From a virus, in the IMG/VR virus record IMGVR_UViG_3300025113_000011, positions 1-31,808 of that record: 31,808 nucleotides of DNA. One strand, given 5' to 3'. The translations under genes and the position numbers were made by a program. Numbering within the stretch: position 1 is the first letter of the stretch; each line of letters opens with the position of its first letter. Positions 1 to 31,808 of this stretch are shown piece after piece. The notes beneath the pieces are model-generated. The model saw only the letters and a program-made list of their open reading frames with translations, was not told the origin of the DNA and did not search any database.

Positions 1-98
1 GTCGGGGTCGCGGTCGCGGTCGTGGTTGCGGTCGCAGTCGCGGTCGCGGTCGTGGTCGGGGTCGCGGTCGCGGTCGTGGTTGCGGTCGCGGTTGGGGT
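1..98 (+). repeat. Hexanucleotide array GGTCGN, left contig end
   Basis: Sixteen consecutive hexamers, mostly GGTCGC, GGTCGT or GGTCGG, with AGTCGC, GGTTGC and GGTTGG variants. A higher-order period of nine hexamers (54 bases) is visible: the order GGTCGG, GGTCGC, GGTCGC, GGTCGT, GGTTGC, GGTCGC starting just before base 1 recurs from base 54. The array continues the one at 31642-31808. Confidence 0.9.
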
Positions 99-103
99 AT
101 TGA
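1..103 (+). CDS. 3' part of Ser-X dipeptide repeat protein (continues from 31608-31808)
   Basis: Read in the frame with codons starting at base 2, this stretch encodes Ser alternating with Gly, Arg, Trp or Gln, with occasional Leu, and ends Arg-Leu-Gly-Tyr then TGA at 101-103. Bases 1-52 match 31757-31808 with one mismatch, so this is the carboxyl end of the gene that starts at 31608. Merging the two ends through that overlap gives a protein of about 83 residues, in frame throughout. The stop falls right where the hexamer array ends. The Gly-Arg frame of the same DNA stays open to TGA at 150-152 and would end in a non-repetitive tail (Gly-Trp-Gly-Ile-Asp...His-His); it is the main alternative. 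Function is unknown. The split is an artefact of where the circle was opened, as far as can be judged. Confidence 0.55.
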   Translation, partial: SGSRSRSWLRSQSRSRSWSGSRSRSWLRSRLGY

Positions 104-152
104 CAACAAGTTGGTGGACCGAATGACGGAGATCCCAGAATCACACCATTGA

Positions 153-519
153 AGTTTGCGTCGTGCTAACGTCGTCACCGACGAACATACAAGCATGGCC
201 CATGCCAGCCCAACCGGGCACCAAGGCACAAGCCAAGCGGGATAGACCAACGGTCACCCGCAAGCTCCACGAGAGCAACCAGCGGTGAGGCACCGAGGCC
301 GCGTGACAACACCTCGGTGTCTCACCCGCGCACACACCAGAGGTGACCATGCTCCGATGGCTCTACCACCAACGCCAACGACTCACAGACTGGTGGCTCG
401 ATTGGCGAAACTAACACCGACCAACGACCGGGGGCGGGTCAGATCCCTACCACTCAACTAGCCTCCCAGATCCCACGTCATCTCTTTTTGTGGCGTTGAA
501 AAACTTTCGGGGGTGAGTT
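153..519. other. Non-coding gap between repeat gene and packaging genes
   Basis: This 367-base stretch separates the end of the early-type gene chain, taken around the circle, from the HNH-terminase genes. I see no convincing gene. A 21-codon ORF at 349-414 (ATG preceded by AGAGGTG) and a minus-strand ORF at 141-350 are possible but unsupported. It contains a strong hairpin (284-326), a short direct repeat of AGATCCC, a T5 run near 485-489 and a 12-base direct repeat ending at the HNH start. A position just upstream of HNH-TerS-TerL is where many cos-type phages keep the packaging site, so a cos or pac site here is an inference. Confidence 0.6.
284..326. other. Strong hairpin, possible terminator, ncRNA or packaging element
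   Basis: Bases 284-298 pair with 312-326 over 15 positions with one G-T wobble (290 with 320), enclosing a 13-base loop. No T-run follows on either side, so if it terminates transcription it would be of the tail-less type common in actinobacterial phages. It sits between the end of the long gene chain and the start of the packaging genes, where a terminator would make sense. Confidence 0.6.
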
Positions 520-777
520 GTGGCGTTGACTCCGTTTAAGAATGAAGCGGTGTGGCAGCGTGTTCGCCGTCAAGTCTTAGAGCGGGACGACGGGTTGTGT
601 CAGATTCGCGGTGAGCGGTGTAAGGATGTCGCTACTGCGGTGGATCATATTGTTCCGTGGTCGGCGGGCGGTGACTGGTACGACTTGGGGAATCTACGGG
701 CGTCGTGTGCGTGGTGCAATTCGAGTCGGGTGTGGCGTGGTTCGTCGTCGATGCGGCGTCCGTCGAGGGAGTGGTGA
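520..777 (+). CDS. HNH endonuclease, terminase-associated
   Basis: An 85-residue HNH nuclease. The paired cysteines are C27/C34 and C63/C66, with an Asp-His at residues 42-43 and the Asn of the HNH motif near residue 58, in the typical order Cys, Asp-His-Ile-Val-Pro, Asn-Leu, Cys-x2-Cys-Asn. In HK97-type and many actinobacterial phages, a small HNH protein next to the terminase is needed for specific cutting of packaging DNA. This neighbourhood, 3 bases before the small terminase gene, fits that role. Start is GTG at 520 behind a GGGGGTGAG ribosome site. The motif is seen in the sequence; the packaging role is inferred from known families. Confidence 0.88.
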   Translation: MALTPFKNEAVWQRVRRQVLERDDGLCQIRGERCKDVATAVDHIVPWSAGGDWYDLGNLRASCAWCNSSRVWRGSSSMRRPSREW

Positions 778-780
778 TCG

Positions 781-1044
781 ATGCGGAATGTGGAGGCGGT
801 CGAGGTGTCGATCGGTGTGCTGGTCGATGCGGGGAAGGTCGAGTTACCGGTGGATCAGGCTCGGGTGGAGGCGGCACGGAATCTTGCGGTTGCGGTGGAC
901 GCGTCGCCGGGGAACGCGAATCTGTGGCGTCAGTACCGCGAAGCGGTGGAGGATTTGTATGTCGATGACAGGGACACGACCGGAGCCGACGAGCTCGCTC
1001 GATTGCTTGGGCGTTTGTCTCCCGAGGTGGGCGACTCGGCGTAG
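781..1044 (+). CDS. terS: Small terminase subunit (P27-like)
   Basis: An 87-residue acidic, mainly helical protein lying between HNH and the large terminase. The segment around residues 28-68, with a Trp-Arg-Gln-Tyr-Arg-Glu core, resembles the short P27-type small terminases of actinobacterial phages, which bind packaging-site DNA and regulate the large subunit. The ATG at 781 follows the HNH stop by three bases with GAGTGGTGA upstream. Its end overlaps the proposed large terminase start by 38 bases. The call rests on position, size and composition rather than a diagnostic motif. Confidence 0.65.
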   Translation: MRNVEAVEVSIGVLVDAGKVELPVDQARVEAARNLAVAVDASPGNANLWRQYREAVEDLYVDDRDTTGADELARLLGRLSPEVGDSA

Positions 1045-2401
1045 GTCGGAGCGGCCGACGGTTGGTGGTCGGGTTGCTGAGGTTGCTCGGTTGCTGGGTC
1101 GGGAGTTCATGCCGTGGCAGAGGTATGTCGCGGATGTCGCTGGCGAGATTGATCCGATTACCGGGTTGCCGTGTTACCGGGACGTGATTTTGTCGGTGCC
1201 GCGGCAGTCGGGCAAAACGTTGCTTATGTGGGCGGTGTCGGCGGATCGTTGCATGGCGAAATGGCCGGGCGGGGTCCGTCAGACGGTGGCGTGGACTGCG
1301 CAGACGGGTTCGGACGGCCGGAAAAAATGGACTAAAGATTTGTTGCCGATGACTCGCGAGTCGGCGATGTCGGCGGCGGTGTCGAAGATCACCGAGGGCA
1401 TGGGGAACGAAGCGGTCGAGTGGTTGTCTAAGTCGTCGATCAATTTGTTGTCGACCAACACTGGTTCTGGGCACTCGCTGTCGGTGGATTTGGCGATGGT
1501 CGACGAGTTGTGGCATGACCACGACGAGCGCCGCGACCAGGCGTTACGGCCGGCGATGTCGACGAAACCGGCCGGGCAGATGTGGTCGGTGTCGACGATG
1601 GGCAACGCAGCGTCAACAGCGTGGAACCGTAAACGGGACCTTGGGAGGTCGTCGGTCGACGATGACGTCGATCGCGGGGTTTGTTATTTCGAGTGGTCCA
1701 GCATCGAGGACGAATGGGACCCGACCGATCCGGGGTCGTGGGCGTCGTTCATGCCGGCGTTGGGGCACACGATCACCGAGGACGTGGTCGTGGCTGATTT
1801 GCGGGTGATGGAACCGGACGAGGCTAAACGGGCTTACGGAAATATCACGTTGACGATCGGTGGTGATCGTTTGATTCCGTCCGAGTTGTGGCGTCGAGTG
1901 TCGGGCCGGTCGGTCACGGTTGGTGACGGTCGAGGGTTCGGGTTAGCGGTCACTGAGGATCGTTCGATGGCCGCTGTAGCGGTCGCGGATGCCGATGGCA
2001 ATGTGGAATTGGTGGACCATCGGCCGGGTACGAAATGGATCGTTGAGCGGTGCGACGAGTTGACGGACCGTTGGGGCGGCACGGTCGCGGTCGACGCGTC
2101 GGGACCGGCGGGATCGTTAGTGGCGAAGCTCAAAGCGCCTTTGGAGGTCAAAGGCAACGGGTATGTGCGGGCGTGCCAGGCGTTCTATGACGGGATAGTC
2201 GAAGCGACGATCGGTGTGCGGTCCGATCAGGCGTTGGACGCAGCGGCTGGCGGGGTTGTCCGCAAGAACGTTGGCGATTCGTTCGTGTGGTCGAGGAAGT
2301 CGTCCACCGCGGATGTGTCACCGCTCGAGGCTGCGACGTTAGCGATCGAAGCGGCACGCAACGGATCAAGCGGATTTGGTTTCGCGGAGGTGATGACTTA
2401 A
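1007..2401 (+). CDS. terL: Large terminase subunit (Terminase_1 ATPase and nuclease)
   Basis: The packaging motor. Walker A is VPRQSGKT at residues 64-71 and Walker B is MVDE at 164-167, followed by LWHDHDE. The carboxyl half has the acidic positions expected of the RNase H-like nuclease (around TEDRS, VDASG and STADVSPLEA). The frame is open far upstream, but the sequence before about 1007 overlaps the small terminase and HNH genes and has no relation to the family. I chose TTG at 1007 because Cys-Leu-Pro-Arg-Trp-Ala-Thr directly after it looks like the usual start of actinophage large terminases. This gives 464 residues, a normal length for the short form. The exact start is uncertain by a few codons; the family is clear. 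Confidence 0.92.
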   Translation: MGVCLPRWATRRRSERPTVGGRVAEVARLLGREFMPWQRYVADVAGEIDPITGLPCYRDVILSVPRQSGKTLLMWAVSADRCMAKWPGGVRQTVAWTAQTGSDGRKKWTKDLLPMTRESAMSAAVSKITEGMGNEAVEWLSKSSINLLSTNTGSGHSLSVDLAMVDELWHDHDERRDQALRPAMSTKPAGQMWSVSTMGNAASTAWNRKRDLGRSSVDDDVDRGVCYFEWSSIEDEWDPTDPGSWASFMPALGHTITEDVVVADLRVMEPDEAKRAYGNITLTIGGDRLIPSELWRRVSGRSVTVGDGRGFGLAVTEDRSMAAVAVADADGNVELVDHRPGTKWIVERCDELTDRWGGTVAVDASGPAGSLVAKLKAPLEVKGNGYVRACQAFYDGIVEATIGVRSDQALDAAAGGVVRKNVGDSFVWSRKSSTADVSPLEAATLAIEAARNGSSGFGFAEVMT

Positions 2402-2596
2402 ATGTCTTTCAATGATCGTGTCGCCGACAAGGCGGCAGAGGTGTCTATCGGCCGGTTACTGCTGTCGATCCCAGCGGGTTTGCTGTGGCTGGTCGGCGCA
2501 ACGGTTGGGGCGGTTTGGTTTCTTTTGGCGTGGTGCTGGGCGGCGTTGGTGATCGGTTTCGGCGACGGGCGACGACGCGGAAGCGAGCCTAAGTAG
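2402..2596 (+). CDS. Small membrane protein between terminase and portal
   Basis: A 64-residue protein whose ATG directly abuts the terminase stop. A charged amino end is followed by a long hydrophobic stretch from about residue 17 to 52, rich in Leu, Val, Ala and Trp, enough for one long or two short membrane helices. The tail is basic (GDGRRRGSEPK). Short membrane proteins in this same slot occur in other actinobacterial phages and prophages, with no role known to me. The TAG stop overlaps the portal GTG start by one base. Confidence 0.7.
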   Translation: MSFNDRVADKAAEVSIGRLLLSIPAGLLWLVGATVGAVWFLLAWCWAALVIGFGDGRRRGSEPK

Positions 2597-3837
2597 TGGC
2601 GCTCCTCGACCGGATCGGCGCTCACCGTGAAGCGGTTAGGTCCGATGAGGTCACTCAACAGGAGTTCGCGGATTTGTTGACCGGGTCGACGGGTCGGGCA
2701 AGGTCGGGTGTGACGGTAACGGATCAGCGGGTTTTGGGGTTGTCGGCGTGGTGGCGTGGCGTCCGGTACCTATCCGAGACTGTGGCGGGACTACCCATAT
2801 TCACCTATTTACGCACCGGCGGCGATGAGCGCCGCAAGGTCGTGTCGCCCGGTTGGCTGGCTCGACCGTCCGAGGAGGTGCCACGGTTCGCGTTGTTCGA
2901 GTTCTATATGATGTCGATGCTTCACCGCGGCAACGCTTTCGGTTTCAAGAATCGGGGCGACACCGGACAGGTCGTCGACATCGTACCATTGCACCCGGAC
3001 CGGGTCCGGTACGGCCTAGCCGATGGCCGCAAAGTGTTCGAGGTTACCGGCAACGATCAGCGCAAACATTCGTTTACGTCACGGGAGATTCTACATATTC
3101 CGTCGCTGTCGTCGGACGGATATTTCGGGATTGATCCGATCCGGGCTCACGTTCACGGGTTAGGCGCGGTCGCCGCAGCGGATGAGTTCGCGGGCCGGGC
3201 GTTCTCGCAGGGCACGTCGATGGGCGGGTACATCAAAATGCCGGGCCGTCTCGACGATGTGGAGGCGGACAGGGTGCGGGCGCAGTGGCGACGATTACAC
3301 AACGGCTTGGCTAACGCACACGAGTTCGGGATACTCGGCGACGGCGCAACATATGAAACGATCGGACTCGACCCGCAACAAACTCAGCTATTAGAGACAC
3401 GTAAATACGGGGTAACCGAGATCGCCCGGATTCTCGGCGTGGTCCCTCACAAACTGTACGACCTCGAGCGGGCGACGTTCTCGAACATCGAACACCAGGC
3501 GATCGAGTCGGTGCAGGACTCGATCATGCCGTGGCTCATTCGGCTCGAAACATGGATCAACCACGACCGGTCGCTGGTGTCGCCGACAACGTTCCACGAG
3601 TTCGTGGTCGAGGGTTTGCTGCGGGGCGACACGAAAGCACGCATGGAGGCGTATTCGATCGCGATTTCGGGCGGGTTTATGAGTCCGCACTTCGCGGCGA
3701 GCCGTGAGAACTGGGACGCGCCGGACGCTTTGCGGTACTGGCAACGGCCGTTGAACACTGCGCTACTGACCGAGGAATCCGCACCGGGCGGCGACACAGA
3801 CCCACAAGAACTAGAAGTAGGAGGTCAATCAACATGA
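2596..3837 (+). CDS. Portal protein (HK97 family)
   Basis: A 413-residue portal. It forms the dodecameric ring through which DNA enters and leaves the head. Typical features are the early Ser-Ala-Trp-Trp-Arg-Gly-Val-Arg-Tyr-Leu-Ser-Glu segment near residue 50, the Gly-Asn-Ala-Phe region with Pro-Leu-His-Pro-Asp-Arg-Val, the Gly-Ile-Asp-Pro-Ile segment, and the carboxyl Glu-Ile-Ala-Arg-Ile-Leu-Gly-Val-Val-Pro-His-Lys-Leu motif. Length matches the family. GTG at 2596 overlaps the preceding stop. The next gene starts inside its stop (ATGA), so translation is probably coupled. Confidence 0.95.
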   Translation: MALLDRIGAHREAVRSDEVTQQEFADLLTGSTGRARSGVTVTDQRVLGLSAWWRGVRYLSETVAGLPIFTYLRTGGDERRKVVSPGWLARPSEEVPRFALFEFYMMSMLHRGNAFGFKNRGDTGQVVDIVPLHPDRVRYGLADGRKVFEVTGNDQRKHSFTSREILHIPSLSSDGYFGIDPIRAHVHGLGAVAAADEFAGRAFSQGTSMGGYIKMPGRLDDVEADRVRAQWRRLHNGLANAHEFGILGDGATYETIGLDPQQTQLLETRKYGVTEIARILGVVPHKLYDLERATFSNIEHQAIESVQDSIMPWLIRLETWINHDRSLVSPTTFHEFVVEGLLRGDTKARMEAYSIAISGGFMSPHFAASRENWDAPDALRYWQRPLNTALLTEESAPGGDTDPQELEVGGQST

Positions 3838-4586
3838 CCGAACGTCAACTGATCGAGCGGACCGTACCGCTCCTCGACCTAGAGATCGAACGTGCCGGCG
3901 ACGGTCGCACGGTAGTCGCCTACGCCGCGGCGTTCGAGATCCAACACCGCGTGTTCGACACGTACGACGGCGACATCGACGAGATCATCGACCGCGCAGC
4001 GTTCAACCGGACTATCGGCAACGGGACGCAACCGCAGGTCATATTCAATCACGGCCGCGATTTGTTCGGTGAGTCATCGGACCGGTTCGCGATGCCGTTG
4101 GGGACACCGGTCGAGATCCGCGCCGAGGAACGTGGTTTACTCACTCGCACGAAATACGCGCGCACCGACCTCGCCGATGAAGTCCTAGAACTGATCCGCG
4201 CCGGCGCTATCCGCGGACAGTCATTCCGTGGGGCGATGTACCGGTCACAAACCGAGGGCGAAACCAGCGACGGTCGTCCGGTGTGGCGGCGCCTTGAGTT
4301 AGGATTAACAGAGTACGGACCGACACCGTTCCCTCAAGACGAGGGCGCTGTCATGTTGGCGCTGCGATCGGCGGCGCTGCTCGATTCTACCGTGACCGAC
4401 CCGATCACCGATCCCGCCGAACATGGCATATCGGAAGATCACTCGGGCACACCAACCGAAACCACAGAGGAACCGTCCGCCGAACCGGCACCGGTACTCG
4501 ACCCAGGTTCGGTCATCACCGCGTTAGCGAACGCTCAGCGACGCCGACGCATAACTATCAATCGAAAGGACCAGACCAATGTCTGA
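3834..4586 (+). CDS. Prohead maturation protease (HK97 gp4 / S78 type)
   Basis: A 250-residue protease that would trim capsid proteins during head maturation. His73 in FNHGRD and Ser130 in GQSFRG are the expected catalytic pair. Glu160 in the LTEYGPTPFPQDEGA segment corresponds to the conserved acidic strand of the family. The fold ends near residue 185. The rest is a Pro/Glu/Thr-rich tail that may be removed. AGGAGGTC precedes the ATG. The gene overlaps the portal stop by four bases and the capsid start by eight. Confidence 0.92.
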   Translation: MTERQLIERTVPLLDLEIERAGDGRTVVAYAAAFEIQHRVFDTYDGDIDEIIDRAAFNRTIGNGTQPQVIFNHGRDLFGESSDRFAMPLGTPVEIRAEERGLLTRTKYARTDLADEVLELIRAGAIRGQSFRGAMYRSQTEGETSDGRPVWRRLELGLTEYGPTPFPQDEGAVMLALRSAALLDSTVTDPITDPAEHGISEDHSGTPTETTEEPSAEPAPVLDPGSVITALANAQRRRRITINRKDQTNV

Positions 4587-6159
4587 GATCATCACACTCG
4601 ACGAGCTCCACGTTCGCCGGGAAGAACTACTCAACGAAATAGATTCGGTGCTAGACACCGCGCTCGAGGCCGAACGGTCGACGTTGCTCGACGACGAACG
4701 CGCACGCCACGACGCCGCTGTCACCGAACTGGGCACGATCGACGAACAGATCGAGTCCGCGGAGGTCGAGGCGGCAGATCAGGGCCGGTTCGCTCAGCGT
4801 TCCAGCCGGCGCAAGTTCACGGCACCAAACATTAATTTGGGTGCGGCATCGGTGAAAGGCGACCGGTCGCTCGACGAGCTCCAGGCCGTTACCCGCGAAA
4901 CCGTGCGGGCCGGTTCGTTCACTCAGTCCGGCCGGTTCATCGCTGACCGCCACGGCGCCGTGAACGATGTCGAACCGCTCCAGATCGAGCGGGGCGGCGT
5001 CCATGTGAACGCACCGCGGTACACAGATTTCGTGCCGGAGCACGCCCGGATCGTCGAACGGTTCCAGCAACAGGTATCGGACATGGTTCTGTTCGGGCAC
5101 CTCACCTCGAAAGGTGAAGTGTCGACCGCTGAAGCGTTCGACATGGCACGCTCCAATCCTCGCCTAGAGGACGGATACCGTGACGTGTTGCGTGCGATGG
5201 ACGTCGACACGGCCGGCGAGGGCGGCAACTGGGTACCTACCGGTATCGGTGCGACGCTCCATGAGAAGGTTCGTGCATCGGGCAAGATCGCGCCGTTGTT
5301 CGCTCGGGTGAACATTCCCACGAATCCGTGGAAGTGGCCGGTCGAGGGCGCGGACGCTACGGCGTACCGTGTCGCCGAACCGATCTCGGACACAGCGACC
5401 GGACCGGCCGCATCGACTCCGGGCACGGTGGCCGCGACGTTCGACGCCGAGATTTTCGGTGGTCGAGTGTTGACATCACGTAGCCTCGAAGCCGATTCGG
5501 CTATCGCTATCTTGCCGTTCATTACCGGCAAGCTGGCGCAGGCGTTCGTCGACGCTGAGGAAGCTGCGATCCTCGACGGCGACACCGACGGCACGCACCA
5601 GGACTCCGACGTGGGCGCATCGACTACCGATGCACGCACAGCGTGGGACGGGCTGCGCAAGCGGGCACTAGCGAACGCGTCGACGAACGGCGCCGCGGCG
5701 GCGTCGGTGGCGATCCTGCGCACCACTAGGGCGCTCATGGGCAAATGGGGCCTCGACCCGATGCAAACCGTTTACATTTGCGGACCGAAGTCCTACTACG
5801 CGCTCCTCGCAGATACCGAGGTCACGTCTGTGGAGAAGTACGGGTCCGCTGCGACGGTACTCAACGGCGAACTGGGCAGGGTCAACGGTTCACCGCTGAT
5901 CGTGTCCGAGCACGTCCGCGAGAACCTGAACGCGTCGGGTGTCTATGACGGCGTGACGACCACCAAGAGCTACGCGCTTGCCGTGAACCGCGGCGAGTGG
6001 GCGATCGGTCAACGGGCCGGCCTAGCGGTCGAAACCGATGACAGCATTTACCGCGAGACATACCAGCGGGTACTCGTCGGGTTCATGCGGGAGGACTTCC
6101 AGAACATCGGGGACGCCTCCGGTAACGACGACACCGCCATCGCATACAACCTGACCTAA
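4579..6159 (+). CDS. Major capsid protein (HK97 fold, with scaffolding domain)
   Basis: A 526-residue capsid subunit. Residues 1-75 are charged and predicted coiled coil, like the delta scaffolding domain removed by the protease encoded just upstream. The body from about residue 130 carries typical HK97-fold segments: GEGGNWVPTGIG, NPWKWPVEGADATAYRVAE, GRVLTSRSLEADSAI, VDAEEAAILDGDT, and the late NRGEWAIGQRAGLAVETDDS with Arg-Val-Gly-Phe-Met-Arg-Glu-Asp. It is longer than the 385-residue HK97 protein, the excess lying mostly between the coiled coil and the fold. AAAGGACC precedes the ATG. A hairpin follows the stop. Confidence 0.93.
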   Translation: MSEIITLDELHVRREELLNEIDSVLDTALEAERSTLLDDERARHDAAVTELGTIDEQIESAEVEAADQGRFAQRSSRRKFTAPNINLGAASVKGDRSLDELQAVTRETVRAGSFTQSGRFIADRHGAVNDVEPLQIERGGVHVNAPRYTDFVPEHARIVERFQQQVSDMVLFGHLTSKGEVSTAEAFDMARSNPRLEDGYRDVLRAMDVDTAGEGGNWVPTGIGATLHEKVRASGKIAPLFARVNIPTNPWKWPVEGADATAYRVAEPISDTATGPAASTPGTVAATFDAEIFGGRVLTSRSLEADSAIAILPFITGKLAQAFVDAEEAAILDGDTDGTHQDSDVGASTTDARTAWDGLRKRALANASTNGAAAASVAILRTTRALMGKWGLDPMQTVYICGPKSYYALLADTEVTSVEKYGSAATVLNGELGRVNGSPLIVSEHVRENLNASGVYDGVTTTKSYALAVNRGEWAIGQRAGLAVETDDSIYRETYQRVLVGFMREDFQNIGDASGNDDTAIAYNLT

Positions 6160-6183
6160 CTCCAGTTAGGCATTGCGGGCATA

Positions 6184-6215
6184 GGGGAGGCGTTCACTTT
6201 GGTGAACGTCTCCCC
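6184..6215. terminator. Hairpin after the capsid gene, probable terminator or attenuator
   Basis: Bases 6184-6197 pair with 6202-6215 over 14 positions with one G-T wobble, around a TTTG loop. It lies 25 bases after the capsid stop and 33 bases before the next start. No T-run follows. A partial terminator here is common in phages because it keeps capsid transcripts in excess over connector transcripts. Confidence 0.75.
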
Positions 6216-6247
6216 ACTCCCGCGCAACGACATATAAGGGAGACAGA

Positions 6248-6454
6248 ATGAACGCACCGACTCCAGGGCTCGGGACTCCTCGCAGGCTCAGGCTCGACAA
6301 GAAACAGGCCGCGAAGGTCGAGGTCACCGTTCAACCGGGCGACGAGATCGAAGCCGCCGGCGTGGTCGCCGATCAGCTCGAATCCGCCGGGATGACTGTC
6401 GCAGCGAAGGCGCGCAAGGCTCCAGCTAAGAAAAAGGCGGCTGCGAAAAAGTGA
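6248..6454 (+). CDS. Small basic protein after capsid
   Basis: A 68-residue protein with an unusual tail. The last 20 residues are almost only Ala, Lys and Pro (around Lys-Ala-Pro-Ala-Lys-Lys-Lys-Ala-Ala-Ala-Lys-Lys). The middle is a short acidic patch (PGDEIEAAGVVADQLESAG). GGGAGACAGA gives a good ribosome site. Small Ala/Lys-tailed proteins are often found between capsid and connector genes in actinobacterial phages; a DNA- or head-binding role is a guess. The stop overlaps the next GTG by four bases. Confidence 0.65.
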   Translation: MNAPTPGLGTPRRLRLDKKQAAKVEVTVQPGDEIEAAGVVADQLESAGMTVAAKARKAPAKKKAAAKK

Positions 6455-7308
6455 CCGTAGTCGCGGCGCAACGGGCGTTGATCGGCGCTCCGGTCACGTT
6501 GACCTATCAGCACCGCGCCGCTAACGGCGAACCAGTCGCACCGGGCGGCACACCGACCGTCACGGCCGTCGACAGCCTCGGCGGTACGGTCACGGTCGGA
6601 TCGGTCACCGACGTCGGTAACGGCGTATACACGGCTGTGGTCGCAGCGGGGCAGAACACCGAACCGGATCTTTGGGCTGTCACTTGGACCGCCGACACCG
6701 TCGCGCACACGTCGATCGTGTCGACCGTCGCAGGTATCTACTTCGACTCCGAAACACTCCGTGACCTCGAACCGACGCTGAACGACGAACAACGATATCC
6801 GACCGAAACCCTCATCGAGAAACGTGGGATCGTCGAGCTCGAAGCTGAACGGATCACAGGTCGGGCGTTCGTGCCAAGGTTCGGGGTCGCCCAAATGGCT
6901 GGTTCGCCGAACGATCTAGTTTTACCGGAATGGGATATACGGTCGGTGCGGTGGATCGAGACGATCGCAGCGAACGGCACAGCGACACCGTGGACTCAGC
7001 CCCAACTCGACGAGGTGACCGGCAACCTCGACGCCGGTGTACTCAGCGGGGTTGTTTGGCCGACAAGGGTACGGGTCGGTTTCGAGTTCGGTTTCGATCA
7101 TCCACCGGACGATGTGCGCCAGGCCGCGGCGAAACGTTTGCGTTGGTTCTGTAACCGGCCGGCGTCGACGATCCCCGACCGTGCAACGTCGTACACCGTC
7201 GATGGTGGTACGTATCGAATCCAAACCGCGAACAGGGACCGGACCGGCGACGACGACGTCGACGCGGTATATCAGTCGTGGTCGCGTCGAGAGGTGTCGG
7301 TCGGGTGA
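6451..7308 (+). CDS. Head-tail connector (gp6-like adaptor) with N-terminal Ig-like domain
   Basis: A 285-residue protein. Residues 1 to about 92 are beta-rich with repeated Val/Thr strands (PVTLTYQH, TPTVTAVD, GTVTVGSVTD, GVYTAVV), like an Ig-like add-on. From about residue 97 (YFDSETLRDLEP, YPTETLIEKR, ITGRAFVPR, VRWIETI, RLRWFCNRPA, SWSRREVSVG) it matches the adaptor proteins that bind beneath the portal. The Ig-like part is an unusual front extension. GTG at 6451 overlaps the previous stop and the end overlaps the next start, again by four bases. Confidence 0.8.
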   Translation: MTVVAAQRALIGAPVTLTYQHRAANGEPVAPGGTPTVTAVDSLGGTVTVGSVTDVGNGVYTAVVAAGQNTEPDLWAVTWTADTVAHTSIVSTVAGIYFDSETLRDLEPTLNDEQRYPTETLIEKRGIVELEAERITGRAFVPRFGVAQMAGSPNDLVLPEWDIRSVRWIETIAANGTATPWTQPQLDEVTGNLDAGVLSGVVWPTRVRVGFEFGFDHPPDDVRQAAAKRLRWFCNRPASTIPDRATSYTVDGGTYRIQTANRDRTGDDDVDAVYQSWSRREVSVG

Positions 7309-7748
7309 GTCGGGCTACGGTCCGCCGCGAGTTAGCGGGTCAGCTTGGCGAGGCGTTGCTGTCCGAAGATGTGCCGGTCGCGTTGGGGTCAGCGTCGAAC
7401 GATGTCCCGCTCGAAGGCGTGTGGCTCTGGGATCCAGTGTCGACACCTATTGATATCACGGCGCTCGCAGGTGCCAACACGGCGGTACGTGACGATATTT
7501 ACCGGTTCCAGATCCGTGTCGTGACGGCAACACCAGGCCGCGACTCGATCGAAGCGGAACAACGCGTCAACGACCTAGTCGACATCATCGAGGAATCAAT
7601 CATCGAACAGAGGTCGTCGCAGCTCTCACCGGGGGTGATCTCGATACTCCCCGTCGATCTCGAAGGGCCTCTAACCGGGCCGACCACCGAAGGCGTCATA
7701 TCGGCCATGTATCTCACGGTCGAAGTCCACGAAAGGAAAGGTCCATGA
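7305..7748 (+). CDS. Probable tail terminator / head-tail completion protein
   Basis: A 147-residue protein starting at GTG 7305, which overlaps the preceding TGA; the frame is open further upstream inside the adaptor gene but that start is less likely. The order is an N-terminal helix (VRRELAGQLGEALL), a beta segment with DDIYRFQIRVVTAT, an acidic helix (EAEQRVNDLVDIIEESI) and a final strand (VISAMYLTVEVHER). This layout and the position between adaptor and tail tube fit lambda gpU-like tail terminators. No single diagnostic motif was seen. Confidence 0.6.
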   Translation: MSRATVRRELAGQLGEALLSEDVPVALGSASNDVPLEGVWLWDPVSTPIDITALAGANTAVRDDIYRFQIRVVTATPGRDSIEAEQRVNDLVDIIEESIIEQRSSQLSPGVISILPVDLEGPLTGPTTEGVISAMYLTVEVHERKGP

Positions 7749-7927
7749 CGACCATAACGAACGTATCAGGACGGTCACTTAGTCTCCCGACGGTCGGCGT
7801 GGTTGCCGGCGTCGGCGAGTCGGTCGAGGTGCCGGACGACATCGCCGACGGATTGCTCGAACAATCCGATGTATGGGCGGCAGCGAAACCACCAGCCAAA
7901 CCGGCTGCGACGAAAGGTAAAAGCTAA
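7745..7927 (+). CDS. Small protein before major tail protein
   Basis: A 60-residue protein with short beta strands (TTITNVSGRSLSLPTVG, ESVEVPDD) followed by an Ala/Lys/Pro tail much like that of the 6248 protein. This kind of short acidic-then-basic protein is commonly found next to tail tube genes. No function is assigned. It overlaps its upstream neighbour by four bases and the downstream gene by one. Confidence 0.6.
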   Translation: MTTITNVSGRSLSLPTVGVVAGVGESVEVPDDIADGLLEQSDVWAAAKPPAKPAATKGKS

Positions 7928-8835
7928 TGGCAACCGGAATGGATAGCCAATTTGGGATCAAAACAGAATCGGTTTACGGGACGGCTGTAGTGGTCGACAC
8001 GTTCATACCGATCCTCGGTGAGTCGATGGCCCGAGAGGAGGAGTTCACCGTCTCGGAAGGGATCATCGCCGGTAACAGGTTGGTCACGTCGGATCAGTGG
8101 AACAGCGGCAACCTCACGATCTCGGGGTCGATCGAGTCCGAGTTATACACCGAGAACATGCGGACACTGCTCGAACATATGTTGGGCACCGTGACCGGTA
8201 CGGGTCCATGGACTTTCACGCCGGGTACGTTGCAAGGTAAGTCGTTCACGATGCAGGTCGGTAAACCGTCGTTATCGGCCGTGCATCCGTTCACGTATGC
8301 GGGATGCAAAATCACCGGTTGGGAAATAGCTCTCTCAGCGGGTGAGATCGCGACGTTCGGGCTGGACGTAGTGGCTCAGTCAGAGACGACCGCTACGGGG
8401 TTAGCTACCGCGTCGTATCCGACGATCCTGCCGTACAAGTTCACGCATGGCACCGTCAACTACAACAACGCGGCGCTCGACGTGAAACAGATCACCATTT
8501 CGGGTGATTCGATGCTCAACACGGACCGACGCTACATCGGCACGCAGACTATCGCTGAGCCGATCGAGGAGGACCGTCGAGAGTTCACCGGGTCGATGAC
8601 CGTCGATTTCGCGTCGCTGGCTATCTATAACGATTTCGTGGCGCACACCGAACGTGAGATCGAACTGGTGCTCAACGCTGGCGGCGGTAACACGGTAACG
8701 ATCACGATGAACTGTCGGATCGACGGGTCGACACCGGCGTTGTCGGGTCGTGGCCTAGTCGAGCAGGACGTACCGTTTACGGTGATAAAAGAAACAGCGG
8801 GCACCGGGATCACGATCGTGGTCACCGAGACATAA
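7927..8835 (+). CDS. Major tail protein (tail tube)
   Basis: A 302-residue beta-rich protein at the tail tube position. It opens MATGMDSQFGIKTESVYGT, typical for the actinophage tube family, with later segments GNLTISGSIESELYTENM, LLEHMLGTVTGTGPWTFTPG, and FTYAGCKITGWEIALSAGEIATFGLDV. The carboxyl half (EFTGSMTVDF, FTVIKETAG) matches the same family. It polymerises around the tape measure to form the tail shaft. Abundant structural genes of this kind usually lie just upstream of the chaperone frameshift pair, as here except for one intervening gene. Confidence 0.88.
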   Translation: MATGMDSQFGIKTESVYGTAVVVDTFIPILGESMAREEEFTVSEGIIAGNRLVTSDQWNSGNLTISGSIESELYTENMRTLLEHMLGTVTGTGPWTFTPGTLQGKSFTMQVGKPSLSAVHPFTYAGCKITGWEIALSAGEIATFGLDVVAQSETTATGLATASYPTILPYKFTHGTVNYNNAALDVKQITISGDSMLNTDRRYIGTQTIAEPIEEDRREFTGSMTVDFASLAIYNDFVAHTEREIELVLNAGGGNTVTITMNCRIDGSTPALSGRGLVEQDVPFTVIKETAGTGITIVVTET

Positions 8836-9309
8836 ATGGCGGCGCGTCGGCGGGACACTAGTTCAGCGGTCGCGGTTGAGGGCCTCGACGACTTTCGCCG
8901 TGACCTCAAACGGTTCCAAGATGGCATCGACGGCGGCACGGAATTAGGCAGACTCAACCGGCGACTAGCGGAGTTCATTGTCGGCAAAGCCGAGGATATC
9001 GGTACCAGGCTCGGCGGTGTCCACGGTCACGTTGTCCGCAACAATTCGTTACGGGCGCTCGGCGCGCAACGCAACTCCGAAATTGCCCTCGGCGGGGCGG
9101 CGGAAAAACACGGCCCGGTGTTTGGCGCCGAGTTCGGTTCGCACTACTACGGCCAGTTCCCGGCGTGGCGCGGCAACCAACACGAAGGCGGCGACGTCGG
9201 TTACATGTTGTATCCGGCGTTGAGAGACAACATCGACGAGGGCATGGACCGTTATTGGAACGACATCGAGGACCTAGCTCGGCGGGCGTTCCCGAAAAAA
9301 ATCAATTAA
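8836..9309 (+). CDS. HK97 gp10-like neck / tail completion protein
   Basis: A 157-residue protein. The core at residues 75-115, where Ala-Leu-Gly-Gly-Ala leads to Phe-Gly-Ala-Glu-Phe-Gly-Ser and then Gln-Phe-Pro-Ala-Trp-Arg-Gly-Asn, is characteristic of the gp10-like family of actinobacterial phages. The start helix contains FRRDLKRFQDG. These proteins usually sit before the tail tube gene; here the gene comes directly after it, with the ATG abutting the tube stop. Whether it works at the neck or in the tail is not shown by the sequence. Confidence 0.7.
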   Translation: MAARRRDTSSAVAVEGLDDFRRDLKRFQDGIDGGTELGRLNRRLAEFIVGKAEDIGTRLGGVHGHVVRNNSLRALGAQRNSEIALGGAAEKHGPVFGAEFGSHYYGQFPAWRGNQHEGGDVGYMLYPALRDNIDEGMDRYWNDIEDLARRAFPKKIN

Positions 9310-9324
9310 CCGAGGGAGACAGTA

Positions 9325-9672
9325 ATGGCTAAAGCACCTAAACCGAGACGGGACACAACCGACGTGTTTCGGTTCGAGATAAACGGCCAGGCGTACCGGT
9401 TCGATCCCATGAAATTGTCGTCGAACGACGAACGGGACCTACTCCGGGAGGTTGGCTGGTCGATCCCCGAAGCGCTGTCGAAACTCGACAACGACTCGGC
9501 GTCGGTGCTGGCGGTGCAAGCGATGCTATTCCTCGCTAGGAGGTCGTGCGGTGAACCGGTCCAGTTCGATGATTGCACGGTCACGTTTGAGGACTTCACG
9601 ACACTGAACGTAATCGTCGACGACGAATCGTCGGGGGTTGACGATACCCCAAAAGCGCTAGACACCGCTTAG
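9325..9672 (+). CDS. Tail assembly chaperone, short form (G-like)
   Basis: A 115-residue acidic protein between the tube region and the tape measure. This position and the frameshift near its end identify it as the lambda gpG-like chaperone that helps the tape measure fold and recruits tail tube subunits. Segments are FRFEINGQAYRFDPMKLSS, ERDLLREVG and SVLAVQAMLFLARRSCGEPV. GAGGGAGACAG precedes the ATG. A fraction of ribosomes should slip at 9648-9654 to make the longer product. Confidence 0.85.
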   Translation: MAKAPKPRRDTTDVFRFEINGQAYRFDPMKLSSNDERDLLREVGWSIPEALSKLDNDSASVLAVQAMLFLARRSCGEPVQFDDCTVTFEDFTTLNVIVDDESSGVDDTPKALDTA

Positions 9673-9791
9673 TCGATGTTGCGCCGACATTCGCGGCGGA
9701 GTTCGGGCTAATGCCGTGGGATTTGGACCGGTTGACTTTCGAGGAGGTCGACGTGTTCGTGCGTTGGCTCCAAGCGAAGGCCGACGCGTAA
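9325..9791 (+). CDS. Tail assembly chaperone, frameshifted long form (GT-like)
   Basis: A -1 slip on CCCAAAA (9648-9654) joins the first 110 residues of the short form to 45 residues read from 9654 to the TAA at 9789-9791, giving about 155 residues. The added part contains Phe-Ala-Ala-Glu-Phe-Gly-Leu-Met-Pro-Trp-Asp-Leu-Asp, which is the conserved carboxyl module of actinophage GT proteins, and it has no convincing start codon of its own. The zero-frame codons are ACC CCA AAA, the correct phasing for tandem -1 slippage. In phages the two forms occur in a fixed ratio and both are needed for tail assembly. Confidence 0.85.
9648..9654 (+). promoter_or_regulatory. -1 programmed frameshift heptamer CCCAAAA
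   Basis: The heptamer has X XXY YYZ form (C CCA AAA in the zero frame) and lies 15 bases before the zero-frame stop codon at 9670-9672. AGCG at 9654-9657 can pair with CGCT a few bases downstream to make a small hairpin that may stimulate slipping; that structure is weak evidence. Confidence 0.85.
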
Positions 9792-9821
9792 CGCCGCGAG
9801 AAGAATCGGAGGAGGTGAAAT

Positions 9822-12221
9822 ATGGCTAGAGAACGCGAACTACGGGTAGCTATCACTGGTGACGCGTCGTCGCTTAACAGGTCGCTTGACTCGGCCGGCG
9901 GGAAGATGGGCAAGCTCGGCGGCAAAGCGAAACTCGCCGGGGCTGCGGCCGCTGCGGGTGTTGTCGCTGCGGGCGTCGCGGTCGCGGCGTCGATCAATAA
10001 AGCGATGGGGTTCGAGAATCAAATGCGTGAGGTGTTCACGCTCCTGCCCGGTATCTCCAAAAAAGCGATGGACGGAATGTCCAAAGACGTCCTCGGGTTC
10101 TCTACCGAGTTCGGGGTCCTACCCGAGAAAGTCGTGCCGGCGTTGTATCAGTCTTTGTCGGCGGGTGTCCCTCAAAACAATGTGTTCGAGTTCTTGGAAA
10201 CGGCGCAGATGGCCGCGCGGGCCGGTGTAACGGATCTCACGACGTCGGTCGACGGGATCTCATCGGTGATGAACGCGTACGGCTCCGATGTCCTCTCCGC
10301 GACCGAGGCATCGGATCAAATGTTTACGGCGGTCCGGCTCGGTAAGACAACGTTCGAGGAGATGTCTACGTCGTTGTCGAACGTGACACCGGTCGCTGCG
10401 GGTATCGGAATCAGTTTCGGTGAGGTCGCTGGGTCGTTAGCGACGCTCACCGCGCAGGGCATCAAAACACCGCAAGCTACGACGCAACTGCGGGCGATGT
10501 TCGTCGAACTGGGCAAGTCGGGGTCTATCGCCGCCAAGAACTTTGAGGAAATGAACGACGGGATCTCGTTCGAGAAGTTCGTCAAAGGCGGCGGCACCGT
10601 CGAGCAAGCGCTCGGCAAGCTCGCCGCGAAGGCGAAGGACTCGGGGACCGGGCTCCAAAACATGTTCGGGTCGGTCGAGGCCGGCACCGCGGCGTTAGCG
10701 TTAGCGAAAGACACGGACAAGTTCCGGGAGAATGTCGGCGAGATGGGCAAGTCGGCGGGCGCTACGAAAACGGCGTTCGAGACGATGTCTGGCGGTTTGC
10801 AACCGGTGATGGACAAGATCAAAGCGTTCGCGGATGTGGCAATGATAAAGGTCGGGCAGGTCGTGATACCGATCCTTATGCAGGCCGTGGAGTGGGTCGA
10901 GAAGAACTGGCCGGCGATCTCGGCGGTGTTCGAGCGGTCGATGGCGGCGATCTCGGCGGCGGTCGAGCCGCTCATCGTTTGGTTCGAGAAGAACTGGCCG
11001 ATGATCTCGGAAATAGCGTCGAAAGCGTTCGCGGTGATCGCAGCGATGGTCCGCAAGTATTGGCCCCAGATCCAGGCGACGATCATGGACGCGGTCGAGG
11101 CGATCGGGGCCGTGATAGCTGCGAACGTGAAAGTGATCCAAACCGTTTGGGATCTGTTCGGCAAAAACATTATGTCGTTCGTGCAACGGGTATGGCCGCG
11201 TATCCAACAGATCATCCAGGGCGCAATGGACATAATCCAGGGTGTGATCCGAACCGTGACCGCGCTGATTAAAGGCGACTGGGGCGCGGCGTGGGACGGG
11301 ATCAAACAAGTATTTCGTGGGGTTTGGTCGACGATTCAAGGTTTGGTCGGCGCCGCGATGGAGTTCGTCCGAACCGCGATCGCGAACGTGTTAGTGGTCA
11401 TAGGAAAATTGTGGGGTGTCGCATGGCGTGCGATCAAGGCGGTCGTCACCGGGATCTGGAACACGATCAAGTCGACGATCTCGACGGTCATAAACACGAT
11501 CCAATCTGTGATCTCGACGGCTCTCAATGTGATTAAGTCGACATGGAACGCGGCGTGGTCGACGGTTAAGACGGTCGCGTCGACGGTGTGGAACACGATC
11601 AAGTCGACGATCTCGACGGTGTGGAACACGATCAAGTCGACGATCTCGACCGGCGTCAACAACGCTAAGACAACCGCGATCAACGGATTCCAGGCGATCG
11701 TCAATTTCGTGCAGGGATTACCGGGCAAGCTCCTCGGGTTCGCGACTCAACTGTTGAACGCTGGTGCGAAGCTCGGCGGGAAGATCATCACCGGGATCAT
11801 CGACGGGTTGAGCGGGTTCGCGTCGGGTGCCGCGGGGTTCGCTGGCGACGCCGTAGCCGCGATCGCGGGCATAGGTAAGGACGCTCTAAACGGAATTATT
11901 GGCGCAATAAACGACCTATTCCCCGACGAGATCGGCAGGATCGAAGTTAAAGGGTTCACGGTGTTCCCAGGGATCGACCTGCCAGATAATCCGATCCCCT
12001 CATTACATTCCGGCGGCCGGTTCCAGGCGCCGGTCCCAGGCGGCGAGGGTCTAGCGATCTTGCGCGACGGCGAACGAGTCAGCTCAAGGGGATCGCTCGC
12101 GTCCCGCGGCGGGTCGGGGCAAACGATCCAGATCCTCATCGACGGTCGAGTCCTGACCGAGGCGATAGTGCGGGACACGAACCGTAACGGCCCGGCACAA
12201 ATACGGGTAGCGGCACGATGA
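9822..12221 (+). CDS. Tape measure protein
   Basis: A 799-residue protein that sets tail length and probably travels into the cell envelope. The start has an Ala/Val-rich hydrophobic stretch (about residues 38-58). A typical body follows: FENQMREVFTLLPG, LSAGVPQNN, GSDVLSATEASDQMFTAVRLGKTTFEEM and ATLTAQGIKTPQATTQLRAM. Next comes a Trp-periodic helical part (repeated EKNWP and similar) and a repeat block with three copies of WNTIKSTIST at residues 546, 590 and 601. At roughly 1.5 angstrom per residue, the known scaling for siphoviruses, the tail would be near 120 nm. GGAGGAGGTGA at 9808-9817 is a near-ideal ribosome site. Confidence 0.94.
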   Translation: MARERELRVAITGDASSLNRSLDSAGGKMGKLGGKAKLAGAAAAAGVVAAGVAVAASINKAMGFENQMREVFTLLPGISKKAMDGMSKDVLGFSTEFGVLPEKVVPALYQSLSAGVPQNNVFEFLETAQMAARAGVTDLTTSVDGISSVMNAYGSDVLSATEASDQMFTAVRLGKTTFEEMSTSLSNVTPVAAGIGISFGEVAGSLATLTAQGIKTPQATTQLRAMFVELGKSGSIAAKNFEEMNDGISFEKFVKGGGTVEQALGKLAAKAKDSGTGLQNMFGSVEAGTAALALAKDTDKFRENVGEMGKSAGATKTAFETMSGGLQPVMDKIKAFADVAMIKVGQVVIPILMQAVEWVEKNWPAISAVFERSMAAISAAVEPLIVWFEKNWPMISEIASKAFAVIAAMVRKYWPQIQATIMDAVEAIGAVIAANVKVIQTVWDLFGKNIMSFVQRVWPRIQQIIQGAMDIIQGVIRTVTALIKGDWGAAWDGIKQVFRGVWSTIQGLVGAAMEFVRTAIANVLVVIGKLWGVAWRAIKAVVTGIWNTIKSTISTVINTIQSVISTALNVIKSTWNAAWSTVKTVASTVWNTIKSTISTVWNTIKSTISTGVNNAKTTAINGFQAIVNFVQGLPGKLLGFATQLLNAGAKLGGKIITGIIDGLSGFASGAAGFAGDAVAAIAGIGKDALNGIIGAINDLFPDEIGRIEVKGFTVFPGIDLPDNPIPSLHSGGRFQAPVPGGEGLAILRDGERVSSRGSLASRGGSGQTIQILIDGRVLTEAIVRDTNRNGPAQIRVAAR
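11457..11654 (+). repeat. 33-base repeats inside the tape measure gene
   Basis: A 33-base unit starting TGGAACACGATCAAGTCGAC occurs at 11457, 11589 and 11622, with diverged copies between. The first two are 132 bases apart, exactly four units. It encodes an 11-residue helical repeat with Trp and Ile-Lys-Ser-Thr-Ile-Ser-Thr. The last two copies are almost identical, suggesting recent duplication. Confidence 0.85.
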
Positions 12222-13447
12222 GCGTCCCAGAGGTAACGGTCCGCGCAGCGTTCGGGTCTAACGCTATGGCGACGTCACCAACGTGGACAGATATTTCCGC
12301 ATGGGTACTAGAGGTGTCGACGTCGGCGGGCCGATCCAAAAACACTGACACGTTCGGTGCGGGAACGGCGTCGATCACACTCGACAACTCCGATCGACGA
12401 TTCGACCCGACACACCTAACCGGACCATACGTCTCGGGCGGTATTTCTCAACTGATCCCTAACGTTCGGATCGAGGTCACGGCGTTATGGTCGGCCGTTA
12501 CGTATCACCTCGCTACGGTGTGGGCGGATTCTTGGACGGTGCAACACGACACCGAAATGTCGACGTGTACCGTCGAAGCCACCGACGGCGTTAAGTTCCT
12601 CGGGCGGGTAGTGATCCCGGAACAGGGCGCCGATCACGCCGGCGACATTAGCGGCGCTCGGATAAACCGGGTCCTCGACCTCGCCGACTGGCCCGCGGGA
12701 TTACGGTCGGTCGACGACGGGATAACTGATCTTCCGTCGACGGTGTTCGGCGAGTCAGCTAAAGATCACTGCGACAAAGTCGCGTACGCCGAGCGAGGCG
12801 CGTTCTTTTTCGGGCCGAACGGTCACGCCCGGTTCGTTGGGCGCCACGATCAGTTCACCGACACGAACCGGCTCACACCGACCGAAACGTTCTCCGACCT
12901 CCCGGCGCACACTGGGCCGCGATGGTCGACGGTCGCTCCGATGCGGATAGACGACACCGAGCTCGTTAATTCGGTGACTGTGTCGAGGTCCGGCGGTGTT
13001 CCACAAACGCAAGAAACGGCGGCGTCGGTCACGAAGTACGGGTGGTTAACCGGTGGCGCTGTTTCGGATTGTCTAGTTCGTGACGACAACGCCGCCAAAA
13101 ACGTTGCCCGGTTCTACCTCGCGTTGAACGACGAACCGTTTGTGTCAGTGAACGAAATGGCGGTGGACATAATCGACGACACTTCGGACGAATACGAACA
13201 GGCGCTGAAACGTCAGCTGCGCGAGCGGGTAAGGGTCGATGTGTTACCGCCCGGCGGCGGTGTTCGGATCTCGCAGGACTCGTTTATCGAGGGGATACGT
13301 CACTCGATTCAGGCGGGGTCGTGGACTACGTCGTGGACGCTTTCCTCGGTCGCCCGCTACGACCAGTTCGGCGGGGCGACGTCGTGGCTGCTGGTCGGTA
13401 ACACGCTCAATCAATCGAAGGTCGGAACAGGAAAGGTCGCACCGTGA
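12218..13447 (+). CDS. Minor tail protein (tail-tip / baseplate hub type)
   Basis: A 409-residue protein directly after the tape measure, overlapping it by four bases. The amino part has TWTDISAWVLEVSTSAGRSKNTDTFGAGTASITLDNSDRRFDP, broken here by residues such as FGAGTASITLDN, which is typical of actinophage minor tail proteins that begin the tip. The middle is hub-like (VKFLGRV, NRVLDLADWP, FFFGPNGHARFVGRHDQF) and the last third has alternating strands. It probably joins the tube end to the receptor-binding parts. The exact component (distal tail versus tail-associated lysin) is not resolved and no peptidase motif was seen. Confidence 0.75.
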   Translation: MSVPEVTVRAAFGSNAMATSPTWTDISAWVLEVSTSAGRSKNTDTFGAGTASITLDNSDRRFDPTHLTGPYVSGGISQLIPNVRIEVTALWSAVTYHLATVWADSWTVQHDTEMSTCTVEATDGVKFLGRVVIPEQGADHAGDISGARINRVLDLADWPAGLRSVDDGITDLPSTVFGESAKDHCDKVAYAERGAFFFGPNGHARFVGRHDQFTDTNRLTPTETFSDLPAHTGPRWSTVAPMRIDDTELVNSVTVSRSGGVPQTQETAASVTKYGWLTGGAVSDCLVRDDNAAKNVARFYLALNDEPFVSVNEMAVDIIDDTSDEYEQALKRQLRERVRVDVLPPGGGVRISQDSFIEGIRHSIQAGSWTTSWTLSSVARYDQFGGATSWLLVGNTLNQSKVGTGKVAP

Positions 13448-13989
13448 CTCTCCCTTTATTGCCCGCGGTTCTCAACACCGGCGACTACATCGACAACGAC
13501 TACGTCGATCGGAACCGGGCGTATCACGATTACTACGGTGCGACACGACCGTCGTGCATGGTGCGGTCGACGATGAAAAACCTTGACAATTCGTTACGCA
13601 ACCTTCCGAACGCGACGACCACGTTCATGACTACCGACGATTCCGCAGAGTACACGGTCGACGAGATCGGATATACAACGTTTTGGACTGTCGGCAACGT
13701 TGACCGTATCACGATTCCGGTTACGGGCCGATGGGTCGTTTGGTTGGAGTTCGTGATCGTTGGAGCTACGTCCGGTGGCGCTCGTGCCGGGTTCCAGCAG
13801 GACGGCGGCGCCGATACGTGGATCACGTCAACCACCAATTTTAGTGGCGCTAACACGTACCTAAACGGGAGCAGACAGGTTTCGGTCGCCGCTAACGCCA
13901 CGTTCGATTTCATTATCTGGCAGAACAGCGGCGCCGCGGAGGAGGTCGGGGCGTCGCGTTGGGGCGTGTGGTTCCTCGGAGAAGATTAG
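13444..13989 (+). CDS. Minor tail protein with C1q-like or jelly-roll domain
   Basis: A 181-residue protein. Residues 1-40 are polar and aromatic (GDYIDNDYVDRNRAYHDYYG), the kind of segment that precedes trimer domains in tip proteins. The rest (FWTVGNVDRITIPVTGRWVVWLEF, ARAGFQQDGG, NGSRQVSVAANATFDFIIWQNSG, WGVWFLGED) has the strand pattern of C1q/TNF-like jelly rolls found in phage receptor-binding proteins. GTG at 13444 overlaps the previous gene by four bases. Host-surface binding is inferred from this fold and position. Confidence 0.6.
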   Translation: MTLPLLPAVLNTGDYIDNDYVDRNRAYHDYYGATRPSCMVRSTMKNLDNSLRNLPNATTTFMTTDDSAEYTVDEIGYTTFWTVGNVDRITIPVTGRWVVWLEFVIVGATSGGARAGFQQDGGADTWITSTTNFSGANTYLNGSRQVSVAANATFDFIIWQNSGAAEEVGASRWGVWFLGED

Positions 13990-14013
13990 ACCAACAGAAA
14001 AGGCGGTTCGGAA

Positions 14014-14247
14014 ATGTTGCAAACGGTGACCGATTTGGTGCTTAATAGGCAATGGTCGATAGCGGTCGGGTTGGCCGCGACGGGGTTAGCGTTCGCGGTG
14101 AGCGAGTACGCCGACGCGGTCCCGGTCGAGTTGGCGCCGGTCCTAGCGGCGCTTATCACGTGGTTGCGGGTTTGGTCGAAGGCGTCAGTTGACGAGGCCG
14201 TCACCGCTGCGGGCGCTGCGAGTCTCGGTTATCACGACGGCGAATAG
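14014..14247 (+). CDS. Small membrane protein, holin candidate
   Basis: A 77-residue protein with two hydrophobic stretches, about residues 14-29 (WSIAVGLAATGLAFAV) and 36-53 (VPVELAPVLAALITWLRV), separated by an acidic turn. It sits two bases before the amidase gene, as holins often do. Size and topology fit a small holin or a tail-lysis linker, but holins share no motif, so other membrane roles remain possible. AAAAGGCGG precedes the ATG. Confidence 0.5.
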   Translation: MLQTVTDLVLNRQWSIAVGLAATGLAFAVSEYADAVPVELAPVLAALITWLRVWSKASVDEAVTAAGAASLGYHDGE

Positions 14248-14249
14248 CG

Positions 14250-15068
14250 GTGGCATACCTTGACGATAATCCGCCGAGGCGGTCGCAAGGCGGTCCACGC
14301 CGAGGCGTCGTTTCTGGTGGGGTCGTAGTCCACACTGCGGAGTCTGGGTTGCCAGATATCTCACCGCCCGATTCTCGAGCGGAGGGTGTCGCATCGTTTA
14401 TCCGGGGCAGAAGCGACCCTGGCTGTTATCACGTCCTGTTCGATTCCGACTCGACAATCGAAATGTGGGATTTCGTGCCGATGACGGCATATCACGACGG
14501 CACCGGAACTAATGATTTCTCGACCGGGATGTCGTTCGCTACGAACGCAGCGGCATGGGGCCAGTATCCGGCGTGGGACGAAAAAGCGTTACGTCGGGCC
14601 GCTGACTGGCTAGCGAAGCGGTTCATCCCGACGATGAAGGCACGCGGTGTCACGGTCCGGCTCGAGCGCACGTCGGTTAGCAAGTTCCGCAATGGTGACC
14701 CGGCGTTCGTCGCACACGGTGACCTCGACCCAGGACGGCGAACCGACCCAGGCGCAGGGTTCCCGTGGCAGAGACTGTTCGATTACACCAAACAAGTGGG
14801 CGGTGGCGGACCAAACGATGAGGAGGAGGAGGACATGTTCCTAGGGTTCTACAAACGCGAAGGCCAGCCAGCGATCTACTCGGTGTATTCCGGCGGGTAC
14901 AAGACGTGGATCAAGGACGAGGCGCAACTGAAGATAATGATGGCGCTCGCCAAAATGCAGAAAAAGCCGTACACGATCAAAGGTATCGGCTCGGATGCGA
15001 TGTTTCGGGCGTTGGGTCCGGTCATGGGTCCTAAGCCGAGAGGCACCAACGAATGGGGTCTGAAATAA
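14250..15068 (+). CDS. Endolysin, N-acetylmuramoyl-L-alanine amidase (Amidase_2)
   Basis: A 272-residue amidase that cleaves the bond between N-acetylmuramate and the stem peptide. Zinc ligands fit His28 (VVVHTAES), His156 (VAHGDLDPG) and Asp166 (RRTDPGAGFPW). His61 in the CYHVLFDSD strand is also typical of the fold. The catalytic domain ends near residue 180. A Gly/Asp/Glu linker (GGGGPNDEEEED) leads to a 78-residue tail with YSVYSGGYKTWIKDEAQLK, probably a wall-binding or anchoring part. GTG at 14250 comes two bases after the preceding stop. Confidence 0.88.
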   Translation: MAYLDDNPPRRSQGGPRRGVVSGGVVVHTAESGLPDISPPDSRAEGVASFIRGRSDPGCYHVLFDSDSTIEMWDFVPMTAYHDGTGTNDFSTGMSFATNAAAWGQYPAWDEKALRRAADWLAKRFIPTMKARGVTVRLERTSVSKFRNGDPAFVAHGDLDPGRRTDPGAGFPWQRLFDYTKQVGGGGPNDEEEEDMFLGFYKREGQPAIYSVYSGGYKTWIKDEAQLKIMMALAKMQKKPYTIKGIGSDAMFRALGPVMGPKPRGTNEWGLK

Positions 15069-15096
15069 GTGGGCGGGTCGACAATGAGTTGAAAGC

Positions 15097-15513
15097 ATGG
15101 CGTCGGGCTGCGCGAAGGTAACCGCGCCGCGGGCACAGGTTTGGATCGTGCTGTTAGCGGTCCGGTCCGTGTGCTACGCCATCGCCTACCGTGCAAACTC
15201 GGATCGGTTGACCGGTACCGAAGGGTTCGAGGTCGTCGAAGCGATCATGTCGCTGCGATGGTTCGTGACAGCGTTCTTTGTGATTGGTGTACTGGCAGTG
15301 TTCGCGTTTATTGACGGCCGGGAACGTTACGTACGGATCGTGGGGATCGCCGCTGTGACGTTCCAGTTGTTGTTCGGGTTAGCGATATTGGCTAGCGGTT
15401 CACTCAGTCCGGCCGGGGTATCAATGTTGGCGTTAGCCGGTCTGGACGTATTGATTCTCTCGGCACCGTTCCGTCCGCCGTTGTCGCAGTTGAAGATCAG
15501 AGACGATGGATAG
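15097..15513 (+). CDS. Multi-pass membrane protein, possible holin
   Basis: A 138-residue protein with about four hydrophobic helices: near residues 13-30, 52-70, 80-100 and 105-122. A soluble acidic loop (RLTGTEGFEVVEA) lies between the first two. It lies between the amidase and another membrane-anchored protein, so a role in lysis is likely by context. The family is not recognised. ATG at 15097 has only a weak ribosome site (GAAAG). Confidence 0.55.
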   Translation: MASGCAKVTAPRAQVWIVLLAVRSVCYAIAYRANSDRLTGTEGFEVVEAIMSLRWFVTAFFVIGVLAVFAFIDGRERYVRIVGIAAVTFQLLFGLAILASGSLSPAGVSMLALAGLDVLILSAPFRPPLSQLKIRDDG

Positions 15514-15862
15514 CGCCGGGCTGGCTGCGGTGCTAGTCGCCGCGGTGACCGTCGTCGGGACTGTCGGCGCAGCGTTCTTGTCGAAACGTGGCAGAGAGCT
15601 CGGCGCTCAGGCCGCCGCGGATGTCGCTGTGCTCGAAGGATACGACGAACTAACAGCGCACTTCAGAGAGACGGTCCGTGACTTGAACGCGAAAAACGCT
15701 GCGTTGCAAATGATGATCGAAGCGATGCACGAGGAGATCCGGGATTTGCGCGATGACCACGCGGCGTTGTGGCACTCGCTGCGTCAGGCGGGCATACCGA
15801 TACCGGACGGGGTAAGTCCACCGCGACGCCATTTTAGACCAAACCAGGAAGGCACACTATGA
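15506..15862 (+). CDS. Membrane-anchored coiled-coil protein (DUF2746-like)
   Basis: A 118-residue protein with one N-terminal membrane helix (residues 4-27) followed by a charged coiled coil (about 35-95: HFRETVRDLNAKNAALQMMIEAMHEEIRDLRDD). The layout resembles the DUF2746 proteins found near the lysins of actinobacterial phages, proposed as holin partners or spanin-like factors. The assignment is from memory of that layout. It overlaps the previous gene by eight bases and the fibre gene by four. Confidence 0.5.
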   Translation: MDSAGLAAVLVAAVTVVGTVGAAFLSKRGRELGAQAAADVAVLEGYDELTAHFRETVRDLNAKNAALQMMIEAMHEEIRDLRDDHAALWHSLRQAGIPIPDGVSPPRRHFRPNQEGTL

Positions 15863-18800
15863 GTACTCCGACGTTAGCGATGGGCGGCGCGAGAGTTGAT
15901 CTAACGTTCACGGCGGGGTCCGATGTTGCGTGGACCGCGTCATTCGTTGACGTGCTGGGCGACCCTTTGGACATCACCGCGTCAACGTGGACCGCTGAGA
16001 TCCTCGACGGTCCCGGCGGTGACCTCCTCGCGACCGTCACGGTCGTTGAGAACACGTCGACGTTAGAGTTCGGTTTGACCGACACCGAAACAGCAGCACT
16101 CCCTCGCCGTTGCGTTTGGTCGTTGGTCGAGTCGGCGGCCGGTGACCGGCCCATTCTGTCGGGGTCGGTCACTGTGTCCGCGGCCGGGTCCGGTGGCGTA
16201 ACCAGCAGTCAGGGCGACACGGTCACTGTTGCGTTGACACCGACGATGATCGAGGTCCAAACGATCGGCGCGGGCGGTGGCGGTGTCGAAGACATCGTGC
16301 ACCGTGCCGATTTGGACAACCCGCATCAGGTCAACGCCACCGACGTCGGCCTCGGCAACGTCAACAACACCTCCGACGCCAACAAACCAGTATCGACCGC
16401 TCAGCAAACCGCGCTGAACGGCAAAGCCAACACGTCACACAATCATGTCGTCGCGGATGTCACCGACGCCGGTGCGCTAGCGGCACTTGACGAGGTCACA
16501 GCGCCGCTGGTCGACTCCGCGGCCGCGACCGACGGGTATGTACTAACCGCGGACGGCGCCGGCGGTGCAGCGTGGGAAGTGGTCGCGACGGGTGCGTCCA
16601 CGCTCGGTGATCTAACCGACGTCGGGAACGGCACACCCACGAACGGTAACGCGATCATGGGCGACGGCGACTCGTGGGAGTCAAGGGCACTAGTGAAGGC
16701 CGATGTCGGACTGTCCAATGTTGACAACACCTCCGACGTCAACAAACCGATCTCGACCGCGACACAAACCGCGCTGGATGGTAAGACCGCGACCGGGCAC
16801 ACGCATTCGTTGGCGAACATCACCGACGACGGCGCTCTCGCAGCGCTCAACACGGTCGGTACTACTCAAATAGACGACGGTGCGGTTACGTTGGCGAAGC
16901 AAGCGAACGTGGTGCAAGCCAGGATCTTCGGTCGGCAAGCCGCGGGCGGCACCGGTGTACCGGAAGCGTTGACCGCAGCGCAAGCTAAGACCGTGCTCGC
17001 GATCGCCGCGGGCGACGTGTCCGGTCTCGGTGCGTTAGCAACCTTGGGTACGGTCGGCACGACTCAGATCGACAACAACGCGGTGACGTTAGGCAAACTC
17101 GCCACGATGGCCACCGATAGCTTCCTGGGTCGTGATACGGCAGCGACCGGCAACGTCGAAGTCCTATCCGCGGCCACGGCCAAAACGATCTTGGCTATCA
17201 CATCGGGTGACGTATCCGGTCTCGGCGCGCTCGCCACATTGTCGACGGTCACCGCGACGCAACTCGGCACCGACGCCGTAACCACAGTCAAGATATTGGA
17301 CGCGAACGTCACCCTAGCCAAACTCGCGAACCTCGCTCAGGCAACGTTCATTGGTCGCCAAGCCGGCGCAGGCACCGGCGTTCCCCAAGCGCTCACCGCG
17401 GCGCAGGCTAAGACCGCGTTAGCGATCGAAGCCGCCGAACTCCTATCGACCGGTGAAGCGGGTGGTACGAAGTTCCTGCGCGAGGACGGCGACGGCTCGG
17501 TGTCTTGGCAGACCGTGCCGTCCGGCGGTAACCCCGAAGGCACGTCGGTGCTATCCACCGGCGAAACCGGCGCGGTCAAGTTCCTACGTGAGGACGGCGA
17601 CGGCACCTCAAGCTGGCAAGTCCCACCAGGGTCCGCGACGACGCTCCCCGGTCTAACCGACGTTGACGACGCCACCGTCAACACCTCATCGGGGCATGTG
17701 CTGCGGGCTAACGGTTCAACGTGGGTGAACGCACAACTGTCACTAGCTGACATTTCGGGTGATGGTGCGTTGGCGGCGTTGAACACTGTTGGCACCACCG
17801 AGATCGACAACAACGCGGTGACGCTCGGCAAGATGGCCACAATCGCCACCGATTCGTTCCTGGGCCGCGACACCGCGGCCACCGGGAACGTCGAAGTCCT
17901 ATCAGCTGCTACCGCCAAAGCGATACTCGCGATTCAAGGCACCGAACTCTTGTCGACCGGCGAAGCCGGCGGGACGAAGTTCCTGCGCGAGGACGGCGAC
18001 GGGACGTGTTCCTGGCAGACCGTCGCCGGCGGCGGGTCCCTCCCGGCGCTCTCCGATGTCGACGACGCCACAGTCAACACCTCATCCGGACATGTGCTCA
18101 GGGCGAACGGATCAACATGGATAAACGCTCAGCTAGCCGCGGGTGACGTATCCGGTCTCGGTGCCCTCGCGACGTTGGGCACGGTCGGGACGACTCAGAT
18201 AGACAACAACGCGGTGACGTTGGGGAAGATGGCCACGATGGCCACCGACAGCTTCCTCGGTCGGGACACCGCAGCAACCGGCAACGTCGAAGTCCTATCC
18301 GCGGCAACCGCGAAAACCATCCTAGCTATCGCAGCGGGTGACGTATCCGGCCTCGGAGCGTTAGCGACACTCTCAACGGTTACGGCGTCGCAGTTGGGCT
18401 CCGACGCGGTTACGACGGTCAAGATCCTCGACGCGAATGTGACGCTTGCGAAGATGGCGAACATCGCTACCGATAGCTTCATCGGCCGCGACACGGCGGG
18501 TTCGGGTGTGCCAGAGGTGCTATCCGCCGCGACCGCGAAAACGATCCTAGCGATCGCCGCCGGCGACGTATCCGGTCTAGGCGCGCTCGCCACACTGTCG
18601 ACCGTTACTGCGACCCAGTTGGGCACTGACGCTGTAACCGCGGTGAAGATCCAGGCCGACGCCGTGACCACGGTCAAGATCCTTAACGCCAATGTGACAT
18701 TAGCGAAGATGGCTGATTTGGCTCAGTCGACGATCATTGGTCGAGCCGCCGGCGCTGGTACTGGTGTTCCCACAGCGTTGTCGAACACGCAGGTCAAGAC

Positions 18801-19788
18801 GTTGTTGGCGATCGCGTCGGGTGACGTGTCCGGTTTGGGTGCGTTGGCGACGCTCTCGACCGTGACCGCGACCGAGTTGGGTACCGACGCTGTGACTTCG
18901 GTGAAGATCCAGAACAGTGCCGTGACGTTGGCGAAGATCGCGAACATCGCTACGGCCAGGATCCTCGGCCGTGTCACCGCATCATCCGGTGTGGTCGAGG
19001 AACTAACCGCAGCGCAAACCAAAACGATGCTAGCGATCGCGTCGGGTGACGTGTCCGGTCTCGGTGCGTTGGCCACTCTCGGGTCGGTCGCGGCGGGGCA
19101 GATCGACACGAACGCGGTAACAACCGTCAAAATATTGGACGCCAACGTGACGTTGGCGAAACTAGAGAACCGTGCTCAGGCCACGTTCATCGGTCGAGCG
19201 TCCGGCGCGGGTACCGGTGTGCCGCAGGAACTCACCGCGACACAGGCCCGCACGATATTGAACGTCGCGGACGGTGCCACGAACGTGCAGGCCGCATCGA
19301 CCACGGTGTCAGGTCACTCGGAGTTGGCGACGACAGCGGAGATCGACGCCGGTACCGACACAGTCCGCACAATGGTCCCCGATCTGTTCGCAGCGTCACG
19401 GTACGGCACTAAAGACATGAACGTCGCGGTGTTCGGATCGTCAACAGCGTGCGCTGTGGGTAACGGCACCACCGGGATCGTCGTCCCGGCAGCGCTCAAC
19501 GGCATGAACATTATTGAGGTTGTCGCCGCGGTCCATACTGCGGGTACGACGGGGACGATGGACATTCAGATCCGGCGTAGGAGAGGCTCGACCGACACTG
19601 ACGTGCTGTCGACTAAGGCGACGATCGACACGACAGAACACACCTCGGTCACGGCCGCTACCGCATATGTCGTGAACACCGCTAACGATGACCTAGCTAC
19701 CGGGGACATGATCTTCGTGGATGTCGACGCGATTCATACCACAGCGGCGTTGGGGTTGTCGGTTGTGATCTCAGCACGGATCCCATAA
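15859..19788 (+). CDS. Large repetitive tail fibre protein
   Basis: A 1309-residue protein, the longest in the window. Residues 1-110 form a beta-rich attachment-like domain (VDLTFTAGSDVAWTASFVD...). Next come two tail-fibre repeats of the Asn-Pro-His, Val-Gly-Leu-Gly-Asn-Val-x-Asn-Thr-Ser-Asp, Lys-Pro-x-Ser-Thr-Ala type ending in His-Asn/Thr-His. From about residue 375 to 1135 there is a tandem array built on GDVSGLGALATL (seven copies), with linked TDSFLGRDTAATG and VTTVKILDANVTLAKL segments. Three LREDGDG inserts are also present. The last 160 residues form a non-repeated domain. It is probably a trimeric fibre that binds the host. Its position after lysis genes, away from the minor tail genes, is common in some actinophages. 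Confidence 0.82.
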   Translation: MSTPTLAMGGARVDLTFTAGSDVAWTASFVDVLGDPLDITASTWTAEILDGPGGDLLATVTVVENTSTLEFGLTDTETAALPRRCVWSLVESAAGDRPILSGSVTVSAAGSGGVTSSQGDTVTVALTPTMIEVQTIGAGGGGVEDIVHRADLDNPHQVNATDVGLGNVNNTSDANKPVSTAQQTALNGKANTSHNHVVADVTDAGALAALDEVTAPLVDSAAATDGYVLTADGAGGAAWEVVATGASTLGDLTDVGNGTPTNGNAIMGDGDSWESRALVKADVGLSNVDNTSDVNKPISTATQTALDGKTATGHTHSLANITDDGALAALNTVGTTQIDDGAVTLAKQANVVQARIFGRQAAGGTGVPEALTAAQAKTVLAIAAGDVSGLGALATLGTVGTTQIDNNAVTLGKLATMATDSFLGRDTAATGNVEVLSAATAKTILAITSGDVSGLGALATLSTVTATQLGTDAVTTVKILDANVTLAKLANLAQATFIGRQAGAGTGVPQALTAAQAKTALAIEAAELLSTGEAGGTKFLREDGDGSVSWQTVPSGGNPEGTSVLSTGETGAVKFLREDGDGTSSWQVPPGSATTLPGLTDVDDATVNTSSGHVLRANGSTWVNAQLSLADISGDGALAALNTVGTTEIDNNAVTLGKMATIATDSFLGRDTAATGNVEVLSAATAKAILAIQGTELLSTGEAGGTKFLREDGDGTCSWQTVAGGGSLPALSDVDDATVNTSSGHVLRANGSTWINAQLAAGDVSGLGALATLGTVGTTQIDNNAVTLGKMATMATDSFLGRDTAATGNVEVLSAATAKTILAIAAGDVSGLGALATLSTVTASQLGSDAVTTVKILDANVTLAKMANIATDSFIGRDTAGSGVPEVLSAATAKTILAIAAGDVSGLGALATLSTVTATQLGTDAVTAVKIQADAVTTVKILNANVTLAKMADLAQSTIIGRAAGAGTGVPTALSNTQVKTLLAIASGDVSGLGALATLSTVTATELGTDAVTSVKIQNSAVTLAKIANIATARILGRVTASSGVVEELTAAQTKTMLAIASGDVSGLGALATLGSVAAGQIDTNAVTTVKILDANVTLAKLENRAQATFIGRASGAGTGVPQELTATQARTILNVADGATNVQAASTTVSGHSELATTAEIDAGTDTVRTMVPDLFAASRYGTKDMNVAVFGSSTACAVGNGTTGIVVPAALNGMNIIEVVAAVHTAGTTGTMDIQIRRRRGSTDTDVLSTKATIDTTEHTSVTAATAYVVNTANDDLATGDMIFVDVDAIHTTAALGLSVVISARIP
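16983..19275 (+). repeat. Tandem repeats of about 200-225 bases in fibre gene
   Basis: Seven copies of the GDVSGLGALATL-encoding block occur near 17007, 17209, 18140, 18338, 18560, 18818 and 19044. Their third codon positions differ while the protein stays nearly constant. Copies divide into two subtypes: a GTVGTTQIDNNAVTLGKL type and a STVTATQLGTDAVTTVKIL type. Confidence 0.85.
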
Positions 19789-19792
19789 CCCG

Positions 19793-20992
19793 GTGGCACG
19801 AATATCGTGTATCCACAAAACCGCGTCCACGACGAGCGCTGCCGGTGGACCGTACGCGTCGATCTCCGACTGGTTAGGGACGGTGGATCGGGTCACCAAC
19901 GGCGACGAAATCGGCGTCATATGCGACGACACAACCTACGACGAAAATCTGACTATCAATCATGGACCGTCGGGGTCGGCTGCTATACGTCTCACCGCTA
20001 ACGACGGGGTACTGGTCGCCACGGTCGATGGTTCCGCAGCACCGAACGTGCGAGGTGTCGGCCCGTTCCGTGACGGCGCCGGTATCGACTCCGACAACGG
20101 CGGCGACCTCATCTTGATCACCGTGAACAACGTCATTATTGATCATCTCAATCTGATTCAGAACAGTTCAACCGGGACCGGCGACGCTGCGGTGCGGGTC
20201 ACGGGTAACCGGTCAGAGATCGGGATTTTGTATTGCACGATCGAAACGCAAACCAGCCAAACCGATTCCGATGGCGTAGCGATCACCGGCACCACCGCTT
20301 ACGGCAAGATCCTTGTCGGTGGGTGTTCGTTCTACGGGCAGAACCGGGCCGGTGTGATGCGGGAGCAAACGTCATCGTCCGGCACTCACTCATCGACCGC
20401 GTTGTGGGTGTTTCATTGCAGCGGATACTCCAACCGCAACGACGATGCACTGGCGGGCCTGGTGTTCATTTCGCAAGCCTCGGCGTTGGACACCGACAAC
20501 GTTCATATTTACAACTGCGCGGGCGGGTACTACCAGTCCGGTGGCACGAGGGTCACGTCGTTCGGTGCGGGTACGACCACGAGGGGCACACCGGCGGGGT
20601 CGGTTGTGTGGGCCGGTAGAGGAAACTTCGAGGACGGCGCCGGTTTCGCAGATTTGGACTCGACCGACAACACCACGAACTGGGTGTCAGGCTCAGCGAA
20701 CCCTGCGACCGTGGACACGACACAAACCTCGGGCACATATTTCGTTGTGAACGAGCTCACAGCCCCAGCGGATTACCGTCCGTTGGACACTGCTGCGGGT
20801 AATAAGATCATCGCCAATGGATGTCCGACAGCGTTCATACCGGCCACGTCACCGTTCATTGATGCATATTGGAATAACACCACGGATATGCGCGGCAACC
20901 GCTGGAATCCGAACACACCCGATATCGGGGCGTTCAGTTACGCCGATCATCCGCAGGTCCCGTTCAGGACTCAAGGCCAACATGTTGGATAG
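19793..20992 (+). CDS. Right-handed beta-helix-like surface protein, copy 1
   Basis: A 399-residue protein with strand-turn periodicity (ILITVNNVIIDHLNLIQNSS, SEIGILYCTIET, GKILVGGCSFYGQNRAGV, NVHIYNCAGGYY) typical of right-handed beta-helix tailspike or pectate-lyase-like folds. It is a paralogue of the protein at 21807: both start MARIS-x-IHKTA, share RLTANDGVL and DGSAAPNVRG, and end with a D-x-GA-x-SYA then Gln-Gly-x-His-Val segment. It probably forms a trimeric receptor-binding or polysaccharide-degrading spike; no catalytic residues were identified. GTG start at 19793, four bases after the fibre stop. Confidence 0.7.
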   Translation: MARISCIHKTASTTSAAGGPYASISDWLGTVDRVTNGDEIGVICDDTTYDENLTINHGPSGSAAIRLTANDGVLVATVDGSAAPNVRGVGPFRDGAGIDSDNGGDLILITVNNVIIDHLNLIQNSSTGTGDAAVRVTGNRSEIGILYCTIETQTSQTDSDGVAITGTTAYGKILVGGCSFYGQNRAGVMREQTSSSGTHSSTALWVFHCSGYSNRNDDALAGLVFISQASALDTDNVHIYNCAGGYYQSGGTRVTSFGAGTTTRGTPAGSVVWAGRGNFEDGAGFADLDSTDNTTNWVSGSANPATVDTTQTSGTYFVVNELTAPADYRPLDTAAGNKIIANGCPTAFIPATSPFIDAYWNNTTDMRGNRWNPNTPDIGAFSYADHPQVPFRTQGQHVG

Positions 20993-21001
20993 GGAGACAC
21001 A

Positions 21002-21334
21002 ATGACCAAACCGATCATGGTAACAACGATCTATAAAGGCGTCTTTGCCGGGCTAGTACCGGACGACCAGGACTACGCCGCGGAGACCATCGAGCTGACC
21101 GAGGCTCGGATGGCTTTGGAGTGGGGCACCCGAGAGATCCATGCGTTGGCTGTGACCGGGCCAGGGTTGAAGGGTCGAGTCTCGAACCCTGCCACGGTGA
21201 CTCTGCGGGGGATCTCGGCGGTGTGGGATGTGGCACCGGCGGCGTGGACTCAATGGCAGCTATCGCCGTGGTCCGATGACCCGGATCGGCGTGAGCAGAT
21301 GATCGCCGATGCGATAGCAGAGCAAGATGCTTAA
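21002..21334 (+). CDS. DUF6948-like small phage protein
   Basis: A 110-residue protein. The order VTTIYKGVFAGLVPDD, ETIELTEARMALEWGTREIHALAVTGPGLKGRVSNP, then TLRGISAVWDV resembles, from memory, the DUF6948 family of small phage proteins, in which a 'gives-colour-by-position' core of ELTEAR and LA-x-x-GP is conserved. Its function is unknown. It is the first of a three-gene cassette placed between the two beta-helix paralogues, and GGGAGACACA gives a clear ribosome site. The family match needs a profile search. Confidence 0.5.
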   Translation: MTKPIMVTTIYKGVFAGLVPDDQDYAAETIELTEARMALEWGTREIHALAVTGPGLKGRVSNPATVTLRGISAVWDVAPAAWTQWQLSPWSDDPDRREQMIADAIAEQDA

Positions 21335-21419
21335 CGATCTGCGGGCCGCGCTGTTGTACTACTTGGAGAAAGCGTGCCAACGCCCGGTCGAGGACAAGGA
21401 CGACAGCGATGCCGATTGA
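21327..21419 (+). CDS. 30-residue ORF in the DUF6948-like cassette
   Basis: ATG at 21327 overlaps the end of the upstream gene by eight bases, and the TGA at 21417-21419 overlaps the next ATG (21409) by 11 bases. It encodes a short helix (DLRAALLYYLEKACQRPVED) followed by an acidic end. It fills what would otherwise be a 74-base gap, and overlapping frames are the rule in this genome, so I think it is translated. Function is unknown. Confidence 0.5.
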   Translation: MLNDLRAALLYYLEKACQRPVEDKDDSDAD

Positions 21420-21807
21420 TACCGTGTCGGTTACAGCGATGCTCGAAGCCGGAGCTTGCCACGAACAGGTCATCGAAGGCGTGTACTCCGCCGAAGGCAA
21501 CATCGTGTCCACGTACGCCGAGGCGGTCGAGTTGATCGAGTCCGGCGCCGGGGTTCACAACGCTCTAGAACTCCTCGACATGTTCACTGGTCGTATCGAC
21601 CCACCGGCACCGTTCGTACCGTTGGAGTATTCGACGAGAGGCCGTTTCGGTGCAGGGTACGGCATTGCCTACGGCACGTTCGACGACGCTGGGTACGGGT
21701 ACGGCGGCGGATCGTATGGCGACCCCGACAATTTCACTGGCGGCGGGTCCTATGGCAACCCCGACGCCTATGGCTCCAACGACGACCAATCGTATGGGTC
21801 GAGCTAA
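21409..21807 (+). CDS. Protein with Gly/Tyr-rich low-complexity tail
   Basis: A 132-residue protein in two parts. Residues 1-64 look folded and helical (TVSVTAMLEAGACHEQVIEG, AEAVELIESGAG, ALELLDMF). From about residue 75 on it is low complexity: Gly, Tyr, Ser, Asn and Asp repeats such as GYGIAYG, GYGYGGGSYGD and GGGSYGN. Such tails are disordered and can be adhesive or self-associating. It overlaps the second beta-helix gene by one base (TAATG), so the two are probably translated together. The family is not identified with confidence. Confidence 0.65.
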   Translation: MPIDTVSVTAMLEAGACHEQVIEGVYSAEGNIVSTYAEAVELIESGAGVHNALELLDMFTGRIDPPAPFVPLEYSTRGRFGAGYGIAYGTFDDAGYGYGGGSYGDPDNFTGGGSYGNPDAYGSNDDQSYGSS

Positions 21808-23051
21808 TGGCTAGGATCTCACTGATTCACAAGACCGCGACATCATGTACTCCGTCGGCGACGATCTATGCGACGGTCGCGGCGTGGGAGGCTTCGATCG
21901 ACCGGGCCACGAACGGCGATGAGACGGGCGTCATCGGAGACGATGCGGCCTATGCGGAACAGCCAACGTTCAACGCCACAGCGTCAGGGACCAGTATTTG
22001 CCGGTTGACCGCGAACGACGGTGTGCTGTTCACCCACATAGATGGGTCCGCCGCGCCGAACGTGCGGGGCGACGGGTCGATCCGGTCCGGTGCCAGGTTG
22101 GATCACACCGGCACACTCGACGGAATACTGATCTCGACGAACTATTGGGTCATCGACCACATCAACGTGATTCAGAGAACCACCGGAAACGACGACGACT
22201 GTATTCAGCACGCCGCGGCGCTCACCGGGTTCGCTGTCATTAACTGCAATTTTGAGCACACGACGACGCTGGCACGCACCGACGGCATCCACTTAGCGAA
22301 CGGTAACCACACCGATGTTCTCATCAACGGATGCTCATTTTTCAACATGTCCCGAGCGGGGATACACAGCTACCAGTCCACAACATCCGGTACGCACACC
22401 GTCAACTTTTTCGCGTCACACAACACGTTCTACCAGGCACGGGGGGTGGAGGCGACAACAGCGAACGCCGCGGCGATCAAACTCGGCACCCGCTCCAGCG
22501 GAGGGTCCGCTACCGCGAACCTCCACAACAACGTTTTCGGGACAACGTTGGCGACGGGCGCTGCGATCGTTCGACCATTAGTCGACGGACCGTACCTAAC
22601 GAGGGTCACACCGACCGGCACCGCTGTCTGGAACGGTGACACCAACTTTTCGGATGGGTCCCCGGCCGCTGATTTGACCGACATCGACGGCACCAACAAC
22701 CTCACGAACATCACGCACGGATCTTCCACCGCAGGGTCCACGAAGTTCACGACGCAAGCGTCCGGTAACTATGCGGTGTTGACTAACGGCACCGCCGGGA
22801 CCGCCGACTTCCGGCCGCTCGACGACGCCGCCGGGAACTACATTATCGGTAACGGCATCCCGACCGCGGACCTCCCGGACTGTCCGAACGCCACGATCGA
22901 CGGTTGGTGGAACACGATCAACGGCAAAGGCGCCCGAGACAAACGCGGGTATTTGTTTCACCCAACGACGCCGGACCTAGGCGCGTACTCCTACGCCAAC
23001 AACACTGCCGCGGATATTCCGTTCATCGCGCAAGGCGCCCACGTCAGCTAA
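21807..23051 (+). CDS. Right-handed beta-helix-like surface protein, copy 2
   Basis: A 414-residue paralogue of the 19793 product. Shared features are the MARIS-x-IHKTA start, a VDRATNGDE-like segment, RLTANDGVLF, DGSAAPNVRG, ATIDGWWNT near the end and the final GA-x-SYA plus Gln-Gly-Ala-His-Val. The middle has the same beta-helix periodicity (WVIDHINVIQ, FAVINCNFEHTTT, DVLINGCSFFNMSRAGIHSYQ) but different side chains. The frame is open far upstream, inside the Gly/Tyr gene; ATG 21807, overlapping that stop, aligns with the paralogue start. Two diverged spikes could extend host range. Confidence 0.7.
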   Translation: MARISLIHKTATSCTPSATIYATVAAWEASIDRATNGDETGVIGDDAAYAEQPTFNATASGTSICRLTANDGVLFTHIDGSAAPNVRGDGSIRSGARLDHTGTLDGILISTNYWVIDHINVIQRTTGNDDDCIQHAAALTGFAVINCNFEHTTTLARTDGIHLANGNHTDVLINGCSFFNMSRAGIHSYQSTTSGTHTVNFFASHNTFYQARGVEATTANAAAIKLGTRSSGGSATANLHNNVFGTTLATGAAIVRPLVDGPYLTRVTPTGTAVWNGDTNFSDGSPAADLTDIDGTNNLTNITHGSSTAGSTKFTTQASGNYAVLTNGTAGTADFRPLDDAAGNYIIGNGIPTADLPDCPNATIDGWWNTINGKGARDKRGYLFHPTTPDLGAYSYANNTAADIPFIAQGAHVS

Positions 23052-23066
23052 AACTTCGATGGGTTT

Positions 23067-23099
23067 TGACAGCCTGGTTGACAGCCTGTTTGACAGCCT
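23067..23099 (+). repeat. Iteron-like cluster 1: TGACAGCCT x3
   Basis: Exact TGACAGCCT copies begin at 23067, 23079 and 23091, a regular 12-base spacing, which puts them at about one helical turn. They begin 16 bases after the end of the second beta-helix gene. Confidence 0.9.
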
Positions 23100-23229
23100 C
23101 CACACCCGATATGGACCGAAACGGGCCTGTGATAGCACTGTAAAACCCTACAGAACCGCGGGATGGCGCAAGGCTGGTATGTCCCGCGAACCCGACTTTC
23201 GACAGTAAACACACCGAACCCCAGCCGGG
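23100..23229. other. Candidate former attP core or origin between repeat clusters
   Basis: This 130-base interval lies between two sets of three direct TGACAGCCT sites, the geometry seen where tyrosine integrases bind arm sites on both sides of an attP core. CGCGGGA at 23157-23163 and TCCCGCG at 23182-23188 form a 7-base inverted repeat. No tRNA-like 3' end is evident. A replication origin with iterons or an operator are alternatives. Confidence 0.35.
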
Positions 23230-23258
23230 TGACAGCCTGATTGACAGCCTGACAGCCT
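23230..23258 (+). repeat. Iteron-like cluster 2: TGACAGCCT x3
   Basis: Exact copies begin at 23230, 23242 and 23250 (spacings 12 and 8, the last two sharing one base). The cluster lies 21 bases before the GTG of the arm-binding-like gene. With cluster 1, it encloses a 130-base interval with small inverted repeats (23138-23142/23149-23153 and 23157-23163/23182-23188). Confidence 0.9.
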
Positions 23259-23279
23259 CCACGTCTACGATTCCGTGCT

Positions 23280-23483
23280 GTGAGAGGCACCAAACGCAAA
23301 CGCGGCACGGACCGATGGCAACTCCAAGTCTACGCGGGTAGACACCCCGACGGCCGGCGCCGGTTCGTCACCACGACTATCACCGCGCCGCACACCCGCG
23401 CCGGAGCCGACATCGCGGACCGGGCGTTAGCTGCGCTCGTCACCGAAGTCCAGCACCAACACCACGTTACCCAAAACACATAA
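23280..23483 (+). CDS. Orphan arm-DNA-binding domain, integrase-like N-terminus only
   Basis: A 67-residue basic protein. The order Arg-Gly-Thr-Lys-Arg-Lys-Arg-Gly, W-Q-L-Q-V-Y-A-G-R, Asp-Gly-Arg-Arg-Arg-Phe-Val, then a helix with ALAALVTEV matches the amino-terminal domain of phage tyrosine integrases (three-strand sheet plus helix that binds arm-type repeats). The core-binding and catalytic domains that should follow are missing: the frame ends at TAA 23481-23483, and no Arg-His-x-x-Arg or catalytic Tyr segment appears elsewhere. It may be a remnant of a deleted integrase or a stand-alone regulator of the adjacent TGACAGCCT sites. Confidence 0.6.
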   Translation: MRGTKRKRGTDRWQLQVYAGRHPDGRRRFVTTTITAPHTRAGADIADRALAALVTEVQHQHHVTQNT

Positions 23484-23556
23484 CTTCTAACGTCATCTTG
23501 TAATTACAGGGGTGTGAGGGGTTGACGTGATGACGTTCTAAAGTTATAACGTTAGA
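23481..23556. promoter_or_regulatory. Operator-like inverted repeats around the repressor promoter
   Basis: TAACTT-CT-AACGTCATC at 23481-23497 is mirrored by GATGACGTT-CTA-AAGTTA at 23529-23546. The inner nine bases match exactly. TCTAACGT at 23486-23493 also matches inversely at 23549-23556 (ACGTTAGA). Such sites flanking and overlapping the promoter suggest autoregulation by the XRE protein encoded next. Confidence 0.6.
23522..23550 (+). promoter_or_regulatory. Sigma-70-like promoter TTGACG-N17-TATAAC
   Basis: TTGACG at 23522-23527 and TATAAC at 23545-23550 are 17 bases apart, the optimal spacing. The expected start point, about seven bases downstream, falls at or next to the ATG at 23558, giving a leaderless transcript. 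No ribosome site is visible before that ATG, which agrees. It would drive the whole gene chain to the window end. Confidence 0.75.
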
Positions 23557-23557
23557 T

Positions 23558-23872
23558 ATGAGCGGTGAACAGATACTCGACAAACAGGCACTCCGCGCCG
23601 GTCTCGGCTCCGGTAGCGACTGGCTCCTCGAATGCGGACGCAACGTTTCCAACCGACGCCACGCACTCGGGTTGACGCAACAACAACTCGCTGACCTCGT
23701 CGGCATGCCGGTCCCGACCATCTCCAAGATCGAGGTCGGTGGCCTCGCGCCACGGGACTATCTGCGGATTTCGCTCGCCGCGGCGCTCGGCTGCGAGGTC
23801 GCTGACCTTTTCCCCTGGCCGTCGAAGGAACGTGTCGCACGTATCGCAGCACACGGCGAGGCCGTGGCGTGA
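23558..23872 (+). CDS. XRE-family HTH transcriptional regulator
   Basis: A 104-residue protein with a clear helix-turn-helix at residues 39-59: LTQQQLADLVGMPVPTISKIE, preceded by a helix (VSNRRHALG). The end is short with a small helix (ERVARIAAHGEAVA). XRE proteins bind palindromic operators, and inverted repeats lie directly upstream, so self-control is likely. It could be the phage repressor, or a controller of the methyltransferase gene whose GTG overlaps its TGA. It probably begins on a leaderless mRNA. Confidence 0.88.
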   Translation: MSGEQILDKQALRAGLGSGSDWLLECGRNVSNRRHALGLTQQQLADLVGMPVPTISKIEVGGLAPRDYLRISLAAALGCEVADLFPWPSKERVARIAAHGEAVA

Positions 23873-24780
23873 CTTTGGTGGACGCCGAGACCGGCGAAGT
23901 TCTGGTCGACCAGGGCGAGGCGTTGGACGTGTTGGCGGGTCGGGTGCGGGCGGAGTTTGAGCGTGGTCGGTCCGCGACGGTCGAGGTGGTCGAGGCGTAT
24001 TTTGCTATCGGGCACGCGTTGCTCGAAGCACGCACGCTGTTGGTGGATAATCAGGCTTTCGGTGAGTGGTTCCGCGGTCAACAGTTCCCGTTCACTCAGC
24101 AGTGGGGACACACGCTGCGAGAGGCCGCTGAGCATGAGGATGCGGTTCGAGAGGCGTTCACAACCCAGGTTGTGAACGGCGGATCCCTCAACATAAAGAA
24201 GGCCGTGAAGCAGGTTCGCGCGTCGACCGGCGCGGGTCGCGGTGACCGACCCGGAACCGACGACATCCACGACCCCTACAACCACACCGGACCCACACCG
24301 GACGTGTTCTCCGCCATCGTCATCGACCCACCCTGGCGCTACGACAACGTCGCCACAAGAGGCGCAGCCGAGGACCACTACCGGACAATGTCCCTCGACG
24401 AACTCGCCGAACTCGAACTACCCGCCGCGGACGACAGCCATCTCTACCTATGGGTCACCAACGGGTTCATAGACGAAGGCTTCGACCTAATCGCCGAGTG
24501 GGGGTTCACGTACAAAACGTGTCTCACATGGTGCAAACCACAAATAGGTATGGGCAACTGGTTTCGCGGCACCACCGAACACGTCCTGTTCGGGGTACGC
24601 GGGAAACTCCCGACGCTCCGCAACAACGTCCCCACGCACTTCGTCGCGGACCGCACCAGGCACTCAGCGAAACCCGAGGCGTTCTATGACCTCGTGGAGT
24701 CATGCACGCCGGGTCCGTGGCTCGAAATGTTCGCTCGCCGCCGACGGTTCGGGTGGCACGTCTGGGGGAACGAAGCATGA
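23869..24780 (+). CDS. MT-A70-family adenine-N6 DNA methyltransferase with N-terminal helical domain
   Basis: A 303-residue protein. Residues 140-303 are a MT-A70-type methyltransferase: the catalytic DPPW is at 153-156 (IDPPWRY), followed by HLYLWVTNGF (191-200) and the conserved SAKPE-AFYDLVE (256-267) that completes the AdoMet pocket. Residues 30-110 are helical (VEVVEAYFAIGHALLEAR, FGEWF) and recall the DUF3102-type front part of phage DNA-binding proteins. A Gly/Arg linker joins them. It probably methylates adenine in DNA to protect phage or regulate genes. It overlaps both neighbours by four bases, placing it between an XRE protein and a PD-(D/E)XK-like protein. Confidence 0.88.
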   Translation: MTLVDAETGEVLVDQGEALDVLAGRVRAEFERGRSATVEVVEAYFAIGHALLEARTLLVDNQAFGEWFRGQQFPFTQQWGHTLREAAEHEDAVREAFTTQVVNGGSLNIKKAVKQVRASTGAGRGDRPGTDDIHDPYNHTGPTPDVFSAIVIDPPWRYDNVATRGAAEDHYRTMSLDELAELELPAADDSHLYLWVTNGFIDEGFDLIAEWGFTYKTCLTWCKPQIGMGNWFRGTTEHVLFGVRGKLPTLRNNVPTHFVADRTRHSAKPEAFYDLVESCTPGPWLEMFARRRRFGWHVWGNEA

Positions 24781-25202
24781 CCACTGACCGTCTCTCCGAC
24801 GGGTACGAACCCGACTTCGACGTCGACATCGAGTTCGGCGCGCAGGGCGAGCTCTACGTCATGGGGATCATAAACGAACTCAAGTCCGGCAGCGTCGAAG
24901 TCAAGAACGATGCCATGGCATCGAAGTTCAGGAACGTGTACATCGAGTGCTCATGCGAGCGCCGCGACGGCTGGCACAGGTCCGGCATCCGAACGACGGG
25001 CGCTGACTTCTGGGCGCACATATTGGCTGGTGAGGTCGTCGTCATCGCACCAACGGAGCGCTGGCGCAACTTGGCTAAGCGTCATTGGGGAGATCCCAAC
25101 TACGAGCGGGACATGCCACGCGGTTCGCACCCAACGCGCGGACTCGTGTTCCCGCTGTCGCGCCTTCTAACTGAACTCATGGCCGAGGACGGCGACCAGT
25201 GA
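24777..25202 (+). CDS. PD-(D/E)XK nuclease-like protein
   Basis: A 141-residue protein. The motif order fits small phage PD-(D/E)XK enzymes: Glu25 in GAQGE, Glu41-Val-Lys43 (VEVKND), and a NVYIE strand with Glu57 followed by a second Cys/Arg-rich part (CSCERRDGWHRSG). The frame extends further upstream but ATG 24777, in the stop of the methyltransferase gene, is preferred. Whether it cuts DNA is not known. Its place next to a methyltransferase could point to a restriction-like pair or to DNA repair, since similar proteins also occur alone in phages. Confidence 0.55.
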   Translation: MTTDRLSDGYEPDFDVDIEFGAQGELYVMGIINELKSGSVEVKNDAMASKFRNVYIECSCERRDGWHRSGIRTTGADFWAHILAGEVVVIAPTERWRNLAKRHWGDPNYERDMPRGSHPTRGLVFPLSRLLTELMAEDGDQ

Positions 25203-25486
25203 GTATCGAGGCTGACGTGGCGGATCTCGCCGTACGGGTCGATGCGTTGGCGCGGTCGTTGCGGGACGTGGTGCGCCAACCGGAGCCGCAACTATTCCGC
25301 ACCGCGGACGCGGCACGCCTACTCGCACTCTCCGAGCAGTCGATACGGCGGTTGATAGCGGCGGGGTATCTGCCGGCGGTGAAGCACGCCGGGCTCGACG
25401 CGTGGCGTATCAGCGCACGGTCAATCGAGGCGTACGTGGAACGGGTCGATTCGGGTGAGTTCAACGACAGGCAGGAGACAGCATGA
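25199..25486 (+). CDS. Excisionase-like HTH protein (HTH_17)
   Basis: A 95-residue protein. Residues 30-82 form a winged HTH: LFRTADAARLLALSEQSIRRL, IAAGYLPAVKHAGLDAWRIS, then SIEAYVERV. This is the layout of MerR-like excisionase/AlpA-type proteins, which bend DNA. With no complete integrase here it may act on replication or transcription, or be a relic of a recombination module. GTG at 25199 overlaps the previous stop by four bases. Confidence 0.7.
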   Translation: MSIEADVADLAVRVDALARSLRDVVRQPEPQLFRTADAARLLALSEQSIRRLIAAGYLPAVKHAGLDAWRISARSIEAYVERVDSGEFNDRQETA

Positions 25487-25608
25487 GGTTGGTTTGGGAA
25501 GCATTCGCAGAGGTGGCGTTGACGGTTGGCGTGTTGACGGTGACGTGGTGGCTGGCACGCCGGGGACCGGAACCGGACCTCACAACTTTCGGGGACGTGG
25601 ACGAATGA
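25483..25608 (+). CDS. 41-residue membrane peptide
   Basis: ATG at 25483 sits in the stop of the HTH gene, with GGCAGGAGA as ribosome site. One hydrophobic helix (AFAEVALTVGVLTVTWWLA, residues 7-25) is followed by an acidic end, RRGPEPDL...FGDVDE. It overlaps the next gene by four bases. No family was recognised. Confidence 0.6.
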   Translation: MRLVWEAFAEVALTVGVLTVTWWLARRGPEPDLTTFGDVDE

Positions 25609-25787
25609 CCCCGTTGGACCATGCACGTGTCGTTTCGGCGTTGTCGCCGGTCGACGCGGCTATCAGCTACTTGGACCGGGCCGCGGCACGGCGTGAACCG
25701 ATGACGGTCGAGCAGATGCGCACGATCCGTGACTGGCTGGTGTCAGCGACGTCAGCGGTCGATGCGTTACCGGTTGAGGTGCCCTAA
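25605..25787 (+). CDS. Small helical protein
   Basis: A 60-residue protein of mostly helices (HARVVSALSPVDAAISYLDRAAAR, TVEQMRTIRDWLVSATSAVDAL). The open frame runs upstream but the ATG at 25605, in the stop of the previous gene, follows the overlap pattern of this chain. No function is recognised. Confidence 0.6.
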   Translation: MTPLDHARVVSALSPVDAAISYLDRAAARREPMTVEQMRTIRDWLVSATSAVDALPVEVP

Positions 25788-25984
25788 TGGGGGTCCGTGC
25801 GCTGTGGTGCCATTGCGGCGCTCCGACGATGAACCCGACAGGGACGTGTGAGACCCATCGGCGACCGTCGGCGCTCGAGCGGATGAACGCATCGAACCCG
25901 TTAGGCAAAGACGACACGGGCCGGGCGGTCGACACGATCTGGGATTACATCCGAGCGAATCCAGCTCAGCGCGGATGGTGGTAA
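25787..25984 (+). CDS. Small Cys-rich, zinc-binding-like protein
   Basis: A 65-residue protein with Cys8, Cys10, Cys21 and His24 spaced like a small zinc site (C-x-C-x10-C-x2-H). The rest ends Trp-Trp after an amphipathic helix. The ATG overlaps the previous stop by one base (TAATG). Function is unknown. Confidence 0.6.
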   Translation: MGVRALWCHCGAPTMNPTGTCETHRRPSALERMNASNPLGKDDTGRAVDTIWDYIRANPAQRGWW

Positions 25985-26424
25985 TGAACACCGAACTACT
26001 CGACGAATCGTCGTGCGACGAACTTGTCATATTGCTAGCCGAAACTCAGGACCAGATACGTGATCTACGCGATTACGCCGCGGACATCGAGTCACGGATC
26101 GTCGCGTTAGCTGAGTATGACAAATGGGTCGTTGACCGGGTCGGGTTCGTTGAGATCCGGAACGGTTCGTCTCGTGTGAAGTGGGACACGGATTTGTTGT
26201 GGTCCGCGGCGGTGAAACACGCCCGCACAAACCTTTCGCTCAATCCTGAGACCGGCGAGGTTCAGAACACGGTCGACGCGGTCGCTGACACGTTACGCAA
26301 GCTCCTCGGTGCTACACCTAATTTCACGCGGGGCGGCGTGACCGCGGTCGGGTTGGACGCTGACCGGTTCTGCGAGTTCGGGGAACGCGGCCGGACCACC
26401 GTCAAGATTGTGCGTTTGCCGTGA
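25984..26424 (+). CDS. Protein of unknown function upstream of ERF
   Basis: A 146-residue protein. The beginning is a long charged helix (ETQDQIRDLRDYAADIESRIVALAEYDKWVVDR). A Trp-containing basic middle then precedes GTVETGEV-like strands and FTRGGVTAVGLDADRFCEFGERGRT. ATG 25984 (TAATG with the previous stop) is preferred over 25975. Proteins of this sort often precede annealing proteins in phage recombination operons, so a recombination-linked role is plausible but not shown. Confidence 0.55.
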   Translation: MNTELLDESSCDELVILLAETQDQIRDLRDYAADIESRIVALAEYDKWVVDRVGFVEIRNGSSRVKWDTDLLWSAAVKHARTNLSLNPETGEVQNTVDAVADTLRKLLGATPNFTRGGVTAVGLDADRFCEFGERGRTTVKIVRLP

Positions 26425-27113
26425 CGGTCCCGACGGTCGTGCAAGCGGTCGCCGCGGTAGCACGCGACGCTGGCGCTGTCGGCAAAGACGGCGACTCAGG
26501 GCAGGGCTACACCTATCGCCGCGTCGATGACGTCATCAATGCGTTGCACGGTCCGTTGTGCGAGCACGGCGTGGTCATCGTCCCGCATGTTGTCGATTAT
26601 CAGTCTGAGCCGATGGACCGCAAGAACTGGACTCGCACGGCGCTGATCGTCGAGTTCGTTGTTGTCGGTCCGGCGGGTGACACGTTACCGGTCCCGGTGC
26701 GTGCGGTCGGCGAATCACACAACAACAGCGACAAAGGGCCAGGCGCAGCGATGTCGTATGCCTGGAAGTCGGCGATGAGCCAGCTGTTTTCGTTGCCTAC
26801 TGACGACCCGGCGATGGACATCGAGCACCAGGCGCCGGTCGAGTCCGATCCTGATAAGGCGGCACGCACCGAACTAGCCGCGCAGATCGGTGCAGCGCCC
26901 GACGATGTGAAAGCGGCGATGGGCGAATGGTTGAAGTCGCAACGGTTGACGCTGCGCCACCCGCTCGAAACCGGGCAACTCGACCAAATATCCAACATGT
27001 TCGATGAGATCGCGCAAACGGGCGCGGGTGCGTCGGCGGACCCTACTCGCCCAGGGTCCGCCGACGGCGCGGCAGACGAGGGCGAAACAACCAACGAGGG
27101 AGAGCACGAATGA
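26421..27113 (+). CDS. erf: ERF-family single-strand annealing protein
   Basis: A 230-residue recombinase of the ERF superfamily. The typical elements are an early KDG(D)SGQGYTYRRVDDVINAL segment, CEHGVVIVPHV, and the GESHNNSDKGPGAAMSYAWKSAMSQLFSLPTDD signature ending in an acidic helix. It anneals complementary single strands in replication-linked repair and end joining of phage DNA. The last 50 residues are a Gly/Asp/Glu tail of the sort that contacts SSB. It lies in one cluster with a resolvase-like nuclease (27606) and an HNH/NinG-like protein (28010), forming a recombination set. Confidence 0.88.
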   Translation: MTVPTVVQAVAAVARDAGAVGKDGDSGQGYTYRRVDDVINALHGPLCEHGVVIVPHVVDYQSEPMDRKNWTRTALIVEFVVVGPAGDTLPVPVRAVGESHNNSDKGPGAAMSYAWKSAMSQLFSLPTDDPAMDIEHQAPVESDPDKAARTELAAQIGAAPDDVKAAMGEWLKSQRLTLRHPLETGQLDQISNMFDEIAQTGAGASADPTRPGSADGAADEGETTNEGEHE

Positions 27114-27313
27114 GGGCGATAAGACCGGCCGACTTACGCGATGAGCACGGGTACACCGCTGAGCAACGCGAAATGTTCGATGAGTTCACAACGTTTTTGG
27201 TCGAGTTGTTAATGGTGGCGTTCGTGTCGCTGATCGTTTCGGTCGGAGTTTTCTATGAACCATCCGGGGCGAGCTTGGACGTGTGTCATCCGCACGAAGC
27301 GGGGTGCGCGTGA
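27110..27313 (+). CDS. Small membrane protein
   Basis: A 67-residue protein with a soluble charged start (DLRDEHGYTAEQREMFDEF) and one strong hydrophobic helix (FLVELLMVAFVSLIVSVGVFY, about residues 29-49), ending with Cys and His (DVCHPHEAGC). It overlaps the ERF gene by four bases. Function is unknown. Confidence 0.6.
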   Translation: MRAIRPADLRDEHGYTAEQREMFDEFTTFLVELLMVAFVSLIVSVGVFYEPSGASLDVCHPHEAGCA

Positions 27314-27609
27314 ACGCTCAGCTATCGCTCGAGGACATACCGACCGCGACGGACGCGAAGGCACGGTGGCAAGACGACGCCACCGACTGGTTGTTGTTGT
27401 GGCTCACAACGCATCCAGTGTTGTTCGCTGAGGACGTCCAGGAGCCACTAGCGGACGCTGTAGGGGCACCGGGGCAGACATCTTGGCTAGGGCCGGTCGT
27501 ACGCCGTTTGGTGGCGTCTGGTGCGATTCTGCGTGAAGGGTACCGGACCGGCTCGAATGGTTCCCCGAAACCGGTTTGGTTGTCGACGCGGTGGCAGGGC
27601 CGCCAATGA
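27310..27609 (+). CDS. Small winged-helix-like protein
   Basis: A 99-residue protein. Segments DWLLLWLTTHPVLFAEDVQ, WLGPVVRRLVASGAILREGY and SPKPVWLSTRW have the helix-helix-wing order of small winged-helix DNA-binding proteins that are common beside resolvases in phages. GTG 27310 overlaps the preceding stop, which I prefer to the GTG at 27283. Assignment is by layout only. Confidence 0.5.
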   Translation: MNAQLSLEDIPTATDAKARWQDDATDWLLLWLTTHPVLFAEDVQEPLADAVGAPGQTSWLGPVVRRLVASGAILREGYRTGSNGSPKPVWLSTRWQGRQ

Positions 27610-28013
27610 CCAATCCGTCGAAGGCTAAAGGCACAGCGTGGGAATCCGCGGTGGTGAATTGGTTGCGGTCCACGGCCGGGTTCGATGCGCGGCGCAAAGT
27701 CCAGGCCGGTGGCCTCGGCGACCAGGGCGACATCACGGTCGAGGAAACGCCTTGGCTGGTGATCGAAGCCAAAGCGGCTAAAGCGCATGATTTCGCGGGG
27801 TGGGTTGGCGAAGCGAACATCGAAGCCCGTAACGCGGGTGTGTCGACGGGTGTCGTGTGGGTGAAGCGCCGCGGTAAAGCGTCCCCTCAAGACGGGTACG
27901 TGGTGATGGACGGCGCAACATTCCGAGGGTTGTTGTCGCGGTTCGTGGCGTTAGAGACAGCGCTACTCGACCACGAGTGCGAAGGAGGACTTTCGTTGAG
28001 GTGCGACGAGTGA
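27606..28013 (+). CDS. Holliday-junction-resolvase-like PD-(D/E)XK nuclease
   Basis: A 135-residue protein with the full PD-(D/E)XK pattern: Glu13 in the first helix, Asp42 in GDQGDITV, then Glu54-Ala-Lys56 in WLVIEAKAAK, followed by a helix and a VVWVKRRGK strand. This order is typical of phage resolvases that cut branched DNA intermediates. ATG 27606 is in the stop of the previous gene. It would work with ERF and the HNH protein during replication and packaging. Substrate is inferred from the family. Confidence 0.75.
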   Translation: MTNPSKAKGTAWESAVVNWLRSTAGFDARRKVQAGGLGDQGDITVEETPWLVIEAKAAKAHDFAGWVGEANIEARNAGVSTGVVWVKRRGKASPQDGYVVMDGATFRGLLSRFVALETALLDHECEGGLSLRCDE

Positions 28014-28357
28014 GTTACAAGGCGCTGCGGCTACGCGACCAATGCGACGACCTATGCCGACAGGTCGTCGCCAAACGACGTGTGTGCGAACGCTGCGACA
28101 CGGCACGCGCTGTCGACGTCGCGCACCTAATCCCCCGCAGGTTCAACCGGACCCGCTGCGACCTACTCAACGTCACCGCGTTGTGTCGTTCGTGCCACAC
28201 CGACATCGACATGCACCCTGAGATGAAGGAAGCGTTCGCGGTGGACCGGTTAGGTGTCGAGTCGTGGGAGTTGTTGAAACTGACCGCCGAGTTCGCTGCG
28301 CCGCTCGGCGAGGAGTTCTGGGTCGAGACACGCGACAGGTTGAGGCGATCACTGTGA
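28010..28357 (+). CDS. HNH / NinG-like recombination protein
   Basis: A 115-residue protein. A zinc site of Cys26, Cys29, Cys59 and Cys62 surrounds the HNH core, with His39, Asn54 and His63. Elements VCERCDTARAVDVAHLIPR and ALCRSCHTDID resemble the NinG/Rap type and other HNH repair enzymes. It starts with basic helices (YKALRLRDQCDDLC). I chose GTG 28010, inside the previous TGA with GAGGTG six bases before it, over GTG 28001. Its place after ERF and the resolvase supports a recombination role. Confidence 0.7.
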   Translation: MSYKALRLRDQCDDLCRQVVAKRRVCERCDTARAVDVAHLIPRRFNRTRCDLLNVTALCRSCHTDIDMHPEMKEAFAVDRLGVESWELLKLTAEFAAPLGEEFWVETRDRLRRSL

Positions 28358-28533
28358 CTGACTCGTTCACGTTGTGGCCTACCTGCTGGGATTGCGATTT
28401 GCCGTTAGACGTCGTCGAGGTCGGGGCGTCACGCCGATGCGAAACGACAACCACCGCCCGCTGCGCGAGTTGCGGCACACCGTACGCACTCAACGTTCGC
28501 ATGGCACCGCTCGGCGACAGGGCACCGTCGTGA
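28354..28533 (+). CDS. Small zinc-ribbon-like protein
   Basis: A 59-residue protein with Cys11-x2-Cys14 and a second pair Cys37-x2-Cys40, plus Cys29, a likely zinc ribbon. Trp8, Pro9 and Trp12 surround the first pair. GTG 28354 overlaps the HNH stop by four bases. Function is unknown. Confidence 0.6.
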   Translation: MTDSFTLWPTCWDCDLPLDVVEVGASRRCETTTTARCASCGTPYALNVRMAPLGDRAPS

Positions 28534-28793
28534 CCGCCGAACTGGTCGTGTCCGCCGCGTTCATCGCCGCCGGGATCAGCGGATACGCCAGCTACGGCGC
28601 CTACCGGTTCCGGCTCGCCGAGAAACACCAACGCGAAACGTTCGCCCGACACATCGAGTTCGTGACCGGAACGTGCCGTGTGTTGCACGACATCGAAGCC
28701 AAAGCACTCGATGAAGGCGCTGAGGAAACAGCTCAGCACGCGCAACGGTTCCGCACTTTGGTGGAAATGACAGCAAAGAAAGGGTGGCTATGA
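28530..28793 (+). CDS. Membrane-anchored small protein
   Basis: An 87-residue protein with an amino hydrophobic stretch (AELVVSAAFIAAGISGYASYGAY, about residues 3-25) and a charged helical body. GTG 28530 is in the stop of the zinc-ribbon gene. A signal anchor is likely; role unknown. Confidence 0.55.
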   Translation: MTAELVVSAAFIAAGISGYASYGAYRFRLAEKHQRETFARHIEFVTGTCRVLHDIEAKALDEGAEETAQHAQRFRTLVEMTAKKGWL

Positions 28794-29578
28794 CGTGGGT
28801 CAAGGTTGAAGATCGGGCACCGTGGCACGAAAAGTTGCGCGGACTTTCGGACGCGGCGTTCGGAGTGTGGGTCAAGGGCTTGTGTCATTGCTCGTTGCAC
28901 GAAACCGACGGCGTGATTCACGCCGATGATCTCTCCAGGATCGGTCACGGTTCAGCGCGAAACCAGCTACTAAAAGCCGGTTTGTGGCTCAGTTTGGCCG
29001 ACGGTTCGATCCAAATACACGACTATCTTCAGCACCAACGTAGCCGCGAACAGATATCAAATGAGAAGGCTAAAGCGCGGAAACGCAGCGAAAAGTCGAG
29101 GTTGTCACGCCGCACGTACGGCGTGAGTCACGGAAATGTCACGGAGCCAGATACAGATACAGATACAGATACAGATACAGAACTCACTCAGTCGTTAGAA
29201 GGTAAAAGGGGTAAGCCGCCGGCCGAACCGATAGAGCGTGCGCTGTTCGATTCGATCCACACGGATCTAGCCAACGACGGACACACCATTGACCAGGCGC
29301 TTACCCGCGACGAAGCAGGGACACTCCGACGCGTCGCAAACGATTTGCTCAAAGTCGGCGCGACACCGGACGAGGTCCATCGCCGAGTAGCGGTCGCTCA
29401 CGCCACCTGGTCACCAGGCAGAGTCACCGCGAACGCCGTCGGCAACAACTGGGCCGGGTTGGTCGCGACACCTGTCGAGCCGTCGAAACCGCGGCTACTG
29501 CGATGCCCAGAACACGACGCACCAATCATCCACGGCGTATGCCAAGCATGCAAATACTCGAACGTGGAGGCCAGCTAG
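28790..29578 (+). CDS. Replication-initiation-like protein (DnaD-like organisation)
   Basis: A 262-residue protein. The start (VKVEDRAPWHEKLRGLSDAAFGVWVK, then SRIG, LLKAGLWLSLADGSIQIHDYLQHQRSRE) is the winged-helix front of phage replisome organisers. A basic stretch (residues 85-105) and a (Asp-Thr)5 repeat at 121-130 form a linker. A second helical domain (TRDEAGTLRRVANDLLKVGATPDEVHRRVAVA) follows, and the last 40 residues have a Cys-x12-Cys-x2-Cys zinc-like site. It probably binds the origin or loads helicase. ATG 28790 (ATGA) is preferred to GTG 28784. Confidence 0.65.
   Translation: MTWVKVEDRAPWHEKLRGLSDAAFGVWVKGLCHCSLHETDGVIHADDLSRIGHGSARNQLLKAGLWLSLADGSIQIHDYLQHQRSREQISNEKAKARKRSEKSRLSRRTYGVSHGNVTEPDTDTDTDTDTELTQSLEGKRGKPPAEPIERALFDSIHTDLANDGHTIDQALTRDEAGTLRRVANDLLKVGATPDEVHRRVAVAHATWSPGRVTANAVGNNWAGLVATPVEPSKPRLLRCPEHDAPIIHGVCQACKYSNVEAS
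29150..29179 (+). repeat. Hexanucleotide microsatellite (GATACA)5
   Basis: Five exact GATACA units encode Asp-Thr five times in the linker of the replication-initiation-like protein. As the unit is two codons long, changes in copy number would lengthen or shorten the linker without a frameshift. Confidence 0.95.
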
Positions 29579-29883
29579 TGCAACGCGACGACTACGCCGT
29601 AGTAGCCGAATGGACCGAATACCGAAAAATCGTGGGCGACAAACCGACCGGGCACACGATGTCTGAGCCACGGTTAATGTTCGGACCGGCACGCGAAGCC
29701 GCGATCACTGGCGCTCACGCCCGGTTGCGTGACCTCGCCGCTGACCCGACGACCGCTGACCCACGGGTCATGGTGCTGCGCCGCCGACTTGACCTAGACC
29801 GAGCCGGCGACGTCGTGTCGCGTGGTTCATGGCACACGGTCCTCGAGCTCGAACCGGAACTGACACTCCAGGTCGAGACGTGA
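29578..29883 (+). CDS. Small protein of unknown function
   Basis: A 101-residue protein with an AVVAEWTEYRKIVGDKPTGHT start and a helical basic part (AAITGAHARLRDLAADP, MVLRRRLDLDRAG), ending SWHTVLELEPELTLQVET. GTG at 29578 shares one base with the preceding TAG and has GGAGG eight bases upstream. No family was recognised. Confidence 0.6.
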   Translation: MQRDDYAVVAEWTEYRKIVGDKPTGHTMSEPRLMFGPAREAAITGAHARLRDLAADPTTADPRVMVLRRRLDLDRAGDVVSRGSWHTVLELEPELTLQVET

Positions 29884-30074
29884 CCGCCGCTGAGGGCTGG
29901 GCGAGGCTCGGCCCAATGAGCACACCTGCGTTCATGGCCGCCCTCGACGCCGCCGGCGTTGACCACCGGTTACGGGCCGCGGTTGACCGGTTCATCAACG
30001 ATCCACGATCACTTCCGTGCGACGGCAACTATCAACAAGTCCACACGACTTGGAGTCAAAGGGTGAAACCATGA
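29880..30074 (+). CDS. Small helical protein of unknown function
   Basis: A 64-residue protein, mainly helices (AFMAALDAAGVDHRLRAAVDRFINDP), ending Cys-Asp-Gly-Asn-Tyr. GTG 29880 in the stop of the previous gene is chosen to follow the overlap pattern. No function assigned. Confidence 0.55.
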   Translation: MTAAEGWARLGPMSTPAFMAALDAAGVDHRLRAAVDRFINDPRSLPCDGNYQQVHTTWSQRVKP

Positions 30075-30277
30075 CATGCAAGGTTTGCGGCAACAACGGT
30101 TCGGTGCATTGGCTCGGTTGCACGGAGGGCACTCGACCGCCGCCGGTCACGTTATGCCAAACATGTTCGGACCCGATAACCGATTTGGCTGCGTGTTGCA
30201 CCGTCACCGTTGACGGTTCACCGTTCGAGGTCCACACGACGTGTTGCGACCAATGCAACCACCCGACCGGCCAATGA
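30071..30277 (+). CDS. Cys-rich zinc-binding-like protein
   Basis: A 68-residue protein with ten cysteines. The pairs Cys3-x2-Cys6, Cys29-x2-Cys32 and Cys59-x2-Cys62, plus Cys17, Cys42, Cys43 and Cys58, suggest two zinc sites. The strands (PVTLCQTCSDPI, TVTVDGSPFEVHTTCC) fit two zinc knuckles. ATG at 30071 is in the stop of the previous gene. Nucleic-acid binding or a regulator role is a guess. Confidence 0.65.
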   Translation: MTCKVCGNNGSVHWLGCTEGTRPPPVTLCQTCSDPITDLAACCTVTVDGSPFEVHTTCCDQCNHPTGQ

Positions 30278-30450
30278 CCAACATCGTCGACGTTTACGTG
30301 GACTATGCGAAATGGGCGATCGGGTACGGTCACCCGAGCCTAGCGATCGCACCGATCCTGCTGGTCATGGCCGCGCTTTTGGTGGTCCCGGTGCGACTGA
30401 TCGGACGGTGGCGACCCGAACCGTACACGCCGAGGCATGAAACCCGATGA
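30274..30450 (+). CDS. Small membrane protein
   Basis: A 58-residue protein with one central hydrophobic helix (LAIAPILLVMAALLVVPVRLI, about residues 23-43) and a basic tail (GRWRPEPYTPRHETR). ATG overlaps the previous gene by four bases. Function unknown. Confidence 0.6.
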   Translation: MTNIVDVYVDYAKWAIGYGHPSLAIAPILLVMAALLVVPVRLIGRWRPEPYTPRHETR

Positions 30451-30602
30451 AACCGCGGGTCGAGCATTTCACCGTCGACGGGTATCAGTCGATCACGGTC
30501 CGGCAACTGTCCAGCGGCCGGATCATCGTGACCGGCGCAACGATCGCACCTGCGTCAACCAACGGGCTACAGCTAATCCCGAAACCGTTACCGCAACCAT
30601 GA
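30447..30602 (+). CDS. Small beta-rich protein
   Basis: A 51-residue protein from ATG 30447 in the stop of the previous gene to TGA 30600-30602, which overlaps the next ATG. It has strand-like segments (HFTVDGYQSITVRQL, GRIIVTGATIA) and a Pro-rich end. Found by following the overlap chain; the long frame at 30437 is not its frame. Confidence 0.55.
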   Translation: MKPRVEHFTVDGYQSITVRQLSSGRIIVTGATIAPASTNGLQLIPKPLPQP

Positions 30603-31324
30603 CCGACCCGCGGCGTCTACTCGACCAGCTACCACGCTGGCTACACGCCAACGCACCGTTAGCGAAACGACTCGACGCCGACTGGCTCGCCGAAGGATTC
30701 CGTGCAACGTCGACGATGTTGCACACTCATGGACCAACAGCGTGGGCGACACGCACCACCTGGGCCGCACGCGGCTACCCCGCATCCACCAGCAACGACC
30801 ACACCAACACCAACCCCGACCCGCACCCGCTCGGCATATCGGACCGCACCGGCGACGCAGCAACACGCACAACACGCAACGACCCACTCCAAACCTACGT
30901 CGACGCGATCACCGGCACCGCGTCAACGCTCATCATCTGGCGGCACCAACCGACCACACGAACCGTCACAGCGACACTCATCAAACGCATCGACCGACTC
31001 GAGCACCTAACAACGACAGCGATACCGGCACGACCGAACACAACGACCCGCCGCCGACTCAACCTCACCGCCGACCCAGGCTGTCAACATTGCCAACGTT
31101 ACGGGCACTGGTCACCGCCAACCACCAACCAGCCATCGACCGTCAACGGCAACCTAACCGAACCACTACTTTTGTGCCGATGGTGCCGTGATGTCGTTCG
31201 ACGGCACGGGACACTACCGACAGCTAAACATCATGAGGCGTGGCGGACCGGCGACCAGGCCACGATCAGGCGCATCAACAGCCAACTACAAACACGAATC
31301 AGTAACAGAGGGAGCATGCAATGA
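30599..31324 (+). CDS. Protein with C-terminal zinc-finger pair, unknown function
   Basis: A 241-residue protein. Residues 1-60 are helical and basic (LLDQLPRWLHANAP, LAKRLDADWLAEGF). The middle is Thr/Asn/Pro-rich and probably disordered. A Cys152-x2-Cys155 and Cys183-x2-Cys186 pair (GCQHCQRYGHW, LLCRWCRDV) likely binds zinc. The end is a helical tail. The open frame starts earlier but ATG 30599, overlapping the preceding stop, is the likely start. Its codon use is rich in ACC, ACA and CAC. Similar zinc-tailed proteins occur in actinobacterial phages; no role is known to me. Confidence 0.6.
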   Translation: MTDPRRLLDQLPRWLHANAPLAKRLDADWLAEGFRATSTMLHTHGPTAWATRTTWAARGYPASTSNDHTNTNPDPHPLGISDRTGDAATRTTRNDPLQTYVDAITGTASTLIIWRHQPTTRTVTATLIKRIDRLEHLTTTAIPARPNTTTRRRLNLTADPGCQHCQRYGHWSPPTTNQPSTVNGNLTEPLLLCRWCRDVVRRHGTLPTAKHHEAWRTGDQATIRRINSQLQTRISNRGSMQ

Positions 31325-31611
31325 GCGAACAACCTACCCACGAAACAGGACTATGGGAGATCGGTCAAACCTATTTGATCCGCACAGTCACGATGACCTT
31401 GACAGGATTATTGGTACACGTCAGCGAACACGAACTCGGGTTGACTTACGCTGCGTGGATCGCCGATACCGGCCGATATGCCGACGCGGTAGCTACCGGA
31501 TCGTTTGCCGAGGTCGAACCGTACCCCGATGGCCGGACCGTGATCGTTGGCCGTGGCGCAGTGATTGACGCTGTGATCGTCGACTTCGATCTGCCACGCG
31601 AACAAATATGA
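31321..31611 (+). CDS. Small conserved phage-type protein (WEIG-x-TY-x-IRTVT)
   Basis: A 96-residue protein. The layout, LWEIGQTYLIRTVTMTLTGLLV, then ELGLTYAAWIADTGRYADA and a closing GRGAVIDAVIVDFDLPREQ, corresponds from memory to a recurrent but uncharacterised phage family with W-E-I-G-K-x-Y and AAWIADTGR motifs. I recall these genes near low-complexity genes in metagenomic phages, as here: the repeat gene at 31608 starts inside its stop codon (ATGA). It may be a partner of the repeat protein. No function is known. It starts in the stop of the 30599 gene. Confidence 0.65.
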   Translation: MSEQPTHETGLWEIGQTYLIRTVTMTLTGLLVHVSEHELGLTYAAWIADTGRYADAVATGSFAEVEPYPDGRTVIVGRGAVIDAVIVDFDLPREQI

Positions 31612-31808
31612 ACGCGGCTGTAGCACGCCGCGGATATGAGCGGTCGCAGTCGGGGTCGCGGTCGTGGTCGGGGTCGCGGTCGTGGTCGTGGTCGTGGTCG
31701 TGGTCGCAGTCGGGGTCGGGGTCGTGGTCGTGGTCGCAGTCGCGGTCGCGGTCGTGGTCGGGGTCGCGGTCGCGGTCGTGGTTGCGGTCGCAGTCGCGGT
31801 CGTGGTCG
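31608..31808 (+). CDS. Ser-X dipeptide repeat protein, 5' part (continues at 1-103)
   Basis: ATG at 31608 overlaps the TGA of the previous gene (31609-31611) in the same 4-base way as nearly all junctions upstream. After a 12-residue lead (Met-Asn-Ala-Ala-Val-Ala-Arg-Arg-Gly-Tyr-Glu-Arg) the sequence is Ser-X repeats where X is Arg, Trp, Gly or Gln from TCG plus CGG, TGG, GGG or CAG, with an odd Leu. It runs off the window edge and, through the end overlap, stops at 101-103, about 83 residues in all. Such a tract is disordered, basic and Trp-rich and could bind nucleic acid or membranes. The other reading, ATG 31636 in the Gly-Arg frame, lacks a coupled start. Function is unknown. Confidence 0.55.
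   Translation, partial: MNAAVARRGYERSQSGSRSWSGSRSWSWSWSWSQSGSGSWSWSQSRSRSWSGSRSRSWLRSQSRSWS
31642..31808 (+). repeat. Hexanucleotide array GGTCGN, right contig end
   Basis: Twenty-seven full hexamers plus five bases. Only three positions vary: base 1 (G or A), base 4 (C, once T) and base 6 (C, T or G, never A). All three forward frames stay open, and the reverse strand is free of stops too. Bases 31757-31808 duplicate 1-52 with one mismatch (47 against 31803). Collapsed copy number is likely in short-read assembly. Confidence 0.95.

Follow-up and report, generated by a model that had tools for sequence, protein, structure and literature searches.

A two-gene phage module of DUF6948 and Gly/Tyr-rich proteins, with a divergent copy between two spike paralogues

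Genes of the DUF6948 family (Pfam PF22253) and genes for Gly/Tyr-rich (GY) proteins form a real two-gene module that co-occurs across very different phages. The window, by which we mean the entire 31,808-nt stretch of viral DNA that was analyzed (IMGVR_UViG_3300025113_000011), carries a divergent copy of this module in a cassette at 21002-21807 between two spike genes. We are nearly certain of the pairing in general and confident, to a slightly lesser degree, that it holds for the window. The module is widespread and apparently undescribed. In the literature searched, which excludes most subscription journals, we found no description of a GY-rich phage partner or of a phage-encoded pair of Sm-like and GY proteins, and no paper naming the DUF6948 family, which has no described function. 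To what is known of this family, the present analysis adds a predicted Sm-like fold and the GY partner.

Phage genomes are rich in small genes that have no assigned role. The module turns two of these into one testable unit that is found in gut and freshwater phages as well as in cultured phages of Pectobacterium, Iodobacter, Vibrio and Chlorobi, and the cultured carriers allow direct functional tests of the pair. It joins a predicted RNA-binding-type fold with an extreme low-complexity protein of the kind studied in eukaryotic condensates. The pair is easy to miss because annotations often omit the second gene or place it in the wrong frame.

Pairing of DUF6948 and Gly/Tyr-rich genes across phages

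DUF6948 loci were collected with a DNA search pattern that encoded only the DUF6948 motif T[IV]xLxxAR[MN]xxYW and contained nothing from the GY gene. The pattern drew partly on a motif of the family; residues T29, L32, A35, R36 and W41 and the G-V-F run were built in by the pattern or filter, and their invariance is not counted as evidence. Sixty-five viral loci were fetched in this way, about 59-60 of which encode clear DUF6948 homologues from uncultured phages. Near-identical loci are present in the set, and 49 DUF6948 sequences were left at 92% identity.

A GY-rich ORF lies at most 470 nt downstream of the DUF6948 gene in 56 of 60 cases. The same criterion picked out none of 6534 random windows from these loci and one of 8800 from control phage contigs. 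The two genes usually overlap, the GY start nearest to the DUF6948 stop lying a median of 4 nt before the end of that stop. The gene just downstream of DUF6948 nearly always encodes a protein whose low-complexity sequence is built from GY, GD and GS dipeptides. GY proteins often have a short leader ending in RGxxP and are often fused to a C-terminal domain; the Gly and Tyr codons of the tract are mixed, with GGC and TAC predominating.

A second branch of the family shows the same arrangement. Starting from a DUF6948-like protein of a gut phage, we reached 16 records, among them cultured phages of Iodobacter, Vibrio, Pectobacterium, Dickeya and Chlorobi. The ten loci examined from this branch, which include Pectobacterium, Iodobacter, Vibrio and Chlorobi phages, encode DUF6948 relatives according to the first-branch HMM (E 1e-7 to 2e-13). 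All ten have an adjacent GY protein, which in nine lies downstream; the exception is ctRVW222, where it lies upstream. The preliminary description, made from the sequence of the window alone, had proposed that these genes behave as a cassette, which holds for the DUF6948 and GY genes in both branches. Annotators have often missed the second-branch GY genes or read them in the wrong frame. Gene 25 of Chlorobiaceae phage CV-1-33 is the wrong, MAMAMA frame of a GY gene (locus L162, 5261-5531), and in ctRVW222, whose GY gene is at locus L164, 1458-2077, the DUF6948 gene has been given a false extended start within the GY tract.

The GY genes can be present in several copies. In locus L109, a tandem family of at least five GY genes (8044-10040 and 3748-4606) stands beside two DUF6948 genes on opposite strands; each copy opens with MQEQLIRGxMSR or a similar sequence and most close with EDIVCKSN or similar. 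The C-terminal domain of many GY proteins, seen at L127 (2514-2864) and other loci, is conserved as AFWRS..G.P.NGG...LHATL.PPKWKGERWWIVAL.GEVVGD..K and gave no convincing Pfam match. Pfam matches of GY proteins to TrAA12 and keratin were rejected as low-complexity artefacts.

Among 113 same-strand neighbours of the pair, the recurrent products are repressors, Erf, RecE/YqaJ, Sak4, HNH endonucleases and DnaB. A minority of pairs adjoin structural genes (L133, L111 and the Pectobacterium phages Taid and Sabo), and the L133 pair lies two genes from a beta-helix-like protein. The tail-type neighbour products that were tested show no relationship either to one another or to the spikes of the window; a common tail-fibre neighbour was looked for and rejected. 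No consistent linkage of the pair to receptor-binding genes was found, the neighbours being mainly DNA-metabolism and regulatory genes.

The cassette and its surroundings in the window

The record carries tailed-phage genes including those for terminase (611), portal (2596), tape measure (9822) and endolysin (14250). Further along, a tail-fibre-like protein (15859) is followed by spike A (19793), the cassette (21002-21807) and spike B (21807); 3' of spike B lie a helix-turn-helix gene and genes for a methyltransferase, an Erf-type annealing protein and a replication initiator. The pair sits among tail genes, in the late operon near the early region. Spike A (19793..20992, + strand) is a putative beta-helix tail spike of 399 aa, and spike B (21807..23051, + strand) is its paralogue of 414 aa. 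Their 42-43% identity bears out the duplication noted earlier, and both flank the module from outside. Residues 342-383 of spike A match choice-of-anchor Q weakly (E 8e-4, under the cut-off). Nucleotide and protein searches of phage, plasmid, viral and genome collections found no relatives of either spike. Phages with the closest portals (52-55% identity) differ in the tail end and lysis region, and DUF6948 was not found in these portal relatives.

The tail-fibre-like protein (15859-19788; 1309 residues) is built with numerous internal repeats that are almost identical (phage tail repeat, PF12789). Just 3' of spike B, at 23060-23260, two clusters of 12-bp TTGACAGCCTGG direct repeats precede a 67-aa ORF (23280-23483) that by eye resembles a stand-alone integrase arm-binding domain and has no match in Pfam; the repeats could be arm-type sites or operators. 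No Rfam families were found in the window.

Three small ORFs occupy the cassette on the + strand, as the preliminary description had it: the DUF6948 gene (21002..21334; 110 aa), a 30-aa ORF (21327..21419) and the gene for a 132-aa protein, P3 (21409..21807), with overlaps of 8 and 11 nt. The tie of P3 to the second spike through a TAATG stop/start overlap (21805..21809, + strand) is likewise present in the sequence, and upstream of spike B there is no clear Shine-Dalgarno sequence. The product of the gene at 21002, described earlier as DUF6948-like, matches PF22253 at 52.8 bits (gathering cut-off 27; E 4.5e-14; profile positions 2-85 of 85), and an HMM of 49 homologues that excluded the window copy scores it at 68 bits (E 1.9e-20). 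Codon scores of the annotated frames (0.29 for DUF6948, 0.20 for the 30-aa ORF and 0.26 for P3) are on par with those of the core genes of the phage; antisense and shadow ORFs that compete with the cassette genes have negative scores. For the cassette proteins, as for the spikes, nucleotide and protein searches of these collections yielded nothing useful; the cassette and spike searches together gave only three plasmid hits, all sub-threshold.

Coding of the 30-aa ORF is plausible (GC3 0.77), and neither the fetched DUF6948 loci nor the protein families searched (Pfam, PHROGs) contain a match to it. Because this ORF has no counterpart in those loci, the unit consists of two genes, DUF6948 and the GY gene, and not of the three originally proposed; the 30-codon ORF would be incidental or local.

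P3 combines an N-terminal helical region of about 64 residues, for which no homologue was found, with a Gly/Tyr/Asp/Ser-rich low-complexity tail (21649..21804, + strand), and is the sole Gly/Tyr-rich ORF of the window. The tail, comprising the last 52 aa, contains 16 Gly, 8 Tyr, 7 Asp and 6 Ser, and includes two close copies and a weaker third of the unit GGGSYG[DN]PD. Repeats of this quality were reached in 9 of 20000 composition-preserving shuffles, so the repeat is real; its earlier reading as recent expansions is overstated for P3, given two close copies with mixed Gly and Tyr codons. AlphaFold2 predicts a disordered tail for P3 alone (pLDDT 42), which, obtained without an alignment, is weak evidence. 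P3 has no match to Pfam or to PHROGs tail families. An N-terminal domain also precedes the GY tract in two other GY proteins (L122, L133), but the similarity of the P3 domain to these "GAC" domains, including the shared "GAC" motif, is not significant.

By the measure used for the homologues, P3 is a GY-rich ORF on the same strand within 470 nt of the DUF6948 stop. The start that overlaps or abuts the DUF6948 stop, a common but not universal trait of the module, is absent from the window; P3 starts 75 nt beyond that stop, with the 30-codon ORF between them. A gap between the two genes is also found in some homologues, for example L100. Other GY genes encode long GYGDG tracts, next to which the P3 tail is short (about 52 residues) and irregular. 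P3 is the GY partner of the module by position and composition, rather than by proven homology.

Predicted Sm-like fold of DUF6948

The DUF6948 protein is predicted to fold into a small beta-barrel like that of Sm/LSm proteins, followed by a helical extension at the C-terminus; we consider this fold assignment probable. The AlphaFold2 model, based on 50 sequences, has a pLDDT of 91 and a pTM of 0.78. Nearly all of its top 50 Foldseek matches in the PDB are Sm/LSm proteins (E 0.02-0.09, probability ~1), with none at E 0.001. VIA-align gives Z-scores of 5.9-7.0 over about 60 residues (best, 62 residues at 2.3 Å), individually modest matches that include 3by7, an Sm-like protein of an uncultured organism. 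At Z below 8 these may reflect a common small-barrel arrangement, and they indicate likeness of fold rather than proof of Sm membership or RNA binding.

Of 50 homologues, 44 have an arginine in the turn between beta4 and beta5 (strands 64-69 and 71-76), the position at which Sm proteins have their R-G. In the window, the codons of Arg69-Gly70 in this turn (21206..21211, + strand) would correspond to the R-G of Sm2. Searches gave no match of DUF6948 to an Sm family in Pfam and no sequence match to solved structures in the PDB.

Candidate roles and comparison with known systems

Our preferred explanation, held tentatively and at somewhat less than an even chance, is that the predicted Sm-like protein and its coupled, disordered partner act on nucleic acid, probably RNA. 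Overlapping translation would deliver the DUF6948 and GY products together, and these may act as a complex in which the Sm-like protein binds nucleic acid, most likely RNA, while numerous weak contacts come from the disordered GY tail. The role of the module would then lie in gene expression or genome processing of the phage and not in spike structure; in this phage, placed between the spike paralogues, it would probably be expressed with the late tail genes. The nucleic-acid role of the pair, taken by itself, is equally tentative. Several features of the window argue against this explanation, namely the short and irregular GY part of P3, its orphan N-terminal domain, the 30-codon ORF between the genes and the tail-gene setting.

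The pair could instead work without binding nucleic acid, the barrel being a protein-binding factor or chaperone that partners the low-complexity protein. This would fit the near-obligate association of the two genes and the overlap at their starts, as well as the extra C-terminal domain on many GY proteins. The variable genomic location and the absence from portal relatives would suit an accessory (moron-like) factor, for example in host takeover, exclusion or counter-defence. The best structural matches, however, are RNA-binding Sm/LSm rings, and we regard a pure protein pair, like the accessory use proposed for it, as rather doubtful. The setting between the spikes, with P3 coupled to spike B through TAATG, raises a further possibility, in which the GY tail would give the spikes a flexible, sticky linker or tip that DUF6948 helps to assemble; the L133 pair near a beta-helix-like protein and the Pectobacterium phage pairs beside tail genes are in keeping with it. 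Most homologous pairs are nevertheless surrounded by genes for DNA metabolism and regulation, the tail-type neighbours show no kinship with one another or with the window spikes, and an Sm-like fold is not known from tail tips, so that this structural role is unlikely. Mere coincidence, in which P3 would be a small tail gene without kinship to the GY genes, Gly/Tyr-rich and next to DUF6948 by chance, would account for the orphan N-terminal domain and irregular tail. It is very improbable given that the GY criterion picks out one in 8800 random control windows, yet a GY-rich ORF lies downstream of DUF6948 both here and in 56 of 60 homologues.

The cassette had originally been suggested to provide either an adhesive linker of the spike or a separate accessory function. 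The accessory function is the better guess; the pair travels together across very different phages. The linker fares poorly against neighbours that are mainly repressor, recombination, endonuclease and helicase genes, and it is unlikely as a general role because most pairs elsewhere adjoin recombination or regulatory genes; the pair is probably not a part of the spike. A more specific form of the nucleic-acid explanation, to which we assign a low probability, is that the Sm-like ring protein and its coupled, fast-changing GY protein assemble into a nucleoprotein condensate or particle by which RNA of the phage or the host is controlled during infection.

Among known families, the 21002 product agrees with DUF6948 (PF22253) over the whole profile, above the curated cut-off. 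The resemblance to Sm/LSm proteins (LSm1-7 and archaeal SmAP, PDB 6ppq and 1i8f; 3by7) lies in residues 1-79 of the DUF6948 model, with five main strands, about 60 residues superposing at 2.0-2.3 Å with Z up to 7, and the arginine in the beta4-beta5 turn. In contrast to Sm/LSm proteins, DUF6948 has no detectable sequence similarity to them, carries added C-terminal helices and has a GY-rich partner gene. T-even gp38 is a glycine-rich phage tail adhesin, which P3 resembles in being small, rich in Gly and encoded next to the gene of a tail adhesin. The GY proteins differ from gp38-type adhesins in having GY/GDG/GSG dipeptide tracts rather than gp38-type motifs, and the pairs are located mostly away from tail genes.
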